Of a stretch of DNA of 60,316 nucleotides, positions 1 through 60,316 are shown in pieces. Numbering within the stretch: the first letter of the stretch is position 1; each line of letters starts with the position of its first letter. The stretch comes from an uncultured Lachnospiraceae bacterium. Lineage in GTDB: Bacteria > Bacillota > Clostridia > Lachnospirales > Lachnospiraceae. The notes under the pieces are model-generated. The model worked only from the letters and a program-made list of their open reading frames with translations. It made no database searches and was not told the origin of the DNA. The DNA lies in assembly GCA_900316165.1 (NCBI GenBank), contig ONBW01000007.1, forward strand, positions 1-60,316, read 5' to 3'. A program made the translations under genes and the position numbers.

Positions 1-96
1 TTTGTCAACTATACATTACGCGAAATCGATGACCTTTTCAATTGTAATTTATGGTAGGTGGAGGCTATTTCCTACCCACACATGTGCACGAAGCCT

Positions 97-1407
97 CTAT
101 TTAAGGCCTTTTTTATAGAGCTCGTCGAGCTTGTTATTACTCCAGGCTCTGTTGTGAAGGTTCGTCAGAATATCAGTATATGCCAGTCTCTTTAAAGCCT
201 CTTCATTGGCCTGTTCGATGAAGAAATCATTTAACATGGTCAGATAAGAATAGCCAGTGATAATTATGTAGCAGATAGCGGTAATCGGGATAAAGGAATA
301 ATTTAACACTCGACTGTCTACTGTCATGATTCTCTGCGCATGATAACGGATAATATCAGCTGCAAGACCGACGATCACCACTATAAGTCCGGCATTCATT
401 ATCCGATATACCGTGCGTTTTTCATTATCATCAGACTTCGTACCATAAATCACCAGGAAACCACAGCCAACCGTCACGAGCTGAAAGATGGAATACAGAT
501 GAACAATGTTTACTGTATTAAAATACTCCATTATAAAGGCAAAAATATAAAAAGCCGAATAAATGGCAATCCCTGCAGCAGTACAGATTTTTTTCTTTAT
601 AGATGAGCCTACGCCTCTGATACTGATGGTAAGCCCCATGAATGGCAGGACAGCAAAAAACAGGCTTAAATGCTCTATCCTTGTATTTGTTGAGAAATCC
701 AGTGAATAGAGTTCAATAGCTCCACCCCGGCATAGCGCCCACATACCTACTAAAAATGACAGCAATCCCAGAGAAAAGCAGATGTTCCATTTCCTTCTGG
801 AAAAGAAAAGCACAATTGAGGTTATAAGAAGAATAAGCCCCGTCATAAATAGAAAAATACCAACCAGATTAGTATAAATATCACTGGTCATGTAACTGGC
901 AGAAATCTGTCTGGCCGGAATCAGAGTAAACAATGGAAGCTTATTAAATGCATCATTATATCCAGGATAGAGCGCTACCCGGCACAGCTTACCCGCTGCG
1001 CTCTCCGGTATGCTTACCATGTGAACAGCATCGCCAGGTGTTACCTGAGTATTATCCTTTCCTCCCATATAGGAATAGATGCACTCACCATCTACATAAA
1101 CTCTGACATATGAATACTCTGCTCTGAAAGAAAGAATCATTCCTCCACCGATTGTATCAGGCAGACGGTTGTCGAGCAGTACTGCTTCACCCTTCTTTAT
1201 TCTTCCAGATATTCGATATCTGTAAAGGTCTACATTCTGAGAAACGCTGTCTCTAAAAGACATATCCCACCCCTGATTAAATGGGATATTGTCCTTTTTG
1301 ACAAAACTGTTTACTGCCGAAACAAATATGAATACGCCTGCAACTGCTATAGCTATAAAAATGAAAAACCTAAGTCGGAAGGTTTTTGAAACATCGTTTT
1401 CTTTCAT
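97..1407 (-). CDS. 7TM-type diguanylate cyclase, cut off inside its GGDEF domain (probable pseudogene)
   Basis: The 436-residue product has an N-terminal membrane segment (about residues 13-35), an extracytoplasmic region of about 130 residues, and seven closely packed hydrophobic segments (about 175-395). This is the 7TMR-DISM layout also seen in the next gene. The GGDEF domain begins with LAYTDILTNLHNR, then stops after about 16 more residues, so the catalytic GGDEF loop is missing. No frame in the remaining 96 bases to the window edge restores it. The start is well supported: AAGGGAGGAG lies just before the ATG, which overlaps the upstream GGDEF gene's stop by four bases (ATGA). The product should sense at the membrane but cannot make c-di-GMP. 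The break could be a mobile-element insertion or a deletion. Confidence 0.75.
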   Translation of the reverse strand: MKENDVSKTFRLRFFIFIAIAVAGVFIFVSAVNSFVKKDNIPFNQGWDMSFRDSVSQNVDLYRYRISGRIKKGEAVLLDNRLPDTIGGGMILSFRAEYSYVRVYVDGECIYSYMGGKDNTQVTPGDAVHMVSIPESAAGKLCRVALYPGYNDAFNKLPLFTLIPARQISASYMTSDIYTNLVGIFLFMTGLILLITSIVLFFSRRKWNICFSLGLLSFLVGMWALCRGGAIELYSLDFSTNTRIEHLSLFFAVLPFMGLTISIRGVGSSIKKKICTAAGIAIYSAFYIFAFIMEYFNTVNIVHLYSIFQLVTVGCGFLVIYGTKSDDNEKRTVYRIMNAGLIVVIVGLAADIIRYHAQRIMTVDSRVLNYSFIPITAICYIIITGYSYLTMLNDFFIEQANEEALKRLAYTDILTNLHNRAWSNNKLDELYKKGLK

Positions 1408-3152
1408 AAACTCCTCCCTTTCTTTGACTCAAATTTCATCTCATACATCTTCCTGTCTGCAATACTGTAGATTAACTCTCCAGTGGCTTTTTCATTTTCA
1501 TCAGAATAAGCATAGCCATAGGCTGCGTCGATAATAACTCCATCTGGTGAGCTGCCCTCCTCTTTTGATTCCAGTTTCTTCATTTGAGATAATTTCTCCT
1601 GAACTGTCTTTTCATCTGGTGCTTTCTGATATGCAACCATGAATTCATCTCCACCCATTCTGCAGATACCTGTCGCATCCGAAAATACTTCAGTAAGAAT
1701 ACCCGCAAAGCTCTTCAGATACTGATCACCTGTGGCATGACCAAATCTGTCATTTGTCCTCTTTAAGAAATTAAGGTCAAAGTTAATTACCAGATATCTC
1801 TGTCCATTCGCTCCAAGCTGACTTAACATCTGTTCTCCCTTTGTTCTGTTTAACAGCCCTGTCAGATCATCCTTATAAGCCAGATTCTGCAGCCGCTTTC
1901 TTTGAGTTTTATCAATCCGTTTCATATAGATGCCAACGATATAGGCAATCAGGAAAAAGATCGTCATTGAAAGAAGCGCTAAAGGCATGATCATATTATC
2001 AAAGATACCTGGTGCATAGTCATGCCGCTTTATCAGATAATAGTATAGGATATATACTACTCCCAGAATCGCTGCGCCATAAATGCCCATCTCAAAAATT
2101 TTTTCAGATAACGACGCTTTCTTCCATCTGAGAATCGATACTGTCACCATTACCACAGCATCTAAGGACAGAAGCACATGGAATACCGGCAGCAGAAAAT
2201 CGATATTCGCAAGACCTGTTTTCTGTGAAATGATAGCTGCCACAAGGACTGCAGCATTTGCTATCATGGATGCAAAAATAAACACCTTAACCGCGTATGA
2301 TATTTTTTTTAGAAATCTGAATGCAAGTGCCAGAAGCGGAACAGCAAAGATATAGAGCGAGAAATATTCAATCATGCTGTCCATTTTAATATCTTGAGAT
2401 AAGAACTCTATTGCTTTAAGGGCACACATGCTCCATAATCCGCCGAACATGGAGAACAGTCCCAAAAGGCAGAGGTCTAAGAAGCCCCTGTCCACAATAG
2501 CCATAGATAGAGAGATGATAGTAAGAATTGCACCGGCCATTACCAGGAATACAGTAATGAATGTGCCCGGGCCTCTGTCTCTGGCGAACTGTTCCATCGC
2601 GTGACTTGACGGAGTCGCAAGCACTTCAGGAAGGCTCTGGATAGCATCGTCCTGTGTCGCCATCTCCATAATCTTTAAGGTCTTTCCATAACAGTTCTGA
2701 GGAAGCTGAATAAAATGATAACCACTGCCAAGAAATGATCCTGTTTTGCTATAGCCTTTATCATATCCATAGAAATAGAGCAGTCTGTCTCTGCCGTCTA
2801 ATCCTATGACACTTACTCTGATAGATGAAAGCCTGGAATAAACTCGAATTGTTACCCTGTCATCATCCAATGCAGATGAACTGAAATCAATTCTACGCTC
2901 CATCGTAATGACATCGTTTCTTTTGAAATCCAGATCAGTGAACCTCTTGTCATACCTGGATACATCGTGATACTGCTTCCCCTGGAAACTAATATCCCAT
3001 CCATCTGAAAGATCATCTACTGGGAACTCCCCACTCTTAGATGAAAAAAAAGCAAAAAGACTTATGACAAGGGCTATAGAAAAAGCAAAAAGAACTACAG
3101 CCCAAATGATTTTATACCATTTATTGCCTATAGTAATTGTCTTATTATTCAT
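1404..3152 (-). CDS. 7TM sensor diguanylate cyclase (GGDEF)
   Basis: A 582-residue membrane protein that probably makes c-di-GMP from two GTP. It has an N-terminal membrane helix, an extracytoplasmic beta-rich sensor region (about 45-190), about seven membrane helices (about 195-410) and a complete GGDEF domain (LAYKDDLTGLLNR at about 420, RMGGDEF with GGDEF at 499-503). No RxxD inhibitory site is visible in front of GGDEF. The chosen ATG (MNNKTI) sits behind GGGAG; a TTG five codons upstream overlaps that site and is unlikely to be the start. It has the same architecture as the truncated gene after it and is translationally coupled to it, which suggests a tandem duplication. It begins 13 bases after the fatty-acid operon's terminator and may use a promoter buried in that hairpin. 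Confidence 0.88.
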   Translation of the reverse strand: MNNKTITIGNKWYKIIWAVVLFAFSIALVISLFAFFSSKSGEFPVDDLSDGWDISFQGKQYHDVSRYDKRFTDLDFKRNDVITMERRIDFSSSALDDDRVTIRVYSRLSSIRVSVIGLDGRDRLLYFYGYDKGYSKTGSFLGSGYHFIQLPQNCYGKTLKIMEMATQDDAIQSLPEVLATPSSHAMEQFARDRGPGTFITVFLVMAGAILTIISLSMAIVDRGFLDLCLLGLFSMFGGLWSMCALKAIEFLSQDIKMDSMIEYFSLYIFAVPLLALAFRFLKKISYAVKVFIFASMIANAAVLVAAIISQKTGLANIDFLLPVFHVLLSLDAVVMVTVSILRWKKASLSEKIFEMGIYGAAILGVVYILYYYLIKRHDYAPGIFDNMIMPLALLSMTIFFLIAYIVGIYMKRIDKTQRKRLQNLAYKDDLTGLLNRTKGEQMLSQLGANGQRYLVINFDLNFLKRTNDRFGHATGDQYLKSFAGILTEVFSDATGICRMGGDEFMVAYQKAPDEKTVQEKLSQMKKLESKEEGSSPDGVIIDAAYGYAYSDENEKATGELIYSIADRKMYEMKFESKKGRSL

Positions 3153-3164
3153 ATAAATAACTCC

Positions 3165-3205
3165 CAAAAACCCGCCTTTGCTTTTATTATTTTAGCACAG
3201 ACGGG
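3165..3205 (-). terminator. Terminator of the fab operon, with a possible promoter in its loop
   Basis: Read on the minus strand, arms at 3195-3205 and 3171-3181 pair at 10 of 11 positions around an A/T-rich loop and are followed by five T. The loop contains TGC-TAAAAT, an extended -10 motif, with TTTCCA 17 bases upstream. A transcript starting there would contain only the right arm and so escape the terminator. The last T of the run is followed directly by the GGDEF gene's GGGAG. Confidence 0.7.
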
Positions 3206-3220
3206 TATTTTTGGAAAGTC

Positions 3221-3682
3221 TTAGTGTTCGATTATTGCAAAAGTAAAATCACATTTTACTGCCAGTTTTTCACCGACATAGGCTCTGCCCTCGGCGATGC
3301 CTATATTTTTCTTAAGATTAGTAAGCTCACACTCAATCCGCAGTACATCTCCAGGTCTTACAGGGGTGCGGAACCTTGCATTTTTTATTCCACCGAACAT
3401 TGGAACTGAATTTTTGAATTCATCGGCTGTCATCACTGCACAGGCACCGCACTGAGCTATGGCTTCAAGTGAGAGCACCCCAGGAAATACCGGATATCCT
3501 GGAAAGTGTCCTGCGAAAACCGGGTCATTTCTGCTCATAAGCTTTTCGCCTATGGCCCACTTGAGTGGTTCATAGTCAAGTATTTTATCGACCATAAGCA
3601 TAGGCTGCCTGTGAGGCAGGATTTTCTCTATATCGTCACAGGTCAGGATGTTTGGATTTTCTCTGACAGTTAATCTTTCCAT
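3221..3682 (-). CDS. fabZ: 3-hydroxyacyl-ACP dehydratase
   Basis: A 153-residue hot-dog fold dehydratase that removes water from 3-hydroxyacyl-ACP in type II fatty-acid elongation. It shows the family start ILPHRQPMLMVDKI, with the catalytic His in PHR, and the substrate-tunnel stretch GHFPGYPVFPGVLSLEAIAQ with the acidic residue in LEA. The frame is open for 20 more codons inside fabF, but the Met of MERLTV, four bases after the fabF stop, fits the family length. It has no strong ribosome binding site, so it is probably coupled to fabF. It is the last gene of the operon. No FabI- or FabA-type enzyme is nearby, so unsaturated fatty-acid synthesis cannot be assigned from here. Confidence 0.93.
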   Translation of the reverse strand: MERLTVRENPNILTCDDIEKILPHRQPMLMVDKILDYEPLKWAIGEKLMSRNDPVFAGHFPGYPVFPGVLSLEAIAQCGACAVMTADEFKNSVPMFGGIKNARFRTPVRPGDVLRIECELTNLKKNIGIAEGRAYVGEKLAVKCDFTFAIIEH

Positions 3683-3686
3683 CTGA

Positions 3687-4940
3687 TCACAGCTTTCTGA
3701 ACAGAATGCAGGCATTGTGTCCGCCAAAGCCAAGTGAATCACTCATTGCCTCCTTCACATCTGCTTTGATACCGTTCTTTGGCACATAGTCGAGGTCACA
3801 CTCAGGGTCGTTTACCTCTAGGTTGGCTGTAGGAGGAATGAAGCCTTCCTCGATTGTCTTTGCGGTAAAGACACCCTCTACACCGCCGGCACCACCTAAG
3901 AGGTGACCGGTCATGGATTTAGTTGAAGAGATTTTAAGTTTTGACGCGTGATCGCCAAAGACCGCGTGAACAGCCTTTGTCTCAGTCGTATCGTTAAGGT
4001 GGGTTGAGGTACCGTGAGCGTTGATATAATCCACATCCTCTGGCTTAACTCCTGCATCCTCAAGGCAGAGCTTAAATACATCGGCTGCTCCCTCTCCTGA
4101 AGGATCCGGGGAGGTGATGTGGTAGGCATCGCTGTTTGCGCCGTAGCCTGCAATTTCACAGTAGATGTGGGCTCCGCGGGCCTTGGCATGCTCATACTCC
4201 TCAAGGACTAAAAGTCCGCAGCCTTCACCCATTACGAAGCCGCTTCTTTCCGCGTCAAACGGGATTGAAGCTCTGTTTGGATCCTCTGCCTTTGTGAGAG
4301 CCCCCATATTTGAGAAGCCGCCCATGGCAAGAGGTGTGATGCAGCTTTCAGTTCCGCCGCAGATCATCATATCCTCATAACCGTCCCTTACACGGTGGAA
4401 GGCATCACCTATCGCAAGAGTTCCGCCTGCGCATGCAGCTACAGGACAGGTAGACATGCCCTTGAGGCCGTATCTGATAGACACCTGGCCTGCTGCCATA
4501 TTCGCGATAGACATCGGGATAAAGAAAGGTGATACTCTCTCAAAGCCATTCTCCATACCTCTGACATGCTGCTCCTCGATAGTAGTAAGTCCACCGATAC
4601 CACTTGAGATATCTGTTCCAAAACGCTTTGCATCTATTTCTGATGAAAGATTTCCTTCCTCATCTAAAACACCGGCATCCTTTAATGCCTCATCAGCAGC
4701 TGCCATCGCGTACTGGGTGAAGATGTCCATATGACGGGCGTCCCTTTTTTTCATGTATTTGAGCGGATCGAATTCCTTGACCTCACCGACTACCTTCACA
4801 GAAAAATCAGGCACAGAAAATCTGGTTATAGGACCGATACCGACCTTGCCATTTTTTACATTCTCGAAGCTCTCCTCGACTGAAAGTCCGCACGGATTTA
4901 CAGTTCCAAGTCCCGTAACGACTACTCTTCTTTTATCCAT
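3687..4940 (-). CDS. fabF: Beta-ketoacyl-ACP synthase II
   Basis: A 417-residue condensing enzyme that elongates acyl-ACP with malonyl-ACP. The thiolase fold carries Cys170 in the nucleophile elbow (VAACAGGT), the first catalytic His in INAHGTSTHLND (about 310) and the second in SMTGHLLGGAGG (about 346). The C-terminus SLGFGGHNACILFRK is typical. The length matches the family. Its start overlaps the fabG stop by one base (TAATG), so the two are translationally coupled. Confidence 0.96.
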   Translation of the reverse strand: MDKRRVVVTGLGTVNPCGLSVEESFENVKNGKVGIGPITRFSVPDFSVKVVGEVKEFDPLKYMKKRDARHMDIFTQYAMAAADEALKDAGVLDEEGNLSSEIDAKRFGTDISSGIGGLTTIEEQHVRGMENGFERVSPFFIPMSIANMAAGQVSIRYGLKGMSTCPVAACAGGTLAIGDAFHRVRDGYEDMMICGGTESCITPLAMGGFSNMGALTKAEDPNRASIPFDAERSGFVMGEGCGLLVLEEYEHAKARGAHIYCEIAGYGANSDAYHITSPDPSGEGAADVFKLCLEDAGVKPEDVDYINAHGTSTHLNDTTETKAVHAVFGDHASKLKISSTKSMTGHLLGGAGGVEGVFTAKTIEEGFIPPTANLEVNDPECDLDYVPKNGIKADVKEAMSDSLGFGGHNACILFRKL

Positions 4941-5644
4941 TACATTCCTCCATCGGCTTCAATTACTGAGCCTGTGATATATGATGCCTTCTCGCTCGCG
5001 AGAAATGAAGCTATATATGCGATTTCCTCCGGATGTCCCATCCTCTTCATAGGTATCTGAGCTAAAAGCGCTTCCTTAGCCTTATCTGAAAGCGCTGCTG
5101 TCATCTCTGTTTCAACCATTCCCGGCGCGATACAGTTAACTGTTACATTTCTCGAAGCGACCTCTTTAGCCAGTGACTTTGAAAATCCAATGATTCCAGC
5201 CTTTGATGCGGCATAATTCGTCTGTCCGGCGTTTCCGTAGATGCCGCTAACACTTGATAAATTAATGATGCGCCCCCATCTGCGCTTCGTCATGCCTCTA
5301 AGCACGGCACGGCTCATCAGGTAAACGCTCCTAAGGTTTGCTGCGATGACAGCGTCGAAGCTCTCAGGCTTCATCATAAGCAGCAGGCCATCTCTTGTGA
5401 TACCTGCGTTATTTATAAGAACATCAATATCTCCTGCCTGCTCTATTACAGAATTCACACCCTCTTCAGTCGAAAGGTCGCCAGAAACCAAGACCGGCTC
5501 TTTCGAGAGTCTCTCCTTGAGGTCGTTTAATTTTTCAATATTCTTATGACAGTGGAGCACCAGCTCATAGCCATCGCGGTCGAACTCCTCAGCCATAGCG
5601 CTTCCTATTCCGCCGCTCGCCCCTGTGATCAAAACTCTTTTCAT
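4940..5644 (-). CDS. fabG: 3-oxoacyl-ACP reductase
   Basis: A 234-residue short-chain dehydrogenase performing the NADPH-dependent first reduction of each elongation cycle. It shows the nucleotide motif TGASGGIGSAMA at residues 7-18, NNAG at 78-81, and the triad Ser131, Tyr144 and Lys148 (YAASK). The C-terminus SYITGSVIEADGGM is characteristic. Four bases overlap the fabD stop. It lies between fabD and fabF, the usual Firmicutes order, which supports a FabG role over a generic dehydrogenase. Confidence 0.95.
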   Translation of the reverse strand: MKRVLITGASGGIGSAMAEEFDRDGYELVLHCHKNIEKLNDLKERLSKEPVLVSGDLSTEEGVNSVIEQAGDIDVLINNAGITRDGLLLMMKPESFDAVIAANLRSVYLMSRAVLRGMTKRRWGRIINLSSVSGIYGNAGQTNYAASKAGIIGFSKSLAKEVASRNVTVNCIAPGMVETEMTAALSDKAKEALLAQIPMKRMGHPEEIAYIASFLASEKASYITGSVIEADGGM

Positions 5645-6573
5645 AAGCTCTCTATATCCTCTACTGTGTTAATGGTCTTTACTGTGTAATCGCTGATTCC
5701 AAGCGGCTTCGCACATTTTTTCACGAAGCCTGAAAGTGTCTTTCCTGGTCCTATCTCGATGAAGTTATCATACCCTGCCTTAAGAAGTGAAGTCAGGCTC
5801 TTCTCGAGTCTTACCGGGTTCTGGACCTGTCTTACGAGGAGGTCTACGATTTTATCCTTCTGATCAGTCATAGGAGTTACACCGCCGTCATCACCTGTCG
5901 CGTTGAAAAGTACCGGGCAGCGGAGAGGCTTTATCTCTGCGCCTGGAAGGTACTCAGCCAGCGCATCTCCGGCGCTTTTCATATAAGGAGTGTGGAACGG
6001 TCCGCTCACATGGAGAGGCATAACGCGTCTTGCACCTGCTTCCTTTGCAAGCTCTCCAGCCTCATCGACCTTGTCCTTCTCGCCTGAGATAACTATCTGT
6101 CCAGGGCAGTTATAGTTCGTCGGGTAGCAGCCGGCCTGTCTGCAGACAGCCTCAAGCTTTTCTGCCTCAAGTCCTAAGACTGCTGACATTCCCCAGGTTC
6201 CGCCCTCGCCTGCTTTTCTCATTGCCTCTCCTCTGAAAGCCACGGCCTTAAGTGCACTCTCGACAGAAAAAGCAGAAGCTCCGTAAAGAGCCGAATACTC
6301 ACCGAGAGAAAGTCCAAGAGTCACATCCGGATAGATATGCTTTTCTCCAAGAAGCATTGTAACTCCGATTGCAAAGGCAACCAGGGCCGGCTGGGTGTTC
6401 TCAGTACGTGTCAGGGCATCGTCCTTATTTTCAAAAATAATACTTTTAAGTCCCGGCTTTACTCTGTCAGCTGCATCATAGATTGCAGCAAATGACGGAT
6501 ATTTTTCGTAGAGATCTCTTCCCATCCCTGTGGTCTGGGCTCCCTGTCCTGCATATAAAAAAGCCGTCTTCAT
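5641..6573 (-). CDS. fabD: Malonyl-CoA:ACP transacylase
   Basis: A 310-residue acyltransferase that loads malonyl groups onto ACP. The nucleophile is Ser89 in GLSLGEYSAL and the partner is His194 in GPFHTPYM. The N-terminus FLYAGQGAQTTGMG is typical of the family. The start overlaps the fabK stop by four bases. It makes the extender used by FabH and FabF from the malonyl-CoA produced by the acc subunits in the same operon. Confidence 0.95.
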   Translation of the reverse strand: MKTAFLYAGQGAQTTGMGRDLYEKYPSFAAIYDAADRVKPGLKSIIFENKDDALTRTENTQPALVAFAIGVTMLLGEKHIYPDVTLGLSLGEYSALYGASAFSVESALKAVAFRGEAMRKAGEGGTWGMSAVLGLEAEKLEAVCRQAGCYPTNYNCPGQIVISGEKDKVDEAGELAKEAGARRVMPLHVSGPFHTPYMKSAGDALAEYLPGAEIKPLRCPVLFNATGDDGGVTPMTDQKDKIVDLLVRQVQNPVRLEKSLTSLLKAGYDNFIEIGPGKTLSGFVKKCAKPLGISDYTVKTINTVEDIESL

Positions 6574-7478
6574 GCGTTCTCCTTTCCGAGGCAGATGTCC
6601 TCTATAATCTCTCTGAGAGGCCTTATCTCTTTCACCTGGCCGGCCGATTGTCCTGCCATAAGACTTCCTGTCTTTGTATCTCCCTCAAAAACTGCACGGC
6701 GGAGACTTCCAAGTGTAAACTTCTCAAGTTCCTCCATCGAAGCTCCGGCCTTTTCGCTCTTTATGTACTCGCGGGTCATTCTATTCTTTAGTACTCTTAC
6801 AGGGGTTCCACCGATTCGTCCGGTAACCACTGCGTCAGTGCCCTTTGCCTTGATTAGTGCCTCCTTATAGTTCTCGTGAATCGGGCACTCTTCTGAGGCA
6901 AGGAGCGCCGTTCCTACCTGAACTCCGCAGGCTCCCAAATCCTTTGCCGCAAGAAACTGCCTGTGGTCTGCTATACCGCCTGCTGCTACAACCGGAATGC
7001 TTACCACGTCACATACCTGCGGGACTAAGGTCATAGTTGCCATCTCTCCGATATGGCCGCCGCTCTCGCTTCCCTCTGCAATGACCGCGTCAGCTCCGCT
7101 CCTCTCCATAAGTATTGCAAGCGTTGGAGCTGCTACAACAGGGAATACCTTTATTCCGGCTTCCTTCCATTTTTTCATGAAGCGGGCCGGGTTGCCTGCT
7201 CCTGTGGTAACAAATGGCACCTTCATCTCAGCAACCAGATCTGCGATCTGGTCTATCTCCGGATGCATAAGCATCAGGTTTACGCCAAACGGCTTATCTG
7301 TAAGGTTCCTGGCTTTTTCTATCTCTTCTTTGATGCGCTCGCATGAGAAGCCACCCGAGGCGATAAGTCCGAGTCCACCGGCATTTGAAACTGCCGCAGC
7401 AAACTCACCTGTAGCAATATTTGCCATGCCTCCCTGTATCAGCGGGAATTCTGTTCCTGTTAAATCTCTTAAGTCCAT
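6570..7478 (-). CDS. fabK: Enoyl-ACP reductase II (FMN-dependent)
   Basis: A 302-residue TIM-barrel flavoprotein of the nitronate-monooxygenase/FabK family. It catalyses the last reduction of the elongation cycle and, by family knowledge, is not the triclosan-sensitive FabI type. Motifs are FPLIQGGMANIATGEFAAAV near the start, GVNLMLMHP (about 75) and AEGSESGGHIGE (about 130), which binds the FMN phosphate. The ATG of MDLRDL, preceded by AAAGGG, is preferred over a GTG five codons earlier that overlaps the fabH stop. It is the only enoyl reductase in the cluster. Confidence 0.93.
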   Translation of the reverse strand: MDLRDLTGTEFPLIQGGMANIATGEFAAAVSNAGGLGLIASGGFSCERIKEEIEKARNLTDKPFGVNLMLMHPEIDQIADLVAEMKVPFVTTGAGNPARFMKKWKEAGIKVFPVVAAPTLAILMERSGADAVIAEGSESGGHIGEMATMTLVPQVCDVVSIPVVAAGGIADHRQFLAAKDLGACGVQVGTALLASEECPIHENYKEALIKAKGTDAVVTGRIGGTPVRVLKNRMTREYIKSEKAGASMEELEKFTLGSLRRAVFEGDTKTGSLMAGQSAGQVKEIRPLREIIEDICLGKENA

Positions 7479-7489
7479 AATTTTCCCTT

Positions 7490-8479
7490 TCACTGTCTGC
7501 TTCTGTATTCCGCGATCACGCTTCCCCAGGTAAGTCCGCTGCCAAAGCCTGTCAGGAGCAGTCTCTGCCCGGATTTAAGTATGCCCTTTTCCTCCATCTC
7601 TGCGAGGCAGATAAAAATAGATGCTCCTGAAGTATTTCCGATATGGTCGACATTGCAGTAGAATTTTTCTGCATCAAGCTTCATCGATTTCACGACGTGA
7701 TCAATGATTCTCTTGTTTGCCTGATGGCAGATGAAAAAATCAATGTCATCCGTGGACAGACCTGCTTTTTTAAGTGTCTCATTTATACAGTACGGAACTA
7801 TCCGAACTGCGAAGCGGAACACCTCTTTCCCGTCCATCCTGATGTATGACGGCTGATGTGCTGCGTCCGGAGTGTTTAAAGATCTCGAATTCTTTGCCCC
7901 AAAGCAGTTAATAGCAAGCGAGCTTTCGGCTCCAAGTACGGAGGCGCAGCTTCCTTCTTTTATGGTCATAACGACCGATCCCGCTCCGTCTCCGAACAGG
8001 ATATTTGTCGTCCTGTCATCTGGATCTAAGAGCTTCGAGAGCTCTTCTACTCCGGTGACTATAGCATAAGGTTTTTCGTTATCCTGATTTGCCACTAAAT
8101 AGGCTCTCGCCATCTCCAGCGCATATGCAGCTCCACTGCAGGCTGCATTCACATCCAGATATGGGATGTCTTTTGGTAACCCCAACACCTCCTGCATCTG
8201 GGACGCAACTGACGGGGTGGAATAATCTCCGGAAAGAGTAGCGACAAGAACAAGACCTATTTTTTCAAGAGAGATGCCTGAATTCTCAAGTGCCTGTCTG
8301 GCCGCTCTTATCGCAAGGACATTCGCGCTCTCATCCTCTCCTGTAAACTTTCGTTCCTTAATTCCTGTCCGCTTTTCAATCCACTCGTTGCTCGTCTCTT
8401 CTATCTGTGCCAGGTCATCATTTGTGACTGTTCTCGAAGGAAGAGCGAGGCCAGTGGAAATGATATCTATTGAATACAT
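7490..8479 (-). CDS. fabH: Beta-ketoacyl-ACP synthase III
   Basis: A 329-residue initiating condensing enzyme that joins an acyl-CoA primer to malonyl-ACP. The catalytic triad is Cys114 (DVNAACSGA), His252 (FICHQANKRI) and Asn282 (GNTSGAS). The C-terminal LTGFGSGLTWGS is characteristic. It lies directly after accA and before fabK. Its primer preference (acetyl or branched) cannot be read from the sequence. Confidence 0.96.
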   Translation of the reverse strand: MYSIDIISTGLALPSRTVTNDDLAQIEETSNEWIEKRTGIKERKFTGEDESANVLAIRAARQALENSGISLEKIGLVLVATLSGDYSTPSVASQMQEVLGLPKDIPYLDVNAACSGAAYALEMARAYLVANQDNEKPYAIVTGVEELSKLLDPDDRTTNILFGDGAGSVVMTIKEGSCASVLGAESSLAINCFGAKNSRSLNTPDAAHQPSYIRMDGKEVFRFAVRIVPYCINETLKKAGLSTDDIDFFICHQANKRIIDHVVKSMKLDAEKFYCNVDHIGNTSGASIFICLAEMEEKGILKSGQRLLLTGFGSGLTWGSVIAEYRSRQ

Positions 8480-8481
8480 AA

Positions 8482-9435
8482 TTAAATTCTTCTGAACTTT
8501 CTATGACGGTCTGCTACGAGCTGGGAAGCGGACATTTTTTCAAGTTCCTTTAAGTTCTTAAAGATAGCCTTGTCCAATGCATCATAGACTGTTACAGGAT
8601 CAAATGAGGCTCCACCGAGCGGCTCATCTATGACTTCGTCAGCCATTTTATTCTGATACAGGTCGTCTGCTGTCAGATGCATAAGAGAGCAGGCCTCCGT
8701 CTTTCTCGAAGTATCCTTGAAAAGTATGCTGCAGAAGCCCTCTGGTGAAAGCACTGAATAGACTGCGTACTTAAGCATCAGAAGTCTGTTTGCTACTGAA
8801 AGTGCAAGAGCTCCGCCGCTGTTTCCCTCTCCGGTAACTACTGAAATCACCGGAACCGTCAGATGGCTCATCATCGCAAGTGACCTGGCTATCGCTTCAC
8901 CCTGTCCATGAGCCTCAGCTTCCATACCAGGATAGGCTCCCGGAGTATCGATAAAGGTGATAATCGGGCGGTGAAACTTCTCAGCTTCCTTAAACATCCT
9001 CATCGCCTTGCGGTATCCTTCAGGGGACGGCATTCCGAAACGGCAGGCGACATTCTCTTCAACTGTTCTGCCTTTTCTGTGGCCTAAGACGGTTACAGGG
9101 ATTTTATGGAAAAGTGCGATCCCGCCATAGATGGCTGCGTCCTCGTCACAGAGGTGGTCGCCTCTCTGCTCGAAAAAGTCAGTAAACAGAGCGTCAATAA
9201 AGTCTGTGATATGAGGTCTGTCAGCAAGACGGGCAATATGTACGTGATCCTCTGGCGTAAGGTCACGGCACTGCTCTAAAAGGTCACTTCTTAATTTCTT
9301 TAAGTGTTCTATTTCCTCTTCGTTCTCATAGTATTTGTCATCTACTGTGATACCGTTAAGAGACTCCTGCTCATTTTTAAGAGCCTCTATTTTTTTATCA
9401 ATCTTTGCAGTCTGATCTAGGATTTTATCTACCAT
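8482..9435 (-). CDS. accA: Acetyl-CoA carboxylase carboxyltransferase subunit alpha
   Basis: A 317-residue crotonase-fold subunit that, with AccD, transfers CO2 from carboxybiotin to acetyl-CoA. An N-terminal helical arm (about 1-60) precedes the carboxyltransferase core, with RHITDFIDALF-like segments, IDTPGAYPGMEAEAHGQGEAIARSL split across about 160-185, and GEGNSGGALAL at about 205. The start lies inside the 3' end of accD (seven-base overlap), as expected for subunits made in equal amounts. Genes for the biotin carboxyl carrier and biotin carboxylase (accB, accC) are not in this operon. Confidence 0.95.
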   Translation of the reverse strand: MVDKILDQTAKIDKKIEALKNEQESLNGITVDDKYYENEEEIEHLKKLRSDLLEQCRDLTPEDHVHIARLADRPHITDFIDALFTDFFEQRGDHLCDEDAAIYGGIALFHKIPVTVLGHRKGRTVEENVACRFGMPSPEGYRKAMRMFKEAEKFHRPIITFIDTPGAYPGMEAEAHGQGEAIARSLAMMSHLTVPVISVVTGEGNSGGALALSVANRLLMLKYAVYSVLSPEGFCSILFKDTSRKTEACSLMHLTADDLYQNKMADEVIDEPLGGASFDPVTVYDALDKAIFKNLKELEKMSASQLVADRHRKFRRI

Positions 9436-10247
9436 GGAGCACCTCCTGTGATCTTAAATCCATGGAGCATCAGAAGCTTTGTAAGTGTCTTTTTAAGCTC
9501 TGCTCTCGGGACGATTTCGTCTACAAAGCCGTGCTGATACAGATACTCAGCTCTCTGGAAGCCCTTTGGAAGCTTCTTTCCGATAGTCTGCTCTATGACA
9601 CGAGGTCCGGCAAATCCGATAAGCGCTCCCGGTTCTGCAAGGGTGATGTCTCCAAGAGTAGCAAATGAGGCTGTAACACCGCCAGTAGTCGGATGTGTCA
9701 GGACTGAGATGTAGAGGCCGCCCTTTCTCGAAAACTCTTCAACCGCGTCAGCTGTCTTAGCCATCTGCCAGAGTGAGAACATACCTTCCTGCATCCTCGC
9801 TCCGCCAGATGCTGAAAAAATAATCAGCGGGAGCTTATGCTTTTCAGCGTATTCAATGGCTCTCGTGATTCTTTCACCAGCGGCCTGGCTCATCGAACCC
9901 ATGAAAAATCTGCTGTCGAGGACTACCGCAACGGAAGTGACTCCTGAAATCTTTCCGACGGCTGCTACAGCTGTCTCGTTCAGATGTGTCTTTTCCTTTG
10001 CATCCTTTAGCTTTTCCTTGTAGCCCGGGAATGAAAGCGGATCATCAGAGGTAATTCCTCTGTTCATCAGCTTGAAGCTGTCCTTGTCAAAAATAAGGGA
10101 GAACCTGTACTGAGCAGTTATATTTTTATACTTTCCGCAGACGGGGCACACATAGAAGTGGCTCTCCCACTGGCTCTTTCTGGACCTTCTGTGGCAGCCC
10201 TTGCACATAATAAATTCATCTGCTTCATTGTATTCTTCTACTGTCAT
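9429..10247 (-). CDS. accD: Acetyl-CoA carboxylase carboxyltransferase subunit beta
   Basis: A 272-residue partner of AccA. The N-terminal zinc ribbon has Cys15, Cys18, Cys34 and Cys37, and the crotonase core follows with FSASGGARMQEG (about 150) and HPTTGGVTASFA (about 185). It starts three bases after the acpP stop, so acpP, accD and accA form the promoter-proximal part of the operon. Confidence 0.95.
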   Translation of the reverse strand: MTVEEYNEADEFIMCKGCHRRSRKSQWESHFYVCPVCGKYKNITAQYRFSLIFDKDSFKLMNRGITSDDPLSFPGYKEKLKDAKEKTHLNETAVAAVGKISGVTSVAVVLDSRFFMGSMSQAAGERITRAIEYAEKHKLPLIIFSASGGARMQEGMFSLWQMAKTADAVEEFSRKGGLYISVLTHPTTGGVTASFATLGDITLAEPGALIGFAGPRVIEQTIGKKLPKGFQRAEYLYQHGFVDEIVPRAELKKTLTKLLMLHGFKITGGAPW

Positions 10248-10249
10248 TA

Positions 10250-10477
10250 TTATTTGAACTTCTCTATAGCTTTCATGATGTCATCAACTGTTACAAGGCT
10301 CGGAATCTCCTCGTCAGGGATCTTCACACCACACTCATCCTCGATAGCCATCTGGATCTCAACTACTGAGAGTGAGTCAGCATCAAGGTCATCTACGAGC
10401 TTTGTGTCTGGCTTTACGTCCGCCTTATCTACGTCGAGCTGGTCTGCAATGATGTCCTGTAATTTTTCAAAATCCAT
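10250..10477 (-). CDS. acpP: Acyl carrier protein
   Basis: A 75-residue acidic helical carrier. The phosphopantetheine attachment site is Ser35 in DADSLSVVE. The start at MDFEKL is fixed by AAAGGAG eight bases upstream; the open frame extends 11 codons further but that stretch has no ribosome binding site. It is the first gene of the fab operon, directly behind the promoter at 10566-10594. Confidence 0.96.
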   Translation of the reverse strand: MDFEKLQDIIADQLDVDKADVKPDTKLVDDLDADSLSVVEIQMAIEDECGVKIPDEEIPSLVTVDDIMKAIEKFK

Positions 10478-10527
10478 GATAATCTCCTTTTCTGTGAAAA
10501 ATAAATGCATGTTGGAAACTAGTTCTA

Positions 10528-10561
10528 ATGTTTTAAAATAAATATCTTTTAATTAAAACAT
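10528..10561. promoter_or_regulatory. Inverted repeat at the fab operon start point (candidate repressor operator)
   Basis: ATGTTTTAA (10528-10536) and TTAAAACAT (10553-10561) form a perfect 9-bp inverted repeat with a 16-base spacer. A perfect 12-bp palindrome, TTTTAATTAAAA, occupies 10547-10558. The right half covers the predicted start point of the acpP promoter, a typical repressor position. The divergent MarR-family protein is the obvious candidate to bind it; that link is inferred. Confidence 0.5.
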
Positions 10562-10565
10562 CTGA

Positions 10566-10594
10566 AGTATAATCTATAGGCCAAAAAAAGTCAA
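10566..10594 (-). promoter_or_regulatory. Promoter of the fatty-acid operon
   Basis: On the minus strand TTGACT (10589-10594) and TATACT (10566-10571) are separated by exactly 17 bases; each matches the sigma-A consensus at five of six positions. The expected start point is near 10559, about 80 bases upstream of acpP. Confidence 0.8.
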
Positions 10595-10617
10595 GGAGAT
10601 TTTAAGTAAAAAATCTT

Positions 10618-10646
10618 TTGCATTTTTTAAGTTTCAATGATACAAT
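10618..10646 (+). promoter_or_regulatory. Promoter of the MarR-family regulator
   Basis: TTGCAT (10618-10623) and TACAAT (10641-10646) with a 17-base spacer lie 36 bases upstream of the ATG at 10682. The -10 matches five of six positions and the -35 three of six. Confidence 0.6.
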
Positions 10647-10681
10647 AGTTTCAAAGTTTTTATTTTTTAAGTGGAGGGACT

Positions 10682-11173
10682 ATGTTAGAAGAAGTATTGC
10701 ATAACGTATATAGCAAGCTCCGCCTGCATTTTTACACACAGGTCTATTCTAAGTTCGAAAATCGTGAAGCTACCCTGACTACCGTCGAGACATTCTCGAT
10801 GGAAGCCATAACTACACTGAATCATCCTACAGTAGCTCAGTTTGCAAATGCCATGAACATTTCAGCACCTAATGCTGCTTACAGGGTTGCAAGCCTTATT
10901 AAAAAAGGCTACCTGAAGAAGATTCAGAGCAAGAAGGATCTTCGAACCTACTATCTGGAGCCTACAACGAAGTATGAAAAATACAATCAGATAAATGAGG
11001 CATACATAAAGGTTGTCGCCAATCGTGTCAAAGAGCGTTTTTCCGAAAAGGACTACAACAAGTTTACGGAAATGCTTGATATAATTGACAAAGAACTGAT
11101 GCCTGATGTCGATTTTATTACAAAAGGGAGTAAGTACAATGACAGCACAGAAGAAAGAAGAAAAGACAATTAG
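10682..11173 (+). CDS. MarR-family transcriptional regulator (FabT-like by position)
   Basis: A 163-residue winged-helix protein. The recognition region is at about residues 48-100 (PTVAQFANAMNISAPNAAYR, then a wing with KKIQSKKDLRTYYLEPT), flanked by the N- and C-terminal helices MarR proteins use to dimerise. GGAGG precedes the ATG. It is divergent from the fab operon, the arrangement expected of a local fatty-acid regulator; FabT of streptococci is a MarR-family protein beside fab genes. Its 3' end overlaps the next gene by 35 bases in another frame, so a functional link with that ligand-binding protein is equally possible. No ligand can be assigned. Confidence 0.8.
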   Translation: MLEEVLHNVYSKLRLHFYTQVYSKFENREATLTTVETFSMEAITTLNHPTVAQFANAMNISAPNAAYRVASLIKKGYLKKIQSKKDLRTYYLEPTTKYEKYNQINEAYIKVVANRVKERFSEKDYNKFTEMLDIIDKELMPDVDFITKGSKYNDSTEERRKDN

Positions 11174-12059
11174 TACAAAGCAGAACAGCTCTGCGAATTC
11201 AAGGAAGCGCGACAGGATAGGCGTTATTTTTTATGGTGCGGCAAACACTGATTTTTTCAAGGCTGTTCGCAGGGGATTAGAGCTTGAGGCTTCCGCTGTT
11301 GATGCAAAGCCAGAGCTCATGATTGAATATGCAGACATGAATCCAATCGAGCAGGTCAAGGTCATCGATCAGATGGTAAAGAGTGGTATCAAGGGACTTA
11401 TCATCTCGCCTCTTGACGATCCAATGGTAACCGATACGATCAAAAAGATTTCAGAGGATGGTCTTCCTGTCGTTACCGTTCACACAGATATACCTGATTC
11501 AGGCAGACTTGCCTACGTAGGCACAGATCCATACAAGGCCGGTCAGGTTGCTGCGGCACAGATGAGCAGGGTTTGTGAGGATGGAACTGAGATTGGAATA
11601 GTTACCGGCTCGAGACAGATCAGGGTTCACGAGGAGCGCATCAGAGGCTTCAGGGACTATATCAAGGCCTCAGATAAGCACTTAACCATCTCCTCTATCG
11701 GTGAGAACAGGGATGAGGACTACAAGTCATACGAGCTTGTCCAGAAGATGATGTCAGATAACCCGGGCATTTCTGCGTTTTTCTTTGCTACTACCGGTGG
11801 TGTATACGGTGGATGCAAGGGTATTTTTACAATGACGACACGACTGAAGTTTAAGGTGATCACCTTAGGTGTCTTCGATGCCACCAGAGAGTTCATGAAA
11901 AAAGGACTCATAGACTGTGCAGTCTATCAGAGTCCTATGGATCAGGGTATTGATGCTATGCATATCCTGACTGAAAAGCTTTATAATGGACGCGACCCAG
12001 AGAAAGAAATCAACTACGAGGAGCTTTCGATAAAGACTCATGAATGTCTTTATCTATAA
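11139..12059 (+). CDS. Stand-alone LacI/RbsB-type ligand-binding protein, cytoplasmic
   Basis: A 306-residue periplasmic-binding-protein type I fold. A polar, basic N-terminal stretch of about 25 residues is followed by RIGVIFYGAANTDFFKAVRRG, GLIISPLDDP, YVGTDPYKAGQVAA and IVTGSRQIRVHEERIRGF, in the order seen in RbsB-like and LacI-type sensor domains. There is no signal peptide or lipobox, so it should stay in the cytoplasm, and no helix-turn-helix, so it is not a LacI regulator by itself. AAGGGAG supports the ATG at 11139, inside the 3' end of the MarR gene. It may be a sensor partner of that regulator. The stop overlaps the convergent ysxC gene by six bases. Confidence 0.75.
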   Translation: MTAQKKEEKTISTKQNSSANSRKRDRIGVIFYGAANTDFFKAVRRGLELEASAVDAKPELMIEYADMNPIEQVKVIDQMVKSGIKGLIISPLDDPMVTDTIKKISEDGLPVVTVHTDIPDSGRLAYVGTDPYKAGQVAAAQMSRVCEDGTEIGIVTGSRQIRVHEERIRGFRDYIKASDKHLTISSIGENRDEDYKSYELVQKMMSDNPGISAFFFATTGGVYGGCKGIFTMTTRLKFKVITLGVFDATREFMKKGLIDCAVYQSPMDQGIDAMHILTEKLYNGRDPEKEINYEELSIKTHECLYL

Positions 12060-12656
12060 GCCCTCTGCGACCTGATCCATCAGGTCTAAGACATCTTCTC
12101 TTCCCTGTCCTGTCACAGATGAGAATGGAAGTATTATTGTATCTGAAGGAGCATTGGTGTTTTCACTGATGCTCTTTTTTATTATGCTTAAGTTTTTCTG
12201 AAGCTGACTGCGTTTTATTTTATCAGCTTTTGTAGCTATGACGACAGTCTCGATCTCTAAACAGGCGAGATAGTCTATCATCTGGAGGTCCTGCTTCGTA
12301 GGCTCATGCCTTATATCAACGAGCAGAAAGACAGCTCTGAGCTGCTCTGAGGTAGTCAGGTAATTCTCTATCATCCTGCCCCACTTCTCTGCTGTCTCCC
12401 TTGATATCTTCGCATAGCCGTATCCTGGGAGATCTACAAGGTAGAGCTCTTCGTTGATATTATAGTAGTTTATCGTCTGTGTCTTGCCGGGAGAGGATGA
12501 TGTACGTGCTAATGAGCTTCGCTGCATCAGACAATTAATCAGAGAAGATTTTCCCGCATTAGAACGACCGGCGAACGCCACCTCAGGGTGAGCGTTCGCC
12601 GGTAATTCACTCGTTATTCCACAGACGGTCTCTAATTCGACCGACTTGATTTTCAT
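12054..12656 (-). CDS. ysxC: Ribosome-biogenesis GTPase YsxC/EngB
   Basis: A 200-residue TRAFAC GTPase needed for large-subunit assembly. G motifs: P-loop [11 protein letters not shown] (29-39), switch [12 protein letters not shown] and base recognition ATKADK. The length is usual for the family. The start overlaps the clpX stop by four bases. It ends the tig-clpP-clpX-ysxC unit, a common Firmicutes order. Confidence 0.93.
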
Positions 12657-13954
12657 GCACTTTCCTTTGCTTTCTTCTTGTCCTCAATGGATATAACTTT
12701 GTCTTCCTTGCGGCTTTCAAGAATCAGGTGCTTGTCTACGATCTCTTTTGTGATCACAAGCTCATCAACATCCTCTGAAGGCACATCATACATGTAGTCC
12801 ATCATAACGGTCTCCATGATGGCACGGAGTCCTCTGGCACCAGTCTTTCTCTCAAGAGATTTCTTTGCAATCTCTCTGATGGCGTCATCTTCGAATGTAA
12901 GCTTTACATTATCGAGTGCAAACAGTGCCTGATACTGTTTTACAAGAGCGTTCTTTGGCTCTGTAAGTATACGCACCAGATCGTCCTCTGTAAGGAGATC
13001 CAGGGAAACATCGATAGGTACACGTCCAATAAACTCAGGAATGAGTCCGTACTTGATAAAATCCTGAGGCAGTGCAAGCTTTAAAAGTTCACTCTCTGAC
13101 TTATCGACATTTGCAGTATCTGATGAAGTCTCTGCAAAACCGATACGTCTCGTGTCAAGTCTGGACTCAATGATCTTATCTAAGCCCTCAAATGCTCCTC
13201 CACAGATGAAAAGTATATTCGTCGTGTTAATTCGGAGAAGCTCCTGCTGAGGATGCTTTCTTCCGCCCTGTGGCGGAACTGAAGCCTCAGTTCCCTCAAG
13301 GATCTTAAGGAGTGCCTGCTGGACGCCTTCTCCCGATACATCACGGGTTATAGATACGTTCTCACTCTTCTTGGTAATCTTATCAATCTCGTCGATGTAG
13401 ACAATGCCCAGCTCAGCTCTCGGGATATTATAATCTGCAGCCTGAATAAGCTTTAAGAGGATATTCTCGACATCCTCTCCGACATACCCCGCCTCAGTAA
13501 GTGTCGTAGCGTCTGCTATAGCAAACGGCACTCCTAGTATACGTGCTAAAGTCTGAGCCAAAAGAGTTTTTCCTGAACCTGTTGGTCCAAGCATTAAGAC
13601 ATTGCTCTTCTGAAGCTCTACATCTGAATCTTTACCATTGAGAATTCTCTTGTAATGATTGTAAACTGCAACAGATAGGACTTTCTTGGCCTCTTCCTGT
13701 CCAATGACATACTCATCCAGAAAAGCCTTTAATTGTCTGGGGGTCTGCAGGTTTACATCAAGAGTATCCGATACATCGTGTGTTTTGAATGGAGATTCAT
13801 CTGTTCCAAGCTCTTCATCTATTATCTCATTGCAGATATCCACACACTCATCACAGATATAAGCACCGTTAGGTCCTTCGATCAGCTTCCTGACTTCGGA
13901 CGCCTTGCGGCCGCAGAATGAGCAGCGAACAGGTTCATCTAATCTTCTGGGCAT
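12653..13954 (-). CDS. clpX: ATP-dependent Clp protease ATP-binding subunit ClpX
   Basis: A 433-residue AAA+ unfoldase that feeds substrates to ClpP. The N-terminal zinc-binding domain has Cys11, Cys14, Cys34 and Cys37. The AAA+ module has Walker A GPTGSGKT (about 128), Walker [11 protein letters not shown] (about 195), pore loop GYVGED and sensor-2 [18 protein letters not shown] precedes the ATG. It lies 21 bases downstream of clpP. Confidence 0.97.
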
Positions 13955-13975
13955 GTGTTACCTCCTTAAAAAATA

Positions 13976-14563
13976 TCAAGCCTCACGGTTAGTAATGACC
14001 TTATCTATAAGGCCGTATTCGAGCGCCTCTTCAGCTGAAAGATAGTGGTCACGATCTGTATCAGCTGTAATCTGCTCTATGGATTTTCCTGTGTTCTGCG
14101 CAAGAATCTCGTTTAATCTCTTCTTTGTCTTGATGATGCTCTCAGCAGCGATCTCAATCTCTGTAGCCTGACCCTTGGCTCCACCTGATGGCTGATGGAT
14201 CATGATCTCTGAATTAGGAAGAGCCATTCTCTTGCCCTTTGCTCCACCAGCAAGAAGGAATGCTCCCATAGATGCTGCAAGTCCTACGCAGATAGTTGAT
14301 ACGTCGCACTTGATATACTGCATCGTGTCATAAATGGCAAATCCTGCGGTAACCATTCCTCCTGGTGAATTGATATAGAGATGGATATCCTTATTTGGAT
14401 CCTGTGACTCAAGGAAAAGGAGCTCTGCAACAATAACTGAAGCAGTAGCCTCGTTTACCTCTTCTCCTAGTATAATGATCCTGTCTTTTAAAAGTCTCGA
14501 ATAGATGTCATAGCTTCTCTCTCCTCTAGAGGTCTGCTCGATGACGTAAGGTACTAATGCCAT
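13976..14563 (-). CDS. clpP: ATP-dependent Clp protease proteolytic subunit
   Basis: A 195-residue serine peptidase forming the ClpXP barrel. The catalytic triad is Ser98 (GLAASMGAF), His123 (MIHQP) and Asp172. The length is normal. It starts three bases after the tig stop and shares the promoter at 15969-15997. No CIRCE-like repeat was seen upstream of the operon, so heat-shock control is not evident here. Confidence 0.97.
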
Positions 14564-14566
14564 TCT

Positions 14567-15898
14567 TTAGTCCTCCTTATCTGAATCCTCGTCTTTCTTC
14601 GTCTTTCTCTTTGCTCTCTCTTTTGCGTTATCCATTACAAAATCGATGGCCTTTTCCATCTTGATCTGCTCCTTAAAGGTATCGAGCTCATCGTCCTGGA
14701 TATTCTTCTTTAAGTCCTCTTCCTTCATGCCATACTGCTTAGCCATGTCAGCGATTCTCTTATCGATATCCTCGTCTGTGGCTTCAAGCTTCTGCTCCTC
14801 AGCAATCTTCTCGAGGCAGAGTGAAGTCTTGATTCTCTTTATGGCCTCAGGTCTTGTGTTCTCACGGAATTTCTCGATTGTCTGTCCTGAATACTGAAGG
14901 AACTGCTGGAATGAAAGTCCGCTCTGTGCAAGGTTTCTGGAGTAGTCATTGATGATATTATTTACCTGAGTATCTACCATAGCGTCAGGGATATCGATCT
15001 TTGCCTTCTCGATGATCTTTGTCAGGGCTTCATCCTCTTTGGTGCGCTTTGCTTCGTTCTCTTTTCTGACTTCGAGCTGCTTCTTTACATCAGCCTTATA
15101 CTCATCAACTGTCTCAAAATCAGTAGTATCTGATACGTACTCATCATCAAGTGTAGGAAGCTCCTCAGTCTTAACCTCATGGAGCTTTACAGCAAATACT
15201 GCTGCCTTTCCTGCAAGGCTCTTCTCATGGTAGTTCTCAGGGAAAGTAACATTTACATCGAACTCATCTCCAGCCTTATGACCTACGATCTGATCCTCGA
15301 AATTATCGATAAATGAATGTGAGCCAAGCTCAAGTGTATAGTTCTCAGCCTTTCCACCATCGAAATGCTCACCGTCTACAGAGCCGTCAAAATCGATAAC
15401 GACCTTGTCTCCGTTCTCAGCTGCTCCGTCCTTTGTGACTGTACGGGCGTTTCTCTTAAGCTGAGCCTCGATATCCTTCTCTACCTCTTCATCTGTAACT
15501 GAGGTATCAATCTTTGTAACTGTGATTCCCTCATACTTGTCAAGTGTTACATCAGGCTTTGTAGCTACTTCTGCTGTAAAAATGAAGTCCTTGCCCTTTT
15601 CGATCTGAGTGATATCAATCTTTGGTGCTGATACGATATCAAGTCCGGACTCATCATAAGCCTTAGGATATTCCTGTGACACAAGGATATTTGCTGCATC
15701 CTCATAGAATACGTCATCGCCATAGATCTTCTCTACGACCTGCATAGGTACGTGTCCCTTACGGAAGCCTCTGATTGAGATTCTGGACTTCTGTCTCTCG
15801 TAGGCTTTCTTTAATGCCTTGTCAAGCTCTGCTGCCGGCACCTCTACGGTAATCTTTGACATATACTTTGTGTCTAAGTTTTCTACCTTTACGCTCAT
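14567..15898 (-). CDS. tig: Trigger factor
   Basis: A 443-residue ribosome-bound chaperone. The N-terminal domain contains the ribosome-docking signature RGFRKGHVPMQVVEK (about 43-57). A central PPIase domain (about 150-245) includes NGDKVVIDFDGSVDG, and a long helical C-terminal domain ends in a charged KRKTKKDEDSDKED tail. It is the first gene of the clp operon. Confidence 0.96.
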   Translation of the reverse strand: MSVKVENLDTKYMSKITVEVPAAELDKALKKAYERQKSRISIRGFRKGHVPMQVVEKIYGDDVFYEDAANILVSQEYPKAYDESGLDIVSAPKIDITQIEKGKDFIFTAEVATKPDVTLDKYEGITVTKIDTSVTDEEVEKDIEAQLKRNARTVTKDGAAENGDKVVIDFDGSVDGEHFDGGKAENYTLELGSHSFIDNFEDQIVGHKAGDEFDVNVTFPENYHEKSLAGKAAVFAVKLHEVKTEELPTLDDEYVSDTTDFETVDEYKADVKKQLEVRKENEAKRTKEDEALTKIIEKAKIDIPDAMVDTQVNNIINDYSRNLAQSGLSFQQFLQYSGQTIEKFRENTRPEAIKRIKTSLCLEKIAEEQKLEATDEDIDKRIADMAKQYGMKEEDLKKNIQDDELDTFKEQIKMEKAIDFVMDNAKERAKRKTKKDEDSDKED

Positions 15899-15968
15899 TT
15901 GTGTTTTTTCCTCCTAAATATCCGGGCCTGTAGCGAAAAAGACAGTAAGCCCGTGCAATCAGTAAAGA

Positions 15969-15997
15969 ATTATAACACACAGGCCTCTTGTTTGCAA
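15969..15997 (-). promoter_or_regulatory. Promoter of tig-clpP-clpX-ysxC
   Basis: TTGCAA (15992-15997) and a perfect TATAAT (15969-15974) are 17 bases apart on the minus strand. The -35 hexamer almost touches the T-run of the ppdK terminator. Confidence 0.8.
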
Positions 15998-15998
15998 G

Positions 15999-16030
15999 AA
16001 AAAACTCCCCGGCCGCTTTCGCGGCCAGAG
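15999..16030 (-). terminator. Terminator of ppdK
   Basis: GGCCGC and GCGGCC (16011-16016 and 16021-16026) pair around a GAAA tetraloop, extended by a short outer CTC/GAG stem and followed on the minus strand by six T. Confidence 0.85.
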
Positions 16031-16057
16031 AGCCTGTATTTAAATACCTGTTAGATA

Positions 16058-18700
16058 TTAGTTCTCGTGGTTGATTGCTGCCTGTGCTGCTGCAAGACGA
16101 GCGATAGGTACACGGAATGGTGAGCATGATACATAGTCAAGACCAATCTCATCGCAGAACTCGATAGAAGATGGATCTCCGCCATGCTCTCCGCAGATAC
16201 CGCAGTGAAGCTCTGGGCGAACCTTCTTACCATTGTCAACAGCAAACTTCATGAGCTTACCAACACCGTCTGTATCAAGACGAGCGAATGGATCTGACTC
16301 GAAGATCTTGTTCTCATAGTAAGAATCAAGGAACTTACCAGCATCATCACGTGAGAAACCGAATGTCATCTGAGTAAGGTCGTTAGTACCGAAGCAGAAG
16401 AACTCAGCGTCCTTTGCAATCTCATCAGCTGTAAGAGCAGCTCTAGGGATCTCGATCATAGTACCAACTTCATACTTCATATCGGAACCTGCTTCAGCGA
16501 TAAGCTTGTCAGCTGTCTCTGTAACAGTCTTCTTAACGAACTTAAGCTCCTTCTCCTCGCAAACGAGCGGGATCATAATCTCAGGAACCATATTCCAATC
16601 CGGATGAGCCTTCTTTACAGCAAGAGCTGCCTTGATAACAGCTGTTGTCTGCATCTCAGCGATCTCAGGATAAGTAACAGCAAGACGGCATCCTCTGTGA
16701 CCCATCATAGGGTTGAATTCCTTTAAGCCAGCGATGATGTCCTTGATCTGCTGAACTGTCTTGCCCTGAGTCTTAGCAAGCTTCTCGATGTCTTCCTCAG
16801 TCTGTGGAACGAACTCATGAAGAGGTGGATCCAGGAATCTGATAGTAACAGGATCGCCTTCCATAGCCTCATAGAGCTGCTTGAAGTCGTCTTCCTGATA
16901 CGGCTCGATCTTTGCTAATGCTTTCTTTCTCTCCTCAACTGTATCTGAGCAGATCATCTCACGGAATGCATCGATTCTGTTTCCGCTGAAGAACATGTGC
17001 TCTGTACGGCAGAGACCAATACCCTGAGCACCAAGCTCACGAGCTTTCTTTGCATCACGTGGAGTATCAGCGTTTGTACGAACCTGAAGTCTTCTATACT
17101 TATCAGCCCAGCCCATAACACGAGCGAAGTCGCCGGCAACTGAAGCTTCCTTGGTAGCTACATCACCCTGATAGATGTTTCCTGTAGAACCATCAAGTGA
17201 GATATAGTCTCCCTCATGGAATGTGATTCCATCAAGAGTGAACTCCTTCTTCTCCTCGTCGATATTTGTGATATCTGAGCATCCAGATACACAGCAGGTT
17301 CCCATACCACGGGCAACAACGGCTGCGTGAGATGTCATACCACCACGAACTGTAAGGATACCCTGAGCTGCGCTCATACCTTCGATATCCTCTGGTGAAG
17401 TCTCAAGACGAACAAGGATAACTCTCTCACCCTTACCGCCTTTACCTAAAGCCTTAGCGTCCTCAGCGGTAAATACGACTTTACCAGCTGCAGCACCAGG
17501 AGATGCTGGAAGAGCTGTACCGATCTTCTTAGCTGCCTTAAGAGCTGCTGGATCGAATACTGGGTGAAGAAGCTGATCGAGACTCTTTGCATCGATACGT
17601 GTAACAGCTGTCTTCTCATCGATCTGTCCCTCATCTACGAGGTCGCAGGCGATCTTTATAGCAGCCTGAGCTGTTCTCTTACCATTACGTGTCTGAAGGA
17701 AGTAAAGCTTTCCTTCCTCGATTGTGAACTCCATATCCTGCATATCATGGAAGTGGTTCTCAAGACCAGTAGCAAGCTCCATGAACTGCTTATATACATC
17801 TGGCATAGCCTGCTCAAGAGTGCTGATAGGCTGCGGTGTACGAACACCGGCAACAACGTCCTCACCCTGTGCATTGAGGAGGTACTCACCGAAGATTCCC
17901 TTCTCACCAGTAGCCGGGTCACGGGTGAATGCAACACCAGTACCTGATGTGTTACCCTTATTACCGAATACCATGGTCTGAACGTTTACAGCTGTTCCCC
18001 AGTCGCCAGGGATATCATTCATACGACGATATACGATAGCACGTGGGTTATCCCATGAACGGAATACTGCGAGGATGGCTCCCATAAGCTGATCCTGTGG
18101 ATCCTGTGGGAAGTCCTTTCCAAGAGCATCCTTGTAGATCTTCTTGAATCTCTTTACGAGCTCCTTAAGGTCATCTACATCCATCTCTACATCATACTTG
18201 ATGCCCTTCTTAGCCTTAACGTCGTCGATTTCCTTCTCGAAGAGAGACTTGGAAACCTCCATAACAACGTCTGAATACATCTGGATGAAACGACGATATG
18301 AATCGTAAGCAAATCTTGGGTTTCCAGTCTTCTTAGCGAAGCCCTCAACTGCTACATCGTTAAGTCCAAGGTTAAGGATGGTGTCCATCATACCAGGCAT
18401 TGATGCACGGGCACCAGAACGAACTGATACAAGAAGCGGATCCTCCGGATCTCCGAATTTCTTTCCGTTTACTTCCTCGAGCCACTTAAGGTTCTCCTCG
18501 ATCTGATCGGTGATTTCCTTTGTAAGGCCCTTTCCGTTATTGTAGTACTCTGTACATGCTTCTGTTGTGATCGTGAAGCCGTGTGGAATTGGCATATGCA
18601 GGTAATGAGTCATCTCAGCAAGGTTACAACCTTTTCCGCCGAGAAGATTACGCATGTCTGCACCGCCTTCTTCAAACTTGTAGACCCACTTCTTTGCCAT
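16058..18700 (-). CDS. ppdK: Pyruvate, phosphate dikinase
   Basis: An 880-residue enzyme interconverting pyruvate + ATP + Pi and phosphoenolpyruvate + AMP + PPi. The N-terminal ATP-grasp region starts with YKFEEGGADMRNLLGGKG. The central phosphohistidine loop is GGMTSHAAVVARGMGTCCVSG-like (about 445-465). The C-terminal PEP/pyruvate barrel has the catalytic Cys in ELHCGICGEHGG (about 825). The start at MAKKWV is chosen because GGAGG lies just upstream; 14 upstream in-frame codons lack a ribosome binding site. It is a single-gene unit with its own promoter and terminator. Confidence 0.97.
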   Translation of the reverse strand: MAKKWVYKFEEGGADMRNLLGGKGCNLAEMTHYLHMPIPHGFTITTEACTEYYNNGKGLTKEITDQIEENLKWLEEVNGKKFGDPEDPLLVSVRSGARASMPGMMDTILNLGLNDVAVEGFAKKTGNPRFAYDSYRRFIQMYSDVVMEVSKSLFEKEIDDVKAKKGIKYDVEMDVDDLKELVKRFKKIYKDALGKDFPQDPQDQLMGAILAVFRSWDNPRAIVYRRMNDIPGDWGTAVNVQTMVFGNKGNTSGTGVAFTRDPATGEKGIFGEYLLNAQGEDVVAGVRTPQPISTLEQAMPDVYKQFMELATGLENHFHDMQDMEFTIEEGKLYFLQTRNGKRTAQAAIKIACDLVDEGQIDEKTAVTRIDAKSLDQLLHPVFDPAALKAAKKIGTALPASPGAAAGKVVFTAEDAKALGKGGKGERVILVRLETSPEDIEGMSAAQGILTVRGGMTSHAAVVARGMGTCCVSGCSDITNIDEEKKEFTLDGITFHEGDYISLDGSTGNIYQGDVATKEASVAGDFARVMGWADKYRRLQVRTNADTPRDAKKARELGAQGIGLCRTEHMFFSGNRIDAFREMICSDTVEERKKALAKIEPYQEDDFKQLYEAMEGDPVTIRFLDPPLHEFVPQTEEDIEKLAKTQGKTVQQIKDIIAGLKEFNPMMGHRGCRLAVTYPEIAEMQTTAVIKAALAVKKAHPDWNMVPEIMIPLVCEEKELKFVKKTVTETADKLIAEAGSDMKYEVGTMIEIPRAALTADEIAKDAEFFCFGTNDLTQMTFGFSRDDAGKFLDSYYENKIFESDPFARLDTDGVGKLMKFAVDNGKKVRPELHCGICGEHGGDPSSIEFCDEIGLDYVSCSPFRVPIARLAAAQAAINHEN

Positions 18701-18734
18701 TTTATTTCCTCCTATAAAAATAGTGTTCATTTGC

Positions 18735-18772
18735 GGGTGCACCCTTTAAAGGGTCCGGGCGCACCCTTTAAA
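18735..18772. repeat. Twelve-base direct repeats and palindromes around the ppdK start point
   Basis: GCACCCTTTAAA occurs at 18739-18750 and 18761-18772, exactly 22 bases apart. ACCCTTTAAAGGGT (18741-18754) is a perfect palindrome, as is GGGTGCACCC (18735-18744). One copy covers the predicted start point, so this is a candidate operator or a structured leader. Confidence 0.55.
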
Positions 18773-18800
18773 ATTATAACACAAGATTATCATTATGCAA
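18773..18800 (-). promoter_or_regulatory. Promoter of ppdK
   Basis: TTGCAT (18795-18800) and perfect TATAAT (18773-18778) are 16 bases apart on the minus strand, placing the start near 18766. Confidence 0.75.
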
Positions 18801-18848
18801 GCAGAAAATAGCCTGCTTTTCTTGCAGAATACGTTTATTTTTTAAAGA

Positions 18849-20426
18849 TCAGACTTTAAAAATAGCCATAGCGTCATTCAGTTCATTCAGATGCTTCTCG
18901 AGCTCTGTGATCATCTCACGTGACTGGTTAACCTCTGATTCGATCTCAGCTGCCATGCTTGATGTCTCCTCTGTCGAAGCGGCGTTATCAGTGGCATCAT
19001 CGTTAAGTGACTTGATGTTACCCTTGATATGGTCTCTTTCTTCAAGCATTGTATGGATATTGTCTGAGATTCTTTCTACAGACCTGCTGCAGTTGTCAAG
19101 AGAATCTTCGAGCTTGTCGAACATATCCTTTGTCTTTGAGAAGGCATCGACCTGCTCCTGTGAAACGCTCTGCATCCTTTTCATGATCTCAACCTGCTGT
19201 TCTGAGTTCTTTACGAGCTCTTCAACAATTGAGTTGATAGTCTTTGCTGATTCATCCGACTGGCTTGCAAGGTTTCCGATCTCCTCAGCTACGACTGCAA
19301 AGCCTCTTCCGGCCTCACCAGCTCTGGCTGCCTCAATTGAAGCGTTGAGTGAAAGCAGGTTTGTCTGTGAAGCAATATCTGAAATAAGGTTTGCAGCATC
19401 CGCGATCTTCGATACAGAATCCGATGTCTGCTGCGTCTGCTTCGACATCGTCTGAATATCGTCCATTGTAGCCTGGTTCTTTGTTACAAGCTCCTGAAGA
19501 GTATCCTTTGACTGTTTGGAATAATCCATCATCTCTGATGCATTCTGGTCAAGTACTGTTACATTCTGTGAAGAATCGTCTATGCTTCCTGAAAGCGTCT
19601 CTATTCCGTTTACCGCGTCTGAAGCAGCCTTGGCCTGATCTGTATTGTTCTCAGCTATGTCATTGATAGCCTTTGATACATTTGTAATCGCGTCAGACAT
19701 GCTGACAAAGGTATTTGAGAATTCATCAATCGAACTCTTAAGTGAAGTGCACGATGCTGATGCTTTGGAGATCATATCCTCCATGTTCTGCTGGGCGGTA
19801 TTAAGACCACGTCCGGTATCTCCGAATTCGTTCTTAGATGTAACCTCTATGCTCTCTGTCAGATCTCCCTTTGCCATTCTTTCAGCAAATCTCTGAATCT
19901 TAAGGAGCGGCGCTACTGTCTTCTCACCTAAAGCATAAGAGATAAAGGCACTTACAACGATACTTGCTACCATAACACAGAAGGTTATTATCTCAAGTCT
20001 TACATTCATGGCATTTAAGGTTTTCTCAGTAGATGCCATCTCCTTATTCATATCATCAGTATAGTTACCGGTTGAAAGCATCCAGCCCCAAGGTTCAAAG
20101 AGCTGTGAATATGCAAGCTTTGGTGCAACCGTCTTTCCATCAGCCTTGGTGAAGTAGAACTCGTTGAATCCACCTTTTTTGGAAGAGGTACATGATTTTC
20201 TGATCATCTGGATTATCATGTTGCCCTTCTTATCCTCAAGGTCCTTACGATTCTTTCCTTCCTGATCAGTAAGGATAGGATGCATTACAAGGTTATAGTC
20301 GAGATCATCGATCCAGAAGTATCCGCTCTGATCATCTCTGTATCTGAAGTTTCTGATGTCTTCAGCGGCTCTCTTCTTTGCTTCCTCTTCTGTCATCTCA
20401 CCGCTCTTATACTTATCGTATTCCAT
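18849..20426 (-). CDS. Methyl-accepting chemotaxis protein, apparently missing its first membrane segment
   Basis: The 525-residue frame starts inside an sCache-type sensor domain ([15 protein letters not shown] at about 36-50, [11 protein letters not shown] at about 110). One membrane helix (about 141-163), a HAMP region (about 165-215) and a full signalling domain follow, with the hairpin tip [19 protein letters not shown]. Such receptors normally have an N-terminal cytoplasmic tag, a first membrane helix and a lead-in helix. Here an ATG at 20470, behind a perfect AAAGGAGG, opens [14 protein letters not shown], which is in another frame and ends quickly. A deletion of roughly 150-200 bases is the simplest reading. 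The MEYDKY start has only a weak AAAGGG site. Confidence 0.75.
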
Positions 20427-20512
20427 CTGTACCCTTTTTGTTTTACTGATCCATTTCCCTTTTTACTCATTACAATATCCTCCTTTTCTTTTTATGCATT
20501 CGCACAAGATAT

Positions 20513-20518
20513 ATTATA
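20513..20518 (-). promoter_or_regulatory. Possible -10 element of the chemoreceptor gene
   Basis: A perfect TATAAT on the minus strand lies 43 bases upstream of the ribosome-binding-site-linked ATG at 20470. No good -35 is visible because the kinase terminator occupies that place. Confidence 0.35.
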
Positions 20519-20533
20519 AAACTTTTATGAAAC

Positions 20534-20565
20534 AAAAAAAAGACCTGTTTGTCAAAAACAAGTCT
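20534..20565 (-). terminator. Terminator after the first cytidylate-kinase-like gene
   Basis: On the minus strand AGACTTGTTT (20556-20565) and AAACAGGTCT (20541-20550) form a 10-bp stem with one G-U pair, followed by seven T (20534-20540). Confidence 0.85.
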
Positions 20566-20590
20566 TTTTAGATTTAAAATTTTTTTCAAA

Positions 20591-21622
20591 TCACTGTGAT
20601 ACTTCTTCGCCCTTGATCATGTTCATAATCAGGTCTACGCAGCCATCGATTCCGTAGCTGGCGCTGTTGAGGCAGAGGTCATAGTTGTTTGCATCGCCCC
20701 ACTTAAGGCCACTGTAGTAATTGTAATATTTGGCATGAATACTGTCATCAACGCGCAGGAGCTTTTTTGCCGTCCTCGCGTCACAGTTGTGGATGGCCTG
20801 AACTCTCTTTATCCTTGACTCCAGAGGAGCTGTGATAAAAATACTTATATGAGGGATACGGTTGCTCGTGAGTATCCTGTCCGCGGCTCGGCCTACGATA
20901 ACGAAATCCTGCTTTTTTGACAGCTCGATAAGGATTTCACTCATTCTAAAGAAAGAAGCGTCACGACGATTCAATCCATGATATCTGTTTCTTAAGTGTA
21001 AGAACCTGCCGATCCCAGAATGAAATCTCCCTGCAATGAGCTCCTCATCTACATTCGGAAGCTCAGTTCTAGGAATTTTTGAGGTAGCGTCATTAAGATC
21101 CTCAGTAATCTCAAGCGTTCTTATCATTTTTGCAATGATCTTTGAATCCAGGTAATCGATGTTAAGCTTCTCAGCCAGATTAAGTCCAACATGACTTCCA
21201 CCTGATGCGGCGGAACGGCTGATACAGATTATCAGATGCTTGTCAGACATTCTGTTCTTAAGAGATAGTGAATTCAGGTTTGCAATGATAGGATCGAGGA
21301 TTTTGGTAGGTCCACCGTTTTTATCTATGAAATCATGGAAAGCCTTAACTGTATTATCATATTCTGTAAGGACCTCATCGCGCTTGATCGGGTCCTCAAT
21401 CGTATGCGCCATGTTACCGATCAGAGCGAGCTGCTGGTGCAGCTTGAATCTTACCTCAGGGGTCTCCATACAATTTACGATTTCCTCGATACCAGCGTCA
21501 CGGTCATCTGAAAATACGTGTCCTAAAGCAGAACCAGAAGCCTTGTAAGCCTCATGGTCTATATTGTAAATTCTTTTGGCAAGCTCGATGGCTTCGTTTT
21601 TATTTTTATCATTATCTGACAT
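20591..21622 (-). CDS. Cytidylate-kinase-like protein with N-terminal extension
   Basis: A 343-residue soluble protein. The C-terminal 200 residues resemble cytidylate-kinase-like NTPases: LIICISRSAASGGSHVGLNL at the P-loop position (about 128-147), LNIDYLDSKIIAKM, FVIVGRAADRIL and ESRIKRVQAIHNCDARTA. The P-loop lacks the usual Lys/Arg after GG (here SHVG), so nucleotide binding may be weak or altered. The first 125 residues are a helical extension I do not recognise. The start follows a good AAAGGTGG. It lies 18 bases after an ion-transporter gene. The same permease/kinase order recurs at 23175-25151, which argues for a regulatory or accessory role to the permease rather than CMP phosphorylation. 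Confidence 0.7.
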   Translation of the reverse strand: MSDNDKNKNEAIELAKRIYNIDHEAYKASGSALGHVFSDDRDAGIEEIVNCMETPEVRFKLHQQLALIGNMAHTIEDPIKRDEVLTEYDNTVKAFHDFIDKNGGPTKILDPIIANLNSLSLKNRMSDKHLIICISRSAASGGSHVGLNLAEKLNIDYLDSKIIAKMIRTLEITEDLNDATSKIPRTELPNVDEELIAGRFHSGIGRFLHLRNRYHGLNRRDASFFRMSEILIELSKKQDFVIVGRAADRILTSNRIPHISIFITAPLESRIKRVQAIHNCDARTAKKLLRVDDSIHAKYYNYYSGLKWGDANNYDLCLNSASYGIDGCVDLIMNMIKGEEVSQ

Positions 21623-21640
21623 AATTCCACCACCTTTCCT

Positions 21641-22987
21641 TTATATGAAGAAGATAAGCGCATCAATGATAAACACCGGTATCAGTATGCAGATGGACCA
21701 CTTCATGTAGCCAAAGAACGAAGGCATCGTGATACCATTCTCGTCTGACATCGATTTTACCATGAAGTTCGGCGCGTTACCGATATAAGTATTTGCGCCC
21801 ATGAACACGGCACCGCAGGAAATAGCCATCAGCATGTTCTTAGGTACAGTACCAACAGCAAGTGAAAGTCCTGATTTGAATCCGAGAGAGCCGGCTGTAG
21901 TAAGGAACACGAGGTATGTCGGGGTATTGTCCAGAAAGCTTGACAGCGCGCCTGTAGCGAAGAACATCTGGACAGGTGTGGTAAGACCGAGTGATGCTCC
22001 TTTTGCTTTTAAAATTAAAAGCGCCGGCTGCATCGTGATAAAAATACCTATGAAGAGCACAGCGACCTCTTCGATAGCGCCCCAGGTGAAGTGGTTGTGT
22101 ACTCTGACCTCCTTATTGGTAGTCTTAAACGACAGAAAGGCTGCCAGAAGGATGATCACGATCTCAATAAGCGATGGGTAGCTGAGTGTTACACTGCCAG
22201 GAAGCGTGATACCAAGTGTGTTTCCATCGGCATCCTGGAATGCCTTAAGTCCCGGAAGTAGGCCGCTTAAGATTACTCCGACAACTATCATAACGAGGAA
22301 TAAAATATTGTGAAGTCCCTCGAAATTGATCATCGTATGAAGCGATGACAGATCAGGTCTGCAGCCATCAGCGATATCTTTTCTATAATTCCTGCGATCG
22401 AAGAAATAGAAAATAGTAAGGAGAAGTACCATATTTACCAGAAGTACTGGGAACAGGTTAAAGCTCCAAAGGAAAGGCACACCTCTCATGAACCCCATCA
22501 GAAGAGGAGGATCTCCCATAGGTGTAAGGCATCCGCCGATATTTGATACTAAGAAGATAAAGAAAATGATGATCTGAGATTTTCTCTTTCTCCAGCTGTT
22601 CATTTTGATCACAGGACGGATCATAAGCATTGATGATCCAGTAGTTCCAATGACACTTGAGAGCAGTGTTCCGATAGCAAGAAGCACTACATTTACTCCA
22701 GGTGAACCTGCCAGATCTCCGGTGAAAGAAATATTACCGGCTACACAGAACAGTCCGAAGAGAAGAATAATAAACGTCAGATAGTCATTTATTATACAGT
22801 TGAACTCGGTATGGAAGGTTTTTGCAGCGCCAAACTGAGTCGCGAACATAACTATGGAGATTACAGACCAAAGTATTACCATATGAGATTCATGCTTCTC
22901 CCACCAGTTGGGCGCAAACAGCGGGAACAGCGCTACACACAGCAGCAGTCCGGCAAAAGGGATACAGAGCCAGATAGGCACATTCAT
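21641..22987 (-). CDS. NhaD/ArsB-like ion permease (sodium:proton antiporter or citrate-type)
   Basis: A 448-residue integral membrane protein with about 11 hydrophobic helices. The two helix-break repeats of the ion-transporter superfamily are visible: GGCLTPMGDPPLLMG (about 155-170) and ATGALSSFLDNTPTYLVF (about 340) followed by YIGNAPNFMVKS (about 400). The GDPP motif is shared with the second permease at 23799. Substrate is uncertain: Na+/H+ exchange, carboxylate or oxyanion transport are all possible. It is followed after 18 bases by a cytidylate-kinase-like gene. AGGAGG precedes the ATG. Confidence 0.75.
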   Translation of the reverse strand: MNVPIWLCIPFAGLLLCVALFPLFAPNWWEKHESHMVILWSVISIVMFATQFGAAKTFHTEFNCIINDYLTFIILLFGLFCVAGNISFTGDLAGSPGVNVVLLAIGTLLSSVIGTTGSSMLMIRPVIKMNSWRKRKSQIIIFFIFLVSNIGGCLTPMGDPPLLMGFMRGVPFLWSFNLFPVLLVNMVLLLTIFYFFDRRNYRKDIADGCRPDLSSLHTMINFEGLHNILFLVMIVVGVILSGLLPGLKAFQDADGNTLGITLPGSVTLSYPSLIEIVIILLAAFLSFKTTNKEVRVHNHFTWGAIEEVAVLFIGIFITMQPALLILKAKGASLGLTTPVQMFFATGALSSFLDNTPTYLVFLTTAGSLGFKSGLSLAVGTVPKNMLMAISCGAVFMGANTYIGNAPNFMVKSMSDENGITMPSFFGYMKWSICILIPVFIIDALIFFI

Positions 22988-23037
22988 ATAAAGCCTCCTA
23001 CTAATAACAGTACATCTATAACCACCCTAAGTTCGTC

Positions 23038-23043
23038 ATTATA
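23038..23043 (-). promoter_or_regulatory. -10 element of the first permease/kinase pair
   Basis: A perfect TATAAT on the minus strand lies 51 bases upstream of the permease ATG. The matching -35 position (TTTATT) is poor. Confidence 0.45.
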
Positions 23044-23127
23044 AAACTTTTCAATGCAAAAATAAAGATGTATTTTCCGCAAAAAAACAATAAATTTTCT
23101 CTGTGCCTATAGCCATATTTTACTAAT

Positions 23128-23154
23128 AAAAAAGCCTCCCGCGTTTTGCGGGAG
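23128..23154 (-). terminator. Terminator of the second permease/kinase pair
   Basis: CTCCCGC and GCGGGAG (23136-23142 and 23148-23154) form a perfect 7-bp stem with a five-base loop, then GGC and six T on the minus strand. It separates the two permease/kinase modules. Confidence 0.9.
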
Positions 23155-23174
23155 ACCTGTCGTCAAAAAGTATT

Positions 23175-23783
23175 CTAAATGAGCTCGCGTAATTTCAGGT
23201 AATCGTACAAATACCGGGCTGTTCTCTCAACCCCGAGGTCGGATGACGAGAGAATCAGCTCGTAGTTATCCGGACTTTCCCATTTTCCAGAGCCATAGGC
23301 GTTGTGATACGCCCTTCTGGAACGGTCATGGCGGCGGACTGCCTTTTTTGCCTCATCATAATCCATGTGCCTTACTTCCATAATCCGGCTGATCCTGTTC
23401 TCGATTCTTCCTGTAATAAAGAACCGTACCAGATAAGGGTAATCCTTTAAAACCTCACTTCCAGCTCTTCCTATAAGTACGAATGACTTTCCCGCCTTTG
23501 CCTGTTTTCTGATGTATTCAGACTGGGCCTCAGCGACTATTTTTTCAGGAGAGTTTGTCACTGTCGTATTCATCGTTCGTACCGTTCGTGACATAAAACG
23601 ATTAGGTACCTTCTCATCATACTCTCTCAATACCTCAGGATCTATTCCAAGCTCCTTCGACATATGGTCCAGAATTTCTCTGTCTAAAAAGCCAATCCCA
23701 AGCATTTCCGCAAGTCGTTCCCCAATTACCTTTCCGCCGCTTCCATAAGTACGGCTTATAGTGACAAGCAGCTGTTTCTCCAT
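23175..23783 (-). CDS. Cytidylate-kinase-like protein
   Basis: A 202-residue NTPase-fold protein. ISRTYGSGGKVIGERLAEML (9-28) is the P-loop and first helix of the cytidylate-kinase-like family. GIGFLDREILDHMSKELG, SFVLIGRAGSEVL and RISRIMEVRHMDYDEAKKAV follow, with an R-rich lid (RRHDRSRRAYHNAYG). Unlike its relative at 20591, it keeps the basic residue after GG and has no N-terminal extension. It starts 15 bases after the second permease. True Cmk proteins are about 220 residues and differ in their CMP-binding motifs, so the substrate is not assigned. Confidence 0.75.
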   Translation of the reverse strand: MEKQLLVTISRTYGSGGKVIGERLAEMLGIGFLDREILDHMSKELGIDPEVLREYDEKVPNRFMSRTVRTMNTTVTNSPEKIVAEAQSEYIRKQAKAGKSFVLIGRAGSEVLKDYPYLVRFFITGRIENRISRIMEVRHMDYDEAKKAVRRHDRSRRAYHNAYGSGKWESPDNYELILSSSDLGVERTARYLYDYLKLRELI

Positions 23784-23798
23784 ATGTAACCTCCTTTT

Positions 23799-25151
23799 TT
23801 ACAGATATCTGACAAAAATAAACAACGTCGCAAATGCCAGAACTATTGCTGTAGCCCCCAGAGAATGCCTGCAGTATGTAGCCCAGCTGATCGGATGGCC
23901 TGCCCTCGCGGCTGCCGATGTGCCAACGACATTAGCTGAGGCTCCAATCGGTGTAGCCGAGCCCCCTATATCGGTTCCGATCGAAAGTGCCCAGGCAAGG
24001 GTAGCCACCGGAATTCCCTGTGACATGGCAAGCGACTTTATGATAGGGATCATAGTAGCCGCAAACGGGATATTGTCAATAAATGCACTCGCTATTCCTG
24101 ATACCCAGATGATTATAGCCACCATCACGAGATGGTTCCCCTTCGAAACCTTCGCGATAAACCCAGCTACCACCTCGAGAACGCCAGTCTCCTCAAGTCC
24201 TCCTACTACCACGAACAACCCGATAAAGAACAGAAGCGTCTTATAATCCACCGCCTTAAGGATCTCATGTATATGCTTAGGCTGGCTTAAAAGCATAAGC
24301 GCCGCAATAAATACACCGATAAACGCCACTGTAAGACCGGTGCTTCCATGAGTAATAAGAAGAACTACTGCAAGACCGAAGATAATGATGCTTATCACAA
24401 AGCCCCTCATATCCTTTATCGCGCTCTCAGGCGATGGGAGCGTTGAGATATCAATATTGACATTCTTACTGCTTAACTGCTTCCTGTATGAAAAATAAAA
24501 GTAAACCAGCATAATGGGCAGAGATATAATCGCTATCACTCCGGTATTAGACAGGAAATTAAAGAAATTGAGACCAAGGGATGTTCCGATGATGATATTT
24601 GGCGGATCGCCGCACATAGTGGCGCTGCCGCCTAAATTAGCGCAGAAGACCTCCGAGACTATCATTGGAACCGGATCAAATGATAAAAGATCTGAAAGTT
24701 CAAGCGATACTGCCGCAAGGAACAGGATGACTGTGATCGAGTCGATGAACATCGAAAGCGCAAACGACATGATCATAAACACCACAAAAATACGAAGCGG
24801 CTTATAGTTAACGAGCTTCGCGAGCCTCATGCAAAGCCACTCGAAAAAGCCGACTCTCGCCATGCCTGCCACCATTACCATCATCCCCGCGATAAAAATG
24901 ATAGTAGACCAGTTGATTCCTACTGATGCCGAGCCTCCCTCGACCGACGTGTGCCAGAAGCTTCTGGTAAAAATAGATGAGACATTCAGTGTCTTAAAAA
25001 GCGCCGAGGTACTCCTCATCTCAGCAAGAAACACGATAACGATCGTTGCTGCCGCGCAGCTTAAGGTGATGATATAGTGCTCAGCCTTATCAAATAGAAT
25101 AAGTCCGAACATCAGAAGAAATATCAGCACTGCTGTAATCTCTGCTGCCAT
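23799..25151 (-). CDS. NhaD/ArsB-superfamily permease
   Basis: A 450-residue membrane protein with about 11-12 helices. GGSATMCGDPPNIIIGTSLG (about 183-202) and IGTDIGGSATPIGASANVVG (about 405) are the paired substrate-site repeats of the ArsB/NhaD ion-transporter group. ASAFIDNIPFAATMIP (about 365) is another conserved stretch. AAGGAGG precedes the start. It is the first gene of the second permease/kinase pair. It may move Na+/H+, arsenite or a dicarboxylate; no ars genes are nearby, so arsenite is not supported. Confidence 0.78.
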   Translation of the reverse strand: MAAEITAVLIFLLMFGLILFDKAEHYIITLSCAAATIVIVFLAEMRSTSALFKTLNVSSIFTRSFWHTSVEGGSASVGINWSTIIFIAGMMVMVAGMARVGFFEWLCMRLAKLVNYKPLRIFVVFMIMSFALSMFIDSITVILFLAAVSLELSDLLSFDPVPMIVSEVFCANLGGSATMCGDPPNIIIGTSLGLNFFNFLSNTGVIAIISLPIMLVYFYFSYRKQLSSKNVNIDISTLPSPESAIKDMRGFVISIIIFGLAVVLLITHGSTGLTVAFIGVFIAALMLLSQPKHIHEILKAVDYKTLLFFIGLFVVVGGLEETGVLEVVAGFIAKVSKGNHLVMVAIIIWVSGIASAFIDNIPFAATMIPIIKSLAMSQGIPVATLAWALSIGTDIGGSATPIGASANVVGTSAAARAGHPISWATYCRHSLGATAIVLAFATLFIFVRYL

Positions 25152-25262
25152 ACTTAAAACCTCCTTTTTAATTGCAAGTTATTTCCCTTAACCCAACCTC
25201 TATTTTACTATTTTATGCTGAAAATAAAAAGTAAAATTTGGGTATTTTTTAAGGCGATGATG

Positions 25263-25271
25263 TGATATAAT
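25263..25271 (+). promoter_or_regulatory. Extended -10 promoter of the Asp-rich membrane protein gene
   Basis: TGA-TATAAT gives TG-N-TATAAT, a perfect extended -10, 36 bases upstream of the ATG at 25308. No strong -35 hexamer is present, as is usual for this class. Confidence 0.65.
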
Positions 25272-25307
25272 AGATTTCAAGTTGATGGCCTTACATAAGG
25301 AGGTACT

Positions 25308-25634
25308 ATGAAAATATTTTCCAGGGAGATCACAAAGGACGACCTTGCAGATCTTATCGATACGGACAAGCTTAAAAGCATTATCGATAAGCCTATGAGC
25401 CTCGTCAGGACCAGAAAAGAAATCTTACAGAAAAAGAAGGAGAAAACAGACATGAAGAAATTTATCAAAGGACTTCTTATTTTCATCGGTGTTGCTGCTG
25501 TTATCTGCGGAGTTGCATATGCACTCTATCGTTACTTCACACCGGACTACGACGACGCTTTCGACGATGACTTCGATGACGCCTTCGACGATGATGATGA
25601 CGATCTTTTTGCAGATGACGCTGACAAGGCGTGA
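25308..25634 (+). CDS. Small single-pass membrane protein with Asp-rich tail
   Basis: A 108-residue protein of unknown function. Residues 1-48 are polar and charged with no signal peptide, followed by one membrane helix (about 52-70, GLLIFIGVAAVICGVAYAL). A C-terminal tail of about 30 residues is made almost only of Asp, Phe and Ala, with AFDDD-type repeats. AAGGAGG precedes the ATG. It is a stand-alone unit between its own promoter and a strong terminator. The tail could bind divalent cations or a basic partner; that is a guess from composition. Confidence 0.75.
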   Translation: MKIFSREITKDDLADLIDTDKLKSIIDKPMSLVRTRKEILQKKKEKTDMKKFIKGLLIFIGVAAVICGVAYALYRYFTPDYDDAFDDDFDDAFDDDDDDLFADDADKA

Positions 25635-25661
25635 TGGTACTGACATTACAGTTTATTAGGG

Positions 25662-25694
25662 ACCTCCCGGCACAGCATGTCGGGAGGTTTTTTT
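25662..25694 (+). terminator. Terminator after the Asp-rich protein gene
   Basis: ACCTCCCG (25662-25669) and CGGGAGGT (25681-25688) form a perfect 8-bp stem, followed by seven T (25688-25694). It ends 12 bases before the rlmD start codon. Confidence 0.92.
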
Positions 25695-25706
25695 AAGGAT
25701 ATTTTT

Positions 25707-27215
25707 ATGAAGAAAAATGAACTCGTAACCGGAAAAGTCATAGACACAGCCTTTCCCTCTACTGGAAAAGTCTTGATAGATGGAACCGACCGATCTGCCT
25801 CTGTAAAGGGTGTGCTGCCAGGGCAGGAGATTGAACTCCGGCTCACCCGTACCTCTGTGGACAATACAAAGGGAGAGCTTAAGCGCGTCATCAAAAAAAG
25901 CGATATCGAATCAGATCCGCTCTGCCCCCACTTCTGCTACGCCGGCGAAGATGGCGACAGATGCGGTGGCTGCGTCTATCAGACTATTTCCTATAAGGAC
26001 GAGCTTTCTATTAAGACTCACCAGGTTGAACTGCTCTTTAAAAATATTGTTTCTGATTTTGATAAGGTCTTTTCAGGTGTTACAGAGAGTCCTTCCTGCG
26101 ACGGCTATCGGAATAAGATGGAGTTTACTTTCGGAAATCGTGTGCTTGATGGTCCGCTGGAGCTCGGAATGCACAGAAAGGGAAGCTTTTACGATATAGT
26201 TTCGGTTCCAGAATGCACAATCTGCGATCCTGATTTCGGGTTGATAGTTGATTCCACCAGAGAATACTTTAAGAATGTGGCATTCTACCGCAAGGGGTGC
26301 CATCGTGGATACCTGCGTCATCTTCTTGTAAGACGTGCCCACTTCACCGGGCAGATCCTTGTTGACCTTGTAACTGCTGATTATCTGCCTGAGAGCTGGA
26401 GCGGTGACCTGAAGGAGTCTGAGAGGTTTATGCCCTTTACCGATAACCGCGGCGGACTTACTCTTGAACACCCACCTATGACAGAGGATGAAATCAATGC
26501 AGAAAAAAAGCTCCTCGAGGGATATGTTTCTGTCCTCAGGGAGCTTAAGCTGGATGGAACTCTTACCGGTGTTCTCCATACCAGAAATAACTCATTCTCA
26601 GATTCTGTTGTGGATCAGGGCACTGAGGTGCTTTTCGGCGAGGATCACTTCTTCGAGAAGCTTCTCGGGCTTTCTTTTAAGATCACTCCGTTTTCATTTT
26701 TCCAGACTAATTCTGCTGGTGCCGAGAAGCTATATTCCAAGGCAGGCGAATACTTAAAAGAAGCTCTCGGCGGACAGAAGCCTCATGAGGTCTTCGACCT
26801 CTACTGCGGGACTGGTACCATCACACAGATCATCTCGCCTTATGCAGAGCACGTTACCGGTGTCGAAATCGTTCCTGAGGCTGTTGAGGCTGCAAAAATA
26901 AACGCCGCGGCAAACGGCATTACTAACTGCTCGTTTATCTGCGGCGATGTATTCAAGGTTCTTGACGGGCTGGACGAGAAGCCTGACTATATAATTGTCG
27001 ATCCTCCACGCGAGGGCTTACAGCCTAAGGCTCTTACTAAAATCCTCTCCTACCAGGTGCCTTCTGTAATCTATATAGCATGCAAGCCTCAGTCTCTTGC
27101 CCGAGACATCCCGGCATTCTTAAATGCCGGATACTCCGTAAAGCACCTCTCCTGTGTCGATATGTTCCCTAGGACTGCGAATATCGAGACAATTGCGCTG
27201 TTTACAAGAAACTGA
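25707..27215 (+). CDS. rlmD: 23S rRNA (uracil) C5-methyltransferase, RlmD/RlmCD type
   Basis: A 502-residue SAM-dependent RNA methyltransferase of the TrmA/RumA family. An N-terminal TRAM domain (about 1-65) is followed by an iron-sulfur cluster region with Cys73, Cys77, Cys86 and Cys89 (CGGC) and CTIC near 170. The SAM site is DLYCGTGTIT (about 365), with VDPPREGL (about 430) and the catalytic Cys in IACKPQSLARD (about 450), where most relatives have SCNP. The ATG at 25707 follows AAGGA; an in-frame ATG ten codons earlier lies inside the terminator hairpin. Firmicutes paralogues modify U747, U1939 or both; the site is not decided here. Confidence 0.85.
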   Translation: MKKNELVTGKVIDTAFPSTGKVLIDGTDRSASVKGVLPGQEIELRLTRTSVDNTKGELKRVIKKSDIESDPLCPHFCYAGEDGDRCGGCVYQTISYKDELSIKTHQVELLFKNIVSDFDKVFSGVTESPSCDGYRNKMEFTFGNRVLDGPLELGMHRKGSFYDIVSVPECTICDPDFGLIVDSTREYFKNVAFYRKGCHRGYLRHLLVRRAHFTGQILVDLVTADYLPESWSGDLKESERFMPFTDNRGGLTLEHPPMTEDEINAEKKLLEGYVSVLRELKLDGTLTGVLHTRNNSFSDSVVDQGTEVLFGEDHFFEKLLGLSFKITPFSFFQTNSAGAEKLYSKAGEYLKEALGGQKPHEVFDLYCGTGTITQIISPYAEHVTGVEIVPEAVEAAKINAAANGITNCSFICGDVFKVLDGLDEKPDYIIVDPPREGLQPKALTKILSYQVPSVIYIACKPQSLARDIPAFLNAGYSVKHLSCVDMFPRTANIETIALFTRN

Positions 27216-27218
27216 GTG

Positions 27219-27436
27219 CAACTGCCACAGCGACGGCTCACTAGCTTGCGTTTTTCTGTTCGCTCGCGTGCGCTTATTAGCGGCCCTCTGACAAAACGCA
27301 CAGAATTGCTTTTATAAAAATTGCTGTCGCAATTTTTTAAGCAATTCTGTTTGGACGGTTGTCACCCGGGCCGCAGCTAGCGCGCTCGTTCACGACGAAA
27401 AACGCAAAAATCGTTCGCCGTCTGCTGTGGCAGTTG
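27219..27436. repeat. Nested multi-arm palindrome between rlmD and pcrA
   Basis: The convergent gap folds into one long hairpin. Arms: 27219-27231 with 27424-27436 (13 bp, perfect), continuing as 27232-27237 with 27417-27422 (6 bp); 27246-27256 with 27397-27407 (11 bp); 27280-27286 with 27368-27374 (7 bp); 27301-27311 with 27339-27349 (11 bp); and 27317-27324 with 27329-27336 (8 bp, TGTC loop). No T-run follows either end, so it is not a standard terminator. No open frame lies inside. It resembles a MITE-like insertion or a structured RNA. Confidence 0.7.
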
Positions 27437-27456
27437 TAATTCCGGTAGACTGCCGC

Positions 27457-29793
27457 TCATATCTTCTCTAATTTCGCAAAGCCTGCGAACATCTTCTTGC
27501 GGCCGACCTTGTCGAAGTCTACGGTGACCTCGTAGTCGCGGCCGCCATCTACTATATCTACGACTGTGCCCTCTCCGAATTTGGTGTGCTTCACTCGATC
27601 CCCAATACCGTAATCTAAATCAGTTTTTCCTATATCAGAGCCCTTTTTATAGAGCTTTGAGATATCTTCCTTCTTCGCCCTTGGCTTTCTCTTTTTGCCG
27701 GCGTTGTTTGCCGAGTAGCCTGTCACTCCGCCGTATGCTACACTACCGTAGGAATTTTTCGGAGGCGTGAATTCCTTAAAGTCGTAGTCGGTATTTTTTC
27801 TATAGGATGGAGTCTTTTTCTTTCCTGTACTGCCATCGAGAAGCTCGTCCGGGATTTCCTTTACAAAGCGTGAGACCGGCATGTACTCGGTCTGTCCATG
27901 TACCATGCGTGATGATGCGCAGGTGAGTGTCAGCGTATCCATTGCCCTCGTGATGCCCACGTACATAAGGCGGCGTTCCTCTTCGATTTCCTCGTCACTG
28001 TCATCTGAATTAATGGATATCTGTGATGGGAAGAGACCATCCTCCAGCCCTGTGATGTAGACATTAGGAAATTCAAGGCCCTTTGCCGCATGAAGCGTCA
28101 TCAGCGTCACATGGTTCTCCTCATCGTCCCCTGTATCTGCGCTTGTCATAAGGGACACCTCCTGCAGGAAAAGTGAGAGCTTCTCCTCCTCAGGAATGTC
28201 TTTTGTCTCTTCGTCCTCATTTTTTTCACGCTCGAATAGTGCTGCCTTGTTCACGAGCTCATCGAGGTTTTCAAGTCTTGCATGACTATCGTCCGTATCT
28301 TCCAGTTGAAGTTCTTTTGTATAGCCGGTGTCCTCCATGATATCCTTTACAAGTCCTGTGACTCCGTCTGTTGCAAGCTTCTTACGAAGCGTCTCTATAA
28401 ACGTGATAAAATCCGAGAGCTTCTTTCCTGATCTGCCGAACATTCCATTTTCTACGCCCTGCTGCATTCCATTGTAAAAAGAGAGATTGTGCTCTAAGGC
28501 ATATTCGGCTATTTTTCCTTCGGTTGTCGCTCCTATGCCCCGCTTCGGGACATTAAGGATTCGTCTTACGGCAACGTCGTTTTCTGGATTTTCGATGGCT
28601 GTCATGTAGGCAAGGATATCCTTTATCTCTCGTCTCTGGTAGAAGTTTATCCCGCCGACTATCCTGTATGGAATGCCGCTCATCATCAGACGCTCCTCCA
28701 GGGTTCTCGACTGAGCATTAGTCCTGTAGAGCACCGCAAAATCCTTAAAGTCTGCTGTAAGGCTCTTCTCACGTTTTCTTATGTCGTCTGCGATAAAGTC
28801 TGCTTCCTCGTAACCGCTGTCAAAGCGTCTGAATCGGATTTTTTCTCCCTCGCCACGCTCTGACCAGAGTGACTTCTTTTTTCTGCCGTGGTTATTTCCT
28901 ATTACAGCATTTGCTGCATTAAGGATTGTGGTATAAGAGCGGTAATTCTGCTCCAGCTTTATAACCTTTGCTCCTGGGAAATGCTCCTCGAAGCTTAGGA
29001 TATTCGTAATGTCGGCTCCACGGAACTTATATATCGACTGGTCGTCATCTCCTACTACGCAGAGATTTTTTCTCTGAAGCGTTAAGAGTCTTATCAGCTC
29101 AAACTGTGCCGCATTCGTATCCTGATACTCATCTACCATGATATAGTGCAGCCTGTCGTTATAGTAATCTCTGACCTCTTTATCAGTCTTAAGGAGAAGA
29201 ACCGCATTCATTATCAGGTCATCGAAATCCATTGCATTACTTGATTTCAGCCTTGCCTGATACTCGCGATAGATGCCTGATAAAAGTCTTCCCTCTGCGC
29301 CCTTCAGGTATTTTTCAGCCTCATCACAGTCTATCAGCTGATTTTTAAAATCCGATATCCTGCTTAAGAAAAACTTTTCTTTATACTTCTTTGGGTCCAG
29401 ATTTTTAGCTTTGATGATCTGCTTCATCAGGCTCTTCGAATCATCTGTATCATAGATGGAAAAGCTTGTCTTGTAGCCAATCCTGTCGGCAAAGCGCCTT
29501 AAGATCCTGACGCAGGCTGAGTGAAAAGTAGAAATCCAGACTCCTTCTGCTCCCTCTTCTACCAGCCTATCGACTCTCTCACGCATCTCTGCGGCTGCCT
29601 TATTTGTAAAAGTGATCGCCATTATATTCCATGGCTTGACGTGCTTTTCTGCAATCAAATAAGCCACGCGGTGCGTAAGCACTCTGGTTTTTCCTGAGCC
29701 AGCTCCCGCAAGGATAAGAACAGGGCCCTCAGTTGTGAGGACCCCTTCGAGCTGCTCTTTATTCAGTATTTTTCTTAAATCTTCCATGTTCAT
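27457..29793 (-). CDS. pcrA: ATP-dependent DNA helicase PcrA/UvrD
   Basis: A 778-residue superfamily 1A helicase for repair and removal of replication blocks. Walker A is GAGSGKTRVLTHR (about 30-42), with further helicase motifs AITFTNKAAAEM, VDEYQDTN, VVGDDDQSIYKFRGAD, LEQNYRS, VTLMTLHAAKGLEFPNV and EERRLMYVGITRA. The C-terminal 100 residues include a basic linker (GKKRKPRAKKED) and the Tudor-like YGIGDRVKHTKFGEGTV domain typical of PcrA. The product may begin at the second Met (MEDLRK). It overlaps the yerC stop by four bases. Confidence 0.95.
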   Translation of the reverse strand: MNMEDLRKILNKEQLEGVLTTEGPVLILAGAGSGKTRVLTHRVAYLIAEKHVKPWNIMAITFTNKAAAEMRERVDRLVEEGAEGVWISTFHSACVRILRRFADRIGYKTSFSIYDTDDSKSLMKQIIKAKNLDPKKYKEKFFLSRISDFKNQLIDCDEAEKYLKGAEGRLLSGIYREYQARLKSSNAMDFDDLIMNAVLLLKTDKEVRDYYNDRLHYIMVDEYQDTNAAQFELIRLLTLQRKNLCVVGDDDQSIYKFRGADITNILSFEEHFPGAKVIKLEQNYRSYTTILNAANAVIGNNHGRKKKSLWSERGEGEKIRFRRFDSGYEEADFIADDIRKREKSLTADFKDFAVLYRTNAQSRTLEERLMMSGIPYRIVGGINFYQRREIKDILAYMTAIENPENDVAVRRILNVPKRGIGATTEGKIAEYALEHNLSFYNGMQQGVENGMFGRSGKKLSDFITFIETLRKKLATDGVTGLVKDIMEDTGYTKELQLEDTDDSHARLENLDELVNKAALFEREKNEDEETKDIPEEEKLSLFLQEVSLMTSADTGDDEENHVTLMTLHAAKGLEFPNVYITGLEDGLFPSQISINSDDSDEEIEEERRLMYVGITRAMDTLTLTCASSRMVHGQTEYMPVSRFVKEIPDELLDGSTGKKKTPSYRKNTDYDFKEFTPPKNSYGSVAYGGVTGYSANNAGKKRKPRAKKEDISKLYKKGSDIGKTDLDYGIGDRVKHTKFGEGTVVDIVDGGRDYEVTVDFDKVGRKKMFAGFAKLEKI

Positions 29794-30080
29794 TTCTCTT
29801 CAAGTCTCTTGAGTACCAGCTCGTAGCCATCGTCGCCGTACATCAGCGAGCGGTTCACACGGCTTATCGTAGCGGTTGACGCTCCTGTCTTTTCAGCTAT
29901 CTCAGAGTAGGTATTTTTCTCACGAAGCATTGACGCCACTTCAAACCTCTGCTGCATCGCTTCAAGCTCTCCTGCTGTACAGAGATCCTCGAAAAATCTG
30001 TATGCCTCTTCCCTTGTCTGAAGTTTCAGGATTCCGTCAAAAAGACGGTCCATCTCTTCCGTGTGCAGATTTCTGCTCAT
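29790..30080 (-). CDS. yerC: YerC/YecD-family TrpR-like DNA-binding protein
   Basis: A 96-residue TrpR-superfamily protein. Helices 1-45 include LKLQTREEAYRFFEDLCTAGE; the helix-turn-helix is TYSEIAEKTGASTATISRVN (about 57-76). The family also lies beside pcrA in Bacillus. Overlaps of four bases at both ends couple it to asnA and pcrA. The regulatory target is unknown. Confidence 0.9.
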   Translation of the reverse strand: MSRNLHTEEMDRLFDGILKLQTREEAYRFFEDLCTAGELEAMQQRFEVASMLREKNTYSEIAEKTGASTATISRVNRSLMYGDDGYELVLKRLEEK

Positions 30081-31087
30081 AATAATGTCACCCCATGCTC
30101 TTTAGCATACTCAACATCTTTATCTGGCCAGATAGATACCTGTACTTCTCCGATATGGCATTTTCTAAGGAAGAACATGCAGATTCTGGACTGTCCTATT
30201 CCTCCGCCGATTGAGTATGGCAGGCGTTTTTCCATTATCGCCTTGTGGAACGGAAGCGAAAGCCTCTCCTCACAGCCTGCTGCCTTAAGCTGCTTTGGAA
30301 GTGAGACCTCATCGACTCTTATTCCCATCGATGAAAGCTCTAATGCTATATCGTCAACCGGATAATAAACTATGATATCTCCGTTTAACTCCCAGTCATC
30401 GTAGTCCGGTGCTCTTCCGTCGTGAGGCTTGCCATCGGTTAACGGGCCTCCTATTTTTTCAACAAAGATTGCTCCGTATTTCTTTGCGGCATTATACTCT
30501 CTGGCCTTTGGTGAGAGCTCCGGCCACTCATTGAGAAGCTCCTGGCTCGTCACAAATGTAATCTCTTCCGGAAGGAAACATGTGATGTAATCATAGAGGT
30601 TGCTCATGTGCTTTTCTGTAACACGGAGTGCCTCATAGACGCTCTTTACTGTTTCCCTAAGTGTCTCCTCTGTTCTATCCTCGTGTGTGATGACACGCTC
30701 CCAGTCCCACTGGTCGACATAGATAGAGTGGATATTATCCGTATCCTCGTCACGTCTGATGGCGTTCATGTCTGTATAGAGTCCTTCTCCGACGTTAAAG
30801 CCATATCTGCCTAATGCCATTCTCTTCCATTTTGCAAGTGAATGAACTATCTCTGCCTTTCTCTCGTTCTGCTCCTTAATGCCGAATGAGACCGGGCGCT
30901 CTACTCCATTCAGATTATCATTAAGACCTGATTCCGGTGTTACGAAAAGCGGTGCCGTAACTCTGTGCAGGTTAAGCTCTGCTGAGAGCTGTCCCTGGAA
31001 AAAATCCTTGACCTGCTTTATCGCAATCTGCGTCTCCTTGAGGTCAAGGGCTGACTTGTACCCTTCTGGTATTTTTATTTCACTCAT
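30077..31087 (-). CDS. asnA: Aspartate-ammonia ligase
   Basis: A 336-residue class II aaRS-like enzyme that makes asparagine from aspartate, ammonia and ATP. Recognised by RVTAPLFVTPESGLNDNLNG (about 43-62), ERPVSFGI, FNVGEGLYTDMNAIRRDED (about 100-118), YVDQWDWE and the C-terminal SIGGGIGQSRICMFFL. The length fits the family. It lies downstream of asnS, so supply and charging of asparagine are encoded side by side. Confidence 0.95.
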   Translation of the reverse strand: MSEIKIPEGYKSALDLKETQIAIKQVKDFFQGQLSAELNLHRVTAPLFVTPESGLNDNLNGVERPVSFGIKEQNERKAEIVHSLAKWKRMALGRYGFNVGEGLYTDMNAIRRDEDTDNIHSIYVDQWDWERVITHEDRTEETLRETVKSVYEALRVTEKHMSNLYDYITCFLPEEITFVTSQELLNEWPELSPKAREYNAAKKYGAIFVEKIGGPLTDGKPHDGRAPDYDDWELNGDIIVYYPVDDIALELSSMGIRVDEVSLPKQLKAAGCEERLSLPFHKAIMEKRLPYSIGGGIGQSRICMFFLRKCHIGEVQVSIWPDKDVEYAKEHGVTLL

Positions 31088-31132
31088 TTATATCTTCTTT
31101 CCTTTTTTCTTACAAGACTGTTGGCTAATGAA

Positions 31133-31252
31133 GTTACGCTGCACTAAATTCGAGCTTCACCTTCGGTTCGCTCTCATTAAGTTGCAGGTAACGACTTTTT
31201 CACTAAATTCGCACTGCGCCTTCGGCTTGTGCTCATTAAGTGAAAGAATGTC
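31133..31252. repeat. Two tandem look-alike hairpins between asnS and asnA
   Basis: Unit A (31133-31192) and unit B (31193-31252) share the plus-strand pattern CACTAAATTCG, then CCTTCGG, then CTCATTAAGT at the same spacing. The flanking stems differ but each pairs with itself: CTGCA with TGCAG in A, TTTCACT with AGTGAAA in B, and GAGC/GCTC versus GCAC/GTGC inside. Conserved unpaired blocks with compensating stem changes point to a structural element. On the transcribed minus strand unit B begins at the asnS stop codon. Confidence 0.65.
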
Positions 31253-32648
31253 ATAGCTCGCAGTTACCCACTGTTCTTGGGAATGGTATTACGTCACGGA
31301 TGTTGCCCATGCCTGTCAGGTACATGACACATCTCTCGAAACCGAGGCCGAAGCCTGCGTGGCGGGTTGAGCCATATTTTCTCAGGTCAAGATAGAAGTC
31401 GTACTGGCTCTCGTCCATTCCGAGCTCATCCATTCTCTGCTTTAAGAGGTCGTAGTTGTCCTCACGCTGTGAACCACCAATGATCTCACCGATTCCCGGA
31501 ACCAGGCAGTCAACTGCGGCAACGGTCTTTTTATCAGGGTTGAGCTTCATGTAGAAGGCCTTGATTTCCTTCGGATAATCAGTAACGAATACAGGTCTCT
31601 TGTATATCTGCTCTGTCAGGAATCTCTCGTGCTCTGTCTGTAAGTCAACGCCCCATGATACCTTGTAATCGAACTGCTCGTTGTGCTTCATCAGGATATC
31701 AACTGCATCTGTATAGGTGACACGGGCGAAGTCGTTGTCTGCGACATTGTGAAGCCTATCGATTAGTCCCTTGTCTACAAAGTTATTGAAGAATTCCATC
31801 TCAGCCGGCGCATTCTCAAGCACATAGTTGATGATGTACTTAAGCATGCTCTCAGCAAGCTCCATATCATCCTCAAGATCTGCGAATGCGATCTCCGGCT
31901 CGATCATCCAGAACTCAGCTGCATGTCTTGTAGTGTTGGAATTCTCAGCACGGAAGGTTGGTCCAAAGGTGTAGATATTTTTGAAAGCCTGGGCAAAGGT
32001 CTCACCATTCAGCTGTCCTGAAACAGTGAGGTTTGTCTCCTTGCCGAAAAAGTCCTTCGAATAATCTGCCTTGCCGTCCTCAGTCTTTGGCACGTCATTC
32101 AAATCAAGTGTTGTTACCTGGAACATCTCACCGGCACCCTCTGCATCACTTCCTGTGATCAGTGGAGTGTGTACATATACGAAGTTCCTCTCCTGGAAAA
32201 ATTTATGGATAGCATAGGCTGCAAGACTTCTGACCTTAAATACTGCCTCGAAGGTATTTGTTCTGGCTCTAAGGTGTGGAATTGTACGGAGATACTCCAT
32301 AGTGTGTCTCTTCTTCTGAAGAGGATAATCCGGAGTGCTCTCACCCTCTACTGAAACCTTTTCTGCCTGAAGCTCGAAAGGCTGCTTTGCGTCAGGGGTT
32401 GCTACAAGCTTACCCTCAGCAATAACTGCTGTACCGACATTTAAGCTTCCAATCTTATCAAAATCTGCTGTATCAGCAGAGTATACTACCTGAAGCGGTG
32501 TAAAATATGTGCCGTCATTTACGACTAAAAATCCGACATTCTTGGAATTTCGGTTGCTTCTTACCCAGCCGGCCACCTTTACAGTACTTCCTATATACTT
32601 ATCAGTGTTTTTGAATAGTTCTTTTACATCTGTGAGGTCCTGTCTCAT
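31251..32648 (-). CDS. asnS: Asparaginyl-tRNA synthetase
   Basis: A 465-residue class IIb synthetase. An N-terminal OB-fold anticodon-binding domain (about 1-110, [19 protein letters not shown]) precedes the catalytic core. Motif 2 is [21 protein letters not shown] (with the NTTRH asparagine signature) and motif 3 [14 protein letters not shown] near the end. The start at MRQDL follows AAGGAG; twelve upstream codons lack such a site. No T-box leader was recognised upstream. Confidence 0.96.
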
Positions 32649-32949
32649 TGCGTTAGACTCCTTCTTTTTATAGTTGTGACTCATTTAGCCACGCTTTTAT
32701 AGTTTAACGCATGACAGTAGAAAAAACAAGTAGGATTCAATTTCTGATGGCTTTTTGGAAAAGTAAACGTGGTTGAAATATAGTGTTTATCACATGAAAA
32801 ATAAAACCATATTGCAACCGAGCTCCCTGTACAAGGATTTTCCCGTCCACACGTTGTATTTTTCCAAGGATTACCGCTTGAATTTCAATCCAGGATACGA
32901 TATCCTTAAACGTGCGCGCTGCGCCAGATATTATTGGAGGAAATGATAT
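32649..32949. other. Divergent intergenic region asnS / DUF4317 gene
   Basis: This 301-base gap must hold two divergent promoters. Toward asnS, TTGTTT and TAAACT with a 17-base spacer are a weak candidate. Toward the DUF4317 gene, only a small inverted repeat (GGATA/TATCC, 32900-32912 region), TATTAT and the GGAGG ribosome binding site stand out. No T-box, riboswitch or hidden reading frame was recognised. Confidence 0.4.
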
Positions 32950-34185
32950 ATGACAAAGAACGATATTCTTGAAATCAAGCGTAGATACAATAAGGAATCA
33001 CACAACTTCACTCGTATAGCAGGCTGCTATGTGGACAATGAAAAAAATAAAGTCTTAAGCTTCTCAGAAAGCCCAGCCGAGCTTCCGGACGAAGAATTAT
33101 TCAAATATCTCGATATTGCCAAAAAGTCACTTTCTGGCAAGCTCGGAGACAATATCCTGCAGCTGGAGTTCCCGACAGAAGAGGTGATGAATGGAAAGAC
33201 ACACTCACTTCTCGAACAGCTGAAGGCCACTGGCTTAAAGGATGAAAGTGTCCTAGATGAGTTTTTTGATCTCGTAATAGAAAATTACCTGATCGCCGGC
33301 AATTTCCTGATCGTGCTCTTCAGTGACGTCTATGACATCCCAATGAAGACAACTGACAATCTCGACGTCGGAGATTCAGAGGACGTCCTCGACTACATCC
33401 TCTGCGCGATCTGCCCGGTAAATCTCTCGAAATCAGCCTTAGGCTACCGCGAGGACGAGGGACGCATCGGTGCGCTGCTTCGCAACTGGACAGTCGCCCC
33501 TGTAGAAACCGCATTTATGTACCCGGCATTTTCAGAGAGAAATGCCGATATAAACTCAGTCACAGTCTATGCGAAAAATCCGAAGGCACCTCACAAGGAA
33601 TTCTGGGAGGGCGCACTTAATGTGACATCTCGCCTCACCTCATCTGAGAAAAAACAGGCCTTTGCCGGCATGGTTGAAAAATCCGTTGGATCAGATTCAG
33701 ATGAGAGCAAGGAAACTATTTTTAATATAGCTGATTCACTTTCTGGATTTATAGACAAAAGAAAAGAAGACCTGCCTGACGATGCAGTGGTCGGTATCAA
33801 TGGAGACGATGTAGAGGACATCTGCATCGCAGCCGGTGTCCCTGAGCAGAAGGCAGAGCGCATCAAGGAGCGCTTCAATGACTGCTTCGACGGCACACCT
33901 GATGCTCCGGCAGCTGATGAGCTTCTCGACAAGAGACTTTTAAAGGACCAGGAGCTCCACCATGAAAAAGCTGCTTTACAGCGCGAGGTTGCTTCACTTA
34001 ACAAGCAGCTTCAGGAGACTGGAGCCATCGCAACAGACGGCTCTTCATCAGACATATATGTAAAAGTCCCAGCTGAACGTGAGAATACAGTCACAACTGC
34101 CTTCGTAGACGGTGAGAAATGTCTTATAATTCCACTACAGCCTTCCGACTCCGCAACTATAAATGGTGAAAATCGAACGCTGTAA
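32950..34185 (+). CDS. DUF4317 family protein
   Basis: A 411-residue soluble acidic protein of unknown function. It begins with the family-typical TKNDILEIKRRYNKE and FTRIAGCYVDNEKNK. A mixed domain follows (about 60-260), with ICPVNLSKSALGYREDEGRIG (about 155-175) and a cysteine-containing stretch. The C-terminal part has a coiled coil (about 330-360) and ends VTTAFVDGEKCLIIPL. GGAGG precedes the ATG. It is a single-gene unit closed by the hairpin at 34192-34235. No catalytic motif is recognisable; the family assignment is by resemblance of the N-terminus. Confidence 0.8.
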   Translation: MTKNDILEIKRRYNKESHNFTRIAGCYVDNEKNKVLSFSESPAELPDEELFKYLDIAKKSLSGKLGDNILQLEFPTEEVMNGKTHSLLEQLKATGLKDESVLDEFFDLVIENYLIAGNFLIVLFSDVYDIPMKTTDNLDVGDSEDVLDYILCAICPVNLSKSALGYREDEGRIGALLRNWTVAPVETAFMYPAFSERNADINSVTVYAKNPKAPHKEFWEGALNVTSRLTSSEKKQAFAGMVEKSVGSDSDESKETIFNIADSLSGFIDKRKEDLPDDAVVGINGDDVEDICIAAGVPEQKAERIKERFNDCFDGTPDAPAADELLDKRLLKDQELHHEKAALQREVASLNKQLQETGAIATDGSSSDIYVKVPAERENTVTTAFVDGEKCLIIPLQPSDSATINGENRTL

Positions 34186-34191
34186 ATAGAG

Positions 34192-34235
34192 AAGCTGCCA
34201 CAGCAAATGGCGAACCATTGCTGTGGCAGCTTTTA
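34192..34235. terminator. Bidirectional terminator hairpin sharing the CTGCCACAGC arm
   Basis: AAGCTGCCACAGCAA (34192-34206) and its complement TTGCTGTGGCAGCTT (34218-34232) form a 15-bp stem, extended by TGG/CCA past one bulged A to a CGAA loop, with TTTT on the plus-strand side. It sits between convergent genes and can serve both. The arm CTGCCACAGC also forms the outer arm of the palindrome at 27219-27436. Confidence 0.75.
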
Positions 34236-34251
34236 AATCACATCGATTGTA

Positions 34252-35931
34252 TTAGTAAGTAACCTTCACGGTCTTTTGGTACCAGGATTTCTTTCTCTTA
34301 CTGAAGAAAGAAACAGTAAAGCTCTTGTTCAAGCTCTTTACAGGAATATCAAAAGCCAGAACAGTCTCATCTCCGACTTTCTCTTTTTTACCTTTGATAA
34401 CCTTAGCTCCCTTTTTTGCCGCATTCTTCGCAGTCCCCACAAAAGCCTTGGTAAGGCCGACACCCTTCATCGGCACATGAACTTTCATCTTTCCATTCTT
34501 AACAGTAAGAGTAGTCTTACCATCAAGAGCATCGTTTAAGCCGATCATTCCGAGGTCGTCCTCAGTAGCAAAGCCTACAGTGTACTTTCCATCTTTAAGA
34601 GTTTTTTTTTGTGAAACAGAAGCCTGTGCTGTCTTGATAGCTGAAGCATCAAGAGCCTTATTAGCAGCTATAGCATCTGCAAGGTGATTTACATAGATCT
34701 GCTCTATGTCTGCTATTCTTCCAAGACCGGCAATCTCACAGGTCACGTTCTTTTTGCCAAATACCTTTGCGAACTGGCTCTTCCAGGAATCAGAATCATC
34801 TCCAGCCATATCGTTGTTCGCATGATCACCTGCAACAACCATAAGTGGACGAAGGATTACATTCTTATAGCCTGCTGCCTTGATTTTTGCTATAACCGAT
34901 TTGCAATCTGGCTTGAACGTAGCTGTATCAGTCTTAACCTCAATACCCTCTACGGTTCCAACGAAGACATTGTTATAGCCAAGGTCATTCATCTCGGACT
35001 GCATCTGAGCGTAGGTGATATTTGCCTGATGAGATGTACCGTGTCCCATAAAGACGATAGCGGTTCCTGAAGCTGCGGCTGCATCGGCGGTCTTATAGAT
35101 GCCACCCTTATAGTCAGCGAGCGCCTGAGCTACAGCTGCCTTTGCGACAGTCTCCTTATCAGAATTTACTGAGGTCGTATCGCTTCCTACTTCTCCAAGC
35201 AGAGGCTCAGAAAAAGTAATAGTCTGGAACTTGTCTTTATAAGCGTTTACCTCTTCCTTAAGCTCGTCGTACTCCTTGCCGTGCATCAGGTGAGTCGGCT
35301 GGATTACAAGGTTCTTGACGCCGTTCTTTACGGCGCGGTCAAGTGCCTGGGTGACGTTATCTATTTTTTCATTATCGCGTGCCTGAACGTGATTTATGAT
35401 GATCTGTGAGGTGAATGCGCGGCGGACTGACCAGCCCTTGTTCTGGTATGCCTTCTCAATGGCTCTCTCTACTCCGCCGATATCCTCGGTACGGCTCTCA
35501 TTAAAAGAGGTACCGAATGAAACTACGAGAATCTCATTCTCGCCGATATAATTCCAGTTCAAAGGGTTATCCTCCGAAGCATCTCCGGTATTCCTTCCGA
35601 AGTATTCAGGGGATGCATAAACCCCAGAAACAAGCTTTTTCTGTGCACTTGTAAGCTTATCCCACTCGAGCTTTGCTTTTTTTAGATCCTTGTCTGTTAC
35701 ACCAGCCTTTTCGTTATCCTGCACATAGATTTTGTCGATAAGCTTAGCCACCTTTGCTGCAGCAGCCTTGTCTGCCTTTGCCTTCTTCTGCTTTGCAGTC
35801 AGCTTTTTTGAAGATTTCTTGGTTGTCTTCTTTGTAGCTGCGACTGCTGAAACTGGATTTGTCATAACTGGTACTGTTGAGGTTGCTGCCAGCGTTGCCG
35901 CCAAAAGCAGCGTGAGAAACTTCTTTCTCAT
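34252..35931 (-). CDS. Secreted CbiK-type cobaltochelatase with C-terminal NEAT-like domain
   Basis: A 559-residue exported protein. A signal peptide (about 1-38) is followed by a Lys/Ala-rich linker (40-65) and a CbiK/HemH-fold chelatase (about 130-435) with metal-site histidines in IQPTHLMHGKEY, VFMGHGTSHQAN and VVAGDHANNDMAGDD. The last 110 residues read LKDGKYTVGF, TLTVKNGKMKVHVPM and VLAFDIPVKSLNKSFTVSF, the strand pattern of NEAT-like heme-binding domains, though that match is moderate. CbiK normally inserts cobalt into sirohydrochlorin in the cytoplasm, so an exported form suggests extracellular tetrapyrrole or corrinoid handling. The start is MRKKFL, behind AAAGGAG. It is controlled by the cobalamin riboswitch directly upstream. 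Confidence 0.85.
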   Translation of the reverse strand: MRKKFLTLLLAATLAATSTVPVMTNPVSAVAATKKTTKKSSKKLTAKQKKAKADKAAAAKVAKLIDKIYVQDNEKAGVTDKDLKKAKLEWDKLTSAQKKLVSGVYASPEYFGRNTGDASEDNPLNWNYIGENEILVVSFGTSFNESRTEDIGGVERAIEKAYQNKGWSVRRAFTSQIIINHVQARDNEKIDNVTQALDRAVKNGVKNLVIQPTHLMHGKEYDELKEEVNAYKDKFQTITFSEPLLGEVGSDTTSVNSDKETVAKAAVAQALADYKGGIYKTADAAAASGTAIVFMGHGTSHQANITYAQMQSEMNDLGYNNVFVGTVEGIEVKTDTATFKPDCKSVIAKIKAAGYKNVILRPLMVVAGDHANNDMAGDDSDSWKSQFAKVFGKKNVTCEIAGLGRIADIEQIYVNHLADAIAANKALDASAIKTAQASVSQKKTLKDGKYTVGFATEDDLGMIGLNDALDGKTTLTVKNGKMKVHVPMKGVGLTKAFVGTAKNAAKKGAKVIKGKKEKVGDETVLAFDIPVKSLNKSFTVSFFSKRKKSWYQKTVKVTY

Positions 35932-35984
35932 GATTTGTACTCCTTTCGCAAATAAATACATATCCTCGTGTCTTTTGTCTGCTA

Positions 35985-36157
35985 CTTCTCAGGCAGGTCT
36001 CCTGGCTTAGGAGCTTGTGCACCGGGCCGCCTTCCCACCAGATGGCAGTGGCATAATGGCCCAACTCCTTTACAGTGACGGGATCGCACAGGATTTGCAC
36101 CTGTTTCCCTTTTCACCGGATTTTTTGAAAAATAAAAAAATCCGACACCTGAAAAGC
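35985..36157 (-). promoter_or_regulatory. Cobalamin (B12) riboswitch
   Basis: On the minus strand the closing stem P1 is formed by CTTTTCAGG (36148-36156) and CCTGAGAAG (35985-35993). The core contains the B12 box AAGCCAGGAGACCTGCC (35992-36008), plus AAACAGGTGCAAATCCTGTG, GATCCCGTCACTG, GGTGGGAAGGC and GGCCCGGTGC. It controls the chelatase gene, probably by masking its AAAGGAG site, since no T-rich terminator lies between B12 box and start codon. Confidence 0.95.
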
Positions 36158-36169
36158 TAAGGCTTAAAA

Positions 36170-36198
36170 ATTATAGCATAACAGGTACCGGAGTACAA
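36170..36198 (-). promoter_or_regulatory. Promoter of the riboswitch-chelatase transcript
   Basis: TTGTAC (36193-36198), 17 bases, then TGC-TATAAT (TATAAT 36170-36175) on the minus strand. The -10 is perfect and extended. It lies just in front of the riboswitch. Confidence 0.8.
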
Positions 36199-36240
36199 AT
36201 ACAATTTTTAAATGATGTAAAAATAAAAGCTTTAACGCCA

Positions 36241-36269
36241 AAAACATCAGCGGTACACTTGTACAGCTG
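36241..36269 (-). terminator. Terminator of the purine operon
   Basis: CAGCTGTAC (36261-36269) and GTACCGCTG (36248-36256) pair at eight of nine positions around AAGT, followed by ATG and five T on the minus strand. The stem begins three bases after the stop of the last gene. Confidence 0.75.
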
Positions 36270-36272
36270 TGG

Positions 36273-37061
36273 CTATTCCATGAGTGTCTTCACAAGAGCT
36301 GCTGCAGCCTTCTTATGCGGCGCATTATCTATAATGCCGATGACACCCACATTTTTATTATAGACATTGTTCTCTTTTACAAATGAGCTGTCGCTTAAAA
36401 TAATGCCAACCGGTATCGGATCATCCATCTCCGAAGGATCAGGCTTTACAAATGATGAGGCAAGCTCAAAAGCCTTTGCCTTCTCCTTATCCTCTGTCTC
36501 TACCTCATAGTCGGGATTGTCCATTTTTTTGGACTCTTCATCGAGCACCTTCTTATCGACATAGTAGATATCATCCTTGTACTTCTCGAGCTCAGAGTCA
36601 GAGAAGATATCCCTCAAATCACAGAAATACGACTGCTTGGCAAAGAACTTGAAATTCGAAGCATCTGCTCCAATCACATCGAGCTTACTGTTAAACGCTC
36701 TTGTCTGAATCTTCTCAATAGTGGTGTAGTCATACTGATCTGTTGGTCCGCCAGGATTCATGGTATTTGTCATATCAAGAAAAATCGATTTCCTTGACAG
36801 GTCAATTCCAGCCCTCTTCGCGATCTGCCTTTCAAGAGAATCCGTATCTATATCCGTATTCTCGGCATTTATAAAAATCCCTGTAAGAGCCTGTGGCTTT
36901 GTGGCAAGCTGTCTGTTAATAATCCAGATGAGAGATACAATGATAACAGCTGCTACAATCAGATGGATCTTATAGTAATAAAAAAAATAGCTTATTTTTT
37001 TCTTCAGCGGCGCACCCTTAAGCTTTTCGCGCTGCGCCCGTATATCATCTCTTACTGCCAT
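36273..37061 (-). CDS. Single-pass membrane protein of unknown function at the end of the pur operon
   Basis: A 262-residue protein. A basic cytoplasmic N-terminus (DIRAQREKLKGAPLKKK) precedes one membrane helix (about 33-51) and an extracytoplasmic domain (55-262) with no recognised motif. The pattern of short strands ending in DLRDIFSD and VGVIGIIDNAPHKKAAAAL loosely recalls substrate-binding folds. Its start overlaps the DUF4250 stop by one base. The pairing with purine genes is probably transcriptional convenience. Confidence 0.7.
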   Translation of the reverse strand: MAVRDDIRAQREKLKGAPLKKKISYFFYYYKIHLIVAAVIIVSLIWIINRQLATKPQALTGIFINAENTDIDTDSLERQIAKRAGIDLSRKSIFLDMTNTMNPGGPTDQYDYTTIEKIQTRAFNSKLDVIGADASNFKFFAKQSYFCDLRDIFSDSELEKYKDDIYYVDKKVLDEESKKMDNPDYEVETEDKEKAKAFELASSFVKPDPSEMDDPIPVGIILSDSSFVKENNVYNKNVGVIGIIDNAPHKKAAAALVKTLME

Positions 37062-37237
37062 TATACAAACTGATTTGTTTTTTGATCGTAACTATATCCA
37101 ATCGAGGCGAGCTTCTTTTTTATCTCTTCCTCACTTGTCTGAAACTTCCCGGCAAGCATAGAAAGTGACGGCTCCTTATCCCTGAGCTGCATATTCACGA
37201 TGGAAAGAAGCATCGCGGGATCCTTTGGTAATTCCAT
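37061..37237 (-). CDS. DUF4250 family small protein
   Basis: A 58-residue protein starting MELPKDPAMLLSIVNMQLRD and ending in the helix-turn-helix-like KKKLASIGYSYDQKTNQFV, the DUF4250 pattern of clostridia. The start at MELPKD follows AAAGGA; nine codons upstream have no site. It is coupled by a one-base overlap to the membrane protein after it. The function is unknown. Confidence 0.8.
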   Translation of the reverse strand: MELPKDPAMLLSIVNMQLRDKEPSLSMLAGKFQTSEEEIKKKLASIGYSYDQKTNQFV

Positions 37238-37302
37238 AATAGTTTTCCTTTTTAAAAACAGCACAGATATAAATCTGTGCCGTCTTGTGTTTTTCTTAGT
37301 TA

Positions 37303-38583
37303 TCAGACCTCGTCGATTGCGTGACCAATATCGTGACGCATATACTTATTCTCGAAGTTTACCCAGTCTGTTGCTGCATAGGCTTTAGAGCGGGCTTCCT
37401 TTAAGTCCTTTCCGATAGCAGTGATTCCCAGTACACGGCCGCCATTCGTAAGAATCGTCTTTCCATCATCTGCAAACTTGGTGCCTGAATGGAAGCAGAA
37501 ATACTCCTTTCCATCGAAGCGCGGATCATCGAGACCTGTGATAGGGAAGCCCTTGTCATACTTAACCGGGTAACCATTGCTTGCAAGGATGACGCAGACT
37601 GCTGCATTGTCCTCATACTCAACCTTTATCTGGTCAAGAGTTCCATCTACACAGTGCTCCATTACATCGATGATATCTGTCTTCTGTCTCGGCAGAACGA
37701 CCTGAGCCTCAGGATCACCGAAACGGCAGTTGTACTCAAGTACCTTAGGACCGTCAGCAGTAAGCATAAGTCCAAAGAAAATAACTCCTACGAACGGTCT
37801 GCCCTCAGCTGCCATAGCGTCAACTGTCTTCTGATAGATATGCTCCTTACAGAACTTATCTACCTCCGCGGTATAGTAAGGTGACGGGCTGATATTACCC
37901 ATACCTCCGGTGTTAAGACCGGTGTCACCGTCTCCTGCTCTCTTGTGGTCCATTGCAGAGCTCATCAGCTGGATAGTCTTACCATCAGTGTATGAGAGGA
38001 CTGAAACCTCAGGGCCTGTCATGAACTCCTCGATAACTATAGTGTCTCCGGCTTCTCCGAACTTCTTATCCTCCATAAGAGTCTTAACACCCTCATAGGC
38101 CTCTTCTCTGGTCTCACAGATAAGAACTCCCTTACCGAGTGCAAGTCCGCTGGCCTTTAAGACGATAGGGATCTTCGCGGTCTTCAAATACTCCAACGCA
38201 TCCTTTGGATCATTAAAGGTCTCGTAGTCTGCAGTAGGGATACCGTATTTTTTCATCAGATCCTTTGAAAAAGCCTTGCTTCCCTCGAGGATAGCCGCAT
38301 TTTTCCTAGGTCCGAATACCTTTAGGCCTGCCTTCTCGAATTCGTCTACTACGCCGCCTACTAACGGATCGTCCATACCTACGATAGTAAAGTCAATAGA
38401 CTTTTCCTTAGCAAAGGCTACAAGCTTGTCAAACTCCATTGCTCCAATAGGTACACACTCAGCTATCTGTGCTATTCCGGCATTTCCAGGTGCTGCGTAA
38501 ATTTTATCAACTCGTGGGCTCTTTGCCACTGCTGTACAGATAGCATGCTCTCTTCCACCGCTTCCAATGACTAATACCTTCAT
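37303..38583 (-). CDS. purD: Phosphoribosylamine-glycine ligase
   Basis: A 426-residue ATP-grasp enzyme making GAR from phosphoribosylamine, glycine and ATP. It shows KVLVIGSGGREHAI at the N-terminus, PIVLKASGLALGKGV (about 137-151), GPEVSVLSYTDGK, the signature FNCRFGDPEAQ-type YNCRFGDPEAQVVLPR (about 285-300) and a C-terminal biotin-carboxylase-like domain. The start overlaps the purN stop by four bases. Confidence 0.96.
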   Translation of the reverse strand: MKVLVIGSGGREHAICTAVAKSPRVDKIYAAPGNAGIAQIAECVPIGAMEFDKLVAFAKEKSIDFTIVGMDDPLVGGVVDEFEKAGLKVFGPRKNAAILEGSKAFSKDLMKKYGIPTADYETFNDPKDALEYLKTAKIPIVLKASGLALGKGVLICETREEAYEGVKTLMEDKKFGEAGDTIVIEEFMTGPEVSVLSYTDGKTIQLMSSAMDHKRAGDGDTGLNTGGMGNISPSPYYTAEVDKFCKEHIYQKTVDAMAAEGRPFVGVIFFGLMLTADGPKVLEYNCRFGDPEAQVVLPRQKTDIIDVMEHCVDGTLDQIKVEYEDNAAVCVILASNGYPVKYDKGFPITGLDDPRFDGKEYFCFHSGTKFADDGKTILTNGGRVLGITAIGKDLKEARSKAYAATDWVNFENKYMRHDIGHAIDEV

Positions 38584-39299
38584 TTGTGCTCCTTGATTTT
38601 TACAACTCTGTTCTCAACTGTGATCATATCATGTGCGATCAGATCGATTGCACCTGGCAGAAGCTTCCACTCTGCCTGCTCCATGATCCTTCTCTGAAGT
38701 GTTTCTGGCGTATCGTCCTGCCTTACATAGACAGCCTTCTGCATGATCACAGGGCCTGTATCTGTTCCCGAATCAACAAAATGTACCGTGGCACCGCTTA
38801 CCTTTACGCCTCTTTCCAAGACACCCTCATGGACATGAAGTCCATAGAATCCCTTTCCGCAGAAAGACGGAATAAGCGAAGGATGGATATTTATTATCCT
38901 GTTCGGGAAGGCTTCAACGATTTCAGGAGGTATAACCACAAGAAAACCTGCAAGAACTATGAGGTCTACTTTTTCCTCTAATAGTTTATCTAAAAGTGCC
39001 TTGTTGAAATCGGCTCTCTTTTCGAACGACTTAGGGCTTATGCACTCAGCCTTGACACCGTGCTTTTTAGCACGCTCAAGCGCATAGGCATCAGGGTTAT
39101 TTGAAATAACTATCGAAACCTCAGCATCATTAATGGCTGCAACGCTTTCCTGTCCGCAGATCTCCGACGGAGTCAGGTCAGTATCCTCTTCAACAAGCTT
39201 CGAGAGACCTAACTCTCCATTGTTTCCTCTGTCGATTGCATCGAGAATTGCCTGCAGGTTTGTACCGCCGCCTGATACGAGGACTGCGAGCTTTAGCAT
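38580..39299 (-). CDS. purN: Phosphoribosylglycinamide formyltransferase
   Basis: A 239-residue transformylase that formylates GAR with 10-formyl-THF. It shows VLVSGGGTNLQAILDAID at the N-terminus, ISNNPDAYALERAKKHGV, the catalytic region INIHPSLIPSFCGKGFYG (Asn and His) and VHFVDSGTDTGPVI with the catalytic Asp. Usual members are about 190-210 residues. The excess is an acidic insertion of about 30 residues (about 27-58) between the first helix and second strand. It is seven bases into purM's 3' end. Confidence 0.93.
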   Translation of the reverse strand: MLKLAVLVSGGGTNLQAILDAIDRGNNGELGLSKLVEEDTDLTPSEICGQESVAAINDAEVSIVISNNPDAYALERAKKHGVKAECISPKSFEKRADFNKALLDKLLEEKVDLIVLAGFLVVIPPEIVEAFPNRIINIHPSLIPSFCGKGFYGLHVHEGVLERGVKVSGATVHFVDSGTDTGPVIMQKAVYVRQDDTPETLQRRIMEQAEWKLLPGAIDLIAHDMITVENRVVKIKEHK

Positions 39300-40321
39300 A
39301 GAGTAACTCCCTTCTCGCCTGCCTCGATATGTCCGATAACATAGGCCTTATCTCCAGTGCTTTCAGCTGCCTTGATTACAGCGTCAGCATCGGACTTCTC
39401 AGCAGCGATTACCATACCGATTCCCATATTAAAGGTGTTATACATCACGTGCTCTTCGATGTCGCCCTTCTTCTGCATCATTGGGAAAATAGGAAGCATC
39501 GGATATGAATCCTTCTCTATGACAGCCCTGACACCGTCATGAAGCATTCTGGGAACGTTCTCATAAAAGCCGCCGCCTGTGATATGGCTTACACCGTGAA
39601 CCTTAACACCCGCTGCCTTGATGGCCTTGAGCGCATGTACATAAATCCTCGTAGGTGCTAAAAGTACCTCTCCAAGAGTCTTTCCACCAAGCTCGTCATA
39701 AGCAGTATCAAGTGATTCCTTCGTCATCTCAAAGACATTTCTGACAAGTGAAAATCCATTTGAATGAACACCTGTAGAAGCAAGTCCGATAAGCACATCT
39801 CCGTCATGGATATCCTCTCCTGTGATAAGGTCCTTTCTGTCAGCGATTCCAACAGAAAATCCAGCGAGATCGTACTCATCCTCCGGCATAAGTCCAGGAT
39901 GCTCTGCTGTCTCACCGCCGATAAGGGCACAGTCAGACTGCTTGCAGCCCTCTGCAACTCCCTTAACGATTGAAGCAATCTTCTCAGGGTAATTCTTACC
40001 GCAGGCGATATAGTCTAAGAAAAATAAAGGCTCTCCGCCGGCACAGGCTACATCGTTTACACACATAGCTACTGCATCGATACCAATCGTATCGTGCTTA
40101 TCCATAAGGAAAGCCAGCTTTACCTTTGTGCCGCAGCCATCAGTTCCTGAGAGGAGGACAGGGTCATCCATCTCTTTAATTTTTTTAAGGTCAAATGCAC
40201 CGGAAAAGCCTCCGATACCGCCTAATACCTCAGGACGGACAGTCTCCTTTACGTACTTTTTCATCAGTTCGACTGACTTGTATCCTGCCTCAATATCAAC
40301 TCCGGAATTCTTGTAATCCAT
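39293..40321 (-). CDS. purM: Phosphoribosylformylglycinamidine cyclo-ligase
   Basis: A 342-residue AIR synthetase. It starts MDYKNSGVDIEAGYKSVE, then SGTDGCGTKVKLA (about 58-70), GIDAVAMCVNDVACAGGEPLFFLDY in two parts (about 78-102), LIGGETAEHPGLM and VSHITGGGFYENVPRML. Its start codon directly follows the purE stop. Confidence 0.96.
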   Translation of the reverse strand: MDYKNSGVDIEAGYKSVELMKKYVKETVRPEVLGGIGGFSGAFDLKKIKEMDDPVLLSGTDGCGTKVKLAFLMDKHDTIGIDAVAMCVNDVACAGGEPLFFLDYIACGKNYPEKIASIVKGVAEGCKQSDCALIGGETAEHPGLMPEDEYDLAGFSVGIADRKDLITGEDIHDGDVLIGLASTGVHSNGFSLVRNVFEMTKESLDTAYDELGGKTLGEVLLAPTRIYVHALKAIKAAGVKVHGVSHITGGGFYENVPRMLHDGVRAVIEKDSYPMLPIFPMMQKKGDIEEHVMYNTFNMGIGMVIAAEKSDADAVIKAAESTGDKAYVIGHIEAGEKGVTLC

Positions 40322-40834
40322 TTACTGCTCCTTCATGTATTCTTTATAACCAATCTCGTTAAGCTTTTTATCCTTTGCCTTTACCTGCTCCTTCAGATCA
40401 TTTGAATAAGCCTTAACCTTCTTCAGAAGCTGCGGATCTGAAACTGCAAGGATCTTTGCTGCAAGAATTCCGGCATTTGCGCCGCCATTGATGGCAACTG
40501 TCGCTACAGGAATTCCTGTCGGCATCTGAACTATAGAATAAAGTGAATCAACTCCGCCAAGGTCTGATGTCTTCATCGGAATACCAATTACAGGCATTGG
40601 GAAAAGTGCTGCGCACATGCCAGGAAGATGTGCTGCCTTTCCGGCTCCTGCGATGATGACCTTAATGCCTCTTTCCTCAGCCGACTTTGCATATTCGAAA
40701 AATTCATCTGGCTCTCTGTGAGCACTGATCACATTCATCTCATATGTGATTCCGAGCTTATCGAGAATGTCTGCTGCCTTTGCCATTATAGGAAGATCCG
40801 AATCACTTCCCATTACAATACCTACCTGTGCCAT
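40322..40834 (-). CDS. purE: N5-carboxyaminoimidazole ribonucleotide mutase
   Basis: A 170-residue class I PurE. VGIVMGSDSDLPIM (3-16) and the active-site VISAHREPDE (38-47) are diagnostic, as is AGAGKAAHLPGMCA. It is the first gene of the pur operon, with AAAGGAT before its ATG. No purine riboswitch is visible in its short leader. purK is not nearby. Confidence 0.95.
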   Translation of the reverse strand: MAQVGIVMGSDSDLPIMAKAADILDKLGITYEMNVISAHREPDEFFEYAKSAEERGIKVIIAGAGKAAHLPGMCAALFPMPVIGIPMKTSDLGGVDSLYSIVQMPTGIPVATVAINGGANAGILAAKILAVSDPQLLKKVKAYSNDLKEQVKAKDKKLNEIGYKEYMKEQ

Positions 40835-40864
40835 TTGTAATCCTTTCTTTTTCTGCTTGTTTAT

Positions 40865-40887
40865 AAAAAGGGAATTCTATGAATCCC
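40865..40887 (-). terminator. Hairpin terminator between the pyr-linked genes and purE
   Basis: GGGATTC (40881-40887) pairs with GAATTCCC (40870-40877) with one bulge, followed by five T on the minus strand. It is short, so read-through into purE is possible; no convincing separate pur promoter was found. Confidence 0.55.
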
Positions 40888-40897
40888 ATACTGCCAA

Positions 40898-41230
40898 TTA
40901 AAGAACTCTGTAGAGCCCGACTAAGTACATCACCATATACCCTGCCAATGAAACAGCTGGAAGAAGTATACCCCAGACCTTTGATGAAACTGAATGCCCT
41001 GGAATCTTCGCTGAACGTATTCCAAAGACTAACTCTATCAAACCACAAAAGAAAAATATCATCGCAAGTCCTGTGACCATCCTTGGCATCTGTTCTTTTA
41101 CCGCTGCCTCATATACTGCGTAAACAAGAAAAATAATTCCGGCCAGCCCTGAGAATGCGCAGATTAATGACCTGACAGACGCAGAGCCTTTTTCTCTTTT
41201 TTTTCTGCGCTTCATCTGAACGCGGCTCAT
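40898..41230 (-). CDS. Small membrane protein, DUF6142-like
   Basis: A 110-residue protein. A strongly basic N-terminus (QMKRRKKREK) precedes three membrane helices (about 20-41, 50-70 and 85-107). This resembles a small Lachnospiraceae membrane family (DUF6142), an uncertain match. The start overlaps the VanZ gene stop by four bases. It is the last gene of the pyr transcript. Confidence 0.65.
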   Translation of the reverse strand: MSRVQMKRRKKREKGSASVRSLICAFSGLAGIIFLVYAVYEAAVKEQMPRMVTGLAMIFFFCGLIELVFGIRSAKIPGHSVSSKVWGILLPAVSLAGYMVMYLVGLYRVL

Positions 41231-41682
41231 CTATTATTCCTCCAATGATAATGTATGTAATAGATAAGGCTTCCTATAAAGCCTCCTACTGTATTTAAGA
41301 TTACGTCATCGACATCGCAGCTGCCTACTCTCGTAAAAAGCTGGATCAGCTCAATAGAACACGAGAGAAAAAATGACAACAGAGTGATCTGAAGCACTAT
41401 TGCGCGCTCTTTTCTCCTGAAAAAAGTAAGAAGAGCTCCAAACGGAACGAATATAACAATGTTCCCGAGCAGGTTCATCAGTGCTATATACGGATACCTG
41501 TCGAGCATTCCGATAAATCTCTTTATCTCATGAAAAGGCACTGCGTTGTACCTTAATGCTCCTCCTGTATTTCTGCTCCTCCAGTCCATGAAAAACAGTA
41601 TGTAGCACATCGCTATCACATAGATGATAAAAAGTATCACCCCGATAGCTTTCTTTGCTTTCTCACGCGTGCTGTTTTTCAT
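41227..41682 (-). CDS. VanZ family membrane protein
   Basis: A 151-residue protein with four membrane helices. The VanZ pattern is clear: NLLGNIVIFVPFGALLTF (about 69-86), SFFLSCSIELIQLF (about 103-116) and CDVDDVILNTVGGFIGSLIYY (about 122-142, with DDVILN). The family includes the teicoplanin-resistance protein VanZ, but stand-alone copies without a van cluster are common, so no resistance is inferred. Four-base overlaps couple it to pyrE and the next gene. Confidence 0.85.
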   Translation of the reverse strand: MKNSTREKAKKAIGVILFIIYVIAMCYILFFMDWRSRNTGGALRYNAVPFHEIKRFIGMLDRYPYIALMNLLGNIVIFVPFGALLTFFRRKERAIVLQITLLSFFLSCSIELIQLFTRVGSCDVDDVILNTVGGFIGSLIYYIHYHWRNNR

Positions 41683-42356
41683 TCCAATGCACCGTACTCC
41701 TTGTAGTAGTCGTCGATTCTCTTCTTCATGGCATCATCTATAATAACTTCACCCTTATATGGCTTGTTATAAAGACACTCTACTACCTCAGCCATAGTAA
41801 CAATCGAGGTCGTCTTCATGCTGAACTCATCGGCTATCTCAGCAAGAGCGTTCTTTTTGCCGGTGCCTCTCTCCATACGGTCTACTGAGACTACAAGTCC
41901 CTTGACCTCTGCATCTGCCACACCCTTTATGATAGGGTAAGTCTCCCTTATCGATGTGCCGGCTGTAGTCACATCCTCGATAATTATGACTTTATCGCCA
42001 TCATTTATTGGAGAGCCAAGAAGGATTCCCTTCTCGCCATGATCCTTTGCTTCCTTTCGGTTAGCACAGTAGCCACAGTCTATACCATGGTTTTCGCTAA
42101 GTGCTATAGAAGCTGCAACTGAAAGAGGAATACCCTTGTAGGCAGGTCCGAACAGTATGTCAAAATCACTGCCAAAGCTGTCTACTATTGCTCTCGCATA
42201 GTACTCTCCAAGCTTCTTAAGCTGTGAGCCTGTTCTGTAAAAGCCTGTATTTACAAAAAATGGTGTCTTTCTGCCGCTCTTTGTCACAAAGTCTCCAAAT
42301 TTCAGGACCTTGCAGTCAATCATAAAATGAATGAATTCTTCCTTGTACTGTTCCAC
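41679..42356 (-). CDS. pyrE: Orotate phosphoribosyltransferase
   Basis: A 225-residue type I phosphoribosyltransferase. It shows FGDFVTKSGRKTPFFVNTG at the N-terminus, LFGPAYKGIPLSVAAS (about 73-88), the flexible catalytic loop NRKEAKDHGEKG and the PRPP loop VIIIEDVTTAGTSIRE (about 117-132). It lies nine bases after pyrD. Confidence 0.95.
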   Translation of the reverse strand: MEQYKEEFIHFMIDCKVLKFGDFVTKSGRKTPFFVNTGFYRTGSQLKKLGEYYARAIVDSFGSDFDILFGPAYKGIPLSVAASIALSENHGIDCGYCANRKEAKDHGEKGILLGSPINDGDKVIIIEDVTTAGTSIRETYPIIKGVADAEVKGLVVSVDRMERGTGKKNALAEIADEFSMKTTSIVTMAEVVECLYNKPYKGEVIIDDAMKKRIDDYYKEYGALE

Positions 42357-42365
42357 GTCTGCTCC

Positions 42366-43277
42366 TTAATGTACTGCGCCAACAATGTCTTTTATTTTTT
42401 CAATGCCATGGTCATCCATGTACTTCTCGATACCGTCTATAATATCTATCGTGCTGTTCGGATTATAGAAGTTTGCTGCTCCGACTGCTACAGCACTTGC
42501 TCCTGCAAGCATCATCTCTACTGCATCCTGCCAGGTGGAGATACCTCCCATTCCGATAACAGGAATCTTTACAGCATTTGATGCCTCATATACCATTCTT
42601 ACAGCTATCGGATGTACAGCGGGGCCACTCAAGCCCCCTGTCTTATTTGCAAGGACAAAGGTCTGTCTTTCGATATTTATCTTCATTCCAGTGATGGTAT
42701 TTATAAGAGAGATACCATCGGCACCACCAGCCTCAGCTGCCTTAGCAATCTCCTTTATGTCTGTGACATTTGGAGTAAGCTTCATCACGACAGGCTTGTC
42801 TGTATTTTTCTTAATCAGGCTTGTGATCTTCTCTACCTCAACTGGATCCGTCCCAAAAGCAAGTGCCCCCGCTTTAACATTCGGGCAGCTGATATTAATC
42901 TCTAGAAAGGCTATTGCCTCATCTGTAAGCTTCTTTACTACATCTACGTACTCGTCCTCTGTATGTCCGCAGACATTTACGCCAATCGTTGCGCCAGCCT
43001 TCTTAAGGAAAGGCAGGTCACGCTTTAGGAAGACATCGACTCCAGGATTCTCAAGTCCAATAGCGTTAAGCATTCCTGAAGGTGTTTCTGCAACTCGCGG
43101 CGAAGGATTTCCGTCCCATGGGACATTTGAAACTCCCTTTGTTACTACAGCTCCAATCTTTGATATATCTATAAACTCAGAATACTCTTCTCCGCTGCCA
43201 AAGGTTCCGCTGGCTGTCATCACAGGATTTTTAAGCTGAACGAAACCAAGGTCTGTCGTCATATCAGGTTTACTCAT
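42366..43277 (-). CDS. pyrD: Dihydroorotate dehydrogenase, catalytic subunit (type 1B)
   Basis: A 303-residue FMN TIM barrel. The catalytic base is Cys131 in INISCPNVKAG, which marks class 1; the adjacent PyrK marks the NAD-dependent 1B heterotetramer. Also MTASGTFGSGEEY (20-32), NAIGLENPG (71-79) and GMGGISTWQDAVEMMLAGA near the C-terminus. It overlaps the pyrK stop by one base. Confidence 0.96.
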   Translation of the reverse strand: MSKPDMTTDLGFVQLKNPVMTASGTFGSGEEYSEFIDISKIGAVVTKGVSNVPWDGNPSPRVAETPSGMLNAIGLENPGVDVFLKRDLPFLKKAGATIGVNVCGHTEDEYVDVVKKLTDEAIAFLEINISCPNVKAGALAFGTDPVEVEKITSLIKKNTDKPVVMKLTPNVTDIKEIAKAAEAGGADGISLINTITGMKINIERQTFVLANKTGGLSGPAVHPIAVRMVYEASNAVKIPVIGMGGISTWQDAVEMMLAGASAVAVGAANFYNPNSTIDIIDGIEKYMDDHGIEKIKDIVGAVH

Positions 43278-44053
43278 CAGATGATAACCTCCTTTGCGTT
43301 AAATACAGGGCCATCCTTGCAGACACGGGCTTTCTTGACATTCAGGTGTCCATTTACATCTACCGTATCGACTGTGCAGCCTAAGCAGACTCCCACACCG
43401 CAGGCCATTCTCTCTTCCATGGAGATGTAGCACTCTATACCTCTGGCTAAAGCAAACTGCTTTACAGCGCGAAGCATCGGAAGTGGTCCGCATGCAAAAA
43501 TAACGTTAGCCTTTAAGTAATTCTCCATGATGGCAGTAACTACAGTTCCCTTTGTTCCGTAGCTTCCGTTCTTCGTAGCCACGTATACTTTTGAACCTGT
43601 CCTCTCAAACTCTTCTTTGAGGAACGGATAATCGTTATATCCCAATACAATCTTACAACTGTGCGGGAATTCCTTTGTCAGCTCAAGCATAGGAGGTATT
43701 CCTATGCCGCCGCCTATTATCATTGCATCCTTCTGTGGGATATCTATAGGGAAGCCATTCCCAAGAGGTCCGATAAAATCGATCGTATCTCCTGATGAAA
43801 GCTTTGAAAACTCTTTTGTACCCTCTCCCGATACTCTGTAGACAATTCTAAGGGAACCGCGGAGTCTGTCTATCTCGCAGATAGAAATAGGGCGTGGCAT
43901 AAGCCTGCTTCCATCATGACAGAACAGATTTAAAAACTGTCCTGGTTTTGCAATCTGGGAAGAAGGAGTGTTTATCCACATTGAAAAAATATTCTTCGCT
44001 ACTTCCTCCTGTCTTATGATAAACGCTGTTTCCCTTTTTTTCTTTTCATCCAT
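43277..44053 (-). CDS. pyrK: Dihydroorotate dehydrogenase electron-transfer subunit
   Basis: A 258-residue FAD and [2Fe-2S] protein passing electrons from dihydroorotate to NAD+. The flavin domain shows MPRPISICEID (about 52-62), and GGGIGIPPMLELTKE begins the NAD lobe. The cluster ligands are Cys218, Cys223, Cys226 and Cys245. GGAGAAG precedes the ATG. Confidence 0.95.
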   Translation of the reverse strand: MDEKKKRETAFIIRQEEVAKNIFSMWINTPSSQIAKPGQFLNLFCHDGSRLMPRPISICEIDRLRGSLRIVYRVSGEGTKEFSKLSSGDTIDFIGPLGNGFPIDIPQKDAMIIGGGIGIPPMLELTKEFPHSCKIVLGYNDYPFLKEEFERTGSKVYVATKNGSYGTKGTVVTAIMENYLKANVIFACGPLPMLRAVKQFALARGIECYISMEERMACGVGVCLGCTVDTVDVNGHLNVKKARVCKDGPVFNAKEVII

Positions 44054-44078
44054 GAATCTTCTCCTAAACCACTTGGCC

Positions 44079-44999
44079 TCAGCCTATAGATTTCTTCAGA
44101 TCATACTTCATATCAAGAACTGCTGCTCTTGAAGCATCAGCAAAATGCTTTTCTCCATACTTCTCATAGCCGTTCTTTGTGTATGCCGCTATAATTCCGC
44201 GTGAGGAGTTTACTATAGCTCCATCTCCGTTCTTATCAAAAAAGCCCTTAAGATCTTCTCCCTTTCCGCCCTGTGCTCCATAGCCAGGAACAAGAATGAA
44301 GGTATGAGGAAGCCTCTTCCTGAGCTCTGCTCCCATCTCTGGGTAAGTAGCTCCTATTACTGCTCCAACATCTGAATACTGTCCGTGACGTAAGTCTTTG
44401 CCCCATTCCTCGACCTTATCTCCTACCATCTCATAGAGCGTATTCTTACCAATCTTTTTGTCCTGGAATTCTCCACTGGATGGATTCGATGTCTTTACAA
44501 GTACAAAGGTTCCCTTGTCCTCTTCCTTGCAGACATCTACAAACGGCTTTACACCATCTGTTCCGAGATACGGATTTACTGTGGCAAAATCTGCGTCGAA
44601 CACAGGAAGCTTTTTCTTTCCGACTTCAATCTTTCCTAAATGTGATATCGCATAAGACTGAGAAGTCGATCCGATATCACCACGCTTTACATCTGCAATA
44701 ACAAAAAGACCTTTACTCTTACAGTAATCAACTGTCTCCTTATATGCTATAAGTCCAGGAATTCCGAACTGCTCATACATAGCTATCTGTGGCTTTACTG
44801 CCGGTATCAGATCATAAACAGCGTCAACAATCGCCTTATTAAAAGCAAGTATGGCGCCGGCTGCTGCTTCCAGTGTCTCTCCATTTTCCTCGATTGCAGC
44901 CTTCTTTATAAACGATGGCACAAATGCGAGGTTAGGGTCGAGCCCAACTACTATAGGTGCTTCCTTTTTATGGATCTCAGAGATCAGCTTCTCAATCAT
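44079..44999 (-). CDS. pyrF: Orotidine-5'-phosphate decarboxylase
   Basis: A 306-residue barrel of the longer PyrF class. The active-site tetrad is in FVIADVKRGDIGSTSQSYA (about 94-112), with VGLDPNLAFVP at the N-terminus and PGYGAQGGKGEDLKGFFD (about 240) as the phosphate-binding end. It lies 12 bases after pyrC. Confidence 0.95.
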   Translation of the reverse strand: MIEKLISEIHKKEAPIVVGLDPNLAFVPSFIKKAAIEENGETLEAAAGAILAFNKAIVDAVYDLIPAVKPQIAMYEQFGIPGLIAYKETVDYCKSKGLFVIADVKRGDIGSTSQSYAISHLGKIEVGKKKLPVFDADFATVNPYLGTDGVKPFVDVCKEEDKGTFVLVKTSNPSSGEFQDKKIGKNTLYEMVGDKVEEWGKDLRHGQYSDVGAVIGATYPEMGAELRKRLPHTFILVPGYGAQGGKGEDLKGFFDKNGDGAIVNSSRGIIAAYTKNGYEKYGEKHFADASRAAVLDMKYDLKKSIG

Positions 45000-45011
45000 C
45001 GTATGTCCTTT

Positions 45012-46286
45012 CTACTGCTTTGTGATAACTCCCTGATGTAATACTGCCTTTACACGTCCTGTAAGCTTCTTGCCCGCAAACGGCGTGTTCCTTCCCATAC
45101 TCTTAAACTCCTCAGGTCTTACTGTCCAGATCTCCTTCGGATCAAATACCACGATATCTGCTACATTTCCTACGCTGATATCGCCTCTTTCTATTCCAAG
45201 AATTCTTGACGGATTAAAACTCATTTTTTCAGCCATCTGAATAGGAGTCAGGTATCCTCCGTTTACAAGAACTGAATTCGTAAGTGCAGCCGCTGTCTCA
45301 AGGCCAACTATTCCAAACGGTGCCTTCTCAAAGCCTCTTGATTTCTCCTCTGCTGTATGCGGAGCATGATCAGTACTTATGCAGTCAAATACTCCCTTTG
45401 CCAGGCCATCTCTTAAGGCAGCCACATCTGCTCTCGTGCGGAGCGGCGGGTTCATCTTATAGTTGGCATCGTTCTTATCAGGTATATCCTCACAGCTTAA
45501 AGTAAAGTGATGCGGGCATACCTCTCCGCTGACACGAATACCTTCCTGCTTTGCCCTGTAGAGATACTGCTCTGCTCCTGCCGTAGAACAGTGACAGAGA
45601 TGAAGCCATACGCCTGTCTCTTTCGCAAGCATTATATCTCTTACTGCTATGATATCCTCTACAGCATTTGAAATGCCAGCAACTCCAAGTCTTTCTGACT
45701 CAGACATGTTCACAACGCCACCCTCAACAAGTGGCTTGTCCTCACAGTGGTCAAGTATTACTCCACCTGCATCCTTTATAATCCTCATGGCTCTTCTCAT
45801 AAGAGCAGAGTTCATGACACTTTTTCCATCCTCTGAAAATACCCTGCAGCCTGCTGCAATAAGTCCATTAAGGTCTGCTAGTTCTTCCCCTGCAAGTCCC
45901 TTTGTAATAGAGCCTGCCTGAAGTACTGTAACCTTTCCGTGTTTCTTGGCCTTGTCACAGACATACTTGTAAGTATCAACATTATCGACAACAGGTGAGG
46001 TATTTGCCATGGCAACTATAGTCGTAAAACCGCCATTTGCAGCAGCCTCGATTCCCGTATCAATAGTCTCCTTCTGTGTCTGTCCAGGGTCTCTTAAATG
46101 CACATGCATATCAATAAAGCCTGGCATCACATAACAGCCTGCTGCATCTATGATCTGATCAGCCTCGGTATCAACGATCATCGGCGCAATGCGCGCTACT
46201 CTTCCATCCTCTACGAGAAGATCCGCAACAGTATCCATACTGTCAGCCGGATTTAAAATTCGTCCGTTTTTAATAATAATCTTCAT
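45012..46286 (-). CDS. pyrC: Dihydroorotase (class I)
   Basis: A 424-residue amidohydrolase. The metal site is PGFIDMHVHLRDPGQTQKE (about 55-73), with ILDHCEDKPL, HLCHCSTAGA and CISTDHAPHTAEEK (about 303-316) giving the remaining ligands. It ends the gap between the lipoprotein and pyrF. pyrB and car genes are not in the window, so the pathway's first steps are encoded elsewhere. Confidence 0.95.
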   Translation of the reverse strand: MKIIIKNGRILNPADSMDTVADLLVEDGRVARIAPMIVDTEADQIIDAAGCYVMPGFIDMHVHLRDPGQTQKETIDTGIEAAANGGFTTIVAMANTSPVVDNVDTYKYVCDKAKKHGKVTVLQAGSITKGLAGEELADLNGLIAAGCRVFSEDGKSVMNSALMRRAMRIIKDAGGVILDHCEDKPLVEGGVVNMSESERLGVAGISNAVEDIIAVRDIMLAKETGVWLHLCHCSTAGAEQYLYRAKQEGIRVSGEVCPHHFTLSCEDIPDKNDANYKMNPPLRTRADVAALRDGLAKGVFDCISTDHAPHTAEEKSRGFEKAPFGIVGLETAAALTNSVLVNGGYLTPIQMAEKMSFNPSRILGIERGDISVGNVADIVVFDPKEIWTVRPEEFKSMGRNTPFAGKKLTGRVKAVLHQGVITKQ

Positions 46287-47050
46287 CAGTTATTCTCCGA
46301 AGAACTATCTGTCGAGCTCTTGTCTGAACTTCCTGTATCAGTCTTACCATCACTTGAAGTTTCTTCATAAAGCTTATTAATGTCGTCACTGCTCATCAGC
46401 GCAGTAGTAAGGAACTCACTCTCCTTTTTCATGTCCTCATCATCAGGATACTGCTCGAGATAATTGTTCGCATATTCAAGTGCATTTGAAAAATCACCGT
46501 CTTCCTCGCAGCTTTTGACTTTAAGCCTCATTACGTCTTTAGAAGCCTTTGCATCTTTAGGCATTTTTTCATAAAATTTATCTGCTGCTTCACGCATTCC
46601 AGCGTTTATCAGTGAAAGGTACGCATTCTCATAAAGCTGTGAATCCTTTGAGATGGATGAAGCCTTTTTAAGATACGACAGAGCCTTATCCTCGTTACCA
46701 GTATTGCAGTAGATAAGCCCACTCAGATAGAGTGCTTTCTCGTCCTTTGAATCAAACTCAAGAAGCCCCTTGAGCGTCTGTAAAGCATCGTCATTTTTTC
46801 CAAGCTTGTACTGGGCAGTCGCCTTGTAGAGGGCAATATCCTTCTCCTCAGCTCCAACAGTCGTAGACTGTGACAGGGCATTCGAAAAATCCTTTAATGC
46901 CTTATCATAATCCTCCTGCTTCATAGCCTCTATGCCATCCCTCTTATAGTCCTCCTGCTTCCGTTTTTTTCCGCAGCCGGTCATAGGAAATGCCAGTGAG
47001 ATTATCAGTACAAATGATAAAATAGTAAACAGTTTATTTTTTATTTTCAT
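46286..47050 (-). CDS. TPR-containing lipoprotein
   Basis: A 254-residue exported protein. Lipobox FPMTGC follows a hydrophobic signal (MKIKNKLFTILSFVLIISLA), so the Cys near position 25 should be lipidated. Four to five tetratricopeptide-like repeats follow (about 40-215, e.g. YDKALKDFSNALSQS, LYLSGLIYCNTGNEDKALSYL). The tail is Ser/Asp/Thr-rich. The MKIKNK start is favoured because upstream codons are not signal-peptide-like. No Shine-Dalgarno is visible and a perfect extended -10 ends nine bases before the ATG. The function is probably protein-protein contact at the cell surface; its link to pyr genes is unexplained. Confidence 0.8.
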   Translation of the reverse strand: MKIKNKLFTILSFVLIISLAFPMTGCGKKRKQEDYKRDGIEAMKQEDYDKALKDFSNALSQSTTVGAEEKDIALYKATAQYKLGKNDDALQTLKGLLEFDSKDEKALYLSGLIYCNTGNEDKALSYLKKASSISKDSQLYENAYLSLINAGMREAADKFYEKMPKDAKASKDVMRLKVKSCEEDGDFSNALEYANNYLEQYPDDEDMKKESEFLTTALMSSDDINKLYEETSSDGKTDTGSSDKSSTDSSSENN

Positions 47051-47059
47051 AACCATCTG

Positions 47060-47068
47060 ATTATACCA
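47060..47068 (-). promoter_or_regulatory. Extended -10 immediately upstream of the lipoprotein gene
   Basis: TGG-TATAAT on the minus strand ends nine bases before the ATG at 47050, so a transcript from it would be leaderless or nearly so. The -35 region is poor. Confidence 0.4.
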
Positions 47069-47105
47069 AATTTCAGCCACTGTGAACAGTGAACGTGTGA
47101 TTTTT

Positions 47106-48374
47106 TTAATCTTCTGCACCGCCATTTTCAGGCTGTGGGATCCTGATACTTACCTTTTCAATCCTTCTATGCTTTACTTCCTGTACTGTAAAAATAACCC
47201 CTTCTTTAGATACATATCTCTCTCCCTTCCTTGGCAGATGGTCAAAGAGTCCGAGCAGATATCCACCTATCGTATCGTAATCCTCAGATTCAAGCTTTAA
47301 ACCTGTAGCTTCGGAGAGGTCGTCAAGATTCATAGAACCGATAACACTATACTCACCTGGTGCCGTCTGAGTAAGCTCAGTCTCTTCTCTCTCGTCATAC
47401 TCATCCTGGATATCTCCAACGAGCTCCTCAAGAAGATCCTCAAGTGTGACTATTCCTGAGACTGAACCATACTCATCGAGGACTATTGCCATATGAATCC
47501 GTTTCTTGCGCATCTGATTGAAAAGCTCATCTGCGTTTTTAAATTCATATGTAAAAAATGGTTCCCTGAGATAGCTCTTCAGGGAGAACTGTTCTCCCTC
47601 TTTTCTTTTTAAAAGGTCCTTCATATTCAGGATACCAACTACATGGTCAGTATCTGTGTCGTAGACAGGAATTCTGGTGTACATCTCATCAAGAAAAACA
47701 CTTCTGACCTTAGAGTATGACCAGTTGACGTTAATCATCGTAACATCGATTCTCGGGATCATCAGCTCCTTTACCTCTGTATCTGAAAAATCAAAGAGGT
47801 TGTTGATGTAATCCTTCTCTTCATTTTCTATCGCTCCGCTCTCGTTTCCGACGTCTACTATCGTACGGAATTCAGCCTCTGTCATCTGTGACTTCTTATC
47901 GTCCTTATCTGCTCCCACAAGCTTCATGATAAATCCGCAGATCTTATTGACGATAAATATGACAGGTGTGAGCACTACAGTGAGCGCATAGATGATTCCA
48001 GCTACACGAAGCGACATCCTAAGTGCCTGACGACTTGCCATATTCTTCGGTGTTATCTCTCCAAAAATCAAAACAAGAAGTGTCATTACTCCTGTTGCTA
48101 TTCCAGCGCCAGAGCTTCCAAACAGATTCATGAACAGTACGGTGGCAAGTGACGAAGCTGAGATATTCACGACATTATTTCCTATCAGAATAGCTGAGAG
48201 CATTTTCTGTGTATTTGCTGTCACCTTCTGAACCATTTTAGCGCGTGAGTCACCCTCGTTTGCCATAGTACGGATCTTAAACCGGCTGACAGTTGTAAGC
48301 GCCGTCTCTGACGATGAAAAGAATGCTGAGAGGGCTAAAAGAATAACTAATAATATAATCTGTATAACTACCAT
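47106..48374 (-). CDS. CNNM/CorC-HlyC family transporter-associated protein
   Basis: A 422-residue membrane protein. The DUF21 (CNNM) membrane domain (about 1-155, four helices) includes LSAFFSSSETALTTVSRFK and GEITPKNMASRQA. A CBS pair follows (about 205-335, RIPVYDTDTDHVVGILNMKDLL and IVLDEYGSVSGIVTLEDLLEELVG), then a C-terminal CorC/HlyC domain (about 350-420). Family members are linked to magnesium homeostasis; the old name hemolysin is misleading. It may be the first gene of the transcript that continues into pyrC. Confidence 0.9.
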   Translation of the reverse strand: MVVIQIILLVILLALSAFFSSSETALTTVSRFKIRTMANEGDSRAKMVQKVTANTQKMLSAILIGNNVVNISASSLATVLFMNLFGSSGAGIATGVMTLLVLIFGEITPKNMASRQALRMSLRVAGIIYALTVVLTPVIFIVNKICGFIMKLVGADKDDKKSQMTEAEFRTIVDVGNESGAIENEEKDYINNLFDFSDTEVKELMIPRIDVTMINVNWSYSKVRSVFLDEMYTRIPVYDTDTDHVVGILNMKDLLKRKEGEQFSLKSYLREPFFTYEFKNADELFNQMRKKRIHMAIVLDEYGSVSGIVTLEDLLEELVGDIQDEYDEREETELTQTAPGEYSVIGSMNLDDLSEATGLKLESEDYDTIGGYLLGLFDHLPRKGERYVSKEGVIFTVQEVKHRRIEKVSIRIPQPENGGAED

Positions 48375-48422
48375 TCTGTTCTCCTGTGCTCCTGAACGTC
48401 AGTACGTCTTAGTGTGTATAAG

Positions 48423-48450
48423 TAAAGGGGCATTTTGCCCCTTTAGTATA
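48423..48450 (-). promoter_or_regulatory. Hairpin fused to an extended -10 promoter upstream of the CorC/HlyC gene
   Basis: TAAAGGGGCA and TGCCCCTTTA (48423-48432 and 48436-48445) form a perfect 10-bp stem. TGC-TATACT (hexamer 48445-48450) directly abuts it on the minus strand, with ACGACA 17 bases further up. The hairpin probably terminates the 1963-residue protein's transcript, while the start point predicted for the promoter falls inside the loop. Confidence 0.6.
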
Positions 48451-48529
48451 GCACAGTTTTTATTTGATGTCGTCACCCAGAAAAACTTCTACAAATACCA
48501 CCTTACTAAATTTTTCGTCATTTTGTTTT

Positions 48530-51500
48530 TTAACAGACTCCCTTGTATTCCACTCCATCATATATCAAAACAGTTCTCTTCGAAGTAACTATACGGGAAC
48601 TGTTCGGAGAATAGAGTATAATATTCGTTCTTTCTGAAGGTATATAGATGGTTTCTTCTGTGTCACCATTCTGCATTGTTATCAGATAAACGCTCGCATT
48701 CTCATCAGGTGTTATCTGCTCTGTAAGCGTGCTTCCACGCTCTATTTTCTTACTGCTTGTTTCCTGCTTCTTTATGAATGCTGCCCTTACCGTATCAGAT
48801 TCAATATAAAATTCTTTATCATCAAGTGTCCTGTAGACCGACCTGACTGTGTATTCTGATACCCTGCTGTCTCCTCCTTCTCTATAATACTGGGCATATA
48901 AAACTTCACTATTTTCAATTCTCTCAGCAGCCGAAACTTCCGTTTCATCCACATCCAATTCGTCTGATGCCTTCTCATCTATCTCTGAAGAAATTTCTGC
49001 ATCTGACGGAATACCTTCCTCTGGCTCCACCTGACTTGTATCTACTGTTTCATATTCTCCTTTGCTCTTCTCAGGAAATAGAAGATCTTCCTTCACCTGA
49101 TAAAAGTCTGCATTTTTATCAAACTGGAAGACAAGCCTTATACCTTCTCCTGTGTAGATATCCTTTTGTTTTTTATACAGGAGCTTTGGTGCCGTCAGCT
49201 TCAGGGTTTTCTCTTCTACTACTTCTGACTTTCGGCTTGTATACTCCTTTCCGCCATCTGAAGAAATGACATGTGCCTCTGCGGAGATTGAATAAATCGT
49301 ATCATCACTCATCAATTTAGAAATAATACACGAATTTTCTTTATCAGGCTCTAAATCCATATAGTGTCTCTCTCCGGTCTTTGTCTGATAATAGATACGG
49401 ACAAAATCTGCTGCTGTCTGTTCTTTAAGCTTCAGCCGGATAGACCTGCAGCCAGCCTCAGTTGAACTGATATAAGGTCTTTTCAGAAATGCTGTCTCTA
49501 TCTCATTCGAATACTCACTCTGCTCAGTTAGTTCATCACTTGCAAGCCTGCTGCCTAATGCCCTGACACGATATCTGTAAACGCCCTCATCTCCTATCGC
49601 AGTATGATATGTGATCACATCAAAGTCAAAATACTTCTCACCATTCTCATTCTCAGTGAATTCATCTATTTCCTTTATGACCCTATAGCCCTCAGGCTTG
49701 ACTCCCTTTAAACATTTCCTTTCAATTATGTACTTTCTTGCCCTGGAGTCTTTTTCAAATGACAGCCGAAGTTTCTGATCTTCCCCGGTATCATTTTCGT
49801 ATACTGATACTTTAGGTTTTTCAAGTTTTTTTGTATGGACTGTCTCTTTGCAGGTCATCAGCTTTTTGCCGCGATAATAAAAATCAGCTGTCACCAGATA
49901 ATGCTCATTTGGCTTAAGATCTGAAAATACTATTCCAGAGCACATCTTCTGATTTGTTTTACGCTCTATTGTTTTTATACTTGAATCTCCCCACTGTGAG
50001 AGCGTAATCTCAGTAGTGTCGATTTCGGATTTAATATCCCAGGTCAGATGAATCGAAGAAAGTCCTTCATTTACTATAAGAGGCTTGTTCTTCTGATTCT
50101 CAGCCGTCTTTTCATCCAAAACGCAGTTCGCTATAAATTCATTTCTCCAGGTAAGTGCGTCACAATTCTTCTTATACAAAAACTCTTTAGAACGGATGAT
50201 ATCATCAGAATCAAAGACCCACTTTTCAGTTGCTTGTGATTCTTCTGCTGCCTGCCCTAAAAGCTTCCTGTAGCTTTCCTCTCTCCAGACAGACTTCGGT
50301 TCAAGGCTGTCTAAATCAGCTGAAGAAACAGCTCTTACATATATAGGTGCACTGTAAAAAGTATCTGAAGATGTTCCTGCATTTCCTCTATCTGTCGAAT
50401 CAGGTATATCATCCGTTGTATCCTCTGCATCATCACTCATTACGTAGACCTTTGCCTGAGCCACTGAAAGATTCTGTTTAAATCTCTTAAGGTCGGCATC
50501 ATTTTTATCAGTAACCGAATAGTAGACGCTTACACTGCCAGAATCTCCCATCTGCTTTAAGGCATCTACAGAGAATATCTTCTTTATCGGGTCTGTATAG
50601 ACTTTGATGTATTTTCTATCTATGTCTCCATCCTCAAAGTCAGACGCTGTGACAGCTTTCTCTGAAAGCAGTCTATCAAGTACAGCTGACTCATCTGACA
50701 ATTCATCCGCATAAAACGAACTGTCATATGCAGAAAGAACAGGGTACTCATCCCATACTGCATATATTCTGAGAGATGCCTTACCATTATCAATTGATAC
50801 CTGGCCCTTCTCCACAGCATAAATATAAAATGACAACGCCCCAAAGTTTGGATAGTCCTCTATAAAGCTTTCATCTGATACTATCTCAGATGGTCCGTGC
50901 AGCTTGTCTCCTTTACAGTATACCCCATCATCTTTATAGATGGCATTCTTATCAAAGCTGAAACCCTGAAATGATGTCTGGTGCTGATATATCCTGTCAG
51001 TCATACTCTCATAATCGAACTTTTTTCTCGTGATATTTTTTATGAAATACTCATCATAGGTCCCGTCAGGTCCAGTATTTCCATCAAATACAAAGGTTCC
51101 ATCTACAGGTTCTCTTGTATAATTTGGGACACCATTTGTCTGTCCATTCCCATCAAAAATCATAGAAAAGTTCGTATCCCATACAGCATAAAAAGTATGA
51201 TCTTCACTATATATCCTTATAATCCTGTCTTTATCATATATAATCTTCTTATACCCATCTTTGTCCCGGTCTCTATAACCAATCTGCTTAAGACCGGCCG
51301 TGATTTCCTTTTTATTCCAGAATATCCGGCACCTGTCCTCTTCAAAAGTCAGCGGCGCTGTCGTAAATTCCTGTGGTTCTCTCCAGTAAAATTCTGTCAC
51401 TTCTGGTGTCTTAGAAGTAATCCGATCGTCTTTTACAGGGAAATCCGAATCATATATTCCCGAAAGAAGGCAGGATAAAACTATAGTTCCTGTCCTTCCA

Positions 51501-54421
51501 TTTGTGGCTGTTCCAGCTTCAGGCTGTATTTCAGCTTTCTTTTCTTTATCAATTACATACGGTCCAAGGCCACACCTCAGATCTGCCTTGTGTCCTTTTA
51601 TCTGATCAAAGCATAACAAAAATCCTGTAAGTAGCCCTGTTATGCGAAGTTTCTCCTGGTCATCAAGCTTCTGGTAGGAAGTATCCGAAAGATCGGTAGT
51701 ACCATCCGCACTGTAAAGTTCTACCATTACCCTTCCAGGTTCTCTGTCACTTTCTGCCGTATTAAACGATGCAGTAATTGAAGGCAGGTCATCCTCATAC
51801 TGTTCCTCGTAGAGAATCCTGACCGTTGACTTGATAACCCCATTTTCATCTTTTCTTGAAGTGAGAAAGACGGCATCGCTGGCCTCTCCTGTTTTAACAA
51901 TTGCCCCTGGCAGCATATAAAAAATACCGTTCTGCCAGACAGCAGCCTTAAGCGAATTCTCTATAAGAACATCCCTGTAGTAATACATGATGCCGTTATT
52001 TTTTATACCACATACTGCCCCATTTATCTCTACCTGATTTCCTTCCTCATCCAGATCATCTCCTATGTATGCTGTTCCTTTCTCTTGATTAATAATACCG
52101 GCTTTCTGAGCTTTTATAACTGCATTTTTCACATATAGATGGCCTTCATTTTTTATTCCTGTGCCACACGATCCGGTCTCTTCTGAAATCTGGGTATCAT
52201 CACTAATAATAACTGCTCTGCCACTCTCTTTGACACAAATGCCATACCCCTGAAGCGAAGTCCAGATATTTGTCTGTGCTGTCCCGTTTATTTCCATATA
52301 TCCGCCCATGGCATCATCTTCAAGAATATTATCAGAGCCATTTTTTCCGATTACAATTCCTCTTAACCTGCCGTTCAGAGTAAACGGCTTCCCGCTCTCT
52401 ATATATACTGACCCAAACTGGGCATCTATCCCTGTATCTGCGGCATTAATTTTTCCTCCTGTTATCGTAAGGATAGAATTATTTCCAAAATCCAAAAAAG
52501 CCGATACATCATTGTTCCTTGTCGCTGCTCTTTCTACTATCTTTGCCCTTTCCTGATTTCCCTCTCTTATTACTATAAAATTCCTTATGATACCGATATT
52601 TCTGTTTTCTGATATTCCTGTATCATCTGATGTGATTTTAATATCATCAGGAAGATCAAGTCTCATACAGTTATAGATACCACAGCATTCTGCTCTGTCT
52701 TCCTCTGCCACAGTTTCCCAAGCCCCAGAGTGGGTTGTACTGATATTCACATTCTCCTCTATGATAAGGTTTCCACGGTTTTGAATTCCAAAACTGTTAG
52801 TCTCTGCATCCTCTAAAAAAGCACCTGTAATTAAAGACATGGTAGTATTCGAAACCGTCACAATACCTTTTTCACCAATTTTTTTCTGATAACTTTCCCC
52901 GTCAAAAAGCTCCCCGCTAAGCGCCTCCTCAACTGCTGCGTAGGAAGCATCATCAAATACATCAATACCTCTAATACCATAGATCTGACATCCACTTATA
53001 TATAAAGTCCCGCTTGATCTGAAGTCAAAAGCGTCTCCGCAGTCACCTCTCGCTTCACAGTCAGTAACCGAAGCATATGAATCACCCTGCAGCAGCATTC
53101 CATTGTATCTGCCATAAATGGTGCTTTTCGACACACTTACATCTGCCTTAACACTTCCTGAATTCTGTACCAGAATGCCTGTTCCAGCATAGTCTTCAAA
53201 GTTAGTATAGCTGAATCTACCCTTTTCACCCATTCCGTATAGATATGAATTTCTGATAGTGGCATCCCCATTTCTAGGGACTATAGCACTATTATGGGCC
53301 AGAACAGTACAGCTGTCTAAGACCAGATGTCCTGTAGAAGACTCATGCTCATCAAAAGTGCTGTCATATCCTACCTCTATTCCGCAGCCAGCATCACTTC
53401 CAGTAGAATTCACTATTTCATACTCACCACCATAAGTCTTTGTATATACAAGTGACCCTGAAAACGCATGCAGTACTGCACCAGATAGATTAAGCTTAGC
53501 ACCATTAAACACATGGAAAATAAAGCCGTAAACGCCTCGCTTTATAGTATGGCCACCACCTGCTATAGTCACACTTGAAATAGACCCACTTACAAGCCAT
53601 CTCTGTCTTGGAAGGCCATCTATATCTGACTGCAGGCTGCCACAGTCTATTTCCGCACCCAATGAAAGTGATGAATACTTATGAACTTTTTCTTTTAGAT
53701 CATAAGCATTGCGAATTATGGTATCCTGTGGTGTAGTTCTCACATCTGAAAGGCTTCCACTAACCGTACGGCTCTCTTTGACATAGTAGGTATATGGTTC
53801 TGGATTACCCTCAGAATTTATCCTGGTTCCTGGTCTTGGCGAGTCGAAGTAATATGTCTGCGTATAGGATATAACAACAGTATAGGTCTCATAATCCAAC
53901 AGATTCGAAAGTCTGACCGTACAACTGTTACCTGAAGATGACAACTCTATTTCAGCAGCTCCACTGTCATTTCTGCCTGCTCCTGTCGTATCCCAGGAGC
54001 TAAGAGAAAATACCACAACGTCAGTATAACCATCACTGCTTTTCGATGGCACAGAAAAATTCATGGTTTCTTTATATCGCCCATTGCCAGAGGACGCCGC
54101 AACCTTTCTGTCAGCTGTTTTTATAAGTACTGGTGTCTTATTGGATTTCTTTTTGTTTTTCTTATCTGATTCTCCAACAGCTGACGGCTTAATTAAAGAA
54201 TCTTTCTCAGATGTCGCTGTTTTAAAAGAGTCCTTATATGCACCAGCTTCAGAATTATTTTCTTCAATGATCTCGTTTTTTATTTCCCGTTTTTCATACT
54301 TCTCATCTTTTAACTGATTTTCGCCTGCATATACACTCAAACTCCCAAAACTCCCAGGCAAAAATAATGCCAGTGCCAATATGCCTGCAAGTCCTCTTTT
54401 GATTCGTCTCCTCTTCTGCAT
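48530..54421 (-). CDS. Giant exported surface protein with beta-helix and Fn3-like regions, last gene of the Tad-like operon
   Basis: A 1963-residue protein. The signal peptide (about 1-33) has an RRRIKR start and ends YAG. A polar spacer leads to a long right-handed beta-helix-like region (about 240-880) of short strands with turns such as NSYLYG, SKSTIYGRYNG and GTLYISGCQIYGIRG. An InlB/Flg_new-like part (about 1070-1230) holds two AVWD motifs, FYAVWD and RIYAVWD. At least three Fn3-like units (about 1450-1760) follow, e.g. SIHLTWD, KPKVSVYEND and RSIRLKLKEQ. There is no LPXTG, membrane helix or cell-wall-binding repeat at the C-terminus. GAGGGGAT precedes the ATG, nine bases after the previous stop. 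It is probably an adhesin or pilus-displayed protein. Confidence 0.85.
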   Translation of the reverse strand: MQKRRRIKRGLAGILALALFLPGSFGSLSVYAGENQLKDEKYEKREIKNEIIEENNSEAGAYKDSFKTATSEKDSLIKPSAVGESDKKNKKKSNKTPVLIKTADRKVAASSGNGRYKETMNFSVPSKSSDGYTDVVVFSLSSWDTTGAGRNDSGAAEIELSSSGNSCTVRLSNLLDYETYTVVISYTQTYYFDSPRPGTRINSEGNPEPYTYYVKESRTVSGSLSDVRTTPQDTIIRNAYDLKEKVHKYSSLSLGAEIDCGSLQSDIDGLPRQRWLVSGSISSVTIAGGGHTIKRGVYGFIFHVFNGAKLNLSGAVLHAFSGSLVYTKTYGGEYEIVNSTGSDAGCGIEVGYDSTFDEHESSTGHLVLDSCTVLAHNSAIVPRNGDATIRNSYLYGMGEKGRFSYTNFEDYAGTGILVQNSGSVKADVSVSKSTIYGRYNGMLLQGDSYASVTDCEARGDCGDAFDFRSSGTLYISGCQIYGIRGIDVFDDASYAAVEEALSGELFDGESYQKKIGEKGIVTVSNTTMSLITGAFLEDAETNSFGIQNRGNLIIEENVNISTTHSGAWETVAEEDRAECCGIYNCMRLDLPDDIKITSDDTGISENRNIGIIRNFIVIREGNQERAKIVERAATRNNDVSAFLDFGNNSILTITGGKINAADTGIDAQFGSVYIESGKPFTLNGRLRGIVIGKNGSDNILEDDAMGGYMEINGTAQTNIWTSLQGYGICVKESGRAVIISDDTQISEETGSCGTGIKNEGHLYVKNAVIKAQKAGIINQEKGTAYIGDDLDEEGNQVEINGAVCGIKNNGIMYYYRDVLIENSLKAAVWQNGIFYMLPGAIVKTGEASDAVFLTSRKDENGVIKSTVRILYEEQYEDDLPSITASFNTAESDREPGRVMVELYSADGTTDLSDTSYQKLDDQEKLRITGLLTGFLLCFDQIKGHKADLRCGLGPYVIDKEKKAEIQPEAGTATNGRTGTIVLSCLLSGIYDSDFPVKDDRITSKTPEVTEFYWREPQEFTTAPLTFEEDRCRIFWNKKEITAGLKQIGYRDRDKDGYKKIIYDKDRIIRIYSEDHTFYAVWDTNFSMIFDGNGQTNGVPNYTREPVDGTFVFDGNTGPDGTYDEYFIKNITRKKFDYESMTDRIYQHQTSFQGFSFDKNAIYKDDGVYCKGDKLHGPSEIVSDESFIEDYPNFGALSFYIYAVEKGQVSIDNGKASLRIYAVWDEYPVLSAYDSSFYADELSDESAVLDRLLSEKAVTASDFEDGDIDRKYIKVYTDPIKKIFSVDALKQMGDSGSVSVYYSVTDKNDADLKRFKQNLSVAQAKVYVMSDDAEDTTDDIPDSTDRGNAGTSSDTFYSAPIYVRAVSSADLDSLEPKSVWREESYRKLLGQAAEESQATEKWVFDSDDIIRSKEFLYKKNCDALTWRNEFIANCVLDEKTAENQKNKPLIVNEGLSSIHLTWDIKSEIDTTEITLSQWGDSSIKTIERKTNQKMCSGIVFSDLKPNEHYLVTADFYYRGKKLMTCKETVHTKKLEKPKVSVYENDTGEDQKLRLSFEKDSRARKYIIERKCLKGVKPEGYRVIKEIDEFTENENGEKYFDFDVITYHTAIGDEGVYRYRVRALGSRLASDELTEQSEYSNEIETAFLKRPYISSTEAGCRSIRLKLKEQTAADFVRIYYQTKTGERHYMDLEPDKENSCIISKLMSDDTIYSISAEAHVISSDGGKEYTSRKSEVVEEKTLKLTAPKLLYKKQKDIYTGEGIRLVFQFDKNADFYQVKEDLLFPEKSKGEYETVDTSQVEPEEGIPSDAEISSEIDEKASDELDVDETEVSAAERIENSEVLYAQYYREGGDSRVSEYTVRSVYRTLDDKEFYIESDTVRAAFIKKQETSSKKIERGSTLTEQITPDENASVYLITMQNGDTEETIYIPSERTNIILYSPNSSRIVTSKRTVLIYDGVEYKGVC

Positions 54422-54430
54422 AGAATCCCC

Positions 54431-55090
54431 TCACCTGTATACTGCTATACGCTTTGTAACTCCGTTTTCTTTTTGTTCGTTCCATCTGACAAAGGAATGC
54501 CCCTTGTACTCTGGTGCCTCTATATCAGCTGTCACCTTCATTCCAGACGCAAATCTCTTCTGATAGTACAGATAATCCTCTCCCTCTAAGTAGTCAAAGC
54601 CTGCCTCCTTGGCAGCCTGCCACGGAATATAGTAATTTATATACTCCGATGGTCTTCTGCTCTCTCTTTCTACTATCTGTACCGTTGACGCACTGACTGT
54701 TCCTGTCTTTCCGTTCGGATATGTAAAATACTCTGTCACCTTAGCTGAAAGTATCCCTTTATAGATGTCAGCTGCCTTGATCTCTATCTCAACACGCTGC
54801 CCTGAGTCAGAGCTGTCAGCAGAATAGACTTCTCCATTTTCAGAGACAACTCTGCCATCTGTTTTCATTTTGCCAAGGAAGCTTGTGATAAAATCTGCTG
54901 CAAGTGCGTCATTATCATTTATCTGTGTCTTCTGTGTGAGGCAGGCATTCTCAAGTGACTGCCTGGCTGACACTTTAAGTGCCCTCTCAAGTTCTGTCTG
55001 CCTCAGGTCTTTAGAATGGACACTCATCAGAATAATAACCACCAGAACAGTCACTATCGTGCTTATACAAACTATTGCCACATGTTTCAT
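54431..55090 (-). CDS. Single-pass pseudopilin-like protein of the Tad-like operon
   Basis: A 219-residue protein. An N-terminal membrane helix (about 4-23) starts almost at the first residue, followed by an extracytoplasmic domain with a helical stalk (25-75) and a beta-rich C-terminal part ending in RIAVYR. The shape is that of TadE/TadG-like minor pseudopilins, without a clear leader. The C-terminal KVTADIEAPEYKGHSFVRWNE has a repeat-like flavour also seen in the giant protein downstream. It overlaps the previous gene by four bases. Confidence 0.7.
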   Translation of the reverse strand: MKHVAIVCISTIVTVLVVIILMSVHSKDLRQTELERALKVSARQSLENACLTQKTQINDNDALAADFITSFLGKMKTDGRVVSENGEVYSADSSDSGQRVEIEIKAADIYKGILSAKVTEYFTYPNGKTGTVSASTVQIVERESRRPSEYINYYIPWQAAKEAGFDYLEGEDYLYYQKRFASGMKVTADIEAPEYKGHSFVRWNEQKENGVTKRIAVYR

Positions 55091-55617
55091 TCCCTGCCCC
55101 TCCTCTTGTCTACAAAAACAAAAATCTGGTAATTACTTACAATGGAATTTGAGTCAGTAACCGATGTTACAATCCTGTATGTCCCAGGCAGATTAAACTC
55201 CAGATAGGAATCGCTGCCTGACATATCTACATGAACTACCTGATCGGTCACCTCATAACCATCACTATGGCGGTCATTTTCTCTCAGCAGATATACTGAA
55301 TTGATGTGTACTCTCTTAGCATTGCCATTCTTCAGTCCAATAAGAGCCGCTGCATCTTTTTCATAGTAAACTTTCTGATAGAGTCCCACCTTCATATCAC
55401 CCTGCATAGCTATATTATCAGCATGGATAGAAAGCCTGTCACCTAGAGCTTTCTCCCCTTCCTCTGCCTCAGCCTTGATAATCCCACTGTCTAAAACTCC
55501 TGTCATTTGACCTGACAGCATAAAGAGGCCTATCCCTGTAAAAACAAGAGCCATTATCAGTACAAATGTCACCCCGGAGATTATAGAATTCCCATATTCC
55601 TTTATCAGTGCGTGCAT
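55087..55617 (-). CDS. Pilin-like protein with LIKEYG start and extracellular domain
   Basis: A 176-residue protein. It starts MHALIKEYGNSIISG and runs into a long hydrophobic helix (to about 36), then a beta-rich extracytoplasmic domain of about 135 residues. The first 12 residues match those of the 33-, 48- and 61-residue proteins of the operon. GGGAGGA precedes the ATG. It may be a minor subunit that carries the domain outside while sharing the filament-forming helix of its small neighbours. Confidence 0.75.
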   Translation of the reverse strand: MHALIKEYGNSIISGVTFVLIMALVFTGIGLFMLSGQMTGVLDSGIIKAEAEEGEKALGDRLSIHADNIAMQGDMKVGLYQKVYYEKDAAALIGLKNGNAKRVHINSVYLLRENDRHSDGYEVTDQVVHVDMSGSDSYLEFNLPGTYRIVTSVTDSNSIVSNYQIFVFVDKRRGRE

Positions 55618-55630
55618 ACTTCCTCCCTCT

Positions 55631-55777
55631 TTACAGCAGATACCCGCAGTAAGATGTCATAATACTGTGCAGGGCTCCGCTTCTGCTTAAAAAAATAAAC
55701 GTAAAAAGCCCTATTACTGCGATAACAGCAACTGCTCCAGCTATACTTTCTCCATATTCCTTTATTAATTCCTGCAT
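55631..55777 (-). CDS. 48-residue Flp-like pilin
   Basis: A tiny frame: MQELIKEYGESIAGAVAVIA, a helix to about residue 30, then SRSGALHS and a short tail ending GYLL. AAGGATGGGGAGA precedes the ATG, and it sits 17 bases after the 33-residue gene and 13 before the 176-residue one. The EYG signature, hydrophobic helix and size are those of Flp/Fap pilins, but no leader with a Gly cleavage site is present. A longer overlapping frame in another register is a shadow. Confidence 0.75.
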   Translation of the reverse strand: MQELIKEYGESIAGAVAVIAVIGLFTFIFLSRSGALHSIMTSYCGYLL

Positions 55778-55794
55778 CTGTCTCCCCATCCTTT

Positions 55795-55896
55795 CTAGGT
55801 GATAACATTCAGAAACATTGTAAAAAAACCAGCGATCAGTATCCCTGTAATCACATACAGGATGGCTTCACCATGATCTGCAATAAGCTCCTTCAT
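55795..55896 (-). CDS. 33-residue membrane peptide, Flp-like
   Basis: A very short frame, MKELIADHGEAILYVITGIL followed by 13 more residues, with GAGGAAA before the ATG. It is almost entirely one helix. It has the same first-ten-residue pattern as the other small subunits (ADHGEA in place of KEYGES). It sits between the 115- and 48-residue genes with short gaps. It is either a minimal pilin or an accessory peptide. Confidence 0.6.
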   Translation of the reverse strand: MKELIADHGEAILYVITGILIAGFFTMFLNVIT

Positions 55897-55906
55897 AGAC
55901 TTTTCC

Positions 55907-56254
55907 TCATGTCATAACTGACGATACAGAGTGTTTAGTCGTAAAACCTATGACCGGCACTCTGAAGCTGTAATTTAGTGTTGCTCTGGCATAAGAGATA
56001 TGCTTTTTTCCATTCTGTCTGGCTTTTACAACCTCAAGCGCATCTTTTCCTTCACCAAACTGTTCCTTTGCATCTTTTCTGCAGGCCTCTATGACCTCGT
56101 CCGAATAATTGGAATTCTCGATTTTCTCCACATATCCAAGTAGTGCCCGGTTCGCATTAGACGCCTGTATTGAAGAGGCAATAAGGCTTATCCCCATACT
56201 CGTAAGCAGGAAAAAGAAAAACAGTCCTGCAAATGATTTAAATACTGTCTCCAT
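55907..56254 (-). CDS. TadE/DUF4320-like single-pass protein
   Basis: A 115-residue protein. A hydrophobic segment (about 8-28, FAGLFFFFLLTSMGISLIAS) is preceded by METVFKS. A helical and beta-rich extracytoplasmic part includes ANRALLGYVEKIENSNYSDE and ends with LNYSFRVPVIGFTTKHSVSSVMT. The shape and position resemble TadE-like pseudopilins or DUF4320 proteins of clostridial Tad clusters. It starts nine bases after the platform protein gene. Confidence 0.65.
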   Translation of the reverse strand: METVFKSFAGLFFFFLLTSMGISLIASSIQASNANRALLGYVEKIENSNYSDEVIEACRKDAKEQFGEGKDALEVVKARQNGKKHISYARATLNYSFRVPVIGFTTKHSVSSVMT

Positions 56255-56263
56255 ACTCTCCTC

Positions 56264-57613
56264 CTATACGATTCCTGTCGCCATACTGCCCATATATACT
56301 GCAAACAGAAGGATCATATCGCAGACAAGCTTCAAGCCTCCTGTAAGCTGTGGTGCAAGAAAGAGCGCATACATTCCTGCAAGAGAATCTGAATTCTGCT
56401 GCCTTTTTGCCTTGTCACTCATCTCCTGATTTCGTTTGATGATCTCCGAAATCTGACCTCTGGCCTCTCCACCTTTTCCTTCTGAGATAGAATAGAGCAT
56501 CTTCATCGTACTCCTGACCTCCGGAAGCGTGAATTCAGACAGAAAATTCATATATGCCCTCTTGTCATTCGGATCTATCCTGAGTGCCCCTATCATCTCC
56601 TTCAATGCAGGTTTTAAGATTGCCGGAGCATTGTCATACGATTTAAAAATTGCCACCTGTACATTCTCAGACTGCATAAGGAGTGAAAGCTGCATAAGCC
56701 ACTCAGGGAAGCAGGCCTTGATATGCTCCTGCAGATGCTTCTTTGCTGTACGCTTGCCTAAAGAATCTAAAATGCCATTTCCGTACTTTTGAAATCTCTC
56801 ATACTGCCGCAGATACTCTTTCTCCTTGTCCTTATCGTCTGCTAAATACCCGGCTGTAAGAAGCGAATCCGCCTTGTAATAGATCAGAAGATCTAAGACA
56901 AGCACCACTACTGTAACCGCCTGTGCAAATGGATTAGCTGACACATCAAGATTCATCTGGCCTGCCATATAGTAGATCATCGAGCATAGAAGCAGCGAGG
57001 TGATGATGGAAAGCACTATCTCTCTTCTCTTCACCTTCTTTTCCTGCTGCAGCGAATAAACTCTGTCAGCCCACATCCTTCTCGATTCAAGAAGCAGCTC
57101 AATAGACTCTGAATACTCACCACCTAAGGCTTCAGTTCTAAGAGCGAACCTGTGCATTACTGTAAGTCCCTCATATGGATATTCCTTCTCAATACCCTTT
57201 AATGCCTTCTCCTCAAAATCAGATTCGTTATAAGTATTCTTGATATGGTCTATAGCTTTCTCAAGAGTTTTTTTCATCTCTCCCTCTTCGAAGATATCAT
57301 GAGTATCCTCAAGAGAGGTCAGAACCTTTCTGCTCTTCATAAATGAGTAGAGAAACTGCTCCATGTAGATGTTAAGATCTGAGAATTTCTGCTGATAATA
57401 TCTGTTCCTGTAGGTGTTCCTTAAAAGAAGAGGAAGTATAATCATTCCAGCTATAAACAGAATTATCTGCGGTATTACATGCAATCCAAAAAATCTTCCT
57501 AGTAAGAACAACCCCAATATAACAAACAGATACCTGAAAAATGCCTGCTTAGGTGAAAATACATATCCATACGCTGCCAGCTCATCTGACAGCTGCTTTC
57601 TGTTTCCTGCCAA
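56264..57613 (-). CDS. Fused TadB/TadC-type platform membrane protein
   Basis: A 449-residue inner-membrane platform protein of the type II secretion F family. Membrane helices lie at about 27-65 (two), 195-245 (two) and 420-447. Two cytoplasmic helical regions lie between them, one at about 75-190 (MEQFLYSFMKSRKVLTSLED, LRTEALGGEYSESIELLLES) and one at about 300-410 (FPEWLMQLSLLMQSENVQ, FTLPEVRSTMKMLYSISEG). Two T2SSF-like halves suggest TadB and TadC in one chain. Translation must start at TTG (57613) or a weaker internal site, because no ATG lies near; it begins 32 bases inside the ATPase gene behind GGGGGATGA. Confidence 0.8.
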   Translation of the reverse strand: MAGNRKQLSDELAAYGYVFSPKQAFFRYLFVILGLFLLGRFFGLHVIPQIILFIAGMIILPLLLRNTYRNRYYQQKFSDLNIYMEQFLYSFMKSRKVLTSLEDTHDIFEEGEMKKTLEKAIDHIKNTYNESDFEEKALKGIEKEYPYEGLTVMHRFALRTEALGGEYSESIELLLESRRMWADRVYSLQQEKKVKRREIVLSIITSLLLCSMIYYMAGQMNLDVSANPFAQAVTVVVLVLDLLIYYKADSLLTAGYLADDKDKEKEYLRQYERFQKYGNGILDSLGKRTAKKHLQEHIKACFPEWLMQLSLLMQSENVQVAIFKSYDNAPAILKPALKEMIGALRIDPNDKRAYMNFLSEFTLPEVRSTMKMLYSISEGKGGEARGQISEIIKRNQEMSDKAKRQQNSDSLAGMYALFLAPQLTGGLKLVCDMILLFAVYMGSMATGIV

Positions 57614-58889
57614 CGAAAGTCATCCCCCTTCTCTTTCTCTTTATGAATTCATCCTCCATGTCTGTAAGCATTCCGGCCACCTGTGCCTGCCTCTCTTCAC
57701 TATCATAGGAGGAATCGTCTCTGTACTGTGCTCTGCTATCTGCGACTGCCAGCGCATTCCTGTCACGGGTTAAGACATACTCCTTAACCGGGATCTCCTC
57801 GTCCGAAGAATTTTCCAGCGTTTCAGGAGTCTTTTCAGTCTCTTCGTAACTGTACGGATCATCTATATGAGCCTCTGCAAATTTCTTCTTTATCACTTCC
57901 GGAAAATCACAGTCCGTAGGCTCACCCTGATCAAGAACCAAAACACAGCTGTTTTCTCTATTTTCCCTGTAAAAAAATCCAATCTGGTCTACATACCTGA
58001 TCAGATCAAACGCTCCATTATCCCGCTTCTTAAGCTTTCTTCTGATAAGTACAGCCACATCTATAAAGCTGTAGATGTCATTCTCAAGCCTGCCCTCAGA
58101 GCGCAGATTCCCAGCCATATTCATCATACGGTCAGGGACCTTTCTGACGTCATCTGTGTGAAGCGTCGTCATACCTCTTACTCCTGTAGAAAAGCCTTCG
58201 AGCAGATAAACTACCTCTTTGCTTCTCGCCTCAGATAGCATCATCCATTTCGGATTAAGTCGTAGACAGGTCTTAATAGCTTTCGTATAATCCATAACTG
58301 GGTTGATACGCAGCTCAACTGAATCTGCTCCAGGATTTAAAAGACTGTAATGCCACTCTGGGTTGTCCTCTATCGTAATAACTCTCTGTTCTACAGGGAT
58401 ATACGAAGAAAAATACTTCGCACACTCAGTCTTTCCTACGCCTGGCTCTCCACAGAAGACGAGATTCATCCTCGAGTGCACACAGTTTATCAATAGATTT
58501 ATCATCTGATCTGACAGATACCCGTCCCTTACCATTCCCTCACGGGTAAGTCTTGTAAAAGGCATAGACTTTCTGATACAGATAGCCCTGCCAGTAATAG
58601 CTGCTGACTCGTGGACAATAGTTATACGAAGTGTATCCGTTTCAGCCTCGAGTACGGGAGACTGTTTGTGAAACTGCTTGCTGACACAGTTCGCGACTCT
58701 CTTCGTAAAAGCATTAACAAACTCTTCAGGAAGCTGCTTATCAGACGGATACCTCTGATTTCTCGTATCCGAAAGCCACAGCCTTCTGCCATCAAAGTCT
58801 ATGTCAGTAATAGACTCATCTGAAATATACTGATAGAGAGGCCCGAAAAACTCCGGGCTGATCTCCACCTTTTCTTTTTCTTCCGCCAT
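57582..58889 (-). CDS. tadA: TadA/CpaF-type secretion ATPase
   Basis: A 435-residue hexameric ATPase. The N-terminal domain (about 8-110) contains ITDIDFDGRRLWL. The motor domain has Walker A FCGEPGVGKTEC (about 145-156), an Asp box ITIEDNPEWHYSL, Walker B-like MMLSEARSKEV (about 208-218) and a His box GMTTLHTDDVRKVPDRMMNMA. Beyond about residue 320 a charged, probably disordered tail of about 110 residues (acidic, then KRKRRGMTF) exceeds the usual end of the family. GAGGTGAT precedes the ATG. Confidence 0.9.
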   Translation of the reverse strand: MAEEKEKVEISPEFFGPLYQYISDESITDIDFDGRRLWLSDTRNQRYPSDKQLPEEFVNAFTKRVANCVSKQFHKQSPVLEAETDTLRITIVHESAAITGRAICIRKSMPFTRLTREGMVRDGYLSDQMINLLINCVHSRMNLVFCGEPGVGKTECAKYFSSYIPVEQRVITIEDNPEWHYSLLNPGADSVELRINPVMDYTKAIKTCLRLNPKWMMLSEARSKEVVYLLEGFSTGVRGMTTLHTDDVRKVPDRMMNMAGNLRSEGRLENDIYSFIDVAVLIRRKLKKRDNGAFDLIRYVDQIGFFYRENRENSCVLVLDQGEPTDCDFPEVIKKKFAEAHIDDPYSYEETEKTPETLENSSDEEIPVKEYVLTRDRNALAVADSRAQYRDDSSYDSEERQAQVAGMLTDMEDEFIKRKRRGMTFVGRKQKAAVR

Positions 58890-58911
58890 ACATCACCTCA
58901 ATTCTCTATGA

Positions 58912-59097
58912 TCAAGGTGATGTCGGTAAAACGCCTTTGCTGGCATTCGAGAAAAATCCACTGATAAGGTCGGAAAAAGCTTTTCCAACGACACTCGACC
59001 CATCTTTTCCGATAAGAAATGTCACAAGTGCTATAAGTGCTAAAATGGCCACTACTGTAATCAGGGCTGGCCCATATTCCTTGAGTATATCCTGCAT
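58912..59097 (-). CDS. Flp-like pilin, 61 residues
   Basis: The first gene of the operon. The product starts MQDILKEYGPALITVVAILA, continues through a 22-residue hydrophobic helix, then has a Gly/Ser-rich polar part (GKDGSSVVGKAF, ISGFFSNASKG). AAAGGGGAT precedes the ATG. As the longest and most promoter-proximal of the LIKEYG proteins it is the likely major subunit. There is no prepilin leader with a Gly at -1. A larger overlapping frame (58898-59218) lacks a ribosome binding site and pilin features. Confidence 0.78.
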   Translation of the reverse strand: MQDILKEYGPALITVVAILALIALVTFLIGKDGSSVVGKAFSDLISGFFSNASKGVLPTSP

Positions 59098-59123
59098 TCT
59101 GGTATCCCCTTTCGATACATGCT

Positions 59124-59138
59124 GCCGGCGGAGCCGGC
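59124..59138 (-). other. GC-rich hairpin in the leader of the Tad-like operon
   Basis: GCCGGC (59124-59129) and GCCGGC (59133-59138), a self-complementary pair with a three-base loop, lie 26 bases upstream of the first start codon. No T-run follows, so it is a leader structure rather than a terminator. Confidence 0.5.
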
Positions 59139-59209
59139 GTTAATTGATCTGGTAAAAATAAGACGCGTCCCCAGCACTGCTTCTTAAATATCAGCTGTGC
59201 TTTTTTAAA

Positions 59210-59238
59210 ATGATACACTCAAAAAGCCCCTAATTCAA
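59210..59238 (-). promoter_or_regulatory. Promoter of the Tad-like operon
   Basis: TTGAAT (59233-59238) and TATCAT (59210-59215) with a 17-base spacer on the minus strand, four and five matches to consensus. The leader would be about 105 bases long. The 387-base gap up to the Mrp gene is otherwise AT-rich and holds only the Mrp terminator. Confidence 0.6.
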
Positions 59239-59451
59239 TTAAGCGCCGATTAAAGATTTATAAAATAATTTTTATTTTTTAAACACAATCTGTTCACGAA
59301 AGTAAAATAAATAAATATGATTTTTGATGTGAAAAATATGGCAAAAATCCAAATATGAATTTTTTATTAATAATTGGTTTTAACCAGAGAAGGCTGGAAC
59401 CGTTTTTTGACACACATAAGCAGGATACGTTTATTTTTTGATGATAAGCAT

Positions 59452-59478
59452 AAAAAAAGACAGCCCCGAAGGGCTGTC
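59452..59478 (-). terminator. Terminator of the Mrp-family gene
   Basis: GACAGCCC (59459-59466) and GGGCTGTC (59471-59478) form a perfect 8-bp stem with a TTCG loop on the minus strand, followed by seven T (59452-59458). It separates the Mrp gene from the Tad-like operon. Confidence 0.92.
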
Positions 59479-59484
59479 CAAAAA

Positions 59485-60316
59485 TCAGTTCAGTGCCTCA
59501 AGCATCCTCTCTGTCATCGGCTCGAAAGGCGCCTTGATCTCATAGCACTTTCCCTCGTCCTCTTTTTTGGCGTACTCAGGATCGATAGGCAGGCGGCCAA
59601 GCACAGGAAGTCCAAGCTCCGCTGCCACCTCATCTATATGGCTCTCGCCAAATACAGAAAGCTTCTCGCCGCAGTGCGGGCACTTCATATAGCTGTAGTT
59701 CTCCACGATTCCGAGAACCGGAATGTTCATCATCGAAGCCATATTGTAAGCCTTCTTTACGATAAGGCTTACGAGGTCCTGAGGGCTGGTCACGATTACG
59801 ACTCCGTCCACAGGAAGCGACTGGAATACTGTGAGAGGCACATCACCAGTTCCTGGCGGCATATCCACGAAGAGATAGTCCAGATCACCCCAGACTATAT
59901 CAGTCCAGAACTGCTTTACAGCGTTTGCGATAACAGGGCCTCTCCAGATAACCGGAGCTGTCTCGTCGTCAAGCAGGAGGTTAATCGACATGATCTTCGT
60001 GCCGTCCTCAGCCTCAATCGGGTAAGAGCCCTTGTCGTCTCCGTATGCCGGGCCATGTACGCCGTACATCTTCGGAATCGAAGGTCCCGTGATATCGGCA
60101 TCAAGTATGCCGACCTTATATCCGGCGCGCACCATCATAGATGCCAGCTGTCCGGTAACGAAGCTCTTTCCGACTCCGCCCTTTCCGCTGATAACACCGA
60201 TCACATGCTTAATAGACGAGTATTTGTTCAGATCCTCGTGGAAGTCTGTCTTCGCCTGCTTCTGCTCTCCCTTGATCCCTAAGTCCTTCCTGAACTGAGC
60301 GACCTCTTTATCGATC
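59485..60316 (-). CDS. Mrp/NBP35-family ATP-binding protein, 5' end beyond the window
   Basis: About 277 residues are visible. The deviant Walker A is VISGKGGVGKSFVTGQLA, followed by VGILDADITGPSIPKMYG, DYLFVDMPPGTGDVPLTV, VTSPQDLVSLIVKKAYNMA and the CPHCG pair that binds a bridging iron-sulfur cluster. The family carries Fe-S clusters to apoproteins. The frame is open through 60316 (residues such as VAQFRKDLGIKGEQKQ), so the GTG at 60204 is not the start and the real N-terminus lies outside. Confidence 0.92.
   Translation of the reverse strand, partial: IDKEVAQFRKDLGIKGEQKQAKTDFHEDLNKYSSIKHVIGVISGKGGVGKSFVTGQLASMMVRAGYKVGILDADITGPSIPKMYGVHGPAYGDDKGSYPIEAEDGTKIMSINLLLDDETAPVIWRGPVIANAVKQFWTDIVWGDLDYLFVDMPPGTGDVPLTVFQSLPVDGVVIVTSPQDLVSLIVKKAYNMASMMNIPVLGIVENYSYMKCPHCGEKLSVFGESHIDEVAAELGLPVLGRLPIDPEYAKKEDEGKCYEIKAPFEPMTERMLEALN

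Follow-up and report, generated by a model that had tools for sequence, protein, structure and literature searches.

What does a compact run of nine genes assemble, when a Tad-type motor stands near one end and a protein of 1963 residues at the other, and how is the large protein tied to the motor? The question is raised by the window, the whole stretch of 60,316 nucleotides of Lachnospiraceae DNA analysed here, whose parent assembly has 117 contigs and 2.59 Mb. An earlier note, based on the letters alone, saw in this run a minimal monoderm Tad variant that may display or export a dedicated giant protein. This interpretation is partly supported: the compact, monoderm, Tad-like machine coupled to an exported protein stands, and the dedication of the giant does not.

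The nine-gene operon

All nine reading frames are confirmed at the position given in the note. They lie on the minus strand, and neighbours overlap or are set apart by anything from a few bases to a few tens of bases. The features, in gene order, are the following.

48530-59097, minus strand: whole nine-gene operon, from reading frames and recurrence in relatives
58912..59097, minus strand: major pilin-like subunit, 61 aa, MQDILKEYGPALITV..., no canonical class III leader
57582..58889, minus strand: TadA/CpaF-type ATPase, 435 aa (PF00437, E 1.8e-17; best PDB matches are CpaF)
56264..57613, minus strand: fused TadB-TadC platform (TadBC), 449 aa, TTG start, from profile-profile comparison
55907..56254, minus strand: TadE-like minor subunit, 115 aa, METVFKSFAGLFF..., Gly10 in 43/43
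55795..55896, minus strand: tiny pilin-family peptide 1, 33 aa, MKELIADHGEAILYV...
55631..55777, minus strand: tiny pilin-family peptide 2, 48 aa, MQELIKEYGESIAGA..., frame open from the ATG at 55789
55087..55617, minus strand: p176, pilin-family N-terminus and Ig-like-looking C-terminal domain
54431..55090, minus strand: p219, single-pass minor subunit with an InlB/List_Bact repeat-like end (alignment A4)
48530..54421, minus strand: cargo, 1963 aa, with signal-peptide-like start, beta-helix-like N-terminal half, module and Fn3-like tail
50102..50761, minus strand: common cargo module, residues 1221-1440 of the cargo (alignment A3)
59458..59479, minus strand: terminator-like hairpin 3' of the upstream gene mrp

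These frames are genes rather than chance open reading frames, because they recur across 44 loci, the window and 43 others. The hairpin sets the operon apart from mrp, whose product, a MinD-like ATPase, is encoded on its far side. The single promoter of the earlier note is plausible only: three sigma-70-like matches (9/12) are found on the minus strand. Rfam gives zero matches at gathering score over 47000-60316. By inspection, none of the nine genes is a TadZ or an RcpC/CpaB gene, and a second, retraction-type ATPase is absent from them; that the operon holds no prepilin peptidase gene, as the note had it, is borne out.

Motor and platform

The window TadA carries the motifs GEPGVGKT (Walker A), SEAR and TTLH, and these ATPase motifs are present in all 42 TadA proteins that reach 300 aa, a set from which two contig-cut sequences were left out; the length of these 42, by longest frame, goes from 350 to 510 aa. 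The charged tail, said to have about 110 residues, is indeed there, at a length of about 90 and variable. In the window (57582-57690) this variable tail has a basic end, RGMTFVGRK-like, that is repeated in close relatives.

The fusion of tadB and tadC was rightly called, though it is weak in Pfam, where only 2/20 TadBC members match T2SSF at E<=0.1. Profile-profile comparison with canonical TadB and TadC profiles, of 22 sequences each with one in duplicate, relates the N-terminal half to TadB (probability 88%, E 2.9e-6) and the C-terminal half to the T2SSF domain of TadC (probability 70%, E 4.2e-5). The TadBC profile gives nothing significant against the single TadB, TadC and PilC sequences of its own genome, and no match to solved structures at E<=1. 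The two halves indicate that TadBC is a genuine fusion of TadB and TadC. A TadA/CpaF-type secretion ATPase and a TadB plus TadC (T2SSF) platform are thus both at hand, and it is because of this motor and platform that we place the operon on the Tad branch.

Distribution among genomes

The neighbourhood comparison proposed in the earlier note recovers the same operon across Lachnospiraceae relatives. A TadA scan yields 43 named loci, whose labels are Lachnospiraceae, Roseburia or Eubacterium throughout and include Roseburia sp. 1XD42-69 and Lachnospiraceae bacterium C10; each has TadA and TadBC, and most have the remainder of the operon. Counting the window, and with several loci cut by contig ends, TadA and TadBC are found in 44 of 44 loci, the TadE-like gene in 43 and p219 in 37, while the pilin-family HMM matches 157 short open reading frames in 43/44; among the 43 named loci alone, TadE-like and pilin-family genes are each present in 42. 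The neighbours are less constant: mrp lies in the stretch in 18/44 loci and an hlyC/CorC-type gene in 17/44, in varying orientation. One locus (L022:3502-6632) is reduced to TadA, TadBC and TadE-like genes followed, by eye, by a LysR-like gene; pilin-family gene, p219 and cargo were not found there.

The machine, scored by TadBC, is present in 52 of 396 sampled genomes of the family and in 4 of 393 genomes sampled across the class. Two of these four belong to the family of the window (its own genome and G091); the two others, outside the family, have the same gene set and a module-bearing cargo, in a different order in one of them (G503). Among the literature matches listed, seen as titles and abstract starts in a coverage that is not exhaustive, there is no published description of the operon.

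The last gene

The beta-helix attributed to the giant is weak: the window protein has no Pfam match at E<=0.01, and support comes from its clade, ten proteins of 1645-1963 aa in which PF13229 is matched by four and fn3 by four at E<=0.01. The PF13229 score of L010, the only one inspected, is below the curated cut-off, and a profile search with the giant finds no solved structure at E<=0.01. Proteins of this clade have a signal-peptide-like start; by inspection, an LPXTG-type end is absent from the cargo end ...VLIYDGVEYKGVC and from the other nine A2 ends.

The region 3' of the last subunit gene can be read in 38 loci, six others ending too soon to be evaluated. An exported-type protein, in three cases contig-cut, is found in 28 of the 38, and none in 10. 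These proteins differ. Six contain a subtilase domain in Pfam (PF00082, in L030, L044, L045, L046, L051 and L052). In nine of ten subtilase-type proteins checked, three of the nine being outside the Pfam scan, the Asp motif is present together with the His and Ser motifs; L041 lacks the Asp motif. Cargo of the Roseburia type thus shows the Asp-His-Ser triad of Peptidase S8, and the window protein is not of that type. In L031-L033 the last-gene protein has about 900 aa.

A dedicated giant is therefore wrong as a general description, since the slot holds different proteins. The giant as fixed partner of the machine is rejected. We prefer to see in it an exchangeable cargo, in which a single C-terminal module follows an N-terminus that may be beta-helix-like, a subtilase or something else.

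Two further arrangements were seen around this slot. Two close relatives, L010 (11581-12741) and L050 (19528-20646), have after the giant a further protein of exported type, which looks BspA-like by eye; the window has none. In L073, L105 and L135, an extra protein of 177-283 aa, with the end YNWS(A/V)FVF, stands between p219 and the cargo.

A common module and its link to the machine

The module is present in 24 of the 28 last-gene proteins; the remaining four are the three contig-cut ones and L046, whose frame is disrupted. Eighteen of the 24 built the model, and six are independent of it. Against solved structures, a profile search returns three weak matches, at E 0.014-0.035.

The module profile matches 44 of the 396 family genomes at E<=1e-6, and 42 of these 44 also have the machine: the module is thus found in 42/52 machine-positive genomes versus 2/344 machine-negative ones (G294 and G362), a co-occurrence with a Fisher p of 1.5e-44 when genomes are treated as independent. 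In 35 of the 42 genomes a match lies at most 12 kb from the machine; in the other 7 it is found only elsewhere, in some from contig ends. Nine genera in which the two sampled genomes differ were chosen for contrast: six agree with the association, two (g142 and g28) disagree, and in g170 the machine occurs without module.

A looser local search of the 10 machine-positive, module-negative genomes finds a partial module beside the machine in five (G081, G152, G235, G250 and G333) and, within the same looser limits, none in G006, G091, G141, G169 and G281. Two of the latter have exported-type neighbours despite the missing module, of 433 aa in G169 and 647 aa in G091.

On the side of the machine, the gene next to the module-bearing cargo is that of p219, a protein whose repeat-like end matches PF09479 in 5/18 cases. 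In one locus (L034) the module is fused to p219, and separate cargo is not adjacent. Genome G256 has a machine without p219 or cargo, and a pair made of p219 and a module protein lies about 1.26 Mb away.

It could be objected that this is co-location only, a Tad-like pilus beside an unrelated exported surface protein whose module is an Ig- or InlB-type surface domain. The module does have weak Ig-like matches in Pfam, and local cargo is missing in 10 of the 38 evaluable loci. However, unrelated neighbours would hardly account for the scarcity of the module in machine-negative genomes, nor for the cases in which it accompanies p219 at a distance from the machine or is fused to p219, so that we consider co-location quite improbable. 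The module as a generic surface domain is likewise disfavoured by the co-occurrence and the within-genus contrasts. Independent occurrence of the giant in relatives, the outcome that the earlier note took as decisive against itself, is not seen in those terms: 10 of the 38 evaluable loci are without local cargo, yet the module is nearly confined to genomes that have the machine. We read the module as a docking tail that, judging from the genomic associations, would couple Sec-exported proteins to the tip of a pilus.

Module proteins also occur away from the machine, in L096, L098, L099, L100, L104 and L101. In L101:5673-6573 (genome G086, contig C12), a 241-aa module-bearing protein of exported type adjoins a pilin-family peptide of 46 aa; by eye the surroundings seem to be mobile, with topoisomerase-like and ParM-like neighbours. 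In L098:6150-9911 and L099:6588-9803, from two genomes of one genus, module proteins of 1253 and 1071 aa adjoin genes that look, again by eye, like those of chemotaxis and flagella.

Peptidases and other pilus systems in the genome

The genome of the window (G000) has a canonical Tad locus on contig C41 (L053:5984-15274), with two A24 peptidases, one T2SSE and two T2SSF genes, a short Flp1-like pilin with a normal leader, a DUF5702 protein and an FHA protein. The earlier note would have yielded to a standard Tad set that completes a normal pilus from elsewhere, and half of this is found: the set exists, but since motor, platform and pilin are all its own, it is no mere complement to the window cluster, although it may supply a peptidase. 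T4aP-type genes on contig C67 include two T2SSE matches and pilins that start with GFTLVEL after the leader. Since the genome has this separate Tad locus and T4aP-type genes, the window operon is an additional system.

The genome search for a prepilin peptidase, also suggested in the note, gives three A24 genes, all outside the operon. No machine-bearing genome among the 52 is without an A24 peptidase; this is uninformative, because 395 of the 396 family genomes have one (393 above the curated cut-off).

The small subunits and their N-termini

The processing of prepilins is regarded as one of the steps that define type IV filaments. At E<=1, the 61-aa protein encoded here has no match to any Pfam family, Flp and Flp1_like included; the canonical C41 pilin, by contrast, matches PF16982 at 5.5e-19. 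The DUF4320 label of the earlier note falls away, the window TadE-like protein being unmatched at E<=1 in Pfam and NCBIfam; lacking a Pfam match, the name TadE-like rests on position and shape. The Ig-like domain of p176 has a weak Pfam match in 1/18 proteins only.

What four of the small subunits have in common is the N-terminus. The pilin, the two tiny peptides and p176 all begin with M-x-x-[IL]-[IL]-[KE]-[EQ]-Y-G followed by a hydrophobic helix, a kinship of the tiny peptides and the 176-aa protein that the note had passed over; the TadE-like proteins begin with M-x-x-[IV]-[IV]-K-x-F-x-G. A register pattern that demands Met at position 1 fits 185 of the 203 genes in the five subunit slots, 18 not fitting. 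Among the 185, 183 have a ribosome-site match of 4 bases or more, 110 an in-frame stop at most 12 codons upstream, and 21 another plausible upstream start.

The start-spacing test locates the motif without demanding Met and takes the best-supported start. The distance from start to Glu/Gln is 6 in 40 of 40 pilins located (41 genes), in 39/40 p176 proteins, in 33/35 tiny 2 and in 33/40 tiny 1 peptides, where the exceptions are four with spacing 7 and three in which the motif matched the wrong place; the distance from start to Lys is 5 in 43/43 TadE-like proteins. The motif was not located in one pilin, one p176, two tiny 2, one tiny 1 and no TadE-like protein. Canonical Flp controls have distances of 16 (10 genes), 17, 20, 29 and, in one gene with an internal ATG start that is probably misassigned, 4; these Flp1-like controls come from a pattern search of 22 loci, 15 of which gave one, and amount to 14 distinct genes, L053 and L111 sharing one.

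The cleavable class III leader of the Tad branch, with Gly or Ala at -1 and Glu at +5, is not found: if position 7 is taken as the Glu at +5, the -1 residue falls at position 2, where none of 142 pilin-family proteins has Gly or Ala; 14 have one somewhere in positions 2-6. According to PMC11067988, Glu5 and Tyr6 of Tad pilins serve as an inter-subunit hydrogen-bond core, and in the Caulobacter filament this core is made of Glu19 and Tyr20, that is, mature residues 5 and 6. The E/Q7-Y8 of our subunits corresponds to this pair.

Because the start spacing is fixed and the E/Q-Y pair is that of the Tad filament core, these sequences lead us to favour subunits that would be synthesized without a leader. 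Cleavage further in is formally possible, because Gly9 and Gly10 both precede the hydrophobic helix. It would make the subunits atypical prepilins, M-x-x-x-x-K-E-Y-G being a nine-residue leader (ten in TadE-like proteins) cut after Gly by a peptidase that normally serves the canonical Tad or the T4aP system, and the mature pilins would be without Glu5. Gly9 is indeed present in 138/142 pilin-family proteins, though the search pattern was in part selective for it; Gly10, free of such selection, is present in all 43 TadE-like proteins. Usual leaders, as PMC10191384 describes them, end in Gly or Ala, vary in length and are often, not always, followed by Glu5; peptidases can be shared among systems according to PMC6668835, and A24 genes are present in 52/52 machine-positive genomes. 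Such a cut, however, would lose the conserved E/Q-Y pair and leave Pro or a charged residue at the new N-terminus in 61 of the 142; the spacing is fixed here and variable in the canonical controls, and A24 genes occur in nearly every genome of the family. We hold processing to be rather unlikely.

A proposed mechanism

The explanation that best covers the whole, and which we regard as moderately probable, is a Tad-branch filament machine with leaderless subunits and a tip-docked, Sec-exported cargo. The machine would be a type IV filament system of that branch reduced to ATPase, one fused platform and small subunits, the latter beginning directly at the membrane-core helix. Through TadA and TadBC, the 61-aa subunit would be polymerized into a short pilus or pseudopilus, whose tip would consist of the tiny peptides, the TadE-like protein, p176 and p219. 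The large protein, exported by Sec, would dock through its module onto p219, or onto a tip that contains p219, and the growing filament would take it through the thick cell wall, for display or release. The activity would be supplied by the N-terminal part of the cargo, beta-helix-like in the window and a subtilase in Roseburia-type loci. In its most specific form, a peptidase-independent filament whose subunits are made mature, with exchangeable Sec-exported effectors docked at the tip by the common module, the proposal is tentative.

There is also the possibility that the filament is a secretion pseudopilus rather than a display pilus, a short piston that frees the cargo into the medium, as a monoderm analogue of type II secretion. 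Likely enzymes among the cargo (the subtilases with triad motifs), window-clade cargo with a signal-peptide-like start and without LPXTG end, and nine genes without a retraction-type ATPase all agree with a piston. Against it, the window-type cargo is adhesin-like in look, with its beta-helix and Fn3 parts, and the fusion of p219 and module in L034 would tether the module. We consider a purely secretory role doubtful, and keep to a tip-docked cargo that may be displayed or released.

If the filament does skip prepilin processing, this step would be dispensable, and the role of the N-terminus becomes testable. If varied exported proteins do have a docking tail in common, this would amount to delivery by substrate tag in bacteria with a single membrane, here gut and rumen Lachnospiraceae, by a logic comparable to that of diderm systems; it is possibly a new route by which monoderms display or deliver large proteins.

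Comparison with known systems

The operon is a Tad-branch variant, and we do not call it a canonical Tad pilus because the leader expected of its pilins was looked for and is absent. With the canonical Tad/Flp pilus it shares the TadA/CpaF ATPase, the TadB and TadC domains, and very short helical pilins with an E-Y core. It differs in having its platform in a single gene, an operon without peptidase gene, no Flp1_like pilin by Pfam, subunits outside the canonical leader register, and an exported cargo that carries a common module.

Among other systems, the Com pilus has processed ComGC-type pilins and no known cargo, and we know of no C-terminal module shared by varied cargo in the TcpB-TcpF system of Vibrio cholerae. 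As a minimal filament of a one-membrane cell our operon is like the monoderm Com pilus, which, unlike it, is described in PMC10790768 as dedicated to DNA uptake. The likeness to TcpB-TcpF, as cited in PMC12075869, is that of a secreted protein docked on a minor pilin at the pilus tip, a docking that we propose here for a pilus of a different class.

The Kil pilus of Myxococcus xanthus, as presented in PMC12075869, is Tad-like and has interchangeable tips whose variable part is on minor pilins: it shares with our operon a Tad machine, several minor pilins, small Flp-like adapters and exchangeable tip domains. In the Kil system, according to the same source, the variable domains belong to minor pilins with predicted peptidase sites; here, they belong to a separate exported protein, in a monoderm host.
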